From positions 1,054,001-1,118,000 of the forward strand of contig NZ_CP019327.1 of assembly GCF_001971705.1 (NCBI RefSeq): a stretch of DNA of 64,000 nt. Reading direction: 5' to 3'. The notes beneath the pieces were generated by a model. That model saw only the letters and a list, made by a program, of their open reading frames with translations, was not told where the DNA came from and made no database searches. The stretch is from Natronorubrum daqingense. Its GTDB lineage: Archaea > Halobacteriota > Halobacteria > Halobacteriales > Natrialbaceae. Position 1 is the first letter of the stretch, and every line of letters starts with the position of its first letter. Shown here in pieces: positions 1 through 64,000 of the stretch. A program made the position numbers and the translations under genes.

Positions 1-23
1 GATGTAATCCCGATCCGATGAAC

Positions 24-2938
<2,915 letters not shown>

Positions 2939-3020
2939 CATACATTATCGCATTGGATCCGTGACGCGGTGAACGGGTCCGGACGCAAACTGGACTACAC
3001 ATACACACGGTCGGAGACCA

Positions 3021-3061
3021 CCGATTACGGTTTAGCGACGGTTCGAGTCCGTCGATCGGCG
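3021..3061 (+). other. tRNA-like mini-helix in the 23S-5S spacer (5S 5' processing signal)
   Basis: Directly before 5S lies a perfect T-arm: stem GACGG (3037-3041), loop TTCGAGT (3042-3048), stem CCGTC (3049-3053). It is flanked by CCGATT (3021-3026) and GATCGG (3054-3059), which pair over 6 bp with one G-U and form an acceptor-like stem. There is no room for D and anticodon arms, so it is not a tRNA. In Haloferax volcanii a mini-tRNA at this place directs tRNase Z cleavage at the 5' end of 5S rRNA; this one ends two bases before the 5S start and most likely does the same. Confidence 0.8.
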
Positions 3062-3183
3062 TTACGGCGGCCAGAGCGACGAGGTGCCTCCCGTACCCAT
3101 CCCGAACACGGAAGATAAGCTCGTCTGCGTATCGGCACGTACTGGAGTGCGCGAGCCTCTGGGATCCCCGATTCGCCGCCTTC
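3062..3183 (+). rRNA. rrf: 5S ribosomal RNA
   Basis: About 122 nt, starting ttacggcggcc and ending cgccgccttc; the two ends pair as helix I. The conserved internal block cccatcccgaacacggaag is present at 3097-3115. It follows 23S by about 120 bases, as usual for haloarchaea, and is preceded by the mini-tRNA processing signal. No tRNA-Cys gene follows, although one often does in other haloarchaeal rRNA operons. Confidence 0.97.
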
Positions 3184-3196
3184 ACTCATACTTCAA

Positions 3197-3227
3197 AGCC
3201 GACTCCTTCGCGGGGGTCGGCTTTTTT
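3197..3227 (+). terminator. rRNA operon terminator
   Basis: A stem of about 10 bp (AGCCGACTCC with GGGGGTCGGCT, one G-U pair) around a short ttcgc loop is followed by six T residues (3222-3227). It lies 14 bases after 5S, so it probably ends rRNA operon transcription. In archaea the T-run alone can be sufficient; the stem makes it look like a bacterial intrinsic terminator. Confidence 0.75.
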
Positions 3228-3236
3228 CATGTATTG

Positions 3237-3543
3237 CAGAGCAACGGTGCTGTTGCTCTGTGAAATCACTCTCGAGAGTGGATACACAGTTCGTTCGCGA
3301 ATCGAATACACACGGAGAAACGGTGGCTGATTCGACTACCAATTCGGTAGTCACTCTTGAATGTTAAAGAGTGTCACCCGGAACACTAACGTCCAGCCTC
3401 ATCCCGTGGCGGCATGCCGCGTCAGCTGGCTAACCCTCGTGCCGGGCGGAGGAGTAACAATTCTCCTCAGCGGGTGGGCACTGCCCACCGAGTGTATCGC
3501 GTGCCCGGGTTCGCCGTACTGTCATCGCACCCGAATGGGTAGA
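3237..3543 (+). other. Hairpin-dense non-coding segment after the rRNA operon
   Basis: No credible gene lies between the 5S terminator and the manganese catalase, but inverted repeats are packed closely: 3237-3260 (9-bp stem CAGAGCAAC), 3267-3280 (CACTCTCGAGAGTG palindrome), 3334-3352 (7-bp stem GACTACC), 3352-3373 (CACTCTT/AAGAGTG), 3409-3420 (GCGGCATGCCGC), 3449-3468 (GAGGAG/CTCCTC), 3473-3489 (7-bp stem GGTGGGC, 3-base loop), and 3506-3513 with 3536-3543 (7 of 8 pairs). I find no tRNA, RNase P RNA or SRP RNA signature. It could be an undescribed structured RNA or the decayed remains of a tRNA/rRNA spacer. Strand is shown as that of the rRNA operon, but is not established. Confidence 0.5.
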
Positions 3544-3631
3544 CTCGGACGGGGACTAAAGGCACGCAGTCGTACTAACGTCTTCCACCGTTTAACCCTT
3601 GCTGCGCGCGTCGAGTGGACGCGGTAATGCG

Positions 3632-4465
3632 TTATTCTTCGCGCTCGTCGGGATCGTTGTACGTTTGCGGTGCCGGTTCTGGAGCAACGACCTCGCCATC
3701 ACCCGGCTGCTCTGGAACGTACGTGAATTGACCGTTGCTATCTGGCGAGTCGCCTTCCGTCCAGGGAAGTCCAGGGTCAGGCTGTGGCTCGCGGCGGGTG
3801 GAGATGAACGTGTAGTTGTAGTCCTGATTTTCTTCCTCCTGTGGGAAACTCGCTGGTACGGGAACTGGGTCGTCGAGGGCCTCGAGTGCTTCGAGCCATT
3901 GATTTTGGTGCATCGTATCGCGGGCGATGAGGTAGGAGAGCATTTCCTCCATGCCGGGATCGTCGGTGAGTTCGTACAGCCGTGTCGCGAGCAGTCTGCC
4001 AGTCGATTCAGCCATAACGTTCGCGTAGAGGTCGGCTGCGAGGTTTCCGGAGGCGACGATGGTCCCGGCGTCGAACGGGACGCCGTTGCTGTCGATTGGC
4101 ATAGCCGACTGTCCGGCGGATAACAGGTGACGTGGTGTCTGACCGGTCATCGATGCGGCCATGGCAGCGTGTTCTCTGGCTTCGTATGCCTCTTCGAGGA
4201 GGTCGTCGGGTGCGCCCCGAAGGTGTTCTGTGACGGCGCTCGCGAGCATTTCGATGTGACCGAGTTCTTCAGTTGCGGTCTCGAGCAAGAGGTTTCTAAA
4301 CTGTTCGTGTTCTGGCGGGAGCGCCCAAGCTTGGAACATGTATTGCATTGCGACGCGAATCTCTCCTTCGGCACCGCCGATAGCCTGTTGGAGGAGTTTT
4401 GCGAAGTGCGGATCCGGTTCGTCGACGGTGACTTCGAATTGCAGTTCTGGTTCGTGAAAGAACAT
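3632..4465 (-). CDS. Manganese (non-heme) catalase
   Basis: 277 aa. Disproportionates hydrogen peroxide to water and oxygen with a dimanganese centre, probably in the cytoplasm. The five metal ligands of the family are visible in the ferritin-like four-helix bundle: Glu35, Glu67 and His70 (EELGH), Glu153 (MAESTGR) and His186 (DTMHQNQW). The Glu153-His186 spacing of 33 residues equals that of the Lactobacillus enzyme. The acidic, Pro-rich C-terminal tail of about 60 residues is typical of the subunit-wrapping tail. The gene converges on the rRNA operon and is transcribed divergently from the Tat-signal gene at 4584. Confidence 0.95.
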   Translation of the reverse strand: MFFHEPELQFEVTVDEPDPHFAKLLQQAIGGAEGEIRVAMQYMFQAWALPPEHEQFRNLLLETATEELGHIEMLASAVTEHLRGAPDDLLEEAYEAREHAAMAASMTGQTPRHLLSAGQSAMPIDSNGVPFDAGTIVASGNLAADLYANVMAESTGRLLATRLYELTDDPGMEEMLSYLIARDTMHQNQWLEALEALDDPVPVPASFPQEEENQDYNYTFISTRREPQPDPGLPWTEGDSPDSNGQFTYVPEQPGDGEVVAPEPAPQTYNDPDEREE

Positions 4466-4583
4466 CCAGTAAAGTCACTGCAGCGAGGTGGGTAATGGTG
4501 GTACTTGCCTCTGCTCTGTCGGGGGAGAGGCGTTGTAAGGTCATGGCGAAGCACTATCCCAGTATTGCTGGTGGAGGTGCTGT

Positions 4584-5063
4584 ATGCAACAGGAGGTAAT
4601 TGGGCCACCGTCACGGCGCAGAGTGTTGAAATATGGACTCCTCTCGACAATCGGTTTCTCGGTATCGAGTGGTATGGGTAGTGCGACGGTCGAGACGCCC
4701 GATGAAGTGTCTGAAACGGCGGAACCGACGCGAGGTGTGATGTTTCCGTATCAGTGCGTTCCCGGTGGACGGGGGACAATTACTGACGCTCTCGAGTGGC
4801 ATCCACGGAGTCTCGAGGGGGCGTATCGAACCTACGTACTGTCTTATCAGTCCACACCGTCGTATCAGGTGTATCTGTTCGTCGATACTACTGATGGAGT
4901 CGCCGAAATACATCGCGGCGATGGAAACGACGACGGTCCCTTCGAGGTTGGAGCAGACGTCTCAGTTGGTCGGATACACGGGTCGCCGTCCGGGACGAAA
5001 CGCAGTTTCGTTACCGTTGATCTCGAGGACGTTACTGATCACTCGGTTGACTCCAGCATGTAA
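4584..5063 (+). CDS. Tat-exported protein of unknown function
   Basis: 159 aa. The N-terminus carries a twin-arginine signal (SRRRVLKYG, residues about 7-15) followed by a hydrophobic segment (LLSTIGFSVSSGMG), so it is probably exported folded by the Tat pathway, the main route in haloarchaea. The mature part has no family I recognise; it is rich in Tyr, Ser and acidic residues and looks beta-rich. No lipobox cysteine follows the signal, which argues for release rather than membrane anchoring. It stands alone between the divergent catalase and a convergent flavoprotein gene. Confidence 0.7.
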   Translation: MQQEVIGPPSRRRVLKYGLLSTIGFSVSSGMGSATVETPDEVSETAEPTRGVMFPYQCVPGGRGTITDALEWHPRSLEGAYRTYVLSYQSTPSYQVYLFVDTTDGVAEIHRGDGNDDGPFEVGADVSVGRIHGSPSGTKRSFVTVDLEDVTDHSVDSSM

Positions 5064-5190
5064 CGCGTCGGGTGTGTGTCTGTCTATGACTATCGACTCT
5101 CGTCGGAGCGGACTGTATTCCGTGTGAGTTGGTCTCGGCGAGGTGATTCGGAACACGTCGAAAAAGCGCGTGTTCGTCGTTCCGATCTGG

Positions 5191-6582
5191 TTAGTAGACG
5201 TAGTCGTCTTCCCGAAGTTGCACGTAGTTGCCGTTGCGGTACTCGAACTTTTTCTTCTTGTAGAGGAGGAGTATCTTCGAGGCGCTCACACCAGCGGAGT
5301 AGCGGTTGCTGATGAGGGCCTTCGACCCATTGTCGCCTTGCATTTTGGTGACAGTGTCGAATGCCCAGTCCCAGTCGTCGGGGCCGTAGTCTTTGACGAT
5401 GTCGGCGAACGCGACGTTTCGAAGGATTTCCTCACCGATTGCGCGCTTCCAGATGTCGTTGTAGTGCTCGAGTGAGTCGGTCGCGGCGAGTCGGCCGGCG
5501 ATTTTCCCGGTTCGGACGGCCACGTGGTATCCACCTTCGTGGAACGCGGAGGTCGTTCCCATTGCGCCGCCAGCGACGGCAATGTTCGCGCCGACGGGTG
5601 ACTCGATCGGACGGGTCGAGGAGATGGGGTAGGTTTCGGTCCCCTTCGATTTCCCGCGGTCTTCGACGATCGGAATGTCCTCCTCGATGTCGTACTCGTC
5701 ACCGTACTCGAGTTCGAGCAGGCGTTCGATGTACTCAGAGCCGGTGGGGAGTTGGTCGTCGGTTGGCTCGAGGAGTTTGTAGGAGCCAGGATTCTCGACG
5801 TCCTCGAGTGTCATGCCGATGGGCATCGTGAGACCGACGCGTGCGACCGTGCCGTCGTTGGGGAATACCCACGGATAAGCGGTTTCGCCGGGCATGTACC
5901 CCCACCAGAATTTGAGGGTGTCTTCGAACTCTGCGAAGAGTTCGTCGGGAAACTCTCGGTACTCCTGGTAAGCGATATGATTCGCTTCGGGGGGTGAGAG
6001 CAACTCGGAAATGGAGCGTCCCGGCGTCGTAAACTGATCGAGGGCGTCGAGCGTGATCCGACGCTGGGGACCGTCGGCGAGAACGACGTACTGTGCGTCG
6101 AGTTGCTCGCCACTCGAGAGGGTGAGCGTGTGCGTTGGCCCCTCTGAACTCGTGGCGCGGAGGTCGGTTTCGAGGTCTTTGACGCTCGTTCCAACCCGGA
6201 GGTCGGCACCGGCGTCCTCGGCGCGTTCGTAGAGCCAGTCGTCCATCCGTGCACGGTGGAAGGTGTATCCGAATTTCGAGTAACTGGCGTCGATCCCGGT
6301 CGTCGTCATCTCGAGGGAACTGTCGGGACCGACGAATTCGGTCGCCTCGAGTTCTCGGTGTACGATGTGGTCGGGGATCTCTTCGTACTCGAAATCCATG
6401 ATGTCGATCCAGTAGTCGAGCATCCCGGCGGCGTCGGTCGAGTCGGGACCGAGCTCGTCGCGGTCTTCCCGCGGGACGCCTTGCTCGAAAAGGACCGTCT
6501 CGGCGCCGTGGGCAGCGGCCCGTTCGGCTGCGGATGCGCCCGCGGGGCCGCCACCGACGATCGCGACGTCAACGCGTTCCAT
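5191..6582 (-). CDS. Geranylgeranyl-reductase-like FAD-dependent oxidoreductase
   Basis: 463 aa. The Rossmann dinucleotide motif VGGGPAGASAAERAA is at residues 9-23, with a second FAD-contact region near residue 380 (VAGGAMGTTSAFHEGG). This is the layout of the geranylgeranyl reductase/FixC group of flavoproteins, whose archaeal members saturate isoprenoid chains of lipids or quinones; the substrate cannot be told from sequence. The start at 6582 puts the FAD motif at the N-terminus as usual. The open frame extends upstream, but that extension overlaps the divergent dehydrogenase gene and has no conserved feature. Confidence 0.85.
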   Translation of the reverse strand: MERVDVAIVGGGPAGASAAERAAAHGAETVLFEQGVPREDRDELGPDSTDAAGMLDYWIDIMDFEYEEIPDHIVHRELEATEFVGPDSSLEMTTTGIDASYSKFGYTFHRARMDDWLYERAEDAGADLRVGTSVKDLETDLRATSSEGPTHTLTLSSGEQLDAQYVVLADGPQRRITLDALDQFTTPGRSISELLSPPEANHIAYQEYREFPDELFAEFEDTLKFWWGYMPGETAYPWVFPNDGTVARVGLTMPIGMTLEDVENPGSYKLLEPTDDQLPTGSEYIERLLELEYGDEYDIEEDIPIVEDRGKSKGTETYPISSTRPIESPVGANIAVAGGAMGTTSAFHEGGYHVAVRTGKIAGRLAATDSLEHYNDIWKRAIGEEILRNVAFADIVKDYGPDDWDWAFDTVTKMQGDNGSKALISNRYSAGVSASKILLLYKKKKFEYRNGNYVQLREDDYVY

Positions 6583-6739
6583 ACTCCGTTTGGACTCAGT
6601 CGCCCGTATTAAACTGCGTGAATTTCGTATCAGAGACCAAGGCCGCTCGAGATTGCTGGTCGAGGGGGAGCAAACTCGAGTACGGAGTAGGAGGTCTGGG
6701 AGACGAACGTTTTTGATTCGGCCGACCGAGGCACCGAGT

Positions 6740-7711
6740 ATGAGCGAGTCAGACACGGCCGAACTCCTCGTCCTTCGTCGGGGCGCACACGGAATGCCGA
6801 TCGAATCGTACGCGGATGCGCTCCGCACGCGGCTTCCGGAGTGGGACGTAACCCTTGCCCGGACACCCACCGCAGAACGTGACTTGATCGAGGATGCTCG
6901 ATTCGTCACCGGAATGATGCTCGACGAGGAGTTACTCGAGCACGCACGCTCGCTCGAGGTGTTCGGGTGTGCGTACGCGGGGACTGGCCATCTTCCGCTC
7001 ACGGAGCTCGACGAGCGGGACGTGACGGTCACGAACGCGTCGGGTGTACACGGGCCGAACATCGGCGAACACGTCCTCGGTGCGATCCTTCGATTCGCGC
7101 GTCGCTTCCACGTTGGGGCTCGTCGACAGGAACGTCGAGAGTGGCGTCACTACAAGACCCACGAATTGCAGGACTCGACGGTGACAATCGTCGGATTGGG
7201 TGCGATCGGACGGGCCGTGTGCGAGCGTCTCGAGGCGTTTGGCGTCGAAACTGTTGGGGTACGCTACTCGCCGGAGAAGGGCGGGCCGACGGACGAAGTG
7301 ATTGGATTCGACGACGAGGAGTTCGAAGATGCACTGGCACGAACCGAGTACCTCGTTCTCGCGTGTCCGCTCACGGAGACGACTCGCGGGGTTATCGATC
7401 GAGAAGCGCTCGTGACGATCGATCCGAACGCGGTTCTCGTCAACGTCGCGCGAGGGCCGGTCGTCGAGACGGATGCGTTGCTCACGGCCCTTCGGTCTGG
7501 ATGGATACGCGGGGCAGCACTCGACGTTACCGATCCCGAACCGCTGCCAGAAGCCCATCCGCTGTGGACGTTCTCGAACGTCCAGATCACGCCACACAAC
7601 GCGGGCCACACGCCGAAGTACTACGACCGACTCGCAGATATCGTCGCGGAGAACGCCAGTCGGTTCCGAGCCGATCCGAACGCGGAACTCGAGAATCAGA
7701 TCGACTCGTAG
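6740..7711 (+). CDS. D-2-hydroxyacid dehydrogenase, NAD(P)-dependent
   Basis: 323 aa. Interconverts 2-oxo acids and D-2-hydroxy acids. The NAD-binding motif VGLGAIGRAVCERL is near residue 151, the family signature LVNVARGPVVETDAL near residue 235, and the catalytic His near the C-terminus (ITPHNAGHTP). An Arg in NVARG and the Glu of DPEPLP complete the catalytic set. It belongs with phosphoglycerate/glyoxylate-reductase-type enzymes; the exact substrate is unknown. The start at 6740 is preceded by an AT-rich gtttttgattcg box about 25-30 bases upstream. Confidence 0.9.
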   Translation: MSESDTAELLVLRRGAHGMPIESYADALRTRLPEWDVTLARTPTAERDLIEDARFVTGMMLDEELLEHARSLEVFGCAYAGTGHLPLTELDERDVTVTNASGVHGPNIGEHVLGAILRFARRFHVGARRQERREWRHYKTHELQDSTVTIVGLGAIGRAVCERLEAFGVETVGVRYSPEKGGPTDEVIGFDDEEFEDALARTEYLVLACPLTETTRGVIDREALVTIDPNAVLVNVARGPVVETDALLTALRSGWIRGAALDVTDPEPLPEAHPLWTFSNVQITPHNAGHTPKYYDRLADIVAENASRFRADPNAELENQIDS

Positions 7712-7864
7712 CTGGCGTGGTCACGACGGCGTTCGGTCCCAATTGTGTCGACTGCAGTTTTTTCACGGTGACGTTCGTACAGCAGGTATGGTAAAACCGA
7801 GCGGGGCTGCTCGACCGAATTCGAGCGTTGATTCGAGCGTATTGCATCGAGTGGGGAGAGTGCG

Positions 7865-8296
7865 ATGACACTCTCGTTCGACGGGACGGTTATCGTTCCC
7901 GCGGCAGATCCGGACGACGGGGAACGGACGGCGACGTCACTCGCCCCACATCTCACTGCCTCGAGTAAGGTAATCGTCGTCAACGTCGTCGAAAAATCGG
8001 GGGGCGGAATCGACAAGGCTCCGGTCGCACAGCGCGAGGAACACGCCGAAGACATCTTCAGGCGCACCCGGTCCCCGCTCGAGCAAACGGACGCGACGGT
8101 CGAAACGGCGGTCCTCTACGGGACGGATATCGTCGAGCGGGTGTTCACCGAAGCAGGGGACCGGAACGCCGATGCCGTGGTGTTCGTTCCGCGAGCGGGA
8201 AATCGTCTCGCGGAATTACTTACCGGCGACGTTGCCCGACGAATGGTCAAGGAAGCGTCGGTCCCAGTCGTTGCACTGCCCCAGACTGACGTCTAA
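7865..8296 (+). CDS. Universal stress protein (UspA family)
   Basis: 143 aa with the single-domain alpha/beta Usp fold: N-terminal strand TVIVPAADPDDGERT, central strand KVIVVNVVE, and a C-terminal segment ending VPVVALPQ. The ATP-binding Gly motif (G-2x-G-9x-G-S/T) is not intact in the stretch AGNRLAELLTGDVARRM, so it is probably a non-ATP-binding type. Such proteins are numerous in haloarchaea and take part in stress responses, mostly without a defined partner. It is a single gene, with a 150-base gap before it and a convergent regulator after it. Confidence 0.85.
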   Translation: MTLSFDGTVIVPAADPDDGERTATSLAPHLTASSKVIVVNVVEKSGGGIDKAPVAQREEHAEDIFRRTRSPLEQTDATVETAVLYGTDIVERVFTEAGDRNADAVVFVPRAGNRLAELLTGDVARRMVKEASVPVVALPQTDV

Positions 8297-8355
8297 GCGA
8301 GGCGAGTGCAGTTTTGACGGTACTGTGGTTTCTTCGTCGAACTCGAGTTCGGGGA

Positions 8356-8787
8356 TTACTGGTTGTTGTATTCGTTCCCAGTCGTTGCTTCGACAGTTTC
8401 CGCTCGCGCAAGTAGTGACTCACTCGCCGGACCCGGCGTGACGGTGTTCGCGTCGATATCGAAGTCAACCGCATCGGCGGCTTCTAATTTTGGAATGTGA
8501 AGGTGCCGAAGTGAAAGCATGACGCGACGGCGAGTGCCCAACAGTGCGTCGCCGTAGTCTGCAATCGTACTGCGGTCTTCGTCGTGTTCCGTGATCGCGA
8601 CGTGGTCTGCCAGTTCTTCGAGCGAAATCGGTTCGTCGGCCTCTTCGAGATACTGAAGAACGTAGTGCCGGCGGCGGTTTGCGAGGACGTCCAGCGATCG
8701 TGAACTGCTGTCGGTTGCAGCCGCGTCCGTCGAAGCGGACCCCGTAATTGGCGTCAACGATTCGGGGTCGGAGATTGCGGGAAGCAT
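8356..8787 (-). CDS. DUF7344-type winged-helix regulator
   Basis: 143 aa. The segment from about residue 31 (LDVLANRRRHYVLQYLEE) to about residue 105 has the haloarchaeal pattern of a short winged helix-turn-helix: NRRR, a helix ending YLEE, PISLEELADHVA as the recognition region, and a C-terminal block with LRHLHIPKLEAADAV. It is likely a small DNA-binding regulator that senses an unknown signal. Target genes are unknown. The bases before its start contain the repeated motif gtacact agtacac, a possible self-operator. Confidence 0.75.
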   Translation of the reverse strand: MLPAISDPESLTPITGSASTDAAATDSSSRSLDVLANRRRHYVLQYLEEADEPISLEELADHVAITEHDEDRSTIADYGDALLGTRRRVMLSLRHLHIPKLEAADAVDFDIDANTVTPGPASESLLARAETVEATTGNEYNNQ

Positions 8788-8873
8788 ATCCTGTCGTTGG
8801 GAGTGAGTACACTAGTACACGCCGCCAAAGTGAACAGGTGGCTCTCGAGAGTCAGTGTCGGAAACTGACTGCT

Positions 8874-9908
8874 TTAGATGAGGCCGTTCTCGAGGAGGAG
8901 TTCGCCGTTCAGGACGCTCGCGCCGGCAGCGCCGCGAATCGTGTTGTGGGCGAGGCAGTTGTACTGGAGGCCAAACGGCGTTTCCTGCAGGCCGCCTGCG
9001 CCAATGGCCATGCCGTCGCCGAGCGTTCGGTCCATTCGTGGCTGGGGTCGGTCCGGTTCGTCGAACACGTGGATGAGCGGGTCGGGCGAGGAGCGAAGGT
9101 CGAGCGACGGGTACGCCTCCATCGCCGATGCAGCCGCTTCGGTACTCAGGTCGTCTTCGGTTTCGACCCAGACGTTCTCGAGGTGACCGTCTATCGTCGG
9201 GATGCGGTTACACGACGCCGAGACGTCCATCTGGTTGTGGCTGAGTTCGGCCCCGTCGAACGATCCGAGCAGTTTTCGAGATTCGGTCTCGAGTTTGTCC
9301 TCCTCGCTGCCGATGTGGGGAATCGCATTGTCGATGATCTCCATCGAGGAGACGCCGTCGTAGCCCGCGCCGGAGACGGCCTGCAGGGTGGAGACGTGAA
9401 CTTTCTCGAGGCCGTACTCTGCCAGAGCGGCGAGCGTGGGGACGAAGGTGATCGTCGAGCAGTTGGGGTTCTTGACCATCGCACCGTCCCAACCGCGCTC
9501 GTCTCGCTGGACCTCGAGGAGGTCGAGGTGGTCGGCGTTGACTTCGGGGATGACGAGTGGAATGTCGTCGGCCATGCGCCCATTCGAGGAGTTCGAAGAG
9601 ACGACGTAGCCGTCTTCACAGAAGCCGGGTTCGACTTCGGCACCGACGCTCGAGGGGAGCGAGGAGAACAACAGGTCGACGTCGTTTGGAACCTCGTCTG
9701 GATCCGTCGCGGTGACGGTCATCTCGGCGACGTCGCTGGGGATCGGGCTGTCGACACGCCACTTCGCGGCCTGTCGGTACGTCTTGCCAGCGCTCGAGTC
9801 ACTTGCGGTCAATGCGGCGATTTCGAACTCCGGGTGGGGTTCGAGAAGCTGAATTAGTCGCTGTCCAACGGCACCGGTTGCGCCGAGGACGCCAACTCGT
9901 ACTGCCAT
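8874..9908 (-). CDS. asd: Aspartate-semialdehyde dehydrogenase
   Basis: 344 aa. Reduces aspartyl phosphate to aspartate semialdehyde with NADPH, the branch point to threonine, methionine and lysine. NADP motif GVLGATGAVGQR is at residues 6-17, catalytic Cys150 in NPNCST, and the active-site His region CNRIPTIDGH follows near 230-240. Length fits the archaeal/fungal-type enzyme. The start at 9908 puts the glycine motif at the N-terminus; an upstream in-frame ATG at 9959 would add a 17-residue basic extension that the family lacks. Confidence 0.95.
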   Translation of the reverse strand: MAVRVGVLGATGAVGQRLIQLLEPHPEFEIAALTASDSSAGKTYRQAAKWRVDSPIPSDVAEMTVTATDPDEVPNDVDLLFSSLPSSVGAEVEPGFCEDGYVVSSNSSNGRMADDIPLVIPEVNADHLDLLEVQRDERGWDGAMVKNPNCSTITFVPTLAALAEYGLEKVHVSTLQAVSGAGYDGVSSMEIIDNAIPHIGSEEDKLETESRKLLGSFDGAELSHNQMDVSASCNRIPTIDGHLENVWVETEDDLSTEAAASAMEAYPSLDLRSSPDPLIHVFDEPDRPQPRMDRTLGDGMAIGAGGLQETPFGLQYNCLAHNTIRGAAGASVLNGELLLENGLI

Positions 9909-10082
9909 TTTCCCGGACTCGGGGTTGTGTCCGCAAAACCGTTTGGGTTTTCGTCTCACGTGTCGGCGTCACGAACCGGTGGTACAACGGCGTTGACGGT
10001 CGTAGCTCGAGATCAAATAGTGATCAGAGACTTTCAGACCGACCGATACGAGTGCGTCGGTAGTGGGCGGCCATAGAAGAGG

Positions 10083-10088
10083 TTAAGA
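10083..10088 (+). promoter_or_regulatory. TATA-like box (TTAAGA)
   Basis: TTAAGA at 10083-10088 predicts transcription starting near 10110. This argues against the ATG at 10096 as the start of the small membrane protein gene and for the GTG at 10159. Confidence 0.4.
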
Positions 10089-10158
10089 AACCCGAGTGGA
10101 ATGTAGTACCCATGTACGTCCAACAGGTTCGATTCGCATCGAACGCGGGGTGGTCCAA

Positions 10159-10410
10159 GTGACGAGTTCGACCGCTAACTCGAGCGGCGTCGGTCCGTTC
10201 GATACTCGTTTCCAGACAGGCGCTGCGGCACTCTCCGGAGTGTTCTTCCTGGTTGCGCTCGCCATCGGCTGGCTCGGGTACGACGGCGCAGAGCTTCTGG
10301 GTACCGAACTCAACGTGGTTTCGGGCGCAGCAGGTCTCATGGTCCTCAGTTTCTTCGGCGTCGTCTCGCTCGTCGTCGCAACGTACATGGAACCCGGATT
10401 CGACCACTGA
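10159..10410 (+). CDS. Small two-helix membrane protein
   Basis: 83 aa from a GTG start. Two hydrophobic segments (about residues 22-40 and 55-75) are separated by a short acidic loop, so it is a small integral membrane protein of unknown function. The frame is open back to an ATG at 10096, but that start would lie upstream of the predicted transcription start (TATA-like box at 10083). It is convergent with rps17e. No family recognised. Confidence 0.6.
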   Translation: MTSSTANSSGVGPFDTRFQTGAAALSGVFFLVALAIGWLGYDGAELLGTELNVVSGAAGLMVLSFFGVVSLVVATYMEPGFDH

Positions 10411-10539
10411 GACGCCCACTATCTTCGCAGCGTTCGCTTCACTTCTGACTTGGAGACATCAACTTCGCAGTCCAAACGCTCGTCCACGCACCGACGGCTC
10501 CCGTGGCTCGTCGTCGTCGAACTCGAGGAAAATACTCGC

Positions 10540-10734
10540 TTACGCCGTCGCCGTCTGGGAACTCTTCTTTCGGGTGACGTAGCCTGCGATCCGGTTACGG
10601 ACCCCTTTGGACTCGACGGTGGTGAGTTCGGTGACGCTGTCTTTGTTCTGTTCGAAGTCGGTCGTGAACGCCTCCGGGTACCGTTCCAAGAGGAGGTTCC
10701 CGGTCTTCTTGACGTAGGCCGGTTTGATTGCCAT
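10540..10734 (-). CDS. rps17e: 30S ribosomal protein S17e
   Basis: 64 aa, the usual length of the archaeal protein. The signature N-terminus MAIKPAYVKKTGNLLLERYP and the NRIAGYVTRK segment are intact. It is a small-subunit protein shared by archaea and eukaryotes and absent from bacteria. It is unusually basic for this proteome, as expected of a ribosomal protein. The gene is monocistronic here. Confidence 0.97.
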   Translation of the reverse strand: MAIKPAYVKKTGNLLLERYPEAFTTDFEQNKDSVTELTTVESKGVRNRIAGYVTRKKSSQTATA

Positions 10735-10890
10735 AGCAGTTGGTTCCGTCCAGAGGCTCTTAATCCCTTTCTCTTTCTCTTCGTCTCTGGAGACCAGACT
10801 GCCCGTAGCGAGCCGTCCGTGTTCCGTTTTGCACTCGAGTCGACCGGCGTCGACTACTGAGAAGATCGAACGTCCCGAATTCGCGTTGAA

Positions 10891-11880
10891 TCAGGCACCG
10901 TGGCCGGAGGCGGAGTGGGAGTCCGGTTTGGACGGCTGTTCGGTTGGACCGTCCTCGTCGTCGTCAGCCTTGCTGATGAGTTCCTGGAATCGCTCCGAGC
11001 GTCCGGCGATGCGATCCATCGTCTCGCTGTCCGGTTCCGTGTCTCGAGATTCGACGAGGAACGTGGTAATCACGACGGTCTTCACCCACGGCTTGAGGAA
11101 GCCGGTGTAGATGGTGAGAAACACGCCACCAACGAGGACCCAGCTCACCGCCTCGAGCGTCGTCGAGAGCCCGCTCAACACGGTTGCGAGTGGCGTGAGG
11201 GTGAGCAAGAGGACGAACGCGGTGGCGTACATGCCGAGGACGATGAGCATGGTGGAACCGAGGACGGGTTTCCAGTGTTTGCCATAGAGGACGACGCCGT
11301 CTCGAGCCGACCGCCACGGATTCTCCTCGTCGCTGACGAACATGTGTGCGATGATCGCTTCGTCGATGTAGGAGGCAGCGATGGCGATTGCCTTTCCGAC
11401 GAATTGGATTAGCTGTTTTAGTGCAGGAACGACGCTAAATAGCCCCGAAAACGACACGACGGCGTCGTTGAACTGTTTGACGACGGCTTTGATGACCTGA
11501 TCGACGGCAAAGAGGGCGCTCGCTTCCGTAAATCGCTCGCTCACCTGTGATTTGCCGTATCGAAGCTGATCGTCGGGAACGTCACCGGTTTCGACGACGT
11601 GGGCGATGACGGCGATGTGGGCCGCTTTGACGAGATAGAGGACGTACCTGCTCAACAGCCGCCAGAACCACGCGAACGCGCCGAGTGCGACGAGTAAGCC
11701 GACGACTGCGATCCATCCGGAGATCGTTCCGCCCTCGAGAAGGTGGTAGCCGACGTAGAACACGCCGCCGAAGTAGAGGATACTGAGAACGCCGAGGAGG
11801 AGGCCGATACCCAATCTGAGGAGGACGAACGGGAGCGTTTTCGCGTAGATGCGTGTCGCCTGTCTGAAGTGGAGTACCAT
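10891..11880 (-). CDS. Multi-pass membrane protein of unknown function
   Basis: 329 aa with five or six hydrophobic segments (about 18-48, 54-72, 80-97, 145-175, 225-250, 255-275) and a charged, His-containing C-terminal tail of about 50 residues likely in the cytoplasm. The central part (ASALFAVDQVIKAV, AYIDEA-like blocks) suggests membrane-embedded amphipathic helices. No transport motif or catalytic signature is visible. A TATA-like TTTAAATA on the minus strand (11906-11913) lies 26-33 bases before the ATG, so the mRNA is probably leaderless. Confidence 0.7.
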   Translation of the reverse strand: MVLHFRQATRIYAKTLPFVLLRLGIGLLLGVLSILYFGGVFYVGYHLLEGGTISGWIAVVGLLVALGAFAWFWRLLSRYVLYLVKAAHIAVIAHVVETGDVPDDQLRYGKSQVSERFTEASALFAVDQVIKAVVKQFNDAVVSFSGLFSVVPALKQLIQFVGKAIAIAASYIDEAIIAHMFVSDEENPWRSARDGVVLYGKHWKPVLGSTMLIVLGMYATAFVLLLTLTPLATVLSGLSTTLEAVSWVLVGGVFLTIYTGFLKPWVKTVVITTFLVESRDTEPDSETMDRIAGRSERFQELISKADDDEDGPTEQPSKPDSHSASGHGA

Positions 11881-11984
11881 GTGGCCCTGCTTGGCCCCTC
11901 GTTCCTATTTAAAATCATTCACAGTCGGCCTCGAGAGGAACCGACGCTGGTCGGGGCAGTCGCTGTCCCGGCGGAGAAATCGAC

Positions 11985-12611
11985 TCACCACTCCGTGTGC
12001 TCGCGGACGCGTTCGAGCGCGTCTTTCTCTCGTCGACTCCCCGCCCGGTCGACGACGGAGGCGACGTACTCGAGTCGCTCGCGGAGGGTCTCCTCGTCGT
12101 AGCCGGGAACGCCGAGTCGGGACGCCACGACGGTGGCTTCGACGACGGCTGCGAAGCCGCGGTCAATCGTCGGCACCGTTTTCGATTCGATCCCTGCCTC
12201 GACCGGGGAGAGTCGCCACGTTTCCCACTCGGTTCCGTCGCTCGTTCCAGCGTCGGTTTGCTCGACGGAGACGTGTGCCCACGCGTGCGCACACTCGAGA
12301 ACTGGCTCTTCGCGTTCGACGATCGAGAGCGCGGCGTCCGCGAAGACGACGGGGTCGTCGACGAATACGACGTAGCCTTCTCCCTGTCGGTGAAAGTTCC
12401 GACGCGTTCGAGTATTACCCCACGTCCGTGCCGTGATTGGCGCGCCTTCGGCTTCGTCGTCAGCGAACAGCCCGAGTGCGGCGAAATTCCACAGCCCGTT
12501 TGGTCCAAGCGTCGAGACGATGGATTCGGTGACCCCGGAGAGGTGGAGTGGCCACACTGTGGATTCTCGCGTCGGCGCGTCTGGGTCGGAGTGGGACGCG
12601 TCGTCGCTCAT
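11985..12611 (-). CDS. DUF447 family protein
   Basis: 208 aa. The central part (PNGLWNFAALGLF, ITARTWGNTRTRRNFHRQGEGYVVFVDDP) is the split-barrel flavin-reductase-like pattern of DUF447, found in methanogens, haloarchaea and methylotrophic bacteria near one-carbon pterin genes. The reaction is not known. Its start overlaps the end of the CitG-like gene by 4 bases (ATGA), so the two are translationally coupled and probably act together. It is the last gene of the leftward cofD cluster. Confidence 0.8.
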   Translation of the reverse strand: MSDDASHSDPDAPTRESTVWPLHLSGVTESIVSTLGPNGLWNFAALGLFADDEAEGAPITARTWGNTRTRRNFHRQGEGYVVFVDDPVVFADAALSIVEREEPVLECAHAWAHVSVEQTDAGTSDGTEWETWRLSPVEAGIESKTVPTIDRGFAAVVEATVVASRLGVPGYDEETLRERLEYVASVVDRAGSRREKDALERVREHTEW

Positions 12612-13465
12612 ACGCTGATCGCCTCGCGCTCGAGCGCGATGAAGAGCCCTGCGGCCGTCACGTCCGCCGTCGTGCCCGGGTTGATCCCGCGGGAGACGAG
12701 GTCGTCTGCGAAGGCTTCGAGTGCGTCGGGGTCCGACTCGAGGCCGTCGTCCGCGAGCAACTGCGCCGCGCGTTCGGAGACGCTTGTGGCGACGTCCTCA
12801 CCGCGGCGATTCGCGACGAGGGTATCAGGCCGCTCGGCGAGCAACTCCAGAAAAACGTCAGCGGTGCGTTTCGATAGCGGCTCTGTTTCGTCGGTGTCGG
12901 CGAGGCGCTCCGCAGCGCCAAACGACCGCTCAAAATCGGTGAGCCACTCTCGAGCGACGTCGTCTCCGGGCACGCTCCGTTCCATCACGTCGAAGAGGGT
13001 CAGCTCCCGTTCCTCGAGTGCCGGAATCGCGTCGCTTCCGCGACGAACGTCGAGTGGCTCCATGTCTGCCGGCGGTTCGTCGACGAAGACGTCGACGTGG
13101 TCGAACGCGCGATAGAAGCCGGCCGCGTCCGCGACGGTCGTGTTCTCGCAGACGCTCGAAACGGTCGCTCGAGTCAGGTCGTCTCGAGCGGCCCGGACCA
13201 GCGGGGTGAGCAACAAGAGCGCGCCGAACTGCGTGTTGTCCCCGCCCTGGGCAGCCATCCCTTTGACGGCACGCTCGAAGGCCGTCCCGACCGGCTCGCC
13301 GTCGGCTGCGAGGTCGAGCCCCGTTCGTGCGCCCACGGCACCCGCGAGGAAGTGTTCGAACCGCAACTCCTCGAGGTCGCGATGTCGGTCGACGTTGCCC
13401 GGCTTGGGCGTTCCTGCGACCTCGAGGAGGAGTGCCAGTTCAGCCTGTTGCGCTGGCGTTCGCAT
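12608..13465 (-). CDS. Triphosphoribosyl-dephospho-CoA synthase-like protein (CitG family)
   Basis: 285 aa. CitG family motifs are clear: TPKPGNVDR (residues about 19-27), GGDNTQFGALLLLTPL (about 74-89) and NPGTTADVTAAGLFIAL near the C-terminus. In bacteria CitG makes the citrate lyase prosthetic-group precursor from ATP and dephospho-CoA. No citrate lyase gene is in the window, and archaeal members sit beside DUF447, so a nucleotide-glycosyl transfer in another cofactor pathway is more likely. It is coupled to DUF447 by a 4-base overlap and lies 50 bases after a small zinc finger gene. Confidence 0.85.
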   Translation of the reverse strand: MRTPAQQAELALLLEVAGTPKPGNVDRHRDLEELRFEHFLAGAVGARTGLDLAADGEPVGTAFERAVKGMAAQGGDNTQFGALLLLTPLVRAARDDLTRATVSSVCENTTVADAAGFYRAFDHVDVFVDEPPADMEPLDVRRGSDAIPALEERELTLFDVMERSVPGDDVAREWLTDFERSFGAAERLADTDETEPLSKRTADVFLELLAERPDTLVANRRGEDVATSVSERAAQLLADDGLESDPDALEAFADDLVSRGINPGTTADVTAAGLFIALEREAISV

Positions 13466-13515
13466 GTCACCAGCTACGAATCGGGCGGGTTAATGACTGT
13501 GCATTTCGGGCAGTT

Positions 13516-13737
13516 TTAGCGGTAGATTCGCTGGAAGGCTTCACGATACTCGAGCAACCCGAGTCGGGCCCGTCGTCTCGAGGAGAATCCGAAGCCGACC
13601 GCGGGACAATCGTCCGTCTGGCACTCCCAGCGAAACGTCTGTGAGTGTGGATCTCTGCTAACCGGGACGTCTTCGTCACACCGGGGGCAGCGCCATCCCC
13701 AGCGAGTGTCGACTGCGTGCTCGTCTCTCCGACGCAT
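13516..13737 (-). CDS. Small zinc finger protein
   Basis: 73 aa. One four-cysteine zinc site is visible: Cys17 and Cys20 (CPRC), Cys39 and Cys44 (CQTDDC), followed by a basic tail. Haloarchaea encode many such very small zinc proteins; this one has no known function. It sits within the leftward series cofD - dihydrouridine-synthase-like - this gene - CitG-like - DUF447, with gaps of 59 and 50 bases, so it may be a structural or regulatory partner of those enzymes. Confidence 0.7.
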   Translation of the reverse strand: MRRRDEHAVDTRWGWRCPRCDEDVPVSRDPHSQTFRWECQTDDCPAVGFGFSSRRRARLGLLEYREAFQRIYR

Positions 13738-13796
13738 ACTCTCGTCTCGAGGTTAGCCTCGGGCCTGAAAAGGGACCGTCTACACGACTGGACGCT

Positions 13797-14552
13797 TTAT
13801 AGGTGAGGCGACGACGAGTCCTGACTGGTCTGCTCGACGACGGCGTCGTGGACGCGCTCGAGGACGACCGGGTTGTCACTCGGTCGGCCGACGCTGACCG
13901 CGTCCGCGCCGTACTCCGCGTACTCGTTGACGGTCGCCTCGTCTCGGACGCCGTTATTGGCGACGACGAACAGATCCGTCTCCGCCACGATATCGCGGAC
14001 GATCGACTCGGTGTCCATCGCGTCGACGTGGACGAACGACGCGCCGGCGGACTCGAGGGCGACAGCGAGCGCGGGGAGGTCGACTCCCGACACTTCCGCT
14101 CGAACTTTCACGCCGACAGTGACACCGGTTTCGGCCGCCGCTTCGACGTACGTGCGGAGTCGCTCGTCGTCTCGCAGCAGCGATTCGCCACAGCCGACCG
14201 CACAGAGTTCGTCCTGTCTGCAGTGGGCGTTGATCTCGAGGAGCGCGTCTCGATCCCGACAGATGCGAGCCGCGTCCGGGATCGGGTCGACGGTCGCACT
14301 CCGCACGTTGAATCCCGGTTGAAGGTCGACGTCCTCGAGCGCGGCGAGTTGGGCGTCGATGAAGGCGAGGGGATCGTCCGGGAGGAACTCGGTTCGGTCC
14401 CTGTCGACGAGCGCTCTGGCCGCGTCTCGAGCGTCCTCGTCGAGTGCGATACCCCCGAGGAACGCCCCGCCGGCGAACTCGGCTCCGGCTTCGGCCCAGG
14501 CCGCGTCGGATTCGCCGCTGAGACTCGCGAGGGCGAGTGGTGGTGAGAACAT
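13797..14552 (-). CDS. tRNA-dihydrouridine-synthase-like TIM-barrel protein
   Basis: 251 aa from the ATG at 14552; a GTG at 14561 would give 3 more residues and a 4-base overlap with cofD. The fold pattern is that of an FMN-dependent beta/alpha barrel related to dihydrouridine synthases: LEINAHCRQDELCAVGCG in the middle, GVKVRAEVSGVDLPALA, FVHVDAMD, FVVANNGVRDEATVNEY, and GADAVSVGRP at the end, which are phosphate/FMN-binding loops. True tRNA modification is uncertain because the protein is shorter than Dus enzymes and lacks their C-terminal RNA-binding helical domain. The 5-base gap to cofD suggests a shared operon. Confidence 0.75.
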   Translation of the reverse strand: MFSPPLALASLSGESDAAWAEAGAEFAGGAFLGGIALDEDARDAARALVDRDRTEFLPDDPLAFIDAQLAALEDVDLQPGFNVRSATVDPIPDAARICRDRDALLEINAHCRQDELCAVGCGESLLRDDERLRTYVEAAAETGVTVGVKVRAEVSGVDLPALAVALESAGASFVHVDAMDTESIVRDIVAETDLFVVANNGVRDEATVNEYAEYGADAVSVGRPSDNPVVLERVHDAVVEQTSQDSSSPHL

Positions 14553-14557
14553 CGCCG

Positions 14558-15550
14558 TCACTCGACGACCTCGATCGCTTGCTCGATCGTTCGCGCGACG
14601 CGTGCCGCGTCGTCCGGCGTGTCGATGCGAATGTCGGTCTGGAACGTCGGTCGATCGAATACCGCGTCGTCCGTGTCGTCGACGACGAACGCGTCGGCGA
14701 AGGGATACGCCGTCGCCAGCCCTTCCGTATTCGGCGTCGCGTCGACCGCGCCCATGAGTTCGCCCGCGGGCCCCGAGAACGCGTCGTCGCCGAGGAACGG
14801 GGAGACGGCGACGACCGTCGTCTCGGAGAGCGCCTCCGCAACGCCCGGTAACGTCAACATCGGACCGATGCTGGTGACCGGATTCGAGGGTCCGACGACG
14901 ACGGTCTCGGAGAGTGCCTCGAGGACGCCCGGTGCGGGTTGGGCGTTCGACGAGCCGCGAAATTCGACGGTTTCGACGGCAGGTTCGCCACGGTGGGCGA
15001 CCCAGAACTCCTGGAAGTGCATCGTGCCGTCTTCGGTGTGGACGAGACTCGCGACGGGGTCGTTACTCATCGGGAGGATGTCGATCGAAACGTCGAACGC
15101 GTCGGCGAGTCGCTGGGTTGCCTCGCACAGCGTGTGTCCCTGCTGGAGGAGACTCGTCCGTGTGATGTGGACAGCGCGGTCGCGGTCGCCGATCGTCATG
15201 AACTCGTCGACGCCGGAGAATCGCCGCCAGTTCGCGAGTTCCATTCCGTTGGTCTGTTTTTCCTCTGGGAGGTACTGCGGGCCGCCGGGGAGTCCTGCAG
15301 CGTCCGCGATATCGGCCAGCGCTGTGTTCGTTCGGTGGGTATCCCCGTCGATCCCCCACCACGTCTCGCGATCGAGTACCCCGCCACCCTGAAACAAGAG
15401 CGTGTCGACGTCGGGCGAGACGAACAGTCCGCCGAGTTCGATATCGTCGCCGGTGTTGGCGACGACAGTTGTTTCCTCCGGCGAAAAGACGACACCAGCG
15501 CCGTCGAGTACCTTCGGCGTGCCGGTGCCCCCGGAGAGGAACGTAACCAT
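14558..15550 (-). CDS. cofD: 2-phospho-L-lactate transferase (coenzyme F420 synthesis)
   Basis: 330 aa. Transfers the phospholactyl group to Fo to give F420-0, the redox coenzyme of haloarchaea and methanogens. The N-terminal [14 protein letters not shown] is the CofD nucleotide/phosphate loop; [14 protein letters not shown] and LLPMSNDPV-like blocks (here ILPMSNDPV) and [13 protein letters not shown] are also family signatures. I chose the ATG at 15550 over the GTG at 15559 because the minus-strand TATAAG (15575-15580) lies 25-30 bases before it, fitting a leaderless mRNA. It heads the cluster leading to DUF447. Confidence 0.95.
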
Positions 15551-15574
15551 ATTCGTCACTGTCGAGCGAGGACA

Positions 15575-15580
15575 CTTATA
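15575..15580 (-). promoter_or_regulatory. TATA box of cofD
   Basis: Minus-strand TATAAG, 25-30 bases before the ATG at 15550; it decides the cofD start. Confidence 0.55.
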
Positions 15581-15624
15581 CTGTCGGCTGACTCGCTGTG
15601 GCTATGTTCGCCCCGCGTCCCTGC

Positions 15625-17178
15625 TCAATCGCCGATCCAGTCCGCGAAACTCCCCTCGAGGAGCGTCTCGGATTGTTTGTTGACGTACTCCGTCTGCATG
15701 TCCTCGATGGCGTCGGCGAGCGAGGCTCCGTCTGCGACGGCGCTTCGGACGCGTTCGTGTTTCCAGCGGGCGGGGGTGACGCCCTGGCGGACCCGTCGCC
15801 GGAGCGGGTAGAGGTACTTCGCCGCCTCCTCTTCGGTTAGCCCGCGGTTGACGAGGCCGTCTTCGGCGTGAGCCAGCAGGTCCTCGTAGAGTGCGAGCTT
15901 GTCGGTCGTCTCCTTCCCGTCGTTCGTGATCCAGGTGAGATCGGCCTCGAGTCCCTCTCGCATCGCCGCGTAGAAGTTCTCTCTGGCGATCTGCCAGTCG
16001 AGTTCGATGACGGGGTGTTCGAGTCGGGTCAGGCTCTCGAGGACGCCGGCGAAGGCTGCGAGGAAAGAAATCGAGTCGCGAACGGTCGGCTGGGCCGGAA
16101 CGGGCCGAAACTCGATGCGGGCGTTGGCTGCAGAGCGCGTGGGTCCGCCGAAGACGGGACGGACCCAGCGCCAGTACGTCCCGTGCTTTTGTCGGAAGTG
16201 TGGGAACTGATCGTCGAAGCGCTCGCCCGGTTCGACGGGCATCGGAACGATGGTGTCGTCGCTGGCGATTCGTGCGATCGCTTCACCGACGGTGTCGAGG
16301 TCGTAGGGGAATCGAACTTTGCCCTCGCCGGTGGCGGGATCGTTCAACACCGTTTCGAAGACGCTGATCCGATGTTCCATCCAGGCGTCCGCGAGGATTT
16401 CCTCGGGGGTCGCCCCGTCGTCGTAGAGGTCCGCGGGGAAAAAGGGCGAGTTGACGCCGAGTGCGAGGAGGGGCCCAGCGGCGCGCAGCGCGTAGTTAAA
16501 GTACAACGGGAGGTCGGGTGCGTGGGCGACCTGATAGTGTGGCTGGATCGACGTGATGAGGCTCTCGGGCATGACGGTATCGGCCTGCAACGAGACGTTC
16601 GGAGCCTCGAGTCGCATGCCGGCTGAGTCGGCCTGATCGGTGTTGGCCATCGCATGATAGCGCGCGGAGTCGCTCATGTTCGTCGCGATCCGGATCGATT
16701 GCTCAGACCCGTCGGGAGCCGTGACCGTTCGCTCGATGCTGTCACCGAGGTAGGTTCGGGCGTCTTCGCCCTCCGGCGGAATCGTCCAGAGCCCGTCACT
16801 GACCAGTCGCATGCGTTCGGATTTGGTGACGTCGAGTGCCGTCCGAAGCCGTGCTTTGATCTCCGACTCCTGGGCGGCCAGCCCGTGAGCGTTTAGCGGC
16901 TGCGGGCTGGTCGTCATCTCGGCGTTGTGCAAGCCGAGTTCCTTCTCGAAGCCGATGAGTTCGAGCAATCGACGGGGAACTCGCCGAAGCGTACAGTCGT
17001 CGTTTTTGACCGCGTAGAATTCGTACTCGAAACCGACGATCGCCTGTGGGTTGTCGAAGACGCCGTCGTGGACGGCGTCCGTGATCACCTCCGTGTTGGC
17101 TTGGGCACGCTCGCGAAACTCTTCGCCGTCGACCGCAAGCACGTCCGCGACCTGCGCAGCGAGTTCCTCCTCTGGCAT
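15625..17178 (-). CDS. Glutamate-cysteine ligase (GCS2)-like protein
   Basis: 517 aa. The N-terminal strand IVGFEYEFYAV, the LHNAEMTTSPQPLNAHGL block, SIQPHYQV and the ANARIEFRPVPAQPT segment match the GCS2 glutamate-cysteine ligase fold. Haloarchaea keep gamma-glutamylcysteine as their main thiol, made by a GshA of about 360 residues. This protein is clearly longer, so it is a paralogue whose substrates may differ. A minus-strand TTTAAA (17203-17208) sits 25-30 bases before the ATG. It follows no gene closely and is divergent from the DNA ligase gene. Confidence 0.75.
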   Translation of the reverse strand: MPEEELAAQVADVLAVDGEEFRERAQANTEVITDAVHDGVFDNPQAIVGFEYEFYAVKNDDCTLRRVPRRLLELIGFEKELGLHNAEMTTSPQPLNAHGLAAQESEIKARLRTALDVTKSERMRLVSDGLWTIPPEGEDARTYLGDSIERTVTAPDGSEQSIRIATNMSDSARYHAMANTDQADSAGMRLEAPNVSLQADTVMPESLITSIQPHYQVAHAPDLPLYFNYALRAAGPLLALGVNSPFFPADLYDDGATPEEILADAWMEHRISVFETVLNDPATGEGKVRFPYDLDTVGEAIARIASDDTIVPMPVEPGERFDDQFPHFRQKHGTYWRWVRPVFGGPTRSAANARIEFRPVPAQPTVRDSISFLAAFAGVLESLTRLEHPVIELDWQIARENFYAAMREGLEADLTWITNDGKETTDKLALYEDLLAHAEDGLVNRGLTEEEAAKYLYPLRRRVRQGVTPARWKHERVRSAVADGASLADAIEDMQTEYVNKQSETLLEGSFADWIGD

Positions 17179-17312
17179 ACCTCCGAGTGCGGCCCGACTC
17201 TCTTTAAACCCTGTCCCTCGGATCGACTGGTCACAGGACCGAACGGGCGGAGAACGAGGATCAGGGGTCGATCTCAGAACCGTTTTACTCTCGAGTGCGT
17301 TACGCTCTCCCG

Positions 17313-19121
17313 ATGGAGTTCGCCACGTTCGCCCAACGTGTGGCCGCGATCGAAGCCGAGCCCGCCGATCTCGAGATCGTTACACTCGTCACGGAACTGT
17401 TCGAGGAGACGCTCGAGACGCCCTCGCTCGAGGGTGTAAATCCCGGCTCCGACGCCGGGCACGGCACTGACTCGTCCGACGACCTCGACACACCAGACAC
17501 CCTCGAGATCGTCGCCCGATTCGTGCAGGGGCGGGTCTTTCCGGCCTGGCAGTCCCGAACGCTCGATATCGGGCCGAGCACGTGCTACGAGGCGATCGCT
17601 CGGGCGGCGGGGACGAACGTACGAACCGACGACGTCGAGGCGCGACTCGCGGATATCGGTGAGATCGGCGAGGTCGCGGCGAGTTACGACCTCGGCGGAC
17701 AGCAGGGACTCGGAGCCTTCGGTGGCGGATCCTCGAGCGACGACGGAACCGATGGAACCGACCTCACCGTCCGGGAGGTCTACGAGACGCTTTCGGAACT
17801 CGCGGCGGCCGAAGGCGCCGGCAGCCAGGATCGAAAGGTCGACCTCCTCTTCGGGCTGGTCAATCGCTGCTCGAGCGAGGAGGCGCGTTACCTCGCACGG
17901 CTCGTCCTCTCGGAGATGCGCATCGGCGTCGGCGAGGGAACCGTCCGCGACGCGATCGCCGAGGCGTTCGACGTTCCCGGCGGCGAGGTCGAACGCGCGC
18001 TGCAGGTCTCGAACGACTACGGGCAAGTCGCTCGAGTGGCCCGCGACGACGGCCTCGAGGGCCTGACCCAACTCGACCTCGCCGTCGGCCGCCCCGTTCA
18101 GGCGATGCTCGCACAGGCCGGCACGGTGACGGACGCCCTCGAGGAGTGGGAGTGCGCGGCCGTCGAGTGGAAGTACGACGGCGCACGGATTCAACTGCAC
18201 TACGAGCCCGATTCGGACGACGCGAGCGAGACGATCGGCGTCTTCTCGAGGAACATGGAAGACGTCACCGACGCGCTGCCCGAAGTCGTCGAGTTCGCCG
18301 AGGAGACGCTCGAGAACCCCGTCATTTTGGACGGCGAAGTGGTGGCCATCGACGACGACGGCACGCCGCTCCCGTTCCAGGAGGTACTCAAACGCTTCCG
18401 GCGAAAGCACGACGTCGAGAAGGCTCGGGAAGACGTGACGGTTCGGCCGGTGTTCTTCGACTGTTTGCACGCCGACGGCGACGACTTGCTCGAGGAGCCG
18501 TTGACAACTCGCCACGACAGGCTCGAGGCGGTCCTTCGCGATGGGGACGAACAATCTCGCTCTCCCGAGAACGTGGACGGACTCTCCCTGCTCTGGCGGA
18601 GCGACGACCCCGAGGAGATCGAGTCGATCGACGCCGAGGCGCTCGAGGGCGGCCACGAGGGGATCATGCTCAAGAATCCCGAATCGACGTATTCGCCCGG
18701 TCGTCGGGGGAAACACTGGCGCAAACGCAAGCCGGACGTCGAGACGCTCGACTGCGTCGTAACGGGGGCGGAGTGGGGCGAAGGTCGGCGGGCGACGTTT
18801 TTGGGTACGTTCGAACTCTCCGTGCTGGCGGGGGAGGCGGGCGACGAACTCGAGACCGTCGGCAAGGTCGCAACGGGAATCACCGACGAAAAACTCGAGG
18901 AGTTGACCGCGTTGCTCGAGCCCTACATTACTGTCGAGGAGGGGCAGGAAGTCTCCCTCGAGCCCGAAGTCGTCTTCGAGGTGGGATACGAGGAGATCCA
19001 GACCTCGCCGACGTACTCTTCGGGCTACGCCCTGCGGTTCCCGCGGTTCGTGGGGGTGCGTTCGGACAAGGAGACGGCGGACGCGGATTCCCTCGAGCGA
19101 CTCGAACGACTTCGCGGGTGA
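17313..19121 (+). CDS. lig: ATP-dependent DNA ligase
   Basis: 602 aa. Seals nicks in replication and repair. The adenylation lysine is Lys287 in EWKYDGARIQ; further nucleotidyltransferase motifs follow: LDGEVVAID, HEGIMLKNP and WRKRKPD. The N-terminal 280 residues form the DNA-binding domain and the C-terminal 150 the OB fold, as in archaeal and eukaryotic ligase I. A Gly/Ser/Asp-rich segment near residues 135-152 is a likely flexible insert. The start at 17313 (MEFATFAQRV) is preferred over the ATG at 17295, which would add a 6-residue extension. Confidence 0.97.
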   Translation: MEFATFAQRVAAIEAEPADLEIVTLVTELFEETLETPSLEGVNPGSDAGHGTDSSDDLDTPDTLEIVARFVQGRVFPAWQSRTLDIGPSTCYEAIARAAGTNVRTDDVEARLADIGEIGEVAASYDLGGQQGLGAFGGGSSSDDGTDGTDLTVREVYETLSELAAAEGAGSQDRKVDLLFGLVNRCSSEEARYLARLVLSEMRIGVGEGTVRDAIAEAFDVPGGEVERALQVSNDYGQVARVARDDGLEGLTQLDLAVGRPVQAMLAQAGTVTDALEEWECAAVEWKYDGARIQLHYEPDSDDASETIGVFSRNMEDVTDALPEVVEFAEETLENPVILDGEVVAIDDDGTPLPFQEVLKRFRRKHDVEKAREDVTVRPVFFDCLHADGDDLLEEPLTTRHDRLEAVLRDGDEQSRSPENVDGLSLLWRSDDPEEIESIDAEALEGGHEGIMLKNPESTYSPGRRGKHWRKRKPDVETLDCVVTGAEWGEGRRATFLGTFELSVLAGEAGDELETVGKVATGITDEKLEELTALLEPYITVEEGQEVSLEPEVVFEVGYEEIQTSPTYSSGYALRFPRFVGVRSDKETADADSLERLERLRG

Positions 19122-19411
19122 GACTCTCGATCGATTTCGTCGTAGGTTGACGATAGTCTGGCTGGTACTTTTTCTGACTCTGGACACGAGGAAACCTCAC
19201 CCTCCCCAGCCGATTCGCTCCGTCACTTCGTTCCCTCGCTCATCCCTCGCACGGAAGCGTCGATCTGTCCTCGCCCTCGCTCGGACGCGATCGACGGCGC
19301 GCGCCACAGCACTGCGGAGGGGAGGGGGGTTCTACCGTGTGGAAACGGTCAGGGACGAGCGACTGTCCCCATGTAAGCACCCTTAAGAGCTATCGGAAAC
19401 TGGATTGGCGT
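19122..19411. other. Intergenic region with repeat-like G+C-rich element
   Basis: 290 bases without a gene. The middle (about 19197-19330) is a pyrimidine-biased, C-rich stretch (tcgctccgtcacttcgttccctcgctcatccctcgcacgg type) that resembles multicopy non-coding segments I associate with haloarchaeal chromosomes; copy number cannot be seen here. It contains CCTCGCACGG, which also forms one arm of the hairpin at 25152-25175. The right end carries the hisC promoter. Confidence 0.45.
19383..19388 (+). promoter_or_regulatory. TATA-like box of hisC
   Basis: TTAAGA 24-29 bases before the ATG at 19412; consistent with a leaderless hisC-kinase-transferase mRNA. Confidence 0.5.
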
Positions 19412-20533
19412 ATGCAACCGCGCGACCTGTCCGATCACGTCGCTTACGAGGCGGGTCGGGGCATCGAGGAAGTCGCCCGCGAACTCGGGCGCGACCCCTC
19501 TGAATTCGTCAAACTCGCCTCGAACGAGAACCCACACGGGCCCTCGCCCGCAGCCACCGTGGCGCTTCGCGAGGCCGCCTCGAGCGTGAGTTCCTACCCG
19601 AAAGCGGCTCACGCCGACCTGAGCGCCGCCGTCGCCGAGCGCTGGGACGTTTCTGCCGACCAAATTTGGCTGGCAAACGGCGGCGACGGGGCGATCGATT
19701 ACCTCTCCCGAGCGACGCTCGAGCCCGACGACACCGTGCTCGTTCCCTCGCCGGGGTTCGCCTACTACGGCATGAGCGCCCGATTCCACCACGGCGACGT
19801 CCGGGAGTACGACCTCGAGCGAGAGGACGACTTCGAACAGTCGGCCGACGCCGTGCTTTCGGCGTACGACGGCGACCGACTCGTCTACCTCACGAGCCCG
19901 CACAACCCGACGGGGACGACGATCCCGCTCGCAGAAATCGAGACGATTGCCGCGGAAACGGACGACGACACGCTCGTCGTCGTCGACGAAGCCTACGGCG
20001 AGTTCGCCGACCGCGACAGCGCCGTCGCGTTGCTCGAGGGCCGAGACGGGTTCGACGCTCGAGACGACGTCGCCGTCTTGCGAACGTTCTCGAAAGCCTA
20101 CGGACTCGCCGGCCTCAGACTCGGCTACGCCGTCGTTCCCGACGAGTGGGCTGAGGCCTACGCTCGCGTCAACACCCCCTTTGCCGCGAGCGAACTCGCA
20201 TGTCGCGCCGGATTGGCCGCCCTCGAGGACGACGAACACGTCGCGCGCACCGTCGAGACGACCGAAGACGCCCGCGCGTACATGCGCGAACACATCGACG
20301 CTCACGTCTGGGAGAGCGAGGGGAACTTCGTCCTCGTCGACGTCGGCGAGGCGAGCGCCGTCGCGCAAGCGATGCAAGAATCGGGCGTTATCGTCCGGGA
20401 CTGCTCAAGTTTCGGCCTCCCCGAGTGCATCCGAATTACCTGCGGAACGGAGGAGGAAACCGAACGCGCCGTCGACACGCTCAACGACGTGCTCGAGTCG
20501 GCTGGGACTGGTTCGGAGGTGTCCGAAACATGA
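19412..20533 (+). CDS. hisC: Histidinol-phosphate aminotransferase
   Basis: 373 aa. PLP enzyme of fold type I; converts imidazole-acetol phosphate and glutamate to histidinol phosphate in histidine synthesis. The PLP lysine is Lys228 in TFSKAYGLAGLRLGY; LASNENPHGPSP (about 35-46), TSPHNPTGT (about 161-169) and VVVDEAYGEF are the other family blocks. Its stop overlaps the ATG of the next gene (ATGA), so the first three genes here form one operon. The start at 19412 is 24-29 bases after a TATA-like box; the open frame upstream has no conserved content. Confidence 0.95.
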   Translation: MQPRDLSDHVAYEAGRGIEEVARELGRDPSEFVKLASNENPHGPSPAATVALREAASSVSSYPKAAHADLSAAVAERWDVSADQIWLANGGDGAIDYLSRATLEPDDTVLVPSPGFAYYGMSARFHHGDVREYDLEREDDFEQSADAVLSAYDGDRLVYLTSPHNPTGTTIPLAEIETIAAETDDDTLVVVDEAYGEFADRDSAVALLEGRDGFDARDDVAVLRTFSKAYGLAGLRLGYAVVPDEWAEAYARVNTPFAASELACRAGLAALEDDEHVARTVETTEDARAYMREHIDAHVWESEGNFVLVDVGEASAVAQAMQESGVIVRDCSSFGLPECIRITCGTEEETERAVDTLNDVLESAGTGSEVSET

Positions 20534-21075
20534 GAATTGCCGTCACCGGAACCCCGGGAACGGGGAAGACGACCGCGACGGAACGCCTCGCGTCGAAACT
20601 CGAGGAGAGAGACGCTGCAGAGTCGTCGGCCGATTTCGACGTGATCCACCTCAACACGGTGCTCGAGGACGAAGCACTCTACACCGAGGTCGACGCCGAC
20701 CGACAGAGCAAGGTCGCCGACCTCGATGCGCTCGCGGCGTGGCTCGAGGGTCGCGAGGATACTATCGTCGAGTCCCACCTCGCACACCACTTCGATGCCG
20801 ACCGGGTCGCCGTGCTTCGGTGTGCTCCCGAACCGCTCGAGAAACGGCTGCTCGAGCGCGGTGAGACCGAGGCGAAGGCGGCGGAGAACGCAGAGAGCGA
20901 GGCGCTCGACGTGATCCTCGCAGAAGCCGTCGATGAACACGGCCTCGAGTCGATCTACGAAATCGATACGACCGACCGCACGCCCGACGCCGTCGCCGCG
21001 GAACTCGCGGCGGTTGTGACGGGTGATCGCGAACCGAGTGCAGGCGACGCCGACTTCGTGGGGTATCTCACATGA
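20530..21075 (+). CDS. Adenylate-kinase-like nucleotide kinase (AK6/Fap7 type)
   Basis: 181 aa. The P-loop GTPGTGKTTATERL is at residues 7-20; CAPEPLEKRLLERGE is the Walker-B/lid-proximal block of the AK6 (Fap7, hCINAP) family, which combines weak adenylate kinase activity with a role in small-subunit ribosome assembly in eukaryotes and archaea. The family usually has about 170-190 residues, as here. It is coupled to hisC upstream and to the phosphatidyltransferase downstream by 4-base overlaps. Confidence 0.85.
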   Translation: MRIAVTGTPGTGKTTATERLASKLEERDAAESSADFDVIHLNTVLEDEALYTEVDADRQSKVADLDALAAWLEGREDTIVESHLAHHFDADRVAVLRCAPEPLEKRLLERGETEAKAAENAESEALDVILAEAVDEHGLESIYEIDTTDRTPDAVAAELAAVVTGDREPSAGDADFVGYLT

Positions 21076-21683
21076 CGCTCGATAAGTTCAGGCCGTACGT
21101 TTCGAGATTTCTCGACCCGTTCGTGAAAGGATTCGACAAGGTGGGCATGACGCCCGACGGCGTGAGTATCCTTGCCTTTGGCATGGCCGTCCTCGCGGCG
21201 GGGGCATTCATGCTCGGGGGCCGTGCAGACCCCGTCTGGTACGCCGTTGCCGCGACGCTGGTCTTTCTCAACGGCTGGCTCGACATCGTCGACGGCGCAC
21301 TCGCTCGAGAGCAAAACGTCGCCTCGGCGGGCGGGGACCTCCTCGATCACGTGCTCGATCGCTACGCCGACATCGTCATCATCGCGGGACTCGCAGCCGG
21401 TATCGGGGATTACCTCCTCGGATTTCTGGCCGTGACCGGCGTCGTTATGACCTCCTACCTCGGCACGCAAGCCCAGGCAGTCGGTCTCGACCGCGTTTAC
21501 GGTGGATTGGTCGGCCGAGCGGATCGCTTAGCGATCATCGGCATCGTCGGCTTCCTCGCCTTCCCGCTCGCCGGCGAGTATGGCGGACTCACACTCACCG
21601 GCTGGTTGCTCGTCTTCCTCGCCGTCGTCGGCCACCTGACCGCCCTCCAGCGATTCGTCCACTCCTGGTCGGCACTCGAGTAG
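21072..21683 (+). CDS. CDP-alcohol phosphatidyltransferase (archaeal lipid head-group transferase)
   Basis: 203 aa, with about six membrane helices. The catalytic signature D-x2-D-G-x2-A-R-x8-G-x3-D-x3-D is complete, running from DIVDGALARE to GGDLLDHVLD (about residues 74-101). It binds CDP-archaeol with metal ions and transfers the archaetidyl group to an alcohol. The acceptor (inositol phosphate, serine or glycerol phosphate) cannot be decided from sequence. It is the third gene of the hisC operon. Confidence 0.88.
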   Translation: MTLDKFRPYVSRFLDPFVKGFDKVGMTPDGVSILAFGMAVLAAGAFMLGGRADPVWYAVAATLVFLNGWLDIVDGALAREQNVASAGGDLLDHVLDRYADIVIIAGLAAGIGDYLLGFLAVTGVVMTSYLGTQAQAVGLDRVYGGLVGRADRLAIIGIVGFLAFPLAGEYGGLTLTGWLLVFLAVVGHLTALQRFVHSWSALE

Positions 21684-21719
21684 GTCGCTTTCTCCGTCCT
21701 TCGAGAGTGCGCCGCATGG

Positions 21720-21725
21720 TTTATC
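21720..21725 (+). promoter_or_regulatory. TATA box of mbf1
   Basis: TTTATC 25-30 bases before the ATG at 21750; fits a leaderless mRNA. Confidence 0.55.
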
Positions 21726-21749
21726 ACTCGCCGCGATATACGTTCCTCC

Positions 21750-22304
21750 ATGGTTCAGTGCGAGATGTGTGGCGCCGAGACGTCGTCTCCGAAGACGATC
21801 AAAGTCGAGGGTGCGAAACTCGACGTTTGTTCGAACTGCACCGACTTCGGCACCGAAGTCAAACAGCCGTCGAGCTCGAGTTCCTCGAGTAAGTATTCGA
21901 CCTCGAGTTCGAAATCGGGTTCAGCTTCGAGTTCCAGTGGCGGTTCGGCCGCCAGTGGCTCGAGCGCGAGTTCAAGCGGTGGCTCGAGTTCCCAGCGTCG
22001 ATCGGACATGTTCGACGATATGGATCAACTCGCGACCGACTACGACGAGCGAGTTCGCAACGCTCGCGAGGAGAAGTCCCTGAGTCAGTCGGAACTCGCC
22101 AACGAACTCAACGAGAAGGCGAGCCTGATCCGGAAGATCGAACGCGGCGACACCCTCCCGAGCGACAGCGCACAGTCGAAACTCGAGAACTTCCTCGAGA
22201 TCGACCTGAGCGCAGCCGGAAGCTCCGGTGACGAATCCGAGTGGTCCGGTGGCTCCTCGTCGGGAAGCTACACCCTCGGCGACGTCGTCAAGCGAAAGGA
22301 CTGA
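21750..22304 (+). CDS. mbf1: Multiprotein bridging factor 1 homologue (aMBF1)
   Basis: 184 aa. An N-terminal zinc ribbon (Cys4, Cys7, Cys27, Cys30) is followed by a Ser-rich linker (about residues 44-84, near-pure Ser/Gly/Ala), then a Cro-type helix-turn-helix (REEKSLSQSELANELNEKASL, from about residue 110). This architecture is the archaeal MBF1, thought to touch the ribosome and/or transcription machinery. The Ser-rich linker is much longer than usual and looks like an expanded low-complexity tract built from repeated tcgagt/tcgagc codons. Confidence 0.92.
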   Translation: MVQCEMCGAETSSPKTIKVEGAKLDVCSNCTDFGTEVKQPSSSSSSSKYSTSSSKSGSASSSSGGSAASGSSASSSGGSSSQRRSDMFDDMDQLATDYDERVRNAREEKSLSQSELANELNEKASLIRKIERGDTLPSDSAQSKLENFLEIDLSAAGSSGDESEWSGGSSSGSYTLGDVVKRKD

Positions 22305-22451
22305 CGCGTCACTTCTCACCTCGCGTCGTTGCGACGGTTTTGTCTCTCCAGTTTTCGTCACAGAAGACTCGAGAGTCGCCGTTCTCGCTCACGTCCGTCG
22401 CTTCGTCGGTGACTCGCAAGCTATTTCTTTCGGGCGAGAGGCTGTGCTGGT

Positions 22452-23096
22452 ATGTTCGTCCTTGTCAACCTGAAGACCTATCCGTGCGATCCGGTCGCGG
22501 TCGCCGAAGCCGTTCGCGACGTCGACGAATCGACCGACGCCCGCCTCGCAGTTGCGCCGCAGGCGACCCACCTCGAGCGCGTGGCCGAGACGGGAGCTGA
22601 AACGTGGGCCCAACACGTCGATTCGATCGACCACGGGAGCAACACCGGCCAGACGCTGGCGGAATCCGTCGCGGACGCCGGTGCCGTCGGGACGTTGCTC
22701 AACCACTCCGAACGGCGGCTGAAGCTGGCCGATATCGACGGAGCTGTTCAGGCGGCAGAGCGTGCGGGCCTCGAGACGGTCGTCTGTGCGAACAATCCTG
22801 CACAGATCGGTGCCGCCGCGGCGCTCGGCCCCGACGCCGTCGCGGTCGAGCCGCCGGAACTGATCGGCACCGGGACGCCGGTCAGTCAGGCTGACCCGGA
22901 CGTCGTCGAGGATGCCGTCGATGCGGCCCAGCACGTCGACCGAGACGTGTCCGTTCTCTGCGGGGCGGGTATCAGTACCGGCGACGACGTCGTCGCAGCG
23001 GGCGACCTCGGTTCCGAGGGCGTGTTGCTCGCGAGCGGGGTCGCGAAAGCGGACGATCCGACGGCCGCCCTCGAGGACCTCGTCGAACCGCTGTAG
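22452..23096 (+). CDS. tpiA: Triose-phosphate isomerase
   Basis: 214 aa, the short archaeal form. Interconverts dihydroxyacetone phosphate and glyceraldehyde 3-phosphate. Active-site residues are present: Asn6 and Lys8 (VNLKTY), His85 in LLNHSERR, Glu133 in [12 protein letters not shown], and the phosphate loop GAGISTGDD. It is a single gene with short flanks. The first codon at 22452 puts NLK at the right depth in strand 1. Confidence 0.97.
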
Positions 23097-23190
23097 ACGA
23101 GCGTAGTGGGTCGATTGGATCGCCGGCGTCGTTCGACGCCACAGTTCCTCGAACCGATGGTTTTTCTCACTCGCGATGGGAGGTCGACGT

Positions 23191-23601
23191 ATGAGCGACG
23201 CTCGTCCCATCGAAGTAGCCCTCGAGAATCGACTGATGGGACAGGGAATCTACGTGGACGAGGTCACTCGTCTGCCACGGGCTTCGAACGAGGAGACGGC
23301 TGAAACGGGCGACATTTCCGACGGGGCTGGCCTCTCGATTTCCTACGAGACGGTCTCTCAGTCGAAACGGATCGACAGCGACGAGGTCGGCACCGTCGTC
23401 CGAACCGTCCTCGATATCGGTGCCGAACGCGAGTGGACGCCGGGACGACTCGAGGCGACCTCGCAGTCGACCGACGGCGATATCCGCGGTCGCTGGCACG
23501 TCGAAGCAGAGTGGTTCGACGAACTCGGCGTAGCGTTCGACGACCTCGAGTTCTCGGAGCGCGTCCTCGAGACGAGAGATCACAATTCTGTCACCGAGTA
23601 A
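23191..23601 (+). CDS. Conserved-looking protein of unknown function
   Basis: 136 aa from the ATG at 23191; an ATG at 23176 would add MGGRR. The protein is acidic and soluble, with a predicted alpha/beta pattern: VALENRLMGQGIYVDEV, LSISYETV, TVVRTVLDI, and GRWHVEAEWFDEL. The last block looks like a short strand-helix that could bind a ligand. I recognise no family. It lies 60 bases upstream of the TIR-domain gene on the same strand and could be co-transcribed. Confidence 0.65.
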   Translation: MSDARPIEVALENRLMGQGIYVDEVTRLPRASNEETAETGDISDGAGLSISYETVSQSKRIDSDEVGTVVRTVLDIGAEREWTPGRLEATSQSTDGDIRGRWHVEAEWFDELGVAFDDLEFSERVLETRDHNSVTE

Positions 23602-23663
23602 GTGATGTCGACGAGTAGGTAGATTAATGGTCTCACACTCGTGTTGTCGGTGTAGATACGCAG

Positions 23664-24275
23664 ATGGCCGGAGAACAGATCTACGTCTCACACGCACCTG
23701 CTGACCTCGAGCTCGTCCAGGAGTTGTTCTCGACGGTCAAGAATTTCCCCTTTGGAACACATATCGCGCTCGAGGAAGTCGAATCTGGTCGCTCTCGACA
23801 GCGACTCGAGGGCCGCCTCGCGAACAGCGACGTCGTCGTCGCGGTGCTCACGGCGGAATCGTCGACCAGCAGGTGGGTCAATCAGGAAGTCGGGTACGCA
23901 CTCGCAAAGGGGATTCCCGTGATCCCACTCGCCGACAGCGACCGCCATCTCGGCGGCTTTCTCGAGAACGCCGACAGCGTCGCGATCACTCGAGAGAATC
24001 CCTCGCGAACCATTTACGATCTGATCAGCCGACTCCGAAGCGAACTTGCACCACTCGGTGCGCTGTCCGTGCCGAATTGGTACATTCGATTCCCCTGTAC
24101 GATTCCGGACTGTGGCCACCCCGTGACCCTCGAGATCGAGCAAGACCAATCCAAGCTCTGGAAGCGATACGAACACGGGAAACTGCTGTCGTCGACGTGT
24201 GACGTCTGCGAGTCGACGTACTACTTCGATGCGGCGACGATCGGATACGTTCGCCGAGAAGACGGCATTCTCTAG
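23664..24275 (+). CDS. TIR-domain protein with C-terminal zinc ribbon
   Basis: 203 aa. Residues about 4-125 follow the TIR fold: IYVSHAPADLELVQEL (strand A/helix A), DVVVAVLTAESSTSRWVNQEVGYALAKGIPVIPL with the W-x3-E signature whose glutamate (Glu75) is the NAD-cleaving residue in TIR enzymes. Residues 140-203 contain a four-cysteine site (Cys145, Cys150, Cys179, Cys182) not found in ordinary TIR proteins. Prokaryotic TIR proteins commonly cleave NAD or make signals in anti-virus defence; no partner gene of a known system is adjacent. The family assignment is from motif only. Confidence 0.75.
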   Translation: MAGEQIYVSHAPADLELVQELFSTVKNFPFGTHIALEEVESGRSRQRLEGRLANSDVVVAVLTAESSTSRWVNQEVGYALAKGIPVIPLADSDRHLGGFLENADSVAITRENPSRTIYDLISRLRSELAPLGALSVPNWYIRFPCTIPDCGHPVTLEIEQDQSKLWKRYEHGKLLSSTCDVCESTYYFDAATIGYVRREDGIL

Positions 24276-24276
24276 T

Positions 24277-24981
24277 TCAGGCGTCTTTTTGAAGCCGTTC
24301 GTAGGCGTCCGTGACGAGTTGGAACGCCGAGCGACTCCCGCTCTTTCGGTCGGGATGGGCCCGTTTGACCTCGCGGTGGAACGCCGCACGAATTTCCTCG
24401 TCGCTCGCAGCGGGGTCGACGCTGAGCACCTCCCGAGCCTCCGACTTTCGCATTCCGATCGTTTTGACGATCCCGTTTTCTTTTGCGGTCTCGGTGCACG
24501 GCGGACAGAATCGCTCGCTTCGCCCGTCGATGGTGGTGATCTCGAAGCGTTCGGCGGTAACCCACTCGTTGCACTGCGTACAGAGCGTCTCGTCTTCGTC
24601 CGTCGACTCGGCGTGACCTCGAGTACGTGTGTCGTCTGCTGTGTGCGTCGACTCGTCGGCCTCGGAGGATGCGGACGTCGTCTTCGAGTCGGCCGCCGGC
24701 GCCTGCGCGACACACGTTGGACAGCACGTGAGGACGGTTCCGTCTTCGAGGACGACATCTTCGACTCGAGACGCGAGAATCGTGTCGGTGCAGCCGTCGC
24801 AGGTCCGACGTCGCTGGTCGATCGAAGAACACTTTCGAGCGGCCTCACGGGCGTGGGGCTCACAGCGAGGACAGCACGCGACCCTGTCGCCGTCGGGCAT
24901 CGTGATTGCCGTCAGCTCCTCGAGTGGGACCGTTCGGCCACACCCATCACAACCACCCTGACGGTCGTCGACCACTGCCAT
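24277..24981 (-). CDS. J-domain protein with three zinc ribbons
   Basis: 234 aa. Three four-cysteine sites occur in tandem: Cys11/14/37/40, Cys61/64/87/90 and Cys134/137/159/162, each with a beta-hairpin spacer of about 22 residues. A Ser/Thr/Asp-rich linker (about 95-130) separates the second and third. A C-terminal J domain (about 180-234) holds the HPD motif at residues 209-211 (KRAHPDRKSG), which stimulates Hsp70 ATPase. The usual DnaJ order is reversed and there are no G/F or substrate-binding regions, so it probably recruits DnaK to zinc-ribbon-bound clients. It ends two bases from the TIR gene's stop and is convergent to it. Confidence 0.8.
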   Translation of the reverse strand: MAVVDDRQGGCDGCGRTVPLEELTAITMPDGDRVACCPRCEPHAREAARKCSSIDQRRRTCDGCTDTILASRVEDVVLEDGTVLTCCPTCVAQAPAADSKTTSASSEADESTHTADDTRTRGHAESTDEDETLCTQCNEWVTAERFEITTIDGRSERFCPPCTETAKENGIVKTIGMRKSEAREVLSVDPAASDEEIRAAFHREVKRAHPDRKSGSRSAFQLVTDAYERLQKDA

Positions 24982-25151
24982 TAGACGGTTGTTTATACTG
25001 AATCCTTATCAGTTCTTCTGCTGACAGACATACACGAGCGAGACGGCGATCGTTCATAGGAGAACGTTACCGCCGTCTTGGGACGCGCTGATCCGACCCC
25101 GTCGTCGGTGAAGGGTGTCGGTAACAAAGGCGAGTTGTGCCGACTACCGGC

Positions 25152-25175
25152 CCGTGCGAGGTGTGCCTCGCACGG
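25152..25175. repeat. Perfect 10-bp hairpin in a divergent intergenic region
   Basis: CCGTGCGAGG (25152-25161), loop TGTG, CCTCGCACGG (25166-25175). It lies in the 320-base gap between the divergent J-protein gene and the DUF3054 gene. No gene is visible in the gap. Confidence 0.6.
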
Positions 25176-25301
25176 ATGTTGTCCGTTGGGTGGCTCTCGG
25201 CGACGAACTGTCGTCGGGGCCTCCTCTCCTGTCACCGACGATTCTCCTCGAGTACACACAGAATCCGAGACACCAATAGGGGTCCGGCACCGAGAGAACG
25301 T

Positions 25302-25730
25302 ATGGAGTCCGCAACTCGACTGTCCACGCGCGTTGGGAGCGCCGACCGACGGACGTTCACACTCGTGGCCGGTGACCTCCTCGTACTCACCGCGTTAGTG
25401 CTCGTCGGGCAACTCGAGCACGGGATGAACCCGCTCGAGCAACCGATCGGTGCGCTCGAGGCGCTGGCCCCGTTCGTCGTGGGATGGATCGTCGTCGCCG
25501 CGTTGGCTGGTCTCTACACGCGACCGATTTCGACGTCGCTCTGGGAAACGACGCGTCTGACGACCGTCGCGTGGCTCGCTGCCGCGAACGTCGGATTAGT
25601 GCTTCGCCAGTCGGTCTTCGGTAGCACTGCGGCGTGGCCGTTCCCGCTCGTCATCTCGGCGTTCGGTCTCGTCCTCCTCGTCGGGTGGCGGGTTGGGTTC
25701 GCGTACGTCTCGAGCTCCACCGATACCTAA
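25302..25730 (+). CDS. DUF3054 membrane protein
   Basis: 142 aa. Four hydrophobic segments (about 19-37, 55-72, 86-102, 113-137), a GDLLVLTALVLVGQLEHG start and a TRPISTSLWETTRLTTVAWLAAANVGL centre fit the DUF3054 family of actinobacterial and haloarchaeal membrane proteins, whose function is unknown. The start at 25302 places the first helix near the N-terminus; the upstream open frame encodes a basic, Cys-containing stretch unlike the family. Confidence 0.8.
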   Translation: MESATRLSTRVGSADRRTFTLVAGDLLVLTALVLVGQLEHGMNPLEQPIGALEALAPFVVGWIVVAALAGLYTRPISTSLWETTRLTTVAWLAAANVGLVLRQSVFGSTAAWPFPLVISAFGLVLLVGWRVGFAYVSSSTDT

Positions 25731-26074
25731 TTTCGACGCGCTCGGTCGACGTCACATATCAGTGTTCGTATACGTCGACGATAGTACTGGAAGAAAGACC
25801 CTCCTTCTCGCGTTGTAGTTCCTCACAATGAATAATGCGAAATATGCGAAACAGGCCAATATCCCTGTCTATAGGCCCTGTACTACCCTCTTGTGAGGGT
25901 TCTATCGGGTTAAATAATGGCGCTGGGAGATAGAGATGATCGGCACCCGAGACTAAATAACCAACTCATAAGTTATGAGAATCCACGGTAGCAAATACTG
26001 ATTAGAAACGGATCCACTACAGCGTAGGTATGAGAAACACTTATATGCCTGTCTCCCATACTATATGTTACGTT
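25731..26074. other. A+T-rich intergenic region with palindromes
   Basis: About 340 bases without a gene and clearly richer in A+T than its surroundings. It holds a hairpin ACCCTC-TTGT-GAGGGT (25885-25900), a tandem aatgcgaaat/atgcgaaac repeat near 25836-25854, and the 15-base palindrome CTCATAA-G-TTATGAG (25965-25979). The latter lies about 62 bases before the TATA box of the next gene, where a regulator or a small non-coding RNA promoter could be. Confidence 0.5.
26041..26046 (+). promoter_or_regulatory. TATA box of the small membrane protein gene
   Basis: TTATAT, 29-34 bases before the ATG at 26075. Confidence 0.5.
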
Positions 26075-26290
26075 ATGACTGGATATTACGACATTGTTCT
26101 CGGCCTCATCCCAGTCGCACTGATCGGTATCACCGCTGCCCTCGCGTTGGTTGGTCTGTCTCTGACGACTGCGGTGCCGATTGGTGCGTTCGTGTCGATG
26201 GCGATCATCGGTCACGCAATGTTCGTCAACGCGCCTGCGGACGTTCCGGAGGAACCCCAGTCCACTCACCCACCGATCAACGCTGACTAA
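26075..26290 (+). CDS. Small membrane protein, two transmembrane helices
   Basis: 71 aa from the ATG at 26075, chosen because the TATA-like box lies about 30 bases before it; an ATG at 26030 lies upstream of that box and is unlikely. Hydrophobic helices span about residues 7-29 and 33-52 with a Thr/Pro/Gly hinge, then a polar tail rich in Pro and His. The gene stands alone with its own promoter and a T-rich terminator. No family is recognised; similar very short membrane proteins are common in haloarchaea. Confidence 0.65.
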   Translation: MTGYYDIVLGLIPVALIGITAALALVGLSLTTAVPIGAFVSMAIIGHAMFVNAPADVPEEPQSTHPPINAD

Positions 26291-26305
26291 CTGTCTCGAC
26301 TGCTC

Positions 26306-26316
26306 TTTTTTTCTTT
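26306..26316 (+). terminator. T-tract terminator
   Basis: Seven T residues (26306-26312) then c and three more T, 15 bases after the stop of the small membrane protein gene; archaeal RNA polymerase ends at such tracts. Confidence 0.5.
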
Positions 26317-26478
26317 CCTCTCGTCTCTGCAGGTGTTTCGGACTCGAGCGTTCTACCTAACTCTCGTTCCACCGAGCGTTATCGCCCGAGTGGGTATTCT
26401 CTCGGCGGCGATCGTCGTATCACCCGGTATCGACGCTCGTCCGTGACCGAATCCGTTCTCAAAAAAGTGCGAGAGGCT

Positions 26479-27906
26479 TTACTCCGCAGGTCTGACCTTG
26501 AACCCGTAGCGTGTCACGCCCTCTTGGGTGTAGACGCGTCGAATCGTCGTCTCGATCCGATCGCCGACGGCGAACGCATCGGGTGCTGCGTCAGTTCCCA
26601 TCGCCGCAATACTGGCCGTTTCGTCGCCATCTCCCGACTCGAGGGCGACGATTGCGGCCGCGTAGTCACCGGAACGACCCTGCTGCTCGGCGAACTCGGG
26701 TGGTGCACCGCCCTGTGAAATCGTCGTCACCGCCTCGATTTCTCCCTCGCCGGAGAGGTGAACTGGTTCGTACTCCTCGAGAGCGTTACAGTCCGCACAC
26801 GCTCCTTCCGGCGGGAACGCGAGCGAGCCACACTCGGGACAGCGGCCGGCCTCGAGGGTATAGCGCTGGGGAATCGACCGGTGCCACGAGGGGACGCTCA
26901 CGTACGCACCCCCGCCCGAGGGCGGACCGGTCGTGACGACACCACGTTGGCGCAGGTACTCCGCGTAGGACAGTGATTCGTCGCGCTCGAGTGTCGTCTC
27001 CGCGGGAACGTCTCCATCGACGTCGACGACGAAGGCGTCCGCACCCGCGCCGCTACCGTGGGAGACGCCGAGTATGCGCTCGTAGCCGTCCTCGAGCGCG
27101 CTGACCAGCGAGACGGGGACGCTCGCCGCGCCGAGGTCGCCGAGTTCGTGGACTGTTGCCGCTGCTTGGATCTCGTCCGTTCCGACGCCCGCCGCCCCCG
27201 CTGCGCGGTAGGGGAGTTTGCCGTCTGGTGCCTGAATCGCCACGGCCGTCGGATCGGGATCGACCTCGAGTCCGGAGACTGCCCCGCCGATCGTTTCGGT
27301 GAACGCCGACCGGTCGTACTGCGTGACGCCGAGTCCCTGCGTTGCGTCCTCGCCGGTCGCTCGGAATCGCGTCCCGGGGTACGGCGTCGCGTACTCGGCA
27401 CGGTCGACGATCTCGGCGGGCCCGTCTCGCTCGATGACGAACGCGGCTGCGCCAGCCCCGGCAGCGTGATCGATCCCGTCATCCGGGTCGCCCTGTGGTG
27501 CGTCGGCCGCGACGACGAGTCCGGTCGATGCCTCGGCCTCGAGGGCATCCATTCCGGCCCAAAGTGCGCGGGTTCCGGCCCGCGTGCTGCCCGTAAAGAC
27601 GTGTCGCGTGGCGGAGTCGGAGACCTCGAGCATGGCGCCGAGCCGTGCGGTGAGGTCCTCCTCTGCGAGGGGCGGTGTCGAGGACGCAAATGCGAGCCAG
27701 TCGACCGTCTCGGGGTCGACGTCGGCCGCCTCGAGCGCGCGGTCGGCGGCCTCGTAGGCCATCGTCAGCGCGTCTTCGTCGGCAGCGGCGACGGCCTTCT
27801 CGGTGACGCCGGACGCCTGGAACTGGCCCCAGGCGTCCTGAAACGCTTCCGCGCTGATCCGGAACCGGGGCGCGTACGCACCGACGCCGGTAATTGCCGC
27901 CGTCAT
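26479..27906 (-). CDS. HMG-CoA-synthase-like/DUF35 fusion protein, catalytic residues replaced
   Basis: 475 aa. Residues 1-345 follow the thiolase-fold pattern of archaeal HMG-CoA synthase; residues 350-475 are a DUF35 protein (zinc ribbon Cys356/Cys359/Cys370/Cys373, then an OB fold). The catalytic Cys of HMG-CoA synthase (in ACYAGT) is Thr108 here (GSTRAGT), the His (FHQP) appears to be Gln, and the active-site Glu is not seen in FASSTPP. So it is probably a structural partner rather than an enzyme. Its ATG overlaps the stop of the thiolase by one base (TGATG). In methanogens thiolase, HMG-CoA synthase and DUF35 form one complex. Confidence 0.85.
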   Translation of the reverse strand: MTAAITGVGAYAPRFRISAEAFQDAWGQFQASGVTEKAVAAADEDALTMAYEAADRALEAADVDPETVDWLAFASSTPPLAEEDLTARLGAMLEVSDSATRHVFTGSTRAGTRALWAGMDALEAEASTGLVVAADAPQGDPDDGIDHAAGAGAAAFVIERDGPAEIVDRAEYATPYPGTRFRATGEDATQGLGVTQYDRSAFTETIGGAVSGLEVDPDPTAVAIQAPDGKLPYRAAGAAGVGTDEIQAAATVHELGDLGAASVPVSLVSALEDGYERILGVSHGSGAGADAFVVDVDGDVPAETTLERDESLSYAEYLRQRGVVTTGPPSGGGAYVSVPSWHRSIPQRYTLEAGRCPECGSLAFPPEGACADCNALEEYEPVHLSGEGEIEAVTTISQGGAPPEFAEQQGRSGDYAAAIVALESGDGDETASIAAMGTDAAPDAFAVGDRIETTIRRVYTQEGVTRYGFKVRPAE

Positions 27907-29090
27907 CAGGCGCTCACCTCCGTTTCCTGCTCGCGCTCAAAGATGTGAACAACGGACGCGCCACCGCTGCCGCCGACGTTGTGCGTGAGTCCGCGGGTCG
28001 GGTTCTCGACCTGGCGCTCGCCCGCAGCGCCGGAGAGCTGTTTGAACGCTTCGACGACCTGACCGGCACCCGTCGCGCCGATGGGGTGGCCCTTCGACTT
28101 GAGCCCGCCCGAAGTGTTGACCGGAATCTCACCGCCGAGTTCGGTCGCACCGGATTCGATCAGCTGTCCGGATTCACCTTTCTCACAGAAGCCGAGGTCC
28201 TCGTAGGCCAGCAACTCAGCGATGGCGAAACAGTCGTGGACCTCGGCGAAGTCGAGTTCCTCCGGCTCGATGTCGGCCATCTCGTAGGCCGTCTGCGCTG
28301 CGTGTTGGGTCGCGGGGACGCCGGTGTAGGAGTCGCGCTGGAAGAGACCCACGTTGTCGCTGCCCGCGCCGACGCCGGCGACGCGGATCGGATCGTCCGT
28401 GTAGTCGTCGACGACGTCCTCGCTGACGATCAGCGCACAGGCCGCGCCGTCGGAGGTCGGACAGCAGTGATAGAGGTTCAGCGGATCCGCGACGACCGGC
28501 GCGGACTGTGCGTCCTCGAGCGAGCACTCGAAGCCCAGTTGTGCGTGGGGGTTCTTCGCGCCGTTCGAGTGATTCTTGACGGCGACGCGAGAGAGGTGCT
28601 CGCGCGTGGTGTCGTACTCGTCCATGTGGACGCTGGCCATCTGGGCGTAGACGCCGGAGAAGGTGGTGCCCGAGAGGCGTTCCCACTCCGTCTCCCCGGA
28701 GACGCCGAGCCAGTACTTCGTCGCGTCGGAGCTCATGTCAGACATGATTTCGAACCCGCCAGCAAGGGCGACGTCGGCCATACCCGATTTGACGGCCTGG
28801 ACGGCCTGACGGGTGGCGAATCCACTCGCTGCGCAGGCGTTTTCGACCCGCGTACACGGCACGCCGTCGAGTCCGACGTGCTCGGTCACTGCTGGCCCCG
28901 AAAGGCCGAGTTGTCGCCCACCGACGCCGAGATTTCCAACGAACGCTTCGTCGATATCTCCCGTCTCGAGTCCGCCTGGTACGCTTTCCGTAGCCGCTTC
29001 GAACGCCGTTCGGAACAGCGACCGGTAGCTTTCCTCGGGGAAGGCCCCGTAGTCAGACTGCCCCGCGCCGACGAGGTATGCGTCTCGCAT
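27906..29090 (-). CDS. Thiolase (SCP2-like acetyl-CoA acyltransferase)
   Basis: 394 aa. The acyl-accepting Cys86 lies in NACAASG, His285 in VHDCFAIAE, and His335 in SKGHPIGATG; THNVGGSGG near the C-terminus takes the place of the second Cys of classical thiolases, as in the SCP2/archaeal type. It joins or splits acyl-CoA chains. The start at 29090 is preferred; a minus-strand CTTATTT at 29113-29119 lies 23-29 bases upstream. It is translationally coupled to the HMG-CoA-synthase-like/DUF35 gene, its likely complex partner. Confidence 0.9.
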   Translation of the reverse strand: MRDAYLVGAGQSDYGAFPEESYRSLFRTAFEAATESVPGGLETGDIDEAFVGNLGVGGRQLGLSGPAVTEHVGLDGVPCTRVENACAASGFATRQAVQAVKSGMADVALAGGFEIMSDMSSDATKYWLGVSGETEWERLSGTTFSGVYAQMASVHMDEYDTTREHLSRVAVKNHSNGAKNPHAQLGFECSLEDAQSAPVVADPLNLYHCCPTSDGAACALIVSEDVVDDYTDDPIRVAGVGAGSDNVGLFQRDSYTGVPATQHAAQTAYEMADIEPEELDFAEVHDCFAIAELLAYEDLGFCEKGESGQLIESGATELGGEIPVNTSGGLKSKGHPIGATGAGQVVEAFKQLSGAAGERQVENPTRGLTHNVGGSGGASVVHIFEREQETEVSA

Positions 29091-29305
29091 ATCCAAGGGT
29101 GTGCTCCCCGGTGTGAAATAAGTGCACACTTGTGGCGAATCGTGTACGGGGAAGGTGTCGGCGCCAGCACTGGTTCGTAACTCGAGACGGACTCGAGGTC
29201 GAGACGCTGTATTGGGATGCTACGCCGAATCAATCCGAGATTGCCCACGGGTTCGTTCACGTTTCGTCAGGGCATTCAAGCGTCTTGCTCGCGTGCAGCG
29301 GTTGT

Positions 29306-30310
29306 ATGTCCCGCGCGGCGGAACTCGTCACCGTCCTCGAGTCGATCGACTCGGTGGCGATCGTTTGTCACGACAACCCAGATCCTGACTGTCTCGCCAG
29401 TGCACTGGCACTCGAACGAATCGCAACCGATCACGGGGTGGAGGAGGTGACGATTACCTACGGCGGCGACATCTCTCACCAGCAAAATCGCGCGTTCGTC
29501 AACATGATCGACATCTCGCTCGAGTCGATCGAGCGCCTCGAGATTGACGACTACGACTGTATCGCGTTCGTCGATCACTCCCAGCCCGGATCGAACACGG
29601 AACTGCCGGCACAGATTACGCCCGATATCGTCGTCGATCACCATCCCGGCGAGCCGATCGAGGTCTCCTTCGAAGACATTCGTGCGGAAGTCGGCGCGAC
29701 GGCGACGATTTTCGTCGAGTACCTCTCCGAACTCGAGACGGAACTGACGACGCGACTGGCGTCGGCGCTCCTCTTTGCACTCCACCGCGAGCGACTGGAT
29801 TTCGTCCGCGCACCGACGATACGTGAGTACGAGGCTGCACTGACAGTCTATCCGGATGCCGACCTCGAGACGCTCGAGCAACTCTACGGGAGCGCGTTCT
29901 CGCCGGGAACGATCGACGCGATCGGTCACGCCATCGCGACTCGAGAACGGCGTGGCTCCTCACTCGCGGCGAGCGTCGGTAGAACGACCGAAACGGACGC
30001 GCTCCCGCAGGCGGCTGATTACTTGCTGAACCTCGAGGGCGTCGATACCGTCCTCGTCTACGGAATCATCGAAGACGCGATTCGACTCAGCGCGCGTTCG
30101 ATCGATCCGCGAGTACACATCGGTGAGACCCTCGATAGCGCCTTCGGCGACCTCGGACCCGTCGGCGGACACCACGACATGGCGGGCGGTCGTATCGGAC
30201 TCGGCCTCTTCGCCGACGATTCGAACGACACGGACGCGTTGCTCGCGTTCGCCGGCGGGCGACTTACTCGTCGCTTCTTCGACGCGCTGAACCTCGACGA
30301 TGACCGGTGA
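29306..30310 (+). CDS. DHH-family phosphoesterase (nanoRNase/RecJ-like)
   Basis: 334 aa. Motifs of the DHH superfamily: CHDNPDPDCLASALAL (metal-binding Asp residues), VDHS, VVDHHPGEP (the DHH motif) and a C-terminal DHHA1 domain ending GGHHDMAGGR. Members of this size degrade short oligonucleotides or cyclic dinucleotides. I chose the ATG at 29306 because upstream codons encode a basic, Cys-containing stretch and overlap the thiolase promoter. It is transcribed divergently from the thiolase gene. Confidence 0.88.
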   Translation: MSRAAELVTVLESIDSVAIVCHDNPDPDCLASALALERIATDHGVEEVTITYGGDISHQQNRAFVNMIDISLESIERLEIDDYDCIAFVDHSQPGSNTELPAQITPDIVVDHHPGEPIEVSFEDIRAEVGATATIFVEYLSELETELTTRLASALLFALHRERLDFVRAPTIREYEAALTVYPDADLETLEQLYGSAFSPGTIDAIGHAIATRERRGSSLAASVGRTTETDALPQAADYLLNLEGVDTVLVYGIIEDAIRLSARSIDPRVHIGETLDSAFGDLGPVGGHHDMAGGRIGLGLFADDSNDTDALLAFAGGRLTRRFFDALNLDDDR

Positions 30311-30391
30311 GGCCCCGCCAGTCGATCCGTGCGCACACCTGCTGGGGCGGCCGCCGGTCGTGGTCGACAGGGATTCGGCGTGGCATCTCGG

Positions 30392-30934
30392 TCACTCGAT
30401 ATCGATGGTGTGTGACCCACTGGTCGAGTCGCGTTTCGGGATGGTGACCGTCAAGATGCCGTTGTTGAGTGATGCCGTTACGTCGTCTGGATCGACTGGA
30501 TCTGGAAGCCGAATGCGACGACTGAACGATGTCACCTCTCGTTCGCGGCGAATGTACTCCGCCGTCGCGTCGGCCAGTTGTGTTCGCTCATCGCCTTCGG
30601 TCTCGTCGCCGACCTCCTCAGCAGTATCGGGTTCGTCATCGGTTTCGCGTCGTGGTGTTCGCACCTGCTCGCGCTCGCCACTGATCTCGAGCGTCTCCCC
30701 GCGGAGTCTCGTCTCGAGGTCGTCGGTCTCGAATCCGGGGACGTCGACGGTGACGACGAACGAATCGCCGTGATCGGCGAGATCCAGCCGTATCGCCGAC
30801 TCGCCGACGGAAAGATCGAGGTGGCTTCTGGTGTCGAACTCGGATTCCCAGGACCGGACGGCCGTCTCGAGTTGTCGATTCAATCGCTCGAGGAGTTCCT
30901 CGAGCCCCTCCAGTGGATTCGATCTGTCTTCCAT
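30392..30934 (-). CDS. Hsp20/alpha-crystallin small heat-shock protein
   Basis: 180 aa. The alpha-crystallin domain has the strand SFVVTVDVPGFETDDLETRL and the terminal SLNNGILTVTIPKRD, which fits the N-G-x-L-x-V-x-x-P-K family motif. An acidic, low-complexity insert (about residues 93-122, Glu/Asp/Thr-rich) interrupts the middle of the domain, unlike typical members. ATP-independent holdase for unfolding proteins. The start at 30934 is preferred over 30976, as the family N-terminus begins with an amphipathic helix (GLEELLERLN). Convergent with the DHH gene. Confidence 0.85.
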   Translation of the reverse strand: MEDRSNPLEGLEELLERLNRQLETAVRSWESEFDTRSHLDLSVGESAIRLDLADHGDSFVVTVDVPGFETDDLETRLRGETLEISGEREQVRTPRRETDDEPDTAEEVGDETEGDERTQLADATAEYIRREREVTSFSRRIRLPDPVDPDDVTASLNNGILTVTIPKRDSTSGSHTIDIE

Positions 30935-31083
30935 TGTTCTCGTGAGATGTTCACTACCAATCACAAAAAAGGCCACTCACAGCGTGAGTGAGCCTCTCTG
31001 CGTCGAATGTGTTGAACTGCGTGATTGCGGCAGAACCGAGGGAGGGGCTGGTCGTTTTTAGGCTCCTCGCCGTAGGAAGCGGT

Positions 31084-31764
31084 ATGGATTCAGCACTATT
31101 CGTCGTCAGCGAGGAAGGCTACTGGGGAGAGGAATGTATCGAACCGCTCGAGACGCTCTCGGATGCCGGACTCGAGATTACGGTCGCGACGCCGTCGGGT
31201 GGACCGCCGGAACTCGACGAGACGTCGGCCGACCCCGACGAGGTCGGGGAGGAAACCGCCGAGCACGTCCGAACGGTTCACGAGAACGACGAGCGATTGA
31301 ACGATCCGATTCCGACCGCGCGGGCGGACGCCGAGGCGTACGACGCCGTCGTCTTCCCCGGCGGCCACGGCACCGAGTGGGACGTCAACCAGGACAGTGA
31401 CGCCCGCAGACTCCTCCGCGACGCTGTCGCTGGTGACGACGGCAAGGCGCTCGTCGTCTGTCACGCCGTCGGCATTCTCGCGTTCGCTCGTGATAGTCAG
31501 GGCGCGTTCGTCGTCAACGGCCGCGACGTGACCGGCTTCCCGAACGAGTGGGAAGCAGACATCGTCGACGAGAACGACGTCATGCCGACCGGTCGAAAAC
31601 TCCCCTACTGGGTCGAGGACGAAGTGATCACCGCGGGCGGCAACTGGGACGCCGAACTCGAGGCGGACACGAGCGTCACCGTCGACGGTGACCTCGTTAC
31701 CGCCCGCGGTCCCGAATCCTCGAGTGCCGCAGCGCAGACGCTTCTCGAGGAACTGGACGCGTAA
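31084..31764 (+). CDS. DJ-1/PfpI family protein (glyoxalase III/chaperone type)
   Basis: 226 aa. The nucleophile elbow ALVVCHAVGIL carries Cys126-His127; FPGGHGTEWD and the N-terminal SEEGYWGEE region give the acidic partner, matching Hsp31/YajL-like members that remove glyoxal or repair glycated proteins. The C-terminal block WVEDEVITAGGNWD is family-typical. TTTTTA at 31055-31060, 24-29 bases upstream, fits a promoter. It is divergent from the small heat-shock gene, so both could share stress control. Confidence 0.88.
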   Translation: MDSALFVVSEEGYWGEECIEPLETLSDAGLEITVATPSGGPPELDETSADPDEVGEETAEHVRTVHENDERLNDPIPTARADAEAYDAVVFPGGHGTEWDVNQDSDARRLLRDAVAGDDGKALVVCHAVGILAFARDSQGAFVVNGRDVTGFPNEWEADIVDENDVMPTGRKLPYWVEDEVITAGGNWDAELEADTSVTVDGDLVTARGPESSSAAAQTLLEELDA

Positions 31765-31884
31765 GGTTCGTACTCGCTCGGTTTGCTCTCGATCGTCCGT
31801 CCGTCTGTCATCCGTGACGTGTCGTCTTCGATACGAACATCTCAGCGGTTGCTGGACGGAATACGAGCGCTATTGTGGATCGTG

Positions 31885-32181
31885 CTACGCCGATTCGATT
31901 CGAATTTCGCCGTCGGCACGAACGGTGATCAGGCAGTCGTTGTACTCGAAAATGAGCGCCCCCTCGGATCGTACCCCGTTCGATCGGGGTTCGAACAGTC
32001 GCTCGAGCGCGTCGGTGTTGATAGTGTAGTGGAGAGGCTCGAGTTCGGTCACCTCCTCGTTGCAAAACGTCGCAACGGCGGTGACGATAGTCACGCTCAG
32101 CGGTTCGGAGTCGAGTTGATCGTACTGCACAGTGTCGTACTCCGCCGAGTGTGCAGTCTGTGGTGATGTCATCTCTGTCAT
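31885..32181 (-). CDS. HalOD1 output-domain protein
   Basis: 98 aa. The segment from about residue 25 to the end (PLSVTIVTAVATFCNEEVTELEPLHYTINTDALERLF and a terminal EYNDCLITVRADGEIRI) is the haloarchaeal output domain 1, a small beta-rich domain found in response regulators and alone. A free-standing copy like this is likely a signalling or regulatory adaptor, function not established. It is 114 bases downstream of the large PAS/GAF regulator gene's position, in the same orientation, and could respond to it. Confidence 0.85.
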   Translation of the reverse strand: MTEMTSPQTAHSAEYDTVQYDQLDSEPLSVTIVTAVATFCNEEVTELEPLHYTINTDALERLFEPRSNGVRSEGALIFEYNDCLITVRADGEIRIESA

Positions 32182-32295
32182 GTAGTTTTGCGCACCCCCA
32201 GTGCGGTCAATGGGAACTCAACTGTCGTTCACCGTTCACACTAAAGAGCCTACTCGTTAATTGAGTAGCCGTCAGTCCAAACTGGGGTTAACTGA

Positions 32296-35200
32296 TTAAC
32301 CTTCGGACACCGTTTCGTCGAATATCGTCGCGAACAGCTTCTGCTCTACGGCTCTGACGTGCTTGTGGAACGCAGGCGGCGAGATCTCGAGTGAATCGGC
32401 CAGTTCGTCACCGTTCGTGTGACGCGGCCACTCGAAGTATCCGCCGTGGTACGCCGTTTGAACGACCTCCTGTTGTCTGTCGGTGAGTTCCGCGAGCAAC
32501 GCGTTGCGCGCAGCGACGTCGATCGTCGGCTGTGTCGTCGACTGTTCTCGGCGTGCGACCATCGACGCCGAGAACCCACGTCGATTCAGGCCGGAGAGGA
32601 GCTCTCTCACCTCGATGGATTGGGGAACCTCGATAGTGGCTCGCGTCTCGTCGTCCGTTGCGACGAACGTCCGCAACGTTCCACCGTCGGTGTCGACGAC
32701 CGAACCGAGAAACGGCTCCGAACACTGCAGCTGGAGCAAAGTTTCGTCCTCGGATTCGGCGATAATCGAAGCGTCGTGGATCCCCTCGAGTGAGCGAAGG
32801 TCACTCGAGTGCTCGGTCACCGCATCGGAGTTGGCGACGGCGAAAACCGTCGGCTCCCCGTCGTCTCGAATCGTCGCTCCCTCGAACGTCAGCCGTGTTT
32901 CGAGCGCGCCGGCGAGGCGACGAAACAGCGAGTCGCCGGTGAGTTCGACCTCGAGTTCGACGGTGTCGACGCCACTGTCGGCGAGCGCGGTTTTTCGTTT
33001 GGTGGCGGTGATCGCGTACGCGATCGTTTCGCCGAGTTCGGCGAGCGTGTCACGCAGCGGTTCGTCGAACGCGTCGCGGTCGTCACCGTAAATGGCGACG
33101 ACGCCGTAAAGAAAGTCGTCGTAGACGATCGGAACGGCGTAGACCGACTGATAGTTTCGCGAGAGCGCTTCGACGCGCCAGGTTCCATCGCGCACGGAGT
33201 CAGCGATGTTTTCGGCGTAGGTCGGCGTTCGCGTTCGCGCTGTCCGGCCCGCTGGTTCGGCCGCGGAGTCGTCGACGGTCGTCACCGAAATTGTGTCGAG
33301 GTACGTACGTTCTCGACCAGCACTAGCTTGTGGTTCGAGTTGGTGGCCACCCGGATCCGGCTCGCCGAACCAGACGAACGAACACTCCTCGAGGGCTGCG
33401 AGACGCTCGCAGATGCCGCGTTCGATTTCCGATCGATCGTCGGCCATCAACAGCAACTGCTCGATATCCTGTCTGACCGTATTCGCCTCGTTCAACTGCT
33501 CGAGGTGGATATTTTGTCGTTTGAGCGTGCGTTCGCGGCCGTGAAGTCGACGCGTTCTGGAGATCCGGTCGAGCGCGGCTTCGGCGGTCGTCGCGAAGAG
33601 TTGGGCTAGTTCGTACGTCTCGTCGTCGTAGTGGTTCGTCTCGGTCTCGAAGGCGACGAGGACGCCGTGTTCACCGATCGGAACGTACAGCCCGCTTCGA
33701 GCGCGGTCGGGATATGTCCCGCCGGTATCCGTCCGGTCGTCGACGAGTGTTGGTGTCCCGTCGACGAACGTCTGCCACACGAGTCCGTCGTCGGGAGTGT
33801 GCTCCTCGGGCTGACCGAAGTTCGTTTCGAAGGCGTGTGAGTACGCCGCCGGGACGAGTTCGTTGTGGTGGTCGTCGAAGCGATAGACGACGCTCTCGAT
33901 ATCGAGGACGTCGCTCGCGACGTCGACCATGTACTCACACGCGGCCTGTTTCGACTCGACCGTCAGCAAGTGATTCGTCGCCTCGTGGAGGGCGTTGAGC
34001 GCCTCCTGGTACTGCGCACGCTCGGTGACGTCGACCGCGATGCCGATGACGCGTTCGACGGTTCCATCATCCGTCACCGGCCGCCACCACGATTCGAAAA
34101 CTCGGTCGTCGAGGCGGATCTGCGAGTGCGACTGTTCGCCCCCTATTGCGGCATCCGTATCCGAGAGAACGGTCGGGTGGTCGCTGAAAATTTCGAAAAT
34201 CGACTCGCCGACGACGTCGTCGGAGAGTCGCTCGACTTTCTCGAGGCCGCGACCCTCTGCGAGCAAAATCGTCCCGTCCGTTTCGTGGACGAACAGGATC
34301 ACCGGGAGATTTTGAACGAGTATCTCGAGTCGCTCCGTTCGCTCTCTGAGCGCTCGTTCGCGTTCGATGCGCTCGGTCACGTCGGTAAAGTAGACCGCAA
34401 TGCCGGAGGAGGAGGGATACATTCGGGCGCTGTACCACGTCTCCATCGGTTCGTAGTATCGCTCGATGGAGACCGCTTCGCGCGTTTCCATGGCTTCGAC
34501 CGCTGCCGACTGAAACGCCGTCCCCAGAATATTCGGGAAGAGATCGTAAATCTTGACGCCGAGGACGGTCTCCGGATCGACGTCGAAGAGTGCTGCCGCG
34601 TGGTCGTTGATGTGGGTGAACCGCCACTCCGAATCGAGCGTGTAGAACGCGTCGCCGACCCGTTCCATCGCTTCGTCTAACTCCTGTTCCGCCTGGTGAA
34701 GGGCCGTAATATCGCGAATCGATGCGACGATACCGTTGATATCCTCGTCCTCGAGCCAATTAGTCAGCGTGGCTTCGTGGATGTACCAGTCGCCGTTCGC
34801 GTGTCGACACCGGTACGTCAGCCGTTTCGTCGTTCCGTATGGTTCCTCACAGAGTTCCTCGAACGCGGCTTCGACCATTGCGACGTCTTCTGCGTGGACG
34901 GCGTCGGTGAGGTGGCTGTCACGTAACTCGTCGGCGTCGTACCCACCGACTCGTTCGACCGACGGTTCGACGTAGGTGATCGTTCCGTTCGAGTTGGCAA
35001 CGACGATGAGGTCCGACGACTGTTCGATCAACGCCTGGTACCACCGTCGCTGTCGCTGAATGGTTCGGGTTTTAGCGCCCAGTGTGGCGGCCTGTTGGAC
35101 GCGATGGGCGAGCATCGAGGACTCGATGGGGAGCGTCTTCCGAACGAAATCCGTCGCACCGTCTGTCCGAAGTCGTTCGAGTGGGACTGCGTTCAGGTCG

Positions 35201-35442
35201 TCGATGGCGTAGACGACCGGACACGCGTCGCTGACCGTGGTGAGAACCTCGCGTTCGTCCGTCACGAGACAATCTGTCGCGTCGAGCCTGTCCATCTCGA
35301 GGTCCGTAGCCGGGGGGAGTGGACCGTCGACGATGATGGAATCCGCCGAGAGCTCCGTCGCTGCTTGGTGGAGCCACGGCGACGAGCCAACGACGAGCGC
35401 GCGAACGTGGACCGGTTCGGGACCCTCGAGTCTTCGGTCCAT
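32296..35442 (-). CDS. Large PAS/GAF sensor with Bat-type HTH (bacterio-opsin activator-like)
   Basis: 1048 aa. From N- to C-terminus: a degenerate receiver-like domain (about 1-105; LVVGSSPWLHQA), three PAS domains (about 130-260, 262-385, 395-510; WYQALIEQSSDLI, AFYTLDSEWRFTHIN), a GAF domain (about 520-660), a second GAF-like domain with NAF-like RTDTGG... features (about 690-850), a Bat-specific domain, and the C-terminal HTH_10 (LTDRQQEVVQTAYHGGYFEWPR). It is a one-component sensor-regulator: it lacks a histidine kinase. Minus-strand TTTTTA at 35466-35471 precedes the ATG by 24-29 bases. Confidence 0.9.
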   Translation of the reverse strand: MDRRLEGPEPVHVRALVVGSSPWLHQAATELSADSIIVDGPLPPATDLEMDRLDATDCLVTDEREVLTTVSDACPVVYAIDDLNAVPLERLRTDGATDFVRKTLPIESSMLAHRVQQAATLGAKTRTIQRQRRWYQALIEQSSDLIVVANSNGTITYVEPSVERVGGYDADELRDSHLTDAVHAEDVAMVEAAFEELCEEPYGTTKRLTYRCRHANGDWYIHEATLTNWLEDEDINGIVASIRDITALHQAEQELDEAMERVGDAFYTLDSEWRFTHINDHAAALFDVDPETVLGVKIYDLFPNILGTAFQSAAVEAMETREAVSIERYYEPMETWYSARMYPSSSGIAVYFTDVTERIERERALRERTERLEILVQNLPVILFVHETDGTILLAEGRGLEKVERLSDDVVGESIFEIFSDHPTVLSDTDAAIGGEQSHSQIRLDDRVFESWWRPVTDDGTVERVIGIAVDVTERAQYQEALNALHEATNHLLTVESKQAACEYMVDVASDVLDIESVVYRFDDHHNELVPAAYSHAFETNFGQPEEHTPDDGLVWQTFVDGTPTLVDDRTDTGGTYPDRARSGLYVPIGEHGVLVAFETETNHYDDETYELAQLFATTAEAALDRISRTRRLHGRERTLKRQNIHLEQLNEANTVRQDIEQLLLMADDRSEIERGICERLAALEECSFVWFGEPDPGGHQLEPQASAGRERTYLDTISVTTVDDSAAEPAGRTARTRTPTYAENIADSVRDGTWRVEALSRNYQSVYAVPIVYDDFLYGVVAIYGDDRDAFDEPLRDTLAELGETIAYAITATKRKTALADSGVDTVELEVELTGDSLFRRLAGALETRLTFEGATIRDDGEPTVFAVANSDAVTEHSSDLRSLEGIHDASIIAESEDETLLQLQCSEPFLGSVVDTDGGTLRTFVATDDETRATIEVPQSIEVRELLSGLNRRGFSASMVARREQSTTQPTIDVAARNALLAELTDRQQEVVQTAYHGGYFEWPRHTNGDELADSLEISPPAFHKHVRAVEQKLFATIFDETVSEG

Positions 35443-35512
35443 AATTCCTCTGTGTCGGGAATGGGTAAAAACCTCCTGTTGACGATGCAATAGATTCAGC
35501 GTAGAAGAACGT

Positions 35513-37186
35513 CTAATAGCCGATTGCGTTCCCGTCCTTTCTTGGCTCGGTTGCGCCAGCGAGCGTGCCGTCTCGATACCGGACGAGTTGTGCGCCACCG
35601 AACATGACGGGCGTGAGGACGTCGACATCGTGACCCATCCGCGCGAGTTTCGGGAGTTGCGAGAGTCTGTCCTCGACGCCGAGCGACCCGCTCTCTCGGT
35701 ATCGCCAGCGTGGCGCGTCGAGTGCTGCCTGCGGGGTCATCCCGTAGTCGACGATGTTCGAGATCACCTGTACGTGCCCCTGTGGCTGCATGTACCCGCC
35801 CATGACGCCGAACGCGGCCCAATCGTCCGCATCGAACTTCGCGATGGCCGGGACGAGTGTGTGAAACGGCCGCTTGCCCGGCTCGAGGCTGTTGGGATGA
35901 CTCGAGTCGAGCGAGAACGATGCGCCCCGATTCTGCAGGGCGATTCCCGTCTCGCCGGCGACCAGCCCGCTACCGAAGCCGGCGAAGCGGGAGTTGATGT
36001 AGGAGACGAGGTTTCCGTCCTCGTCGCCGACGGTCAACAAGACGGTGTCGGCGTCCTCGGCGTTGGCGTTTGGCACGCCGACTTCGGGGTCTTGAATCGG
36101 CGTCTCGCCGATTCCCCGAGCGCGCTCTCGAGCGTAGGATTTCGAGGCGAGCGGCGGAATCTCCTCGAACTCGGGATCGGTGATGTAGTGGTGGCCGTCG
36201 ACGAACGCGAGTTTCATCGCTTCGGCGAAGGCGTGGACGCGTTCGGGCGAGTCGTAGGGGTGGTCGCCAGCGCCGATCTCTTCGGCGATGTTCAGCGCCT
36301 CGAGTGCGACGAGTCCCTGATTGTTCGGCGGGAGTTCCCAGACCTCCGCGCCGTTGTACGTCGTGCTGACCGGGTCGACGAACTCGGGTTCGAACGACGC
36401 TAGATCCTCGTGCGTCAAGAACCCGCCCGCCGATTGGATCTCTTCGACGATCGCGTCGGCAATCTCGCCCTCGTAGAATGCGTCGGCCCCGTCTTCGGCG
36501 ATCGTTCGCATCGATTCGCCGAGTTGTGGGAGCGTGACCGTCTCCCCCGCGTCAGGAGTGTCTCCGTCGAAGAGGTAGGCCTCTCGAGCGTTCTCGTCGG
36601 TGAAGAGGTCTTTCGCGCCCTCCCAGTAGTAAGAAATCACCGGCGAGACGGGAAACCCCTCCGTCGCGTACTCGATCGCTGGCTCGAGAACGTCTCCGAG
36701 CGTGAGTCGCCCCAGTTCCTGCACCGTCGTCTCCCAGCCGCGTGCCGTCCCGGGGACCGTCACCGCGTGCGGGCCGAGAAACGGCATGCCCAACTCGTCG
36801 GCACTCGAGGCGCTGTCGACGGCATAGCCGCGAGATTCCGGGTAGTACCCCTCGAGCGTTTCGCTGTCGGTGTCCTCGAGTGCGCCGCGGACGTTCTCGA
36901 TGGTGGCATCTGCGGGTGCGCCCCCACACGAGCGCATCGCGCCGACCTCGCCATCAGCGGTGCGATACAGTGCGAAGACGTCGCCGCCCAGTCCGGTCGA
37001 CGTGGGCTCGACGACGTTGAGCGCGGCGGCCGTCGCCACGGCCGCGTCGAACGCGTTGCCGCCGTTTTGTAGAATCGAAACTCCCGCCTGTGCAGCGAGG
37101 GGTTGACTCGTCGAGACCATCCCGCGGTTTCCGTAGACGGTCGAGCGTCTCGAGTCGAATCGATCCAGGTCGAAATCCTCGGTCAT
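35513..37186 (-). CDS. ggt: Gamma-glutamyltransferase (gamma-glutamyl transpeptidase)
   Basis: 557 aa. Typical Ntn-hydrolase with autocleavage between large and small subunits. The N-terminal GMVSTSQPLAAQAGVSILQNGGNAFDAAVA is clear; at the expected cleavage site the sequence is EDADTVLLTVGDEDGN, where the nucleophile Thr is kept but the usual TTH is TVL. Small-subunit block GFGSGLVAGETGIALQNRGASF and the C-terminal GGAQLVRYRDG complete the family. It transfers or hydrolyses gamma-glutamyl groups of gamma-glutamylcysteine. No signal peptide is visible, so it is probably cytoplasmic. Confidence 0.92.
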   Translation of the reverse strand: MTEDFDLDRFDSRRSTVYGNRGMVSTSQPLAAQAGVSILQNGGNAFDAAVATAAALNVVEPTSTGLGGDVFALYRTADGEVGAMRSCGGAPADATIENVRGALEDTDSETLEGYYPESRGYAVDSASSADELGMPFLGPHAVTVPGTARGWETTVQELGRLTLGDVLEPAIEYATEGFPVSPVISYYWEGAKDLFTDENAREAYLFDGDTPDAGETVTLPQLGESMRTIAEDGADAFYEGEIADAIVEEIQSAGGFLTHEDLASFEPEFVDPVSTTYNGAEVWELPPNNQGLVALEALNIAEEIGAGDHPYDSPERVHAFAEAMKLAFVDGHHYITDPEFEEIPPLASKSYARERARGIGETPIQDPEVGVPNANAEDADTVLLTVGDEDGNLVSYINSRFAGFGSGLVAGETGIALQNRGASFSLDSSHPNSLEPGKRPFHTLVPAIAKFDADDWAAFGVMGGYMQPQGHVQVISNIVDYGMTPQAALDAPRWRYRESGSLGVEDRLSQLPKLARMGHDVDVLTPVMFGGAQLVRYRDGTLAGATEPRKDGNAIGY

Positions 37187-37213
37187 ACCCGGAGTTAGTG
37201 CTGGTAAACTAAA

Positions 37214-37543
37214 TTATGATGGAAGCGGACAGAGGCTCGCAGTGAAGGTGACCGTCTCGTCGGTGTCGTTTCGGGCCCCGTGAATCGCACCGCGTTCGTG
37301 GAGAACGACGCCGGGGGCGTCGATCGCTTCGCTCTCGCCGTTACGGAGCACCGTTACCGTCCCCTCGAGGACGTGAAAGACGTTCGTACTGTTCGCGTGC
37401 TCGTGTGCCTCGAGTTCGGCACCCGGCCCGAGCGCGAACGCCTTCACGAGCACGTCGTCGCTGACGACGAGTTCCGCGGTTTCGAGTTCGCCCTCGTCGG
37501 GGTCCAGTGCTGGGAGTGCGTTCGTGTATTCGTCGTCGATCAT
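37214..37543 (-). CDS. Cupin-domain protein
   Basis: 109 aa. The conserved double-stranded beta-helix motifs are visible: G-x5-H-x-H (AELEAHEHANSTN, residues about 42-54) with a downstream beta motif (GVVLHERGAIHG). A metal centre with two or three His is likely. The enzymatic role is unknown; small cupins often act as isomerases, dioxygenases or sensors. It follows ggt closely, with the same orientation, and precedes the methyltransferase gene by 34 bases, so it could be in an operon with either. Confidence 0.85.
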   Translation of the reverse strand: MIDDEYTNALPALDPDEGELETAELVVSDDVLVKAFALGPGAELEAHEHANSTNVFHVLEGTVTVLRNGESEAIDAPGVVLHERGAIHGARNDTDETVTFTASLCPLPS

Positions 37544-37577
37544 ACCTCCTCTTCGTCGGTCGGTCCAAAAAACGTAC

Positions 37578-38648
37578 TCACTCGGAGAGCGGTGCGTGTT
37601 CGACCCGGTAGCCGTACTCATCATCCGAATTTTGGGAGATCGAGTCGACTGAGGCGACTTCGTGGAACCGAATGTCTCGTTCCATCTTCGTGACGACCGG
37701 CGTCTCGTAGTGGGTCGCCTCGTACTCGAAGGTCTCGCCGTCCTCGCGGCGACGCGTGACGAACTCGCGGTGTCGCTCGAGTCTCGCGCGAGCAACTGCG
37801 TGTGAGAGCGTCGAGACGTCGTCGATTCGGTCGGTGAACACCTCGAGAAACGCGTCCTCGAGTTCCGAGCCGAGCGAGTCTCGGCCCGCACACATCGCGG
37901 CGAGCGTCGTCGTTCCGGTGCCCCAGAAGGGGTCGAGAACGGTGTCGCCGTACGCCGAGTACATGCAGATCAGTCGGTAGGGAATCTCGAGGGGGTAGGC
38001 CCCAGATCGGTCACGGATGTCTTCGTCGCGTCCGTCGGCGAGCGACTGCAACTCGCCCTGGACGTCGGTCCAGACGTCGGAGAACCACTGATTGCGCTCC
38101 TCCCAGAAGTACGCCGCTTCGTAGCGCTGGTCTGCACCGGGTTCGAACTCCCGGCTCTCTGCGCCCTTCCGAAAGACCAGCACGTACTCGTGCTCGAGGG
38201 TCACGTAGGCGTTGGGCGGGATCATCCCGCTGCCCATGAACTTGGCCGCGCTGTTGGCCGGCTTGCGCCAGAGCACGTCCGGAAGCGGATCGAACCCACG
38301 AGCTTCGAAGGCCTCGAGGACGCGCGCGTGATTCGGGTAGACGCGAAAGCTCTCCTCGAGCGAGCGAGTCGCGTCGCCGACGTTGAGACAGACCAGTCCG
38401 CCGTCGACGAGCACGCGCTCGAGTTCGTCCCAGACGGCGTCGAGTTGCGCGTGCATCCCCTCGAACGCTGCCCGACCGTCGCCGGCCTCGAGCGCCTCTC
38501 CGACCGCCGGGTCGAGACTCGTAAAGAGGTCGTCCCACATCTCGATCATCGGATACGGCGGCGACGTGACGACGAGTTCGACCGACTCGTCGTCGACCGA
38601 TTCGAGGGCCCGAGAGTCGCCGACGAAAACGCGGTGGGTCGTCTCCAT
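37578..38648 (-). CDS. Orphan DNA methyltransferase (probably m4C, CTAG type)
   Basis: 356 aa. Motif IV is TSPPY at residues 28-32, near the N-terminus, and motif I (DPFWGTGTT) at residues 239-247, so the order is that of class beta. S/TSPPY is typical of N4-cytosine methylation. No restriction endonuclease gene is adjacent. A conserved orphan CTAG methyltransferase occurs in many haloarchaea, and CTAG is strongly under-represented in this window outside the rRNA; recognition of CTAG is therefore a reasonable inference but not shown. It is 34 bases after the cupin gene. Confidence 0.85.
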   Translation of the reverse strand: METTHRVFVGDSRALESVDDESVELVVTSPPYPMIEMWDDLFTSLDPAVGEALEAGDGRAAFEGMHAQLDAVWDELERVLVDGGLVCLNVGDATRSLEESFRVYPNHARVLEAFEARGFDPLPDVLWRKPANSAAKFMGSGMIPPNAYVTLEHEYVLVFRKGAESREFEPGADQRYEAAYFWEERNQWFSDVWTDVQGELQSLADGRDEDIRDRSGAYPLEIPYRLICMYSAYGDTVLDPFWGTGTTTLAAMCAGRDSLGSELEDAFLEVFTDRIDDVSTLSHAVARARLERHREFVTRRREDGETFEYEATHYETPVVTKMERDIRFHEVASVDSISQNSDDEYGYRVEHAPLSE

Positions 38649-38750
38649 TCGATAGACACTGTCGGCGTCGCCCCCTTAGCTTCTTCGCAGGAGGACTGTC
38701 GATCGGTACCGTCGAATTTCGAACGAAAATCGAGACCGTCGTCGTCGCAG

Positions 38751-39341
38751 TTACTCCTCCGTTTCCTCGTCGCCGGATTCGGCTTCGGCTTCCGCTTCCA
38801 TCGCGTCGTCCTCGCTCTCGTCGTCAGCGTCCTCGTCCGACTCGTCATCCGTCGCCGGTTCGAACTCCTCGATCGGTTCCCACTCCTCTTTTTCGTCGGA
38901 CGAGAGTCGCTGGCGAAGAATCGCGATACCGGCGACCAGCCCGATGGTGAGTATCAGTTTCCCGATCTTACTCGAGCCACCGCCGTCTTCCACCTCGGCA
39001 TCAGTTTCGTCCGTCATTCCTTCCTCGTCACCGCCCATCATCCCCTCGTCACTAGCTCTCGTCTCCTCGAGTGCGTTCTGAATAATGTCGGGCTCGTCGA
39101 TGTCCTCGAGCGATCCGACCTCGAGTTCGTGTGAGCGCCGGCCGGCGAGAAAGCCGAGTGCGCTACCGATGCCAAAGAGTGCGCCGGCGAGTGGCAGATT
39201 TCGGTCGCTTCCAGTCTTCCCCTCGGCGTCTTCGACGGCCTCGAGGATCGAATCGCGGAGCGGAGACTCCAGTCCCATCCCGACTGCTTCCCTGACGACG
39301 ATTTCCGATAACGTCTCGTCTTGCTCCTCAGTTGTAGGCAT
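38751..39341 (-). CDS. Acidic membrane protein of unknown function
   Basis: 196 aa from the ATG at 39341. A glycine-rich hydrophobic segment (LPLAGALFGIGSALGFLAG, about 49-67) and a second (about 126-144, KLILTIGLVAGIAIL) are followed by an extended tail made almost only of Glu, Asp, Ser and Ala. It is likely anchored with the acidic tail in the cytoplasm. A minus-strand TATTTA (39365-39370) lies 24-29 bases before the ATG. No family recognised. Confidence 0.7.
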   Translation of the reverse strand: MPTTEEQDETLSEIVVREAVGMGLESPLRDSILEAVEDAEGKTGSDRNLPLAGALFGIGSALGFLAGRRSHELEVGSLEDIDEPDIIQNALEETRASDEGMMGGDEEGMTDETDAEVEDGGGSSKIGKLILTIGLVAGIAILRQRLSSDEKEEWEPIEEFEPATDDESDEDADDESEDDAMEAEAEAESGDEETEE

Positions 39342-39765
39342 ACTCGCTCCCGACCACACCCCCGTAAATAATTCTATCCAACGTTTCGATCGCCCGCACT
39401 CCGGCGACGTCGAGTACATCACGACTACTCCGCACCGTTTTGACGAGTAACCACCGCCTACTCGAGCGCTCGCCCGACCCGGAACGTAATCGATTCTCCC
39501 AACTGCCACTCACGAGTTCGTCGCCTCCGGAATCCTGACGGACTGTCCGGGCCGACAACTCGACCCGATTCGTAGCGAGTCGGATCGTCGATTCGCTCCT
39601 CGAGCGTCTCTCTCGGAGTGTCGACCGCGCCGCCTCCGGTTTTCGGCGGGGCCCAACGGCCTCGTGGTCGAAACCGTTCACTTCCCGCCGTATATATCTG
39701 CACTGACGAGACTATGTGAGTTAATGTCTTCCATAACGAAAAGGGTTCCTCGAGTGGAGGTGTCT
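39342..39765. other. Intergenic region between divergent membrane-protein genes
   Basis: About 420 bases with no gene in either direction. The right end has TATATAT (39691-39697) that would start transcription near 39720; the left end carries the promoter of the 38751 gene. The centre shows only a pyrimidine-rich, CTCGAG-containing stretch without repeat structure. Confidence 0.4.
39755..39761 (+). promoter_or_regulatory. Strong Shine-Dalgarno sequence before the six-helix membrane protein
   Basis: GGAGGTG ends 4 bases before the ATG at 39766. SD-led starts are uncommon in this window, where most genes seem leaderless. It favours the start at 39766, though a leaderless start at 39724 (27-33 bases after TATATAT) is also possible. 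Confidence 0.6.
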
Positions 39766-40410
39766 ATGAGCGTCATTCGGCAACCCGGCGTGTTGGGTCA
39801 AACGACTCAACGGCGGGTCGTCGGTGTGAGCGCAGCCCTCACGGCGGCGCTGGTGGAGACGGTCGCCGTCGGTCTTTGGTTCGTTCTCGTGAGCGAGACA
39901 CGCTCCGCATCGACGGCACTCGCCGGGCTCGGCATCCTCTTTTGTGGCGCGCTCCTCAGGGCGGGCGTTTTCGGCGTCACGATACGGAACCTCGACGATC
40001 TGTTACATCCTCGTCGACTCGGTGCCCCACTCCTGTTGTGCGCCGGCTGGATCGTCTGGTTGCTCGTCGCCGAAACCGTTGGCGGCCATGCCGGAATTTT
40101 CGTCGCGACGATTCTTCTCGTCGGCATACTCGTGAGTCAATTCGCATTCGAACGCCGCGCCTTCCGGCTTCGACGGGCCGCTGACGGTTCTTCAACCCCG
40201 TTCGTCCCCAGCCTGTTACTCGCCATCGGTGCCGCGTCGTTGCTCGTCTCCGCGTGGCTCGTCGAGTGGACGGTCGCAACGCCGCCGCTTTCCCTCGAGA
40301 TTACGACGGTCGTCTTCCGCGTCGAAGCGGTGCAACTCGGGCTGCTGTGCTTCGGCGTCTTCGCCTTCCTCGCCCATCAGCGACGATTCGTGCACCTGCT
40401 CGAGTCCTAA
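39766..40410 (+). CDS. Six-helix membrane protein of unknown function
   Basis: 214 aa. Hydrophobic segments at about residues 19-42, 50-72, 86-104, 107-126, 147-166 and 187-203 suggest six helices, with a basic loop (HPRRL) near 81 and another (ERRAFRLRRA) near 129, giving a positive-inside orientation. No transporter motif or catalytic signature. It is convergent with the flavin reductase gene. The start is set by the GGAGGTG at 39755-39761. Confidence 0.7.
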   Translation: MSVIRQPGVLGQTTQRRVVGVSAALTAALVETVAVGLWFVLVSETRSASTALAGLGILFCGALLRAGVFGVTIRNLDDLLHPRRLGAPLLLCAGWIVWLLVAETVGGHAGIFVATILLVGILVSQFAFERRAFRLRRAADGSSTPFVPSLLLAIGAASLLVSAWLVEWTVATPPLSLEITTVVFRVEAVQLGLLCFGVFAFLAHQRRFVHLLES

Positions 40411-40438
40411 TTCCGGCCTCGGTCGTCCCCACCGTCGC

Positions 40439-41026
40439 TTACTTTCCTTCTGCACCGATGTTCTGGTCGCTTTGAAACGAGTCCGGATCCGGTTCGATCG
40501 TCGCGTACTGGACGGCACGGCGACCCAGCGTCGCCACGCGTTCCTCGAGGTCCTCGTCGACGAACTCGCCGTCTTCGAACGCACTGTGTGAGTTCGCGAC
40601 CGCGGCCTCGTGAGGGATCACCCACGCGTTGAGCGCTCGACACACGGATCGCATGTGCTCGAGTGCAGTGACGGGAAACGCCCCGCCGGAAACGGCGAGC
40701 AACCCGACCGTGGTGTCTCTGAACTCGTCGAAGCCGCAGTAATCGAGCGCCGTCTTCAGCGGCGAGGAGTACGAGCCGTGGTACATCGGCGAGCCGAGGA
40801 TAATCGCGTCGGCGTCTCGCAATCGGCTCGCGAGCGCGTCGGCATCGCCCGCATCCGCTCGAGACTGATCCGCGTCGAAAATCGGCAGTTCGTACTCGCG
40901 CAGATCGATCAATTCGGTCGTCGCCGTTCCCGCTCGGGCGGCTTCGAGGACGCACTCGAGGGCGATACGCGTCGCGCTGTCGTCGCGAAGACTTCCGCAA
41001 ACGCCGACGACGTGGACGTTCGTCAT
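40439..41026 (-). CDS. NADPH-dependent FMN reductase
   Basis: 195 aa. The N-terminal VVGVCGSLRDDSATRIAL is the FMN phosphate loop (G-S-L-R) of the NADPH-dependent FMN reductase family, and LGSPMYHGSYSSPLKTALDYCG is the second flavin-contact block. It reduces flavins or quinone-like acceptors. A minus-strand TTTATT (41053-41058) lies 27-32 bases before the ATG at 41026, so I prefer that start over the upstream ATGs at 41035 and 41053. It is 50 bases downstream of mutY. Confidence 0.88.
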   Translation of the reverse strand: MTNVHVVGVCGSLRDDSATRIALECVLEAARAGTATTELIDLREYELPIFDADQSRADAGDADALASRLRDADAIILGSPMYHGSYSSPLKTALDYCGFDEFRDTTVGLLAVSGGAFPVTALEHMRSVCRALNAWVIPHEAAVANSHSAFEDGEFVDEDLEERVATLGRRAVQYATIEPDPDSFQSDQNIGAEGK

Positions 41027-41078
41027 AACCCGCATGACGGGTGCGAGGAACAAATAAACGTGGTCGAGTCTCGCCCGT

Positions 41079-42014
41079 TTATCGACGTAACCGCGCGACC
41101 GTCTCCGCTCGGGAATCCCCTCGCTCGAGGGTCACCAGTCCGTCGTCAGCAAGGTCGTCGAGGAGTCCCTCGAGCCACTCGCGGCCGTACTCGCCGTCGG
41201 GGGCGTAATCGACGCGAATCCGGTGGCCGAGCGTATCGAGCTCGAGTTCGTCGTACTCTCGCAGTGTCCCGACCACGCGGCCGCGAAACTGTCTGCGGCT
41301 CCCCTCGAAACTGGGCTGGGTCGGCACGTCGGGGGCCGTGAAGTCCCCACTCGCGTAGGCGTCACACCACTCGCGCCACGGACAGCCGGCTTCGTCACAG
41401 CGGGGCGTCTGGGTGCAGGCGACCCCGCCCAACTCCATGATCGCGTTGTTCCAGACCCGGGATCGATCGTCTGGCATGAGTTCGTTCGCAGCCGTCTCGA
41501 ACGCCGCATCGTCGTCGGGAACGGAGAAGACGCGATAGCAGACGCGTTTGACGTTCGTATCGACGACCGCGTTCCCGTTGTTGAACGCGAAACTCGAGAC
41601 GGCGTTCGCGGTGTAGGGACCGACGCCCATCAACTCCTGTAGCTCGTCGGGCGACTCCGGAAACGAGCCGTCGTACTCAGATTCGACCTGCTGAGCTGAT
41701 TCGTGGAGATACTTCGCTCGGTTGTTGTAGCCCAGACTGTGGTCCGTCCAGAAGCCCACGACGTCCGCTCGGTCCGCGCCGGCGAGGTCGGCCGTCGTCG
41801 GCCAGCGCTCGAGGAACTCCTCCCAGGCCTCGACGACGCGACCAAGTTGAGTCTGCTGGCTCATCACCTCGCTCACGAGGATGGCGTAGGGATCGTCCGT
41901 CCGCCGCCACGGAAAGTCCCGGTGGTCGGCTTCGTACCACTCGACGAGGGCGTCTCGGACGGCCTCGAGGTCGTGGGCCTCGCCGAGACTGACGGCGTCG
42001 TCGCGCTCGGTCAT
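41079..42014 (-). CDS. mutY: A/G-specific adenine glycosylase
   Basis: 311 aa. Removes adenine mispaired with 8-oxoguanine or G. The helix-hairpin-helix LMGVGPYTANAV, the catalytic Glu region SEVMSQQTQLGRV and the catalytic Asp in NAVVDTNVKRV are all present. The 4Fe-4S site reads CTQTPRC-DEAG-C-PWREW-C, spacing C-x5-C-x4-C-x5-C instead of the common C-x6-C-x2-C-x5-C. The C-terminal region (FRGRVVGTLREYDE to the end) is short compared with the NUDIX-like recognition domain of bacterial MutY, so damage specificity may differ. Confidence 0.93.
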   Translation of the reverse strand: MTERDDAVSLGEAHDLEAVRDALVEWYEADHRDFPWRRTDDPYAILVSEVMSQQTQLGRVVEAWEEFLERWPTTADLAGADRADVVGFWTDHSLGYNNRAKYLHESAQQVESEYDGSFPESPDELQELMGVGPYTANAVSSFAFNNGNAVVDTNVKRVCYRVFSVPDDDAAFETAANELMPDDRSRVWNNAIMELGGVACTQTPRCDEAGCPWREWCDAYASGDFTAPDVPTQPSFEGSRRQFRGRVVGTLREYDELELDTLGHRIRVDYAPDGEYGREWLEGLLDDLADDGLVTLERGDSRAETVARLRR

Positions 42015-42203
42015 CGTCCGTCGTAGGGACAGCCCTCGTTTAGGCGTGGTGATTCTCGGCGGCCACTCCCGTATTCGACGCGAACGGGCCGACGATTACC
42101 GCAGTTGGAATATCGCGAGGGACGCCGGCGTGAATTCCCTCGAGATGGATCCGAACGTCTCGAGCACGAAACCCATATCCCCTCGGCTCGAGTCCTAGCC
42201 GCC

Positions 42204-42527
42204 ATGAGCCTCGACGACCTCACCGAGAACGTACAGGATTCGTATCGCACCATCGACGACGAGGTATCCGTCTCACTGGACCGAGAGGCACAGAACGAAC
42301 TCGCGTTGCTCGAGGCTGCACTCGATCCGGAGGATACGGACGAACTTGTTCGCCGGGCGATTCACCTGTTCTTCCAGACGACCGTCGACAGCGGAAAACT
42401 CGACTTTCAGCTGCGCTCCGAGTACGACGTGACCTACGACGAGTACCTCTCGGGCATGACCTTCGAACAGATGACCGGTGCCGATCAGTACCCGAGTATG
42501 GACGACGAACGGCGGTACCAGTTCTAA
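42204..42527 (+). CDS. Small haloarchaeal protein of unknown function
   Basis: 107 aa from the ATG at 42204. It is all-alpha by eye: LTENVQDSYRTID, LDREAQNELALLEAAL, TDELVRRAIHLFFQT and a final FEQMTGADQYPSMDDERRYQF. The middle helix pair resembles a ribbon-helix-helix or dimer-forming domain, but DNA-binding cannot be claimed. It is not part of an operon: mutY is divergent, and the short zinc gene downstream has its own promoter. No family recognised. Confidence 0.7.
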   Translation: MSLDDLTENVQDSYRTIDDEVSVSLDREAQNELALLEAALDPEDTDELVRRAIHLFFQTTVDSGKLDFQLRSEYDVTYDEYLSGMTFEQMTGADQYPSMDDERRYQF

Positions 42528-42719
42528 CCACTCTTGCAGTAGGCGGTTCGCTCTCGCTCGAGCGTTCCCAGAACCCCGTCCGTCGACGAACGGGATTCAC
42601 CAGCGTGTGTTCGGTTTCGTTATCGCGTCGTTTCACGGTTCAACTGGTCGATTTCTCCGACAAATTGCATCGGTAGACACTCCAGTCAGACGATTATTCC
42701 GCCCAAATAACGAACGAAC

Positions 42720-42725
42720 TTATTA
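42720..42725 (+). promoter_or_regulatory. TATA box of a 42-residue zinc finger gene
   Basis: TTATTA, 24-29 bases before the GTG at 42749; this is the main support for reading the following short frame as a gene. Confidence 0.5.
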
Positions 42726-42748
42726 CCGTCGCGTGCTGTTGTCCCGAC

Positions 42749-42877
42749 GTGGCTATCAGTCATTCCCCAACCGACGCAGACCTCCGCTGTCCAGAGTGTA
42801 CCGGCACGTATTCGGTCCGGTACGACTCACTCGAGTGCCCCGACTGTGGCTTCACGCCACGCCACGGCGCGGATTAA
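42749..42877 (+). CDS. Very small zinc finger protein (42 aa)
   Basis: A GTG-started frame of 42 codons plus stop. It has two paired cysteine knuckles: RCPECTG (Cys14, Cys17) and ECPDCGF (Cys30, Cys33), the CPxCG type found in many archaeal micro-proteins. It is preceded by a TATA-like box at the leaderless distance and lies in a gap otherwise without genes. Haloferax volcanii has about forty such proteins, several with roles in growth, biofilm or motility; the role of this one is unknown. Confidence 0.7.
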   Translation: MAISHSPTDADLRCPECTGTYSVRYDSLECPDCGFTPRHGAD

Positions 42878-43108
42878 CTCGAGTCCAGAGACGGCTACGT
42901 AACGACAACTGATCACCGACACCCGAGTACGGTACTGCCGACGACTCGCGAGACGCATCTTTCGTTCGAGTCCGTCGGTCACTGACGTCTGAGCGGTCTC
43001 TCGTCGACTCTTTTGGCGTCCACACAGACGAACAGCGTCGCGAAAAGAATCAGCGGTCGTCGATCGGTACCTGTCGGTCAGCACTCGCCAGTGGGTAGCC
43101 GACGGCCG

Positions 43109-45013
43109 TCAGTCGTCGATCGGCGCTGCACTCGAGAGCGCTTCGTCGATTTCGGCGTCTTCCATCTTGTCGACGAGGGCGTCGATCACTTCCTCGCGTT
43201 TGCCTTTGACGAACTTGATCGAACCGACGACGAGGTGGCCGCCGCCGGAGACGCCGCCGCCGGGAATCTCCTCTTCGAGTTCCGAAACCATATTCGGAAT
43301 GTCGAGGCGGACGCCGTCGGAGCGGAGGACGGCGAAGTCGGGGCCGTAGCCGACCGTAATTACGGGATCGCCGGTTTCCTCGATCTTTCGGTCGTGAATT
43401 TCACCGGTGGTTTTCCCTGGTGCAGGGTAGGTGAACCGGTGGGCGTAGTTCTCAACGTCGATCCGGTAGAGGTGTGCGCCGTTGTTGAGGTCTTCGTGTT
43501 CGAGGTGGGGCATCGCGGCCTCGAGTTGCTCGTCGACGTCCGCGCGAGAGCGGTCCGCGAGGAACGAGACGAGTTCGCGGTGGCGCTCCTCGTCGTCGCT
43601 ATCGATCTGGAGGAGGTCCTGGATCAACTGATCGCCGGAGTTGTATCGCAGCCAGAACGCGGCGTAGTCGAGCGCTTCGCTCAGGTCCTGAAGACGCTGC
43701 TCGTCGTAGCCCTCCTCGTTTGCGAGTGCGAGGTAGTCCTCCATCGCGTCGGCCTTGGAACGATCCGAGAGGCCGGCGACGGCGGGGACGTGACGGAGTT
43801 CGTCCGTGATATCCGGGTAGATCATCCGCGCGAGTTCGACACAGCACATCCCCGTCGTAATCCGGTAGTCCTCGTCGTGGAGGTACGGGTTAACGTGGGC
43901 GTCGAGAAGGTCGCCGACCGCGTCGGGGTCGGGGTGGTGGTGGTCGACGACGGCGATCGGGATGTCGTAGTGTGCCAGCGTTTCGTAGGCCGGAACGTCC
44001 TCGGCCGTCGAGCCGTTGTCGAGCATGAGCAAGAGCGGCAGTTGCTGGCCGTGTTTCTCGCGGTCCTCGAGTGCGAAGTTGAGGTCTCGCGTCGCGTCTT
44101 CCATCTCGTAGAACGGAGCCTTCGCGGGCAGGCGTTTGATGAGGTGACGCGGCGCGTTCTCGTCCTCGTGAACCTCGCTGATGAATCGCTCGAGGGCGAT
44201 CTGAACCGGGACGGCGGCGCACATGCCGTCGCCGTCGGCGTGGTGGCGAACGCGAATCGGGCGTCCCTGGAGGACGGTGCGCCGGAGCAGTTGGGCGACC
44301 TCCTTGAGGTTCGGGCGGAGCTTCTCGAACGCCTCCCAGTCGATCAGCGGGTCGACGTCGTGGGGTTCGGCGCGCGCTTCGAGTGCGTCCTCGAGTCGCT
44401 CGCGAGCCTCCTCGGCGTCCTCGCCCTCGAGTTTCGAGAGGCCCTCGGCCTCGATCTGAACGGAGTTTTCGTGGTGTTCGGGTGTACCGGTGACACGGAC
44501 GATATCGCCGACCTCGATGGACGGATACGCTCGCACGCCAGCTTCCTCGAAGGCCGCACAGGGGACGACGCCGGCTTCGTCGGCGACGTGGAAGATGGTC
44601 GGGCCGCCGGTCTGTTTGACCTGGACGATTTCGCCTTCGATGTGCACCTGCTCGCCGATGGTCGCCTCGAGTCGGTCGGTGGCGGTCAGGGAGTAGTCGT
44701 GCTCGACGTGCTCGAGCGCGTAGTCGTCGACGTCGACGGGTTCGAAGGCGACATCGCCGTTGTCGCGAACGCTCTCGAGCGTGACGACGAGTTCGTCGCC
44801 GACGCCGTAGGTACCCTCGAGCACGGATTCGTGGACGAGACCGGAAACGGACTCGGAGAGATCGACGAAGATACCGTAGTCGACGATACCGTTAATTTCG
44901 GCGAGATACGACTGATTTTGCTCGACGTCCTCGATCGTACAGTCTTTGGAAAGCTCGTAGACGACGGAATCCCCGTCATCTGTGCCGGGTTCCCCGGCGG
45001 ACTCACGTGTCAT
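43109..45013 (-). CDS. RecJ-like DHH protein with N-terminal S1/OB domains
   Basis: 634 aa. N-terminal S1-type domain (YLAEINGIVDYGIFVDLSE, about 36-100), then an OB fold (about 115-185), then the DHH phosphoesterase core with VRHHADGDGMCAA and AVVDHHHPDPD (the DHH motif), and a C-terminal DHHA1-like block ending VSGGGHLVVGSIKF. The architecture is that of haloarchaeal RecJ-like/GINS-associated nuclease-type proteins, likely a single-strand nuclease or RNA-processing factor. Minus-strand TATA (ttata at 45041-45046) lies about 30 bases before the ATG. Confidence 0.88.
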   Translation of the reverse strand: MTRESAGEPGTDDGDSVVYELSKDCTIEDVEQNQSYLAEINGIVDYGIFVDLSESVSGLVHESVLEGTYGVGDELVVTLESVRDNGDVAFEPVDVDDYALEHVEHDYSLTATDRLEATIGEQVHIEGEIVQVKQTGGPTIFHVADEAGVVPCAAFEEAGVRAYPSIEVGDIVRVTGTPEHHENSVQIEAEGLSKLEGEDAEEARERLEDALEARAEPHDVDPLIDWEAFEKLRPNLKEVAQLLRRTVLQGRPIRVRHHADGDGMCAAVPVQIALERFISEVHEDENAPRHLIKRLPAKAPFYEMEDATRDLNFALEDREKHGQQLPLLLMLDNGSTAEDVPAYETLAHYDIPIAVVDHHHPDPDAVGDLLDAHVNPYLHDEDYRITTGMCCVELARMIYPDITDELRHVPAVAGLSDRSKADAMEDYLALANEEGYDEQRLQDLSEALDYAAFWLRYNSGDQLIQDLLQIDSDDEERHRELVSFLADRSRADVDEQLEAAMPHLEHEDLNNGAHLYRIDVENYAHRFTYPAPGKTTGEIHDRKIEETGDPVITVGYGPDFAVLRSDGVRLDIPNMVSELEEEIPGGGVSGGGHLVVGSIKFVKGKREEVIDALVDKMEDAEIDEALSSAAPIDD

Positions 45014-45123
45014 CTTGCCCCGTTATTTGAGACGGTCGCGTATAACCCTTGTCAAGAAGGGAGCACCACAGCGCCCACATCGTCCGTCGACGTGCGATCG
45101 GTCGGCTGCTGTGGGCTGTGGAA

Positions 45124-47376
45124 TCACTCGTCCTGTGCGTCGACCGTGGCGACCGCAGCCAGATTGACGATGTCGCTCACGTCGTCGTCTCGCTGGAGGA
45201 CGTGAACCGGCCGGTCCATGCCGACGAGCATCGGACCGATCGCTTCGGCACCGCCCAGTCGCTGGAGAAGCTTGTAGCAGATGTTCCCCGCCTCGAGGTT
45301 CGGCAGAACCAACACGTTCGCGGGCTCCTCGAGGTCGCTGAACTCGTAGCTGCCGGTGAGGAAGTCCTCGACGACGGCGGTATCGGCTTGCATCTCGCCG
45401 TCGACGGGGAAGTCGACTGCTGGGTCGTCGCGAAGTCGCCGTGCAGCGCGGCGCGGTTTGCGCGTTCCCTCGTTGTCGACGCTGCCGAAGTCGGAGTACG
45501 AGAGTAAGGCTGCTCGTGGCTCGACGTTGAACCGGCGAGCGAGGTCGGCCGTGTGACGGGTGATCTCGGCCAGGACTTCCTCGTCCGGATCCTGATTGAC
45601 CGTCGTGTCCGCGAGGAAGACGACGCGATTCTTGAACGTGAGCATGTAGACGCCAGCGGCGTAGTCGGTCTCGGGAGCGGTCCCGATCACCTGCAGCGGC
45701 GGCCGAAGCGCGGAGGGATAGTGATTCGTCAATCCCGTTAGCATGGCGTCCGCGTCGCCCTGATCGACCATCACCGACGCGAAGTAGTTGCTATCGCGAA
45801 TCCGTTCCGTCGCTTCGGTTCGCGTCACGCCCTTTCGCTGGCGACGTTCGTAGAGTGCATCGACGTACGCCTCGACCGCTGACGTGCTCGGATCGACGAC
45901 GTCCGGGTCGAACTCGAGGCCGAGGGCCGAAATCGTCGTCTCGATCTCGGCCGCGTCGCCGATCAACACGGGAGCAGCGATCTCGCGGTCGGCGATCTGT
46001 GCCGCCGCCCGGACGATCCGCTCGTTTGCTCCCTCGGCCAGCGCAATCCGTTTGGGGTCGCTCTTCGCCTTGTTGAACACGGTTCGCATCATTTCGCGAG
46101 ACTTGCCGAGTCGGGCCTCGAGTCGCTCGACGTACTCTTCAGGATCGATCTCGGTTCGGGCGGAACCGGAGTCCATCGCGGCGCGGGCGACGGCGGGTGC
46201 GACCTCGAAGAGGACCCGCGGATCGAGGGGTTTCGGGATGATGTACTCGGGGCCAAACTGCAGGGGTTGGTCGCCGTAGGCCTTGCGCACGGCGTCTGGC
46301 ACGTCGGCTTTCGCGAGGTCGGCGATGGCTTTCGCGGCCGCGACCTTCATGGCCTCGTTGATCTCGGCCGCGCGCACGTCGAGCGCACCTCTGAAGATGA
46401 AGGGGAAGCCGAGCACGTTGTTGACCTGATTCGGGTAATCCGAACGCCCCGTGGCCATGATGACCGTGTCGTCGCGGGCGTTCTTGGCCGTCTCGTAGTC
46501 GATTTCCGGGTCGGGATTTGCCATCGCGAAGACGATTGGGTCAGCGGCCATCGATCGGATCATCTCCTCGCTGACGATTCCGCCGACGGAGAGGCCGACG
46601 AACACGTCCGCATCCTCGAGTGCGCCCTCGAGGCCGCCGTCGGGAACGTCGCGGGCGAACTCGCGGCTGTAGGGGTCGAGATCGCCGGATTCTGCTCGGT
46701 CGGTCGTCAAAACGCCGTCGATGTCGACCATCGTGATGTTCTCCTTCTCGACGCCGAGCGAGACGAAGAACCGCGCGGTCGCGAGGGCTGCTGCACCCGC
46801 CCCGGAGAACGTAACGGAGAGATTCTCGAGTTCTTTTCCAGCGATATCGACGGCGTTCAACAGTGCCGCTCCGCAGATGATCGCGGTGCCGTGTTGGTCG
46901 TCGTGGAAAACGGGGATGTCCATTCGCTCGCGCAGGCGCTCCTCGATTCGAAAGCAGTCGGGGGCGGCGATGTCCTCGAGGTTGATCCCGCCGAAGGTCG
47001 CGCCCATCGCGGCGACCGATTCGACGAACGCGTCGGCGTCGTCGTGCTCGAGTTCGATGTCGAAGACGTCGATGTCGGCAAAGCGTTTGAAGAGGACGCC
47101 TTTCCCCTCCATGACTGGCTTGGAGGCCTGCGCGCCGATATCGCCCAGTCCGAGAACGGCGGAGCCGTTGGAGACGACCCCGACGAGATTCCCTTTCGCC
47201 GTGTACTGGTAGGCGTCGTCCGATCGGTCGGCGATCTCTCGACACGGCGCGGCGACGCCGGGTGAGTACGCGAGCGAGAGGTCCCGCTGGGTGGTCGTCG
47301 ATTTCGTCGTCCGGATCTCGATCTTCCCGGGCGGGTCATCACGATGGTAGTCGAGTGAGTCTTCATCTAGTGACAT
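45124..47376 (-). CDS. maeB: NADP-malic enzyme fused to phosphate acetyltransferase-like domain
   Basis: 750 aa. N-terminal malic enzyme (residues about 1-410): IEIRTTKSTTTQRDLSLAYSPGVA, TFSGAGAAALATA (NAD(P) loop) and the oxidative decarboxylation residues in FAMANPDPEI. C-terminal PTA-like domain (about 430-750), with VMVDQGDADAMLTGLTNHYPSALRP. MaeB converts malate to pyruvate with NADP; the PTA-like domain is regulatory in bacteria, binding acetyl-CoA. A promoter-operator region with inverted repeats (47443-47493) lies upstream, shared with the JAMM gene. Confidence 0.95.
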   Translation of the reverse strand: MSLDEDSLDYHRDDPPGKIEIRTTKSTTTQRDLSLAYSPGVAAPCREIADRSDDAYQYTAKGNLVGVVSNGSAVLGLGDIGAQASKPVMEGKGVLFKRFADIDVFDIELEHDDADAFVESVAAMGATFGGINLEDIAAPDCFRIEERLRERMDIPVFHDDQHGTAIICGAALLNAVDIAGKELENLSVTFSGAGAAALATARFFVSLGVEKENITMVDIDGVLTTDRAESGDLDPYSREFARDVPDGGLEGALEDADVFVGLSVGGIVSEEMIRSMAADPIVFAMANPDPEIDYETAKNARDDTVIMATGRSDYPNQVNNVLGFPFIFRGALDVRAAEINEAMKVAAAKAIADLAKADVPDAVRKAYGDQPLQFGPEYIIPKPLDPRVLFEVAPAVARAAMDSGSARTEIDPEEYVERLEARLGKSREMMRTVFNKAKSDPKRIALAEGANERIVRAAAQIADREIAAPVLIGDAAEIETTISALGLEFDPDVVDPSTSAVEAYVDALYERRQRKGVTRTEATERIRDSNYFASVMVDQGDADAMLTGLTNHYPSALRPPLQVIGTAPETDYAAGVYMLTFKNRVVFLADTTVNQDPDEEVLAEITRHTADLARRFNVEPRAALLSYSDFGSVDNEGTRKPRRAARRLRDDPAVDFPVDGEMQADTAVVEDFLTGSYEFSDLEEPANVLVLPNLEAGNICYKLLQRLGGAEAIGPMLVGMDRPVHVLQRDDDVSDIVNLAAVATVDAQDE

Positions 47377-47442
47377 ATAATCGACTACGAGTAGGTCCCC
47401 GAAAAGCCCCTCGCTAGTACCATTAGGAGTATACTGACACCT

Positions 47443-47493
47443 AGTTGATTACGTACAAACATCATCGATAATTCATACAGTATTGAATCAACT
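47443..47493. promoter_or_regulatory. Operator-like inverted repeats between maeB and the JAMM gene
   Basis: Outer arms AGTTGATT (47443-47450) and AATCAACT (47486-47493) are perfect 8-bp inverted repeats 35 bases apart. Inside lies the imperfect palindrome ATTCATAC-A-GTATTGAAT (47471-47488, one unpaired T). The region is more A+T-rich than its surroundings and lies between divergent genes, so it may bind a regulator of one or both. Confidence 0.5.
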
Positions 47494-47579
47494 CGACGGG
47501 AAACGCTCGCAGAACTCCCGACTGCAGGGCCGACCACCTGATCGGAACGTTTAGCAACCGCAAGCACGCAGGGCCTGAT

Positions 47580-48077
47580 ATGGGGCTGTTCGACGCGCTG
47601 TTTCGCTCGAGCGAAATTCTCGGCATCGCCGAGGAGACGCTCGAGTTCGCACTCGAGTCCTCGGAGGCGACGCACCCGCACGAGTACATGGGGTTTCTCC
47701 GGGGCACCGACGCCCAGGAACTGGGACTCGAGCAAGATGGGCTCGTCATTACCGACGTGCTCGTCGTTCCGGGGACCGAGTCCAACAGCGTGAGCGCGAC
47801 GGTTCGAACGAGCCAGATTCCGAACGACGTGAAGGCGCTCGGAAGCGTTCACTCGCATCCGAACGGCGTGATCTCGCCGAGTGCGGCGGACCTCGAGACG
47901 TTCGGTCGGGGGAGCGTCCACATCATCATCGGCGCACCCTACCGTCGCTCGGATTGGCAGGCGTTCGATTCGGAAGGTCACTCGACGCGGCTGAACGTGA
48001 TCGACGTGGAACTACCCGATACCGATGATTTCTTCGACTTTACACAGGCGGATATCGACGACGACCTTCGACGATAG
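47580..48077 (+). CDS. JAMM/MPN metalloprotease-like protein
   Basis: 165 aa. The complete JAMM zinc motif is visible: Glu35 (HEYMGFLRG) and H91-S-H93-P-x6-S101-x2-D104 (SVHSHPNGVISPSAADL). Haloarchaeal JAMM proteins remove SAMP (ubiquitin-like) tags; Haloferax has two paralogues and this one resembles the group by motif, but which one cannot be fixed. It could alternatively act on cysteine or sulfur carriers. It lies 80 bases upstream of ribL and in the same direction, so it may share an mRNA. Confidence 0.85.
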   Translation: MGLFDALFRSSEILGIAEETLEFALESSEATHPHEYMGFLRGTDAQELGLEQDGLVITDVLVVPGTESNSVSATVRTSQIPNDVKALGSVHSHPNGVISPSAADLETFGRGSVHIIIGAPYRRSDWQAFDSEGHSTRLNVIDVELPDTDDFFDFTQADIDDDLRR

Positions 48078-48158
48078 CATGATACGTCAGACGAAGCCGA
48101 CGAGTTCGGCGACGACGGTTCGTTCGCACGGGTACCGACGGCTGAACGGGAGGAACGC

Positions 48159-48590
48159 ATGACGAAGACAGTCATCGCACAGGGGACGTTCGATATCGTC
48201 CACCCTGGTCACGTCCACTACCTCGAGGAGGCCGCGGCGATGGGCGACGAACTGTACGTGATCGTCGCTCGAACGGCGAACGTCGACCACAAGGAGTCGC
48301 CGATCTGTCCGGCCACCCAACGCCGGGACGTGGTCGACGCCCTCGAGGCGGTCGACGAGGCGATCCTCGGTCACGAGGAGGACATCTTCGTCCCGATCGA
48401 GGAGATCGATCCCGACGTGATCGCGCTGGGCCACGACCAACACCACGACGACGCACAGATCGAAGCCGAACTCGAGCGCCGCGGACTCGAGTGTACCGTC
48501 CAACGCGCGAGCGCTCGCGAGTCGGTCGCGGACGACGAACTGCTCTCGACACGGCTGATTATCGAGCGGATTCTCGAGCAGCGGGCCTAA
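48159..48590 (+). CDS. ribL: FAD synthase, archaeal RibL type
   Basis: 143 aa. The nucleotidyltransferase signature [17 protein letters not shown] (residues 9-25, H15-P-G-H18) and the ISSTR-like [10 protein letters not shown] near the C-terminus are those of archaeal RibL, which adenylates FMN to FAD. Length matches Methanocaldococcus RibL (about 150). It could alternatively be a glycerol-3-phosphate cytidylyltransferase-like enzyme, but the archaeal context favours FAD synthase. It follows the JAMM gene. Confidence 0.88.
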
Positions 48591-48978
48591 CTCTCGTCGC
48601 TCGCAGTCGTGCGAGTGGCCTTTGTACAGTCGAGTTGACTGGTTTTAGTACCCATCACGGTCGATCCGGTTTTCGGGGATTGAGGCCCATCTGGCACCTC
48701 GAGTGGCGCGTCTTTCGCAGACGGCGACCCTCTTACCGGCGCGCTACCGTCTGCGGTTATGCGCCGAATCAAGTCATAGGTAGCGGCGATATTGTCCTGC
48801 TCGTGGGCGTTCATTCGGTATGGTGATTCCAACAGCGGCAGTATTCGGGCGATGAAGGGGATGTGAGTGTTCAAACTCGAGTCAATTCTTGCCTCATCCT
48901 ATGGCTAAAATGCTGAAATCGCCACGTAGAAGGCCTGAAACCCGCACCCTTTTGATGGTGTAGCTCCCAGAGACGTGT
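48591..48978. other. Intergenic region, nothing recognised
   Basis: 388 bases between ribL and the Tat lipoprotein gene. No open frame with coding character, repeat or RNA gene is seen. Short frames on both strands are unsupported. The right end (cacccttttgatgg near 48946) may hold the promoter of the next gene. Confidence 0.5.
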
Positions 48979-50379
48979 ATGCGAAAGGACGCAACACGCA
49001 GACGGTTCTTGGTGGGGAGTGCAACGGTGAGTGCAGTGGCACTGGCTGGCTGTGCGGGTGACGGCAATGGTGACGACGACAACGGTGAGGGGTCGGAGTT
49101 CGACGACGAGGACTACGACATCGACCCGGACCTCGAAGAGGGTGACGGATCGTACGAAGTCTGGGCGCTCGATCAGGGTCGAGACGACATCTTCATCTAC
49201 GAACCCGCCGCAGACGCCGACGGCGACGACGAGTTCGCGATGACGGACTACATCGACGTCAACGACCTTGGTATCGACGCGGACGACATCGTCCCGCACA
49301 TGATCGACTTCAGTTCGGACTACGCCTACGCCGCTATCGCCTGTACGGCCGGCGGCCGAACGCTCGTCTTCGACACCGAAGAGAAAGAACTCGTCGCGGA
49401 CATCGAGACCGGGCCGTCCACGCACATGGCCGCGTTCAGCCCCGGTGACGAGTACATCACCGTCGACGTCATGGGCGACATGGAAGACGGTCACTACGGC
49501 AGCATCGTTCGCCTCGACGCCGATACCGAAAACGGCGAGTTCGAAGAAGTCGACCGTATCGAACTCGGCGAGAGCGACGAGGTGTCGGACAACGAAGTCG
49601 AGCCGGGTCATCCAATCTGCCATCAGTACACGGCCGACGGTCGCTCGCTTCACACGCTCGGCCCGGAGTATGGCAACGCGGGGCTCGTCATCGTCGATCA
49701 CGACGAGTTCGAAATCGAACGCGCGTACACGCAAGAAGAAGCGCCGACTAACTGCGGAACGATGCCCCACTACGAGGACGAGAAGTTCTACCTCACCGCC
49801 GGCGCACCGTCCGACCCCGACGAGGGCGAAGACGGCGTCGGCCACTACTACGTCTACGACACCGCCGAAGACGAGTTCATCCTCGAGGAAGGTGACACGG
49901 AAGGCGTCGACGCACACGGCTTCTGGTTCACCCCTGACGGCGAAGAGCTGTGGATCCTCAACCGGGAAACGAACGACGGCGTCGTCGTCGACCCGGAGAC
50001 CGACGAGCCAGTCGAAGACGGCTACATCGAGCAGTACGGTCCGGATCAGGCCGACGACCCGGCTGACAGCGACGCGCCGGACATCATGTGGTCCTCACCC
50101 GACGGCGAGTACATGTTCGTCAGCCTGCGCGGCCCCGACCCGGTTTCGGGCGACCCCCACGCAGCGACCGGCATTACGCCCGGCTTCTCGGTCATGAGCA
50201 TCGAGGATCGCGAAATCGTCGACGTCGTCGAACCACACCCGATCGACGAGTTCGACGACGACGAGATCGAGGCCGCACAGGACGGCGACGGTCTGCGCCT
50301 TCCGGACTTCCACGGACTCGGCGTTCGCGTGGTCGACGACTTCGACACCGAAATCGAGAACTCGCCCGGCTTCAACTAA
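48979..50379 (+). CDS. Tat-exported lipoprotein with beta-propeller domain
   Basis: 466 aa. The twin-arginine signal RRRFLVG (residues 7-13) and lipobox LAGC with Cys25 predict Tat export and lipid anchoring, the usual combination in haloarchaea. An acidic linker (about 28-60, Asp/Glu/Gly) leads to a repeat-containing domain with blade motifs such as MAAFSPGDEYITVDV, HGFWFTPDGEELWILN and MWSSPDGEYMFVSL, typical of YVTN or nitrite-reductase/lactonase-like propellers. Probably binds a ligand or a periplasmic-side partner at the outer face of the membrane. The function is unknown. Confidence 0.85.
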   Translation: MRKDATRRRFLVGSATVSAVALAGCAGDGNGDDDNGEGSEFDDEDYDIDPDLEEGDGSYEVWALDQGRDDIFIYEPAADADGDDEFAMTDYIDVNDLGIDADDIVPHMIDFSSDYAYAAIACTAGGRTLVFDTEEKELVADIETGPSTHMAAFSPGDEYITVDVMGDMEDGHYGSIVRLDADTENGEFEEVDRIELGESDEVSDNEVEPGHPICHQYTADGRSLHTLGPEYGNAGLVIVDHDEFEIERAYTQEEAPTNCGTMPHYEDEKFYLTAGAPSDPDEGEDGVGHYYVYDTAEDEFILEEGDTEGVDAHGFWFTPDGEELWILNRETNDGVVVDPETDEPVEDGYIEQYGPDQADDPADSDAPDIMWSSPDGEYMFVSLRGPDPVSGDPHAATGITPGFSVMSIEDREIVDVVEPHPIDEFDDDEIEAAQDGDGLRLPDFHGLGVRVVDDFDTEIENSPGFN

Positions 50380-50418
50380 GCCGACGAGCCGAACTGGCTT
50401 TCTGCACCGTCACACCGA

Positions 50419-50574
50419 TTAATTTTGCAGGACGATTGGCGGCGGTAGTCTGATCGAATCGACAGCGTGTCCCGTTTCGACGAAGTGATCGATCGCGTCT
50501 TCGGAGACCTCTCTAGGCGTCTGTCCGGCGTCCGTACTTGCGTACCAATCACACTCGAGGCAGTATTTGTACAT
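50419..50574 (-). CDS. Small zinc-finger-like protein
   Basis: 51 aa from the ATG at 50574; the open frame upstream is basic and unsupported. Cys5 and Cys8 (YCLECDW) and His30 and His36 (DHFVETGH) could bind one zinc ion in a C2H2-like arrangement. The gene is convergent with the Tat lipoprotein gene and lies in front of ilvD on the same strand. No family recognised; confidence rests on the Cys/His spacing and the coding bias. Confidence 0.5.
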   Translation of the reverse strand: MYKYCLECDWYASTDAGQTPREVSEDAIDHFVETGHAVDSIRLPPPIVLQN

Positions 50575-50730
50575 CGGAACTGATCTTACGTGATATTCGA
50601 CGATACGGCCCCGAAAGCCTCGTGCAGGAAATCGACGGTCCATGCACTCGCCTGCGTCGGAATGTCTCCGGAACGAACGAGTCAGCATCGATCGAAAACG
50701 AGTCGTGACGAGGTCGTGATCGGGAACCGA

Positions 50731-52458
50731 TTACTGGCGTTTGAGGCCAGGGTTCGTCACCGCGCCGTGGGATGCAGATCCGAAGTCGCGGCAGTACTTG
50801 GCCAGCACGCCGCCGTCGTACGGCGGGTCCGGACGCTCCCAGTCCTCGCGACGAGCCTCGAGTTCCGCGTCGTCGACGTCGACCTCGAGGGTGCGCTCTG
50901 GAATGTCGACGGTGATCTCGTCGCCGTCCTCGAGCAGGCCGATCGGCCCGCCGACGAATGCCTCGGGGGCGACGTGGCCGATCATCGGGCCGCGGGTGCC
51001 ACCGGAGAATCGGCCGTCAGTGATCAGCGCGACGTCGTCTTCGTGACCGGCACCGACGACGGCGGCGGTGACGCCGAGCATTTCACGCATGCCGGGGCCG
51101 CCACTCGGCCCCTCGTTTCGGATGACGATCACGTCGCCGCTCTCGATGTGTCCCTCCTGGACGTACTCCATCGCGTCCTCTTCGTCCTCGAAGATTCGTG
51201 CGGGACCGTGGTGGTGGAACTCGTCGTCGCCGGTCACCTTCAGGACGGAGCCGTCGGGCGCGAGGTTGCCCGTGAGGATCTTGATCGCCCCTTCGGCTTC
51301 TTTGGGGTCGTCGACGGAGTAGAGGAACTCCGCGTCGATTTCCGACTCGTCGGGCAGGTCGAGCGTCTCGAGTTCCTCCTCGATCGTCCGGCCAGTGACA
51401 GTCATCGCGTCGCCGTGGAAGAGATCGGCCTCGAGCAGTCGGCGGATCACGACTGGAACGCCACCGATCTCGTGGAGGTCGTTCATGACGTGGTCGCCGC
51501 CGGGAGAGAGGTCGGCGATCTTGGGGGTGCGCCGGGAAATCTCGTCGAAGTCCTCGATCTCGAGGTCGACGTCGGCCTCGCGGGCGAGCGCGAGCAAGTG
51601 AAGCACGCCGTTGGTCGAGCCGCCGATGGCGGTCTGGAGCGCGATGGCGTTCTCGAAGGACTTGCGGCTGATGACGTCGGAGGGGCGGCGATCCTCCTCG
51701 ACGACTTCGACGGCGAGTTCGCCGGCGCGGCGGGCGACCTCGTAGCGCTCTTCGTCCTCTGCTGGTGGCGACGCGCTGCCGAGCGGGGCGAGACCGAGCG
51801 CTTCGGAGATGGAGGCCATCGTGTTCGCGGTGTACATGCCCCCACAGGAGCCGGCACCGGGACAGGCGCTTCGCTCTAAGTCGTCGAGTTCGTCGCCGCT
51901 CATCTCGCCGGTGCCGTAGGTGCCGACGCCCTCGAAGACGCTGACGATGGTGACGTCGCGGCCCTCGTGCTCGCCCGGCATGATCGAGCCGCCGTAGAGG
52001 AAGACGCTCGGGAGATCCGTCCGGATTGCGGCCATCAACATGCCCGGCAGGTTCTTGTCACAGCCGGCGACGGTGACGAGGCCGTCCATTCGCTCGCCGA
52101 AGGAGACCAGTTCGACGCTGTCGGCGATGAGTTCTCGAGAGATCAACGAGGCCTTCATCCCCTCCGTCCCCATCGAGATGGCGTCGGAGATGGTGATCGT
52201 GCCGAACTCGATGGGCATGCCGCCCGCTTCGTCGGTTCCCTCGAGCGCCGACTCCGCGACGTCGTCGAGGTGGACGTTACACGGGGTGATGTCTGCGGCC
52301 GGGTTCGGAACGCCGATCATCGGCGAGCCGAAATCCTCATCCTCGAAGCCCATCGCCCGAAACATCGCCCGGTGGGGGGCTTTCTCCGCGCCCTGGGTGA
52401 CCTCGGTGCTTTTGAGGCGTTCGTCTTTGCCGTAGTCGAACTCGTCGTCGCTGCTCAT
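50731..52458 (-). CDS. ilvD: Dihydroxy-acid dehydratase
   Basis: 575 aa. Iron-sulfur enzyme of valine, leucine and isoleucine synthesis; dehydrates 2,3-dihydroxy acids to 2-oxo acids. The Fe-S cysteines lie in [12 protein letters not shown] and [16 protein letters not shown], and the family block [17 protein letters not shown] is clear. Length fits the family (about 560-620). A minus-strand TTATAC (52481-52486) lies 23-28 bases before the ATG, indicating a leaderless mRNA. No other ilv genes are nearby. Confidence 0.97.
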
Positions 52459-52538
52459 GGTCGACCCTTGCGTCGAAACGGTATAAGTTACCCTTTCTCA
52501 GCCGGCAGGGTCCGCCCTTGTAGCAGGGAAAACGGCGC

Positions 52539-53162
52539 TCAGCCTTCGAGGCGGCGTTCGGCCTCGCGAAGCGCCGCTTGCGTGTCGATGCTCTCGAACG
52601 TGTGGTCCGGAACGCCCTCGAGTTCGCTTTCCTCGACCAGTTCGACGTCGATTCGATCGAACGCGGTGACGATTCGCCCGTCGCCCTCCTCGAGCGCTAT
52701 CTCGCAGGCTCGAGCCATCGCATCGGCACGATAGACGGCTTGGGTCGTCTGGTACCAGCCGTCCTCGAGCGTGACGACGGCGGCGTCGCGGCCGCGGGCG
52801 CGCTCGAAAAGGTCCTCCAGCAACGCTGGATCGACGTGGGGCATGTCGCAGGCGACGACGGCCGCGTACGCCGCGTCGACCGCCTCGAGACCGACCCGAA
52901 TGCCGGCCAGCGGGCCCAGGTCGGGCTCCGGGTCGGTCGCGTACGTCAGGTTGACGTCGCTTCCCTCGAGTGCAGTTTCGATCGCCTCGCGCTGATCGTC
53001 GCGACAGTTGATCACGCAGTCGTCGACGACCCGTCCCAGTCGGTCGACGACGCGTCGAATCATCGGCGTTCCGGCGAGCTCGGCGACGGCTTTGTCGGCT
53101 TCGCCGAAACGGGTCGAAAAGCCGCCGGCGAGGACGACGCCGGCGCGTGAGTCGTCGGTCAT
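52539..53162 (-). CDS. mobA: Molybdenum cofactor guanylyltransferase
   Basis: 207 aa. The N-terminal GVVLAGGFSTRFGEADKAVAELAGTPMI is the MobA nucleotide-binding loop (L-A-G-G-x-S-x-R-x-G). It adds GMP to molybdopterin for DMSO reductase-family enzymes. ACDMPHVDPALL is the metal/GTP-binding block. Minus-strand TTTATA (53188-53193) lies 26-31 bases before the start. Divergent from the beta-RFAP-synthase-like gene with only about 100 bases between. Confidence 0.92.
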   Translation of the reverse strand: MTDDSRAGVVLAGGFSTRFGEADKAVAELAGTPMIRRVVDRLGRVVDDCVINCRDDQREAIETALEGSDVNLTYATDPEPDLGPLAGIRVGLEAVDAAYAAVVACDMPHVDPALLEDLFERARGRDAAVVTLEDGWYQTTQAVYRADAMARACEIALEEGDGRIVTAFDRIDVELVEESELEGVPDHTFESIDTQAALREAERRLEG

Positions 53163-53230
53163 TATTCGTTCGATAGCACCGGCGCTGTATAAATGGCTGG
53201 CGACGCCACGACCACGTGTCGCCGTCGAAA

Positions 53231-53245
53231 CTCCCTTTTAGGGAG
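53231..53245 (+). promoter_or_regulatory. TATA element inside a palindrome upstream of the GHMP-type gene
   Basis: CTCCC-TTTTA-GGGAG: the centre is a TATA-like box 23-27 bases before the ATG at 53263, enclosed by 5-bp inverted arms. A repressor bound here would block TBP. It could instead be a chance arrangement. Confidence 0.45.
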
Positions 53246-53262
53246 GGTTCTTACCGCGTGCT

Positions 53263-54246
53263 ATGACGACGGCGACGGTCACCGCGGGTGCGAGGGTCCA
53301 CGTCGGATTTCAGAACCTCTCGCTCGCGCGACGGCGACTCTACGGCGGTATCGGCGTCGGCCTCGAGGAGCCGCGCGTGACGGTGACCGCCGAACCGGCG
53401 ACAGCCGTCGAGAGCGATGACTCGCTCGCTCGAGCGTACGCCGAACGCGCGGTCGACGCCCTCGACGTGTCCGGGGTGACGATTTCGCTCGAGGAGCGAC
53501 TGCCCCGCCACGTCGGATTGGGAAGCGGGACGCAACTCGCGCTCTCGATTCTCGCCGCGACGGCCAGCGCGCACGACCTCGAGGCGGACGTGCGAGCGCT
53601 GGCACCGGCGATGGGGCGGGGCGGGCGCAGCGGGGTCGGCGTCGCGACGTTCGAAGCCGGCGGCTTCGTCGTAGACGCGGGCCACCCGACGAATCGCTTC
53701 ACGACCGAACCGCCCGCGGAGGGCGACTGGACGGTGCCCCCGGCCGTTGCCCGCCACGACCTGCCCGCGGAGTGGCGATTCCTCGTCGTGGTTCCGGACG
53801 CCGAACCCGGCCGAAGCGGCGACGACGAGGACGCGAGCATGCGAACCGTCGTCGAGCGGGCCGACCCGGCCGTCGCGGACGAAATTGCGGGCGTCGTCAC
53901 CCGTAAGCTCCTCCCTGCCGCTGCAGAAGGGAGTCTCGAGGCCTTCGGCGACGCTATTTCCGAGATCGGCCGGAAGAACGGCTCGTGGTACGCGGACGCC
54001 CAGGGTGGCGTCTTTCGGCCCCCGGCGGGCGTCCTCGTCGAAACGCTTTCTGAATGTCCGGTCTGTACCGGCGTGGGTCAGTCGTCGTGGGGCCCCGTCG
54101 TCTACGGGGTCACCGATCGAGACCACGCGGACGAGGCCGAAGCGGCCGCTCGAGACGCCCTTGCCACGAACGGACTCGAGGGAAACGTTATCGTGACGCG
54201 GCCGAGTGACACCGGTGCTCGAGTTAGCACGGAACCGACCCAGTAA
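53263..54246 (+). CDS. Beta-ribofuranosylaminobenzene 5'-phosphate synthase-like protein
   Basis: 327 aa. GHMP-superfamily fold: RVHVGFQNLSLARRRLYGGIGVGL at the N-terminus and the phosphate loop LPRHVGLGSGTQLAL, followed by the C-terminal FRPPAGVLVETLSECPVCTGVGQSSWGP characteristic of beta-RFAP synthase. In methanogens it condenses p-aminobenzoate (or 4-hydroxybenzoate) with PRPP, first step of the methanopterin arm. Most haloarchaea have no methanopterin, so its product here is unclear. Possibly related to the DUF447/CitG-like genes 40 kb away. Confidence 0.88.
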   Translation: MTTATVTAGARVHVGFQNLSLARRRLYGGIGVGLEEPRVTVTAEPATAVESDDSLARAYAERAVDALDVSGVTISLEERLPRHVGLGSGTQLALSILAATASAHDLEADVRALAPAMGRGGRSGVGVATFEAGGFVVDAGHPTNRFTTEPPAEGDWTVPPAVARHDLPAEWRFLVVVPDAEPGRSGDDEDASMRTVVERADPAVADEIAGVVTRKLLPAAAEGSLEAFGDAISEIGRKNGSWYADAQGGVFRPPAGVLVETLSECPVCTGVGQSSWGPVVYGVTDRDHADEAEAAARDALATNGLEGNVIVTRPSDTGARVSTEPTQ

Positions 54247-54344
54247 GCCGACGCTCGATTCGGACCGGTGGAGACAACTGCCCGAAACGGGAGTCTCTTG
54301 CACTCGACACTATCCTTTTGCCCGTCGACCCGTTACGCTCAGGT

Positions 54345-54674
54345 ATGCGCTTTTGCGACGAATGCGGCTCGATGATGAAAGCCGACGGCGACGAGATGGT
54401 CTGTACGAGCGCCGACTGCGGGGCCTCGAGCGAACGCGACCGAGAACGAGAAGACGAGTTCGTCTCGACGGAGTCCCAGATGGACGCCGAAATCATCGAG
54501 TCCGACGAAAACGCCAACTTCGAGGGGAAGCCGAAGGCGACCGACGTCGTCTGCGACGAGTGTGGCAATCAGGAAGCCTGGTACACGCTCAAGCAGACGG
54601 CCTCCGCCGACGAGCCGCCGACGCGATTCTTCAAGTGTACTGAGTGTGGAAAACGATGGCGCGGGTACAACTGA
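54345..54674 (+). CDS. tfs: Transcription factor S (TFS)
   Basis: 109 aa. Two zinc ribbons: N-terminal Cys4/Cys7 and Cys20/Cys25, C-terminal VCDECG and KCTECG. TFS stimulates the RNA cleavage of backtracked RNA polymerase via two acidic residues in a hairpin, here TASADEPPTRFF with the Asp-Glu pair kept; the residue before SADE is Ala where many relatives have Arg. The start at 54345 (MRFCDECG) is preferred over 54318, which would add nine residues before the zinc ribbon. Confidence 0.95.
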   Translation: MRFCDECGSMMKADGDEMVCTSADCGASSERDREREDEFVSTESQMDAEIIESDENANFEGKPKATDVVCDECGNQEAWYTLKQTASADEPPTRFFKCTECGKRWRGYN

Positions 54675-54692
54675 ATTCGCTTCGTTCTCGCG

Positions 54693-55094
54693 TTACAGAT
54701 CGTTTTTGAGAAAAATTCCGACGACCGCGCCGAGAATGCTCAACCCGACGGTATAGAGTCCGCCGAACACGACGAGGAAGAGTATTCCGAACACGCCGAA
54801 CCCGCCACCCCCGGCGGGACCGACGAACAAGGCCATGCCGAAGAATCCGAAGAGAACGACTGGGAGAAACATGATGAATCCTGCCAGCGCCCCGACAGGC
54901 ACACCGTCTGCGGGTTCCCCTCCCTCGAGGTAGCCGGCGACGGCTCCCCCGATCACCGTCGATCCCGGAACGAACGAGAGGACGATACCGACCGCGGCAC
55001 CGACGAGCGCGTTGAACACCGTGCTCGAGTCCGACTCGTCGTCGGATCCGTACGTCTCGATCGGCGGTGGCGTGTCTGCAGACGGCGAATCCAT
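54693..55094 (-). CDS. DUF5518 membrane protein
   Basis: 133 aa from the ATG at 55094 (an ATG at 55112 adds six residues). Four hydrophobic segments follow an acidic N-terminus (TVFNALVGAAVGIVLSFVPG, GGAVAGYLEGG, GFIMFLPVVLFGFFGMALFVG, LGAVVGIFLKN). The YLEGG-xxxG-xxVGALAGF pattern is the haloarchaeal DUF5518 family, small membrane proteins of unknown function. It is convergent with tfs and ends 19 bases from its stop. Confidence 0.8.
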   Translation of the reverse strand: MDSPSADTPPPIETYGSDDESDSSTVFNALVGAAVGIVLSFVPGSTVIGGAVAGYLEGGEPADGVPVGALAGFIMFLPVVLFGFFGMALFVGPAGGGGFGVFGILFLVVFGGLYTVGLSILGAVVGIFLKNDL

Positions 55095-55229
55095 ACGTGG
55101 CACTTTCGCCACTGGTAGGAAAGTAATTCGATTGATGTGTCAATTCGGGCGGTGTCGGACGACAGTGGCAACCGGCGGCCGGTAGGGCACAACGTTCACA
55201 ACGACGCGGACGAACTCTCGAGTGAACGA

Positions 55230-56630
55230 ATGACCGAGGGGCCGCGGCTACCGGGCGTAGGGACGGACGACGACGAGGAAGAGCGGATCGTCTGTCACGT
55301 CGACGCGGATTGCTTCTACGCGTCCTGCGAACGGCTTCGCGAGCCCGAACTGGCGGGCGAACCGGTCGTCGTCGGCATGGGATACGAACCCGGCGACAGC
55401 ATCGGGGCCGTCGCCACGGCCAGCTACGAAGCCCGCGAGTTCGGCGTCGAGAGCGCCCAAGCAATCTCGAGCGCGCTCGAGCGACTCCCTCGTCGCGGCC
55501 CCCTCGAAGACGACTCCCAGCGCGACGAAACTGTTGACGAGACTCACGATGACGACCTGTCGGTAGAGAACACGGGGTACTACCGGCCCGTCGACATGGA
55601 TTACTACGAGTCGGTCGCGAGCGAGGTTCGGGAAATCCTCCACGAGTGCGCCGACGTCGTCAGGGAGGTGAGCATCGACGAGGCCTACCTCGACGTCACC
55701 GACCGAACCGCCTGGGAGGTCGCGGACGGCTTCGGTCGCCACATCAAAGACCGGATTCGACGGGAGGTCGGTATCACCGTCAGCATCGGCGTCGCGCCGA
55801 CGATGAGCGCCGCGAAAATCGCCAGCGACTTCGACAAACCAGACGGCCTGACCGTCGTCGAACCCGGCGAAGTAGCGGAATTCCTCGCGCCGCTCGAGGT
55901 CGACTTGCTCCACGGCGTCGGTCCCGTCACTGCCCGGGCGCTGCGCGAGATGGGCCTCGAGACGGCCGCGGACGTGGCGGCGACCGATCCCGAGCCCCTG
56001 GTCGAACGCTTCGGCGAACGGGGCCAAGAACTGTACGACCGCGCCCGCGGGGACGACGACCGACGCGTCCAGCCCAAGGGCGAGCCCAAAAGCTTCTCGC
56101 GAGAGTCGGCGTTCGCCGAACCCGTCGAGAATTCGGGGCCGAAGTACGAACAGATCGAGACGCTCGCGGCGGCCGTCGCCGACCGCGCCCGACGCGAGGG
56201 TGCCCTCTATCGGACGGTCGGTGTCAAGGCGGTCCTTCCGCCGTACGACGTCAACACCCGCGAGCGATCGCTCTCCGGTCCGGTCGACGACCCCGACCTG
56301 GTCGATCGAATCGCCCACGATCTGTTCTCGGAGTTCGAGTCCGAACCGGTTCGAAAAGTCGGCGTGAGGGTGGCCAACCTCGAGTTCGCGGCGGCTGATC
56401 AGGCGGACCTCGACGGGTGGGAGTCTCACTCGCCAACGTCTGCGACCGAAGCCGACGTGTCCGCTGACGAGGAGGTGTCTGACGCCGAGTCGCTAGATGA
56501 TCGGGTATCTGAGACGAACACGGTACCTGACACGGAAGCGGAAACAGGTTCCAACGAGGAACGTTCGACGACTGCACGCGGACAGGCCTCGCTCACCGAT
56601 TTTTCGACACGCTCGAGCGACGACTCCTGA
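55230..56630 (+). CDS. dinB: Y-family DNA polymerase IV
   Basis: 466 aa from the ATG at 55230; the open frame starts at 55137, but the extra residues overlap the promoter area of the opposite gene. The catalytic palm: VCHVDADCFYASCERL (first Asp), VSIDEAYLDVT (Asp-Glu). An acidic, variable insert (about residues 90-118) is found between the palm strands. Little-finger domain near 250-390. The C-terminus QASLTDFS is a PIP box (Q-x-x-L-x-x-F) for PCNA binding. Bypasses DNA damage. Confidence 0.93.
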   Translation: MTEGPRLPGVGTDDDEEERIVCHVDADCFYASCERLREPELAGEPVVVGMGYEPGDSIGAVATASYEAREFGVESAQAISSALERLPRRGPLEDDSQRDETVDETHDDDLSVENTGYYRPVDMDYYESVASEVREILHECADVVREVSIDEAYLDVTDRTAWEVADGFGRHIKDRIRREVGITVSIGVAPTMSAAKIASDFDKPDGLTVVEPGEVAEFLAPLEVDLLHGVGPVTARALREMGLETAADVAATDPEPLVERFGERGQELYDRARGDDDRRVQPKGEPKSFSRESAFAEPVENSGPKYEQIETLAAAVADRARREGALYRTVGVKAVLPPYDVNTRERSLSGPVDDPDLVDRIAHDLFSEFESEPVRKVGVRVANLEFAAADQADLDGWESHSPTSATEADVSADEEVSDAESLDDRVSETNTVPDTEAETGSNEERSTTARGQASLTDFSTRSSDDS

Positions 56631-56756
56631 GCGTGTGACACACAGGTCGGAAGGAGGGTCCTGGAACATCATTCAGTAGACAGTACTGTCCAACTGAAAC
56701 AAACAATCTAATTACAACCCCGTCCAACAGTTCGTACAAGACACGCTGACTTTCAC

Positions 56757-57965
56757 ATGACTGAGGATTTCTACGACCTTCTCGACGTCCCGTCCGACGC
56801 CTCCCAGGACGAGATCAAAACCGCTTATCGCGAGAAGGTTCGCGAATACCACCCCGATCACAACGACGACGAACGCGCTCGAGCGCAGTTTACGGCGGTC
56901 AAAAAGGCCTACGACATTCTCGGCGACCCCGTCGAACAGCAGGCCTACGACAGACTCGGGCACGAAGACTACGTCGCCAAACGAACGAGTGGCCTCCCAT
57001 CCGCGTCGGTGTGGCGAAGTTCCGACGACAATGACGACGACACAAACAGTTCCTCGAGTAGCGCTAGTGCCAGTTCCTCCGCGACGAAGCAGACGGCTTC
57101 CGCGACGAGTGGCGCGACGGGCACAAGCAAAACGACCTCGAGCACGGACTCCGCAGGAACCGGAACTGGAACCGGGGCCAGAACTGGAGCGGGGACCTCG
57201 AAGTCGACTGGAACACAGACAACTAGTGGAAGTACACGGTCGACGAGCCAGCAGACGGCGACCGCCTCCGGTACCCAATCCGAACGCAATGCCGCCGTCC
57301 GCTGGTGGCGACGACAGAACTTCTCGCTACCGCTGATCTGGGGTTCGCTTTTCGTCTATCTCGCCGGACTCGCTCACTTCGCCCTCGAGAACGAAGCCGA
57401 ACTCACTGGGCTAGCCGGTGACTTCGGTGCAGTCGGTGGCGATTCCGGCGAACTCTGGGAACTGCTCGCGACCGGCCGGCACGGAGTCGACCCCGTTGTC
57501 TCGTTTCTCGCCGCGTTCGAACCGTTCGCGGTGCCACTCGAGGCCCACCTGTGGTACGCCGCGCTGGGCGGTATCACTGGCCTGACGGGCCTCACGTTAC
57601 TGGGTGCTCGAGTGCGTCGCTCGAGCGAACTCTTCGGTGCGCTCTCGATCGACGAAACGATCGTCCTCGCGGTGGCCCTCGGCGTAACGACAGTCCTCGT
57701 CGGCGGTCCGCTGCTCGCCGGCGCGGTGCTCATGCCGTTGCTCTTTCTGGTGATCGTCCAGCACACGCGTCGCGGCCCAGGCTGGACGCCCTCGTATCTG
57801 TACGTCCTCCCGGTTCTGGGGCCCCTGGCCGGACTGGGGATCGGTCTTGGCGTCGGTGGCGAACCGACGCTGGTCGTCGACCTGATCGCGTTCGTCTTGT
57901 TGCCGATCGTCGGCGGTCTCGCGCTTCCGATTCGAGCGACGATTCGAAAGCACCTCGGCCGATAG
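56757..57965 (+). CDS. Membrane-anchored J-domain protein
   Basis: 402 aa. N-terminal J domain (1-70) with FYDLLDVPSDASQDEIKTAYR and the HPD motif in REYHPDHND. A long, low-complexity linker of Ser, Thr, Gly and Ala (about 95-175; SAGTGTGTGARTGAGTSKS) joins four to six hydrophobic segments from about residue 185 onward. It likely brings DnaK to the membrane. The linker is not conserved-looking and consists of simple codon repeats. It is a single gene with a 5'-flank of about 125 bases. Confidence 0.87.
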   Translation: MTEDFYDLLDVPSDASQDEIKTAYREKVREYHPDHNDDERARAQFTAVKKAYDILGDPVEQQAYDRLGHEDYVAKRTSGLPSASVWRSSDDNDDDTNSSSSSASASSSATKQTASATSGATGTSKTTSSTDSAGTGTGTGARTGAGTSKSTGTQTTSGSTRSTSQQTATASGTQSERNAAVRWWRRQNFSLPLIWGSLFVYLAGLAHFALENEAELTGLAGDFGAVGGDSGELWELLATGRHGVDPVVSFLAAFEPFAVPLEAHLWYAALGGITGLTGLTLLGARVRRSSELFGALSIDETIVLAVALGVTTVLVGGPLLAGAVLMPLLFLVIVQHTRRGPGWTPSYLYVLPVLGPLAGLGIGLGVGGEPTLVVDLIAFVLLPIVGGLALPIRATIRKHLGR

Positions 57966-57994
57966 CACTCGCCAGCCCGCTCGAGCGTCGCTTC

Positions 57995-58627
57995 TCACCC
58001 GACACGCGTCGCGACGCCCTTCGTCTGGCGGTAATCGCGTCCGAGAATCGCCTCGAGCCGCGAGACGATCGCGTCGGCTTCCGTATCCTCCCACACGGTC
58101 GGGTCTCTGATCGGGACGACCATGAACCCACGACCCCGGATCTCCTGTCCGTGCAGCGTGGCCATATCGAGCTCGAGACGGTCGCGCTGAGTCGTGTACG
58201 ATCTGAGGACGTGGTCGGTTGCGCGCTCACCGACCGGGAGCAGAATGTGGGCGTTGATCGCGCGCAACTCGGCGTCGAAGTATCGCTCGAGGTCGTCGTA
58301 CGTCGATTCGTCGGGCGTCTCACCCGGCGGGAGACAACACATGTGCCGGTAGCTACAGAAGAGATTCTCGACGGTTGGCTCGCTCCAGGAGCCCGCTGCG
58401 AAGCCGACCTCGCGAACGATCGATTGCACGCGCTCGCCGGCCTCGGTTTCGGTAAACGGTACGCCGCTCTCGCGTCCGCCGTGAACGCCGGGATAGTTAC
58501 CGATCAGGTGAAAGTCGGCGTTCGCGTCGCCGTAGCCGAAGACGGCCGTTCGCTCGTCGGGCCTCGTGCGATCGAACGGCGGTCGCAGTCCAAACGGGTT
58601 GCGAGTCCGTTCCGTGACGTTCTTCAC
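57995..58627 (-). CDS. Uracil-DNA glycosylase family protein
   Basis: 210 aa, GTG start. FHLIGNYPGVHGGRESGVPF is the motif A region (G-x-x-P-G) of family 4/5-like uracil-DNA glycosylases, and the middle CSYRHMCCLPPGETPDESTY includes two or three Cys that could bind an iron-sulfur cluster. Removes uracil from DNA. The GTG is chosen because the minus-strand CTATAT (58652-58657) lies 25-30 bases upstream. It is convergent with the membrane J-protein gene. Confidence 0.85.
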   Translation of the reverse strand: MKNVTERTRNPFGLRPPFDRTRPDERTAVFGYGDANADFHLIGNYPGVHGGRESGVPFTETEAGERVQSIVREVGFAAGSWSEPTVENLFCSYRHMCCLPPGETPDESTYDDLERYFDAELRAINAHILLPVGERATDHVLRSYTTQRDRLELDMATLHGQEIRGRGFMVVPIRDPTVWEDTEADAIVSRLEAILGRDYRQTKGVATRVG

Positions 58628-58675
58628 GACAGTGAGCAGGGCCTCGAGCGCATATAGACTGTCGGTCCCGTGCGA

Positions 58676-59359
58676 TCACCGCGAGTCGAGTTCGTTCAGC
58701 GGGTCGTCTCTTGGCCGGTCGGGGGCGAGCGTCTCCTCGATGAGCGTCGCCAATCCCCGTCGCAGGCGCTGTGAGACCGCGGAGTCGGAGACCTCGAGTT
58801 GGGTACTGAGGTCGACGAGCGTCGACCCGCGGGGAACGTCGAAGTACCCGGCCCGATACGCATCCTCGATCACTTCGCGTTGGGGTGTAGTCAGGCCAAA
58901 CTGGTGGGTCTCGGTGGGACTCACCGTTTCGTGTAGCTGAACGAGTTCGACGGAAATCTCCTGGTCGACGCAACTGCGATAGAACACGGAGAGCGACTCG
59001 TAAGTAGAAAATCGCAGCCGAAACGTCCACTGTGTTCCCGTGCCGACGGCGCTCGTGACGATCGCATCCTGCGCTCGAATCGACTCGAGGAGACCGTTGA
59101 CTCGTTCTCCCCACGTCACTTTGAGCAAGACGTGATCGGCTGTTCGATCGACCGTCGAGACGCTCGCGACAACTGACTCGGTCTCGAGGGCGTCGACGAC
59201 CGAGTCGGAGGCGGCGGCCGGAACCCAGACGTAGGGCACGACCGACTCGCTCGTCGGCACCGTCGTCTCGACAGTGAGCGTGACGTCTTCGTCGATGTCG
59301 GTGAGCGAACCGAGCGGGAAATCCGTCGACGGGACGGCGACTGTCGCGATGATGCTCAT
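58676..59359 (-). CDS. Bat-type helix-turn-helix regulator
   Basis: 227 aa. A beta-rich N-terminal half (SIIATVAVPSTDFPLGSLTDIDEDVTL, about 1-150) is the bacterio-opsin-activator sensor-like domain, and the C-terminal LTTPQREVIEDAYRAGYFDVPRGSTLVDLSTQLEVSDSAVSQRLRRG is the HTH_10 DNA-binding domain. The end of the large regulator at 32296 is built the same way. Its targets are unknown. It has its own divergent upstream region of about 345 bases, shared with the DUF457 gene. Confidence 0.9.
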   Translation of the reverse strand: MSIIATVAVPSTDFPLGSLTDIDEDVTLTVETTVPTSESVVPYVWVPAAASDSVVDALETESVVASVSTVDRTADHVLLKVTWGERVNGLLESIRAQDAIVTSAVGTGTQWTFRLRFSTYESLSVFYRSCVDQEISVELVQLHETVSPTETHQFGLTTPQREVIEDAYRAGYFDVPRGSTLVDLSTQLEVSDSAVSQRLRRGLATLIEETLAPDRPRDDPLNELDSR

Positions 59360-59672
59360 CTCACGCGGTCCTCTCGAGTGACGAACCGCCTACGTAATCG
59401 GTTTTCGACTGTTCTCCCTGTCCTATCAGTGTTCGTCGAATATCATCACACATGGAGGAACCGTTCGCTGTAACAACTGCAGGGACGTTCAAGAGTTGGC
59501 TGGTTAGATATCGAAGTAATTTAAGTATGAACGCGACCGAACGCGTCCTCGAGTTCGGTGGGGCGTACCGTGTCCGTCTCGCTGTTCTACTGGCGGTGGT
59601 GAGCCGGAGTTGACGCCTGAACCGGCCAAATACGCCGATCGATCGCGACCTTCACGTCCCGATTGCGGTGTG
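59360..59672. other. Intergenic region between divergent genes
   Basis: About 310 bases. It holds a short ATG frame of 28 codons (59527-59613) and an A+T-rich patch near 59503-59527 (ttagatatcgaagtaatttaag). Neither repeats nor a known RNA gene was found. The DUF457 promoter is at its right end. Confidence 0.4.
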
Positions 59673-59679
59673 TTTATTA
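59673..59679 (+). promoter_or_regulatory. TATA box of the DUF457 gene
   Basis: TTTATTA 25-31 bases before the ATG at 59704; supports that start. Confidence 0.55.
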
Positions 59680-59703
59680 CCGGATAGGCAATTTCCACGG
59701 ACG

Positions 59704-60195
59704 ATGTACCAGGTCGGTCACTACGGGGCCGCGTTGGTGGCGTACGCACCGGTTGGAACCGCTGTCGGACTGGCTGGGAACGAGACGATGGCGATACTCG
59801 GCGCACTCGTTTGCGTTGGCCTCTCGACAATTCCGGATGTGGACCACACACTCCCCCTGATCGACCACCGTGGTCCGACTCATACGGTCGGCTTCGCGGT
59901 GGCCGTCGGAATCGTCCTCGCCGCTGCCACGGCCGTACTCGTCGATGCCACCTCGCCGGCAGCGGACGTCGGATTCGTCACGTTTGCCTTCGTCGTCGGC
60001 ACGCTTTCGATCGGTTCACACCTCCTCGCAGACGCGTTGACTCCAATGGGAATTCGTCCGTTCTGGCCGCTCTCGAGGCGTCATTACTCACTCGGCGTGA
60101 CGACCGCGGCGAATCCGATCGCGAACTACGTCCTGTTTGCGATCGGTGGCGGTATGGCGCTTCTCGGAATCGGAGTTGTCGTCACGTTCGGCTAA
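59704..60195 (+). CDS. Membrane-bound metal-dependent hydrolase (DUF457/YdjM)
   Basis: 163 aa. Four or five hydrophobic segments with the family signatures STIPDVDHTLPLIDHRGPTHTVGFAV (Asp/His metal site) and SHLLADALTPMGIRPFWPLSRRHYSLG. YdjM-type proteins are intramembrane hydrolases of unknown substrate; in bacteria some are LexA-controlled. The start at 59704 is set by the TATA box. Convergent with the phosphoesterase gene. Confidence 0.88.
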   Translation: MYQVGHYGAALVAYAPVGTAVGLAGNETMAILGALVCVGLSTIPDVDHTLPLIDHRGPTHTVGFAVAVGIVLAAATAVLVDATSPAADVGFVTFAFVVGTLSIGSHLLADALTPMGIRPFWPLSRRHYSLGVTTAANPIANYVLFAIGGGMALLGIGVVVTFG

Positions 60196-60242
60196 CCCCG
60201 ACAACGCGAATAGTCGCCGCAGGTCGTCAGCATACGACGGTC

Positions 60243-61577
60243 TCAGTCAGCCGGTTCGGGTTCTGGGACTTTCGCGTCTTCGCTCACGACGGACCGATTC
60301 GGAATGTCGAGTTCGGGCTCGATACCGACGGTGAGCAGCCGTTCGGTGTACGTGAGTTCTTCCGCGATCGGATCGGGTTTGTCGACAGTTTCGTACTCGA
60401 CGACGACGCCCTCAGATTCGGCCGCGATACGCGCGTAGTTCAACTGGAAGGACGGCTGGAAGACCGGCGGGAGCAATCCGGCGACGACTTCGCGACGGTA
60501 GAGTCGCTTCAGCCAGGTGCCCGTGTTGACGACGAGTCGGTCCTCGAGTTCAGTGACGGCGGGTCGGTGGGTGTGGCCGTAGCAAAAGACGGCCGTCTGC
60601 GGGCGCTCCTCGAAGACCTCCCGTGCGGCCTCGTGGTAGGGTTCCGTCGGATCCGCCGGCTCGTCGCCCTCGAAGATACCGAAGCGATTCAGCGTAATTC
60701 TGACGTCTCGAGCGACGAGATACAGCGGAACGCCGATCAGTAACAGCAAGCCGACGACGGCGACGTTGACCGCGAGCAAGGAGTAGACGAGGGTGCTCGC
60801 CGGACCCAGATAGACGAGGGCGCTCTCGAAGTACACTATCGGAGCCGACCAGACGTCCGCCAGGTCGAGTCCGGCGAGTATCGCGAGGATCGCGCTGACG
60901 TTGAACAACAACAGAAACGGCACCGCTGCGTACCGAAGCAAGGGGTTCATCTCCCGATAGAAGTACTTCGAGGTCATCCACGTCGGAATTCGCTGCATCG
61001 GGGCGACCGCCTGAATGTCCTTGAGCCAGTTGTAGCGGCCGCGATCCGACAACTGACCCGCACGACTCGTCACGTGCCGGTTTACGTAGTACCCCAGCGG
61101 TTTGTCGTGTTGATTGCCGAAATCTTCGATCCGATTGTTCGGGTCGCGTTGCATGCCGTGCTCGAGCCAAATCTCGCGCTCACCGACCGTGCGAGTGATC
61201 GACTCCTCCTGGACAAGGTCGACGTTGTACTCGGCGAAGCGCTCGACGTACTCGTCGTAGGCCGCAAGTTCGTAGTCGTGATTGCCCGGTAACAGCGTGA
61301 TCTGGACGTTCTCGCCCGTCGCCCGAAACTGCTCGAACAGTTGGGGGTACGACGACACGAGCGAGTCGAACTTCTCGATGCCCTCGAGTTGGGTAAACTC
61401 CCAGAGCCCGAACGCGTCGCCGTTGATCAGTAACTCGGCGTCTTCGTCCGTCGTCTCTAACTCCTCCAGAAACGCGAGGAGTTCGTCTAAGAACTCGACG
61501 TGCTCGAGTTGTTCGTCACCACCGATGTGTAAATCGCTGATCACGTAGTAGACCGTCCCGTCGGCGTTGTCGGCCAT
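60243..61577 (-). CDS. Metallophosphoesterase with an inserted membrane region
   Basis: 444 aa. Calcineurin-like metal motifs in order: SDLHIGG, GDAFGLWE, LPGNHDYE and CYGHTHRP. Between the GNHD and GHTH motifs lies an insert of about 120 residues with two or three hydrophobic helices (about 228-250 and 265-300), so the catalytic site is built from segments before and after a membrane anchor. The active site is therefore likely at the membrane, with a phospholipid or a nucleotide as the possible substrate. The substrate is unknown. Confidence 0.88.
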   Translation of the reverse strand: MADNADGTVYYVISDLHIGGDEQLEHVEFLDELLAFLEELETTDEDAELLINGDAFGLWEFTQLEGIEKFDSLVSSYPQLFEQFRATGENVQITLLPGNHDYELAAYDEYVERFAEYNVDLVQEESITRTVGEREIWLEHGMQRDPNNRIEDFGNQHDKPLGYYVNRHVTSRAGQLSDRGRYNWLKDIQAVAPMQRIPTWMTSKYFYREMNPLLRYAAVPFLLLFNVSAILAILAGLDLADVWSAPIVYFESALVYLGPASTLVYSLLAVNVAVVGLLLLIGVPLYLVARDVRITLNRFGIFEGDEPADPTEPYHEAAREVFEERPQTAVFCYGHTHRPAVTELEDRLVVNTGTWLKRLYRREVVAGLLPPVFQPSFQLNYARIAAESEGVVVEYETVDKPDPIAEELTYTERLLTVGIEPELDIPNRSVVSEDAKVPEPEPAD

Positions 61578-61691
61578 TCGGGTAGGGGTTTCGAGGCCAC
61601 CCTCAAAGGAGTGTCCCGTTCCCTCGAGACGTGTCGATCGGTTGTGAATTTCTTGACGGAACCGCCCAAAAACCGTGTGCTCCGAACGGCG

Positions 61692-62549
61692 TTACGCGCT
61701 GCTCGCGGCGACCCGCGTTCGCCAAATGCTGATTGCGAGGAAGACGAACAACAGTGCGGTGGAAGCGAGATACACGGCGTCGTAGGCTGGGTTGACGGCC
61801 TCTCGAGCGAGGAACGTGACGACGAACGCGAGCGCCGTCGTGAAGCCGAGCAGTGCGGTAAGGGGCTTGTTCGAGAACTGGCGTCGTCCGATCATGAACG
61901 CGACGAGGACGGCGGCGATGGAGACGAGCATCACGGCGTACTGGGCCATCTGCAGCGACGGGCCGTAGGCGGTGATGTCGCCGAGTGCGAAGGGACTGAG
62001 AGCGACGTGGAACGGGAGTGAGAGCGCGCCGAGTGCGAGCGAGGCGGTCGCGTGTGTCGCCGTCAGTTGTGACTCCCAGACGAGAACGGTCGCGACCACG
62101 AACAGGACGAAGATGAGAACGGCCGTCCAGAAGTGAAGCTGGAGGATGTCCATCGTGTACTGCGTGACGGTTTCGCGGCCGAGGACGACCTGAATCGGCG
62201 TCAAAATCGCGCCGAGAACGACGAGGCCGGCGATCCGGTTGTCGATGTCCGGCAGCCGCCAAGACGCGAATGCCGTGGCGACGATGGCGAACCCGGCGAA
62301 CATCGCGACGAAGCGGTGGAACCACTCGTAGAAACTGGGCATGTTCGCCGGGAACGCGTTGTAGGGTCCGGCGTCGCAAAGCGGCCAGTTTTGCTCGCAG
62401 GCGAGGCCGGAGCCGGTCGCCTTCGCCGCAACGCCGAGGAGAATCGTCGCGGCGACCAGCAAGAGCGTCGTCACGAGCAGGTGGCGAAAGCCAAACCGTT
62501 CGATCAGCGGGCGCAATACCGGACGGGAAGTGTAACTATCGGTCGACAC
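61692..62549 (-). CDS. ctaA: Heme A synthase (COX15/CtaA family)
   Basis: 285 aa, GTG start. Seven or eight membrane helices, with family His residues in WFHRFVAMFAG (helix 2 region) and others in later helices (QLHFWTAVL). Archaeal enzymes are half the size of the eukaryotic form and may be single-lobed. Oxidises heme O to heme A for the terminal oxidase. The Cys pair after helix 1 (CEQNWPLCDAG) matches the redox pair of bacterial CtaA. Confidence 0.92.
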   Translation of the reverse strand: MSTDSYTSRPVLRPLIERFGFRHLLVTTLLLVAATILLGVAAKATGSGLACEQNWPLCDAGPYNAFPANMPSFYEWFHRFVAMFAGFAIVATAFASWRLPDIDNRIAGLVVLGAILTPIQVVLGRETVTQYTMDILQLHFWTAVLIFVLFVVATVLVWESQLTATHATASLALGALSLPFHVALSPFALGDITAYGPSLQMAQYAVMLVSIAAVLVAFMIGRRQFSNKPLTALLGFTTALAFVVTFLAREAVNPAYDAVYLASTALLFVFLAISIWRTRVAASSA

Positions 62550-62792
62550 GGGCGTTCAGGCGAGGGTTAGCACTATCGCTACTTAGGTTACCCGAGTCGT
62601 TCCTACACCACTGGAATCGCCAGACAGGGACGGTACGCCGGTGATTCGCTCGAGTCCGTGCTCGTCCGCACCGACGCGGGCCGCGTTCGCCACGCTCGCT
62701 CGAGGCTGCCTTCGCCACGCCCACGCGAGGCCGGACTCGCAGCGCGCCCTCGCGTTCGTCGCATTCAAACGTTGTCCGTCCCAGCACCCGCT

Positions 62793-63896
62793 ATGGACAA
62801 ACGCGAGCGACTCGAGGCCTACCTCGAGTCGAACGGACTCGATTCGGTCTGGTTCGCTCGGCCGAACAGTTTCGCCTGGCTGACGGGCGGTTCGAACGTG
62901 ATCGACCGCGAAACGGATGCCGGTGTCGCCGCCGTGGGGTACGACGGCACGGACGTTCGTGTCGTGACCAACAACATCGAGGCGGATCGAATCGCGGCCG
63001 AGGAACTCCCGGATCTCGCCGTCGAAGACGTCTCGCTCGAGACGTACTCCTGGCACGCCTCGTCGCTCGGCGAGGCGATCGCCGCCCGCGTCGGCGCGGA
63101 CGAACGCGGCGCAGCCGACGTCGACGTTCCCGGTCTCGAGCGCATCGATCCGACGCCGCTTCGACAGCCACTGACCGAGCGGGATCGAGAGCGATACCGG
63201 ACGCTGGGGCGGGAAACAGCCGCCGCCGTCGAATCGGTCTGTCGCGAACTCCGAGCCGAGGATACCGAACACGAGGTCGCCTCGGCGTTGCGCGTCGCCC
63301 TCACGGCGCGAGACATCGAAGCCCCCGTAGTGCTCGTCGGCGGGGCAGAGCGAGCACAGGAGTATCGCCACTACACGCCGACGACAGCCGAATTGGGTGA
63401 CTACGTGCTCGTCTCCGTCACGACCCAACGCGCCGGCCTCCACGCGAGTTGTACGCGCGCCGTCGCGTTCGACCCGCCCGAGTGGCTCGAGGAGCGCCAC
63501 GCGGCAGCGGCACGCGTCGAGACGACCGCGCTCGCAGCGACCCAGCAGGCAGCCCTCGAGGGCGAATCCGCGGGAACCGTCTTCTCGGCGATTCGAGACG
63601 CCTACGATGTCGTGGGCTTCGACGGCGAGTGGGAGTATCACCACCAGGGGGGAGCGGCCGGCTTCGCCGGCCGAGAGTGGATCGCGACGCCGGACCACCG
63701 GGCCCCGGTGATCGAGCCGATGGCGTACGCGTGGAATCCGACCGTTCGAGGTGCCAAAAGCGAAGGGACCGCACTCGTCACGGCCGAATCGGTCGAGGAC
63801 CTGACGACGACGGATCGCTGGCCGACCACGACGGCCCGGGCCGTCGGCTACGAGTTAGCACTCGAGCGCCCGGCCGTACTCGGCCTCGAGGAGTGA
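62793..63896 (+). CDS. M24-family protein lacking most metal ligands
   Basis: 367 aa from the ATG at 62793. Has the N-terminal creatinase-like domain (LESNGLDSVWFARPNSFAWLTGG) and the pita-bread C-terminal half. However three of the five metal ligands of M24 peptidases are replaced: Asp to Ser208 (YVLVSVTT), Asp to Ser219 (ASCTRA), and Glu to Asn315 (AWNPTV); the His and one Glu (Glu324) remain. It is therefore unlikely to be a normal dinuclear aminopeptidase and could be a creatinase-like or non-enzymatic relative. Confidence 0.85.
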   Translation: MDKRERLEAYLESNGLDSVWFARPNSFAWLTGGSNVIDRETDAGVAAVGYDGTDVRVVTNNIEADRIAAEELPDLAVEDVSLETYSWHASSLGEAIAARVGADERGAADVDVPGLERIDPTPLRQPLTERDRERYRTLGRETAAAVESVCRELRAEDTEHEVASALRVALTARDIEAPVVLVGGAERAQEYRHYTPTTAELGDYVLVSVTTQRAGLHASCTRAVAFDPPEWLEERHAAAARVETTALAATQQAALEGESAGTVFSAIRDAYDVVGFDGEWEYHHQGGAAGFAGREWIATPDHRAPVIEPMAYAWNPTVRGAKSEGTALVTAESVEDLTTTDRWPTTTARAVGYELALERPAVLGLEE

Positions 63897-63905
63897 GGAA
63901 TAGAC

Positions 63906-64000
63906 CTATTCGTCGTCCGTCCGCTGATCCGTGTCGCCGGCTACACTCGAGTCGGTGGCATCGTCAGTATCCGACTCCGGACGGTTCGGTGTACTCGAGC
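63906..64000 (-). CDS. Partial gene at the window edge (C-terminus of an acidic protein)
   Basis: On the minus strand a frame enters from the right edge and ends TDQRTDDE-stop at 63906. The visible 30 residues are rich in Asp, Ser, Thr and Pro, as in the acidic, unstructured tails of many haloarchaeal proteins. Nothing more can be said; whether it is real depends on the sequence to the right. Confidence 0.4.
   Translation of the reverse strand, partial: SSTPNRPESDTDDATDSSVAGDTDQRTDDE

Follow-up and report, generated by a model that had tools for sequence, protein, structure and literature searches.

The 64,000-nucleotide stretch of Natronorubrum daqingense DNA analysed here (the window) carries, in order, ligB, hisC, adk, a CDP-alcohol phosphatidyltransferase gene, the gene for aMBF1, tpiA, a conserved orphan, a gene for a TIR-domain protein with a C-terminal four-cysteine module, here called TIR-ZnR, and a convergent J-domain gene (Table 1). 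The neighbours were named from Pfam, NCBIfam and the annotated syntenic record CP031304.1, in which the relative of TIR-ZnR already bears the annotation "TIR domain-containing protein". The TIR-ZnR reading frame begins with ATG and, as M1 is unchanged across all 110 intact haloarchaeal rows described below, its start is right. The orphan matched nothing in Pfam or PADLOC and nothing over the NCBIfam cut-off. In the J-domain protein, whose gene has been relocated in some genomes, the DnaJ domain is C-terminal and several CxxC motifs precede it.

Table 1. Features at and around the TIR-ZnR locus (positions within the window; locus counts refer to the 111 haloarchaeal loci)
Feature	Position	Strand	Basis
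tpiA (triosephosphate isomerase)	22452..23096	+	Pfam TIM, 129.5 bits; upstream in 106/111 loci
Conserved orphan, 141 aa, between tpiA and the TIR gene	23176..23601	+	Same strand in 86/111 loci
TATA-like ATTAAT, beginning 41 nt before the ATG	23623..23628	+	Motif count in upstream regions
TIR-ZnR gene, 203 aa	23664..24275 (including stop codon)	+	ORF; Pfam TIR_2; 105/125 family genomes
TIR core, residues 1-112, with H10, W71, E75	23664..23999	+	Pfam 6-92; structure matches; W71/E75 in 111/111
W71-x3-E75 motif, putative catalytic Glu	23874..23888	+	Sequence and alignment
Helix and linker, residues 113-138	24000..24077	+	AlphaFold2 helix 113-131; mean column conservation 0.853
Zinc-ribbon-like module, residues 139-200, C145-x4-C150-x28-C179-x2-C182	24078..24263	+	Cys conservation; hhalign homology
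Convergent J-domain protein	24277..24981	-	Pfam DnaJ, 39.4 bits; downstream in 88/111 loci, median gap 24 nt
475-aa protein adjoining a thiolase gene	26479..27906	-	C-x2-C...C-x2-C in C-terminal part; named ACP synthase in CP031304.1

A TIR domain with a catalytic-type glutamate was what the sequence-only reading had recognised in this protein, and the profiles agree: residues 6-92 match Pfam TIR_2 (PF13676) with 41.5 bits against a cut-off of 28, residues 8-88 match ThsB_TIR (PF08937) with 31 bits against 21.2, and TIR_2 is matched by 30 of 30 members (E<=1) of a haloarchaeal alignment made from the window copy and 29 of 30 relatives' loci, the frameshifted L031 having been excluded. The N-terminal VSHAPxD and the W-x3-E, here W71-V-N-Q-E75, resemble TIR motifs. 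AbTir-type chains match the profile at E 0.001-0.004. An AlphaFold2 model based on the 30-row alignment (mean pLDDT 80.1, pTM 0.78), less confident in the first 50 residues (blocks at 64-74) than in residues 141-200 (83-92), is predicted to have the TIR fold that had been expected from the sequence, with SARM1 and SPARTA TIR as the best Foldseek matches (E 2.5e-6 to 5e-5) and ThsB, DNPH1 and NDT following near E 1e-3. VIA-align gave Z scores from 13.1 to 11.2 among the 50 matches listed. For the TIR part the closest structure among them was the SPARTA TIR (Z 13.1, 145 aligned, rmsd 3.5); one NDT reached 12.6 and SARM1-type TIRs about 11.5.

Since NDT and DNPH1 structures, at Z about 12, score like TIRs, the fold cannot by itself separate the two groups, and it is the sequence profiles that do. 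A nucleotide N-glycosidase or deoxyribosyltransferase-like enzyme of the DNPH1/NDT/MilB type, as opposed to an NADase, would fit these structural scores, the match to PF05014 (nucleoside 2-deoxyribosyltransferase) and the appearance of a CMP N-glycosidase among the weak matches of the distant family (E 0.027); we nevertheless regard it as improbable, because PF05014 scores 23.2 bits, below its cut-off of 28.8, whereas TIR_2 is well above its own and both short motifs resemble those of TIRs.

Residue conservation was read from 111 haloarchaeal loci, comprising 104 of the 105 family genomes with the gene (G055, which holds a remnant, was omitted) and seven genomes from the wider order. W71 and E75 are unchanged in every row, as are V8, H10, N27, R45 and G77. 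The four cysteines that had been picked out from the sequence as a joined module (C145, C150, C179 and C182) are each present in 110 of the 111 rows, the sole miss being the frameshifted L081, and so in 110 of 110 intact copies. Both synonymous codons are in use at the conserved Cys and Glu positions. Conservation of this extent makes the motif and the cysteine pattern more than chance. Of the alignment columns, 24 show no variation at all across the 110 intact rows, and half of these (12) belong to the zinc part, which is 62 residues long. The helix-linker has the highest mean column conservation of the three parts of the protein. Ratios of dN/dS against four relatives (0.107, 0.11, 0.144 and 0.182, four pairs) indicate that the gene is under purifying selection.

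The cysteine pairs, C-x4-C and C-x2-C, are invariant and in the AlphaFold2 model strands surround both, which is the two-hairpin arrangement of a zinc ribbon; generic zinc-ribbon profiles match weakly in distant relatives. Assignment to a known fold was rejected: the C-terminal 87 residues (114-200) modelled alone (pLDDT 74.8) found nothing in Foldseek below E 0.69, and the best VIA Z was 2.5. The assignment therefore rests on the cysteine pattern and the generic profiles, which suggest a zinc ribbon with a putative metal site. When the class was searched with the module, 96 of 391 genomes matched (E<=0.01), 94 of them at the TIR gene, and the two matches away from it were borderline (E 0.008 and 0.009).

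In its own genome the TIR-ZnR gene is the single TIR_2 match. In the family, 105 of 125 genomes carry it, spread over 27 of 29 genera, and the named relatives are mostly Natrialbaceae, with Halostella as well. There is one match apiece in 104 carriers and, in the remaining one, two pieces of a single frameshifted copy. At the level of the order 90 of 392 genomes carry the gene, which adds two families (f7 and f10). The gene is dispensable, as can be seen from its absence from 20 of the 125 family genomes, its presence in only 32 of 80 genomes of the distant family f19 discussed below, the frameshift in L081, which is the only short copy among the 111 loci read, and the remnant in L096. A search of 50,697 phage records found no TIR-ZnR match, viral contigs held one partial TIR match, and plasmid records held one distant TIR and one syntenic copy, the latter on a 987-kb replicon together with tpiA and ligB. 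That "plasmid" (CP031304.1, L175, of Natrinema thermotolerans A29) bears ligB, hisC, adk and tpiA, which suggests either a second chromosome or a wrong label. Judged from these comparisons, TIR-ZnR is an old, largely vertically inherited, single-copy archaeal family.

The surroundings of the gene are similarly stable. Both tpiA and the J-domain gene flank it in 86 of the 111 loci, and tpiA is not upstream in five (L064, L065, L137, L148 and L138, the last a short contig). L064 has it between a pyridine-nucleotide oxidoreductase gene and succinyl-CoA ligase genes; a 121-residue reading frame there (L064:3615-3980), which has no Pfam match and may be spurious, shares 4 nt with the 3' end of TIR-ZnR and is followed by the succinyl-CoA ligase genes. 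Fourteen of the 20 family genomes that lack the gene were examined, of which all 14 have tpiA, 10 have the orphan and none has the TIR gene; in one, L084, the orphan and J-domain matches are 48 nt apart. The J-domain protein was matched in 97 of 125 genomes, a tally that includes weak J-domain-only matches. Its gene is retained at the locus in two of the 14 TIR-lacking genomes, lies about 146 kb from the TIR gene in G028, and is unmatched in the seven genomes of genus g14, where the TIR gene is present. We do not claim a functional link between these two genes, as the pattern is mostly one of co-deletion of neighbours. In 19 of the 30 regions upstream of TIR-ZnR, ATTAAT occurs in the 60 nt nearest the start codon, 34-41 nt from the ATG, compared with a mean of 0.68 and a maximum of 4 in 500 rounds of shuffling; this enrichment makes it very likely that the gene has its own TATA-like promoter.

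Relatives also exist far outside the haloarchaea. A search of the phylum with the haloarchaeal alignment matched 134 of 392 genomes (E<=0.001), many over the TIR part only. Nineteen of 20 distant loci encode proteins of 184-192 residues in which a TIR domain is followed by W-L-[KR]-x-x-C-P-x-C and C-x-[YF]-C, and the other, L195, encodes a plain TIR. The glutamate and the four cysteines are invariant in 19 of 19 rows and W71 is not conserved, so that, on these alignments, the full WxxxE motif is not common to the whole family. Comparison of the haloarchaeal and distant alignments by hhalign gave a probability of 99.4 over 180 columns; for the zinc modules alone it was 82.2 (E 1e-5), with controls at 1.9 (J-domain protein) and 1.5 (reversed sequences). 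A profile built from the distant relatives in turn hits the window protein (E 6.4e-20, covering 3-181 of 186). With homologous zinc modules on both sides, the fusion of TIR and zinc module looks inherited, not repeated.

These full-length homologues, new here, occur in two further families of the phylum: f33, where 40 of 41 genomes carry the gene, including 33 of 33 good ones, across 11 of 11 genera, and f19, in which the carriers comprise 31 of 62 good genomes and 7 of 14 genera. From the gene for a FilR1 methanogenesis regulator that adjoins one distant copy (L194), and from a TIR_2 control match in Methanosarcina acetivorans, we infer that both are probably methanogens. In four of seven f33 loci the gene comes first in a conserved cluster interpreted as RNA methyltransferase-L3-L4-L23-L2, of which, in L191, the first three genes are confirmed by Pfam and L23 and L2 were assigned by eye. 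TIR-ZnR lies directly before the RNA methyltransferase-L3-L4 genes in L182, L188, L191 and L192, and in L191 an upstream 174-residue reading frame shares 4 nt with the start of the TIR gene. Other genes near the distant relatives, among them RuBisCO, an AAA ATPase and what we take from its sequence to be Thi4, were each found in few loci and judged incidental. A 49-row tree, built from 30 of the 111 haloarchaeal rows together with the 19 distant ones, splits the two clades by a fully supported, very long branch, too long to date their link or to show which way descent ran.

These observations bear directly on the idea that TIR-ZnR might be a one-gene defence effector, which the sequence-only reading had raised while remarking that no known partner is nearby. 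The remark was right: the gene stands in the window among tpiA, the orphan and the J-domain gene, and PADLOC, run on ten neighbours, returned only generic HTH matches of aMBF1. The idea itself fares less well in this context, which is a housekeeping locus, with tpiA upstream almost throughout and no defence gene beside it. A survey of homologues' neighbourhoods, suggested at the time as a search for defence islands, came upon housekeeping loci, which is half of what had been named as evidence against the idea, and not upon the islands. The genomic comparisons leave a mobile one-gene defence effector unsupported and weaken that reading. The zinc ribbon may, as the sequence-only reading guessed, sense nucleic acid or redox state. 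Defence genes can also pass vertically, and a single-gene antiviral TIR NADase that causes abortive infection when viral nucleic acid or protein triggers it through the zinc ribbon would agree with the nearness to ThsB models (PADLOC E 5e-7, besides the ThsB_TIR match), the retained glutamate and the patchy losses. We think this unlikely, given the fixed locus, the vertical single copy, the near silence of the phage and viral records and the PADLOC result, and given that all 33 good f33 genomes carry the gene, since presence in every good genome of a family is unusual for defence genes.

We propose instead that TIR-ZnR is a core-genome family of regulated, glutamate-dependent N-glycosidases of the NAD type that serve cell-intrinsic physiology or stress and not abortive infection from a mobile gene, a proposal to which we give an even chance of being correct. 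The TIR domain would act on NAD+ or an NAD-like nucleotide, either free or as an RNA cap, while the zinc ribbon would gate the enzyme and anchor the molecule on its partner, either a nucleic acid or another protein; the highly conserved helix-linker would tie the two parts together. Cleavage of NAD+ by TIRs has precedent (PMC7075850). E75 is present in every row, 111 haloarchaeal and 19 distant, and this invariance was counted in favour of a glutamate-dependent enzyme; counted against the proposal were the loss of W71 in the 19 distant relatives, the dispensability of the gene and a zinc module without a solved fold. The same loss of W71 would suit a non-enzymatic scaffold, in which the TIR domain self-assembles, the zinc ribbon binds and the glutamate is structural, but the glutamate is strictly invariant in both clades, as catalysis would predict, and we give the scaffold little credence.

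A special case of the N-glycosidase proposal is that the TIR domain strips nicotinamide from NAD-capped RNA bound by the zinc ribbon. TIR proteins including the archaeal TcpA remove nicotinamide from such RNA, according to PMC10937652, and NAD-RNA occurs in Haloferax volcanii, according to PMC10663502; some distant relatives, moreover, head a ribosomal-protein cluster. PMC10937652 also reports that active TIRs tend toward a positive surface near the site, whereas the mean charge per residue here is -0.06 in the TIR part and -0.006 in the zinc part; this lack of positive excess was counted against RNA binding, and the special case seems to us rather improbable. A broader version would make TIR-ZnR an ancient housekeeping TIR of archaea, found in haloarchaea and probably in methanogens, which processes NAD, or RNA capped with it, at a site linked to nucleic acids or the ribosome, and which is possibly the stock of some defence TIRs. 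This is conceivable, if doubtful.

A TIR domain in a prokaryote tends to be taken, almost automatically, as the mark of an immune gene. From its sequence and distribution, TIR-ZnR is better described as a core-genome archaeal family with a putative enzyme role. Were the ancient housekeeping version true, it would show TIR enzymes to have a core physiological role outside immunity. A TIR family that is near-universal in one archaeal family (f33), lies among housekeeping genes and has kept its catalytic-type glutamate over very long divergence raises the question of what TIR enzymes do without infection. Haloarchaea and methanogens are genetically accessible groups in which such a non-immune role could be probed. 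Titles and abstract openings in the open-licence literature on archaeal TIR domains do not describe the family, which may be reported elsewhere, and it is unmentioned in passages of PMC7159879 and PMC7075850.

Among known systems, Thoeris ThsB likewise has a TIR domain with a conserved glutamate; TIR-ZnR differs in its fixed housekeeping locus, its C-terminal zinc module and the lack of an adjoining ThsA-type effector among its window neighbours. A genome-wide search for STALD (ThsA) gave 0 of 41 matches, but all 14 controls were likewise silent and the result was set aside. SPARTA TIR-APAZ provides the closest structural match to the TIR part, but its TIR-APAZ goes with a short Argonaute, whereas TIR-ZnR has 203 residues only, carries the four-cysteine module after the TIR, and none of its neighbours examined encodes an Argonaute. 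Nucleoside 2-deoxyribosyltransferase and DNPH1 share a similar fold and a glutamate at the aligned position, from which TIR-ZnR is set apart by a Pfam score below the cut-off and by its TIR motifs. With the stand-alone TIR NADases AbTir and archaeal TcpA it has in common the TIR fold and the catalytic-type glutamate, and it is distinguished from them by its putative C-terminal zinc ribbon and its core-genome inheritance.
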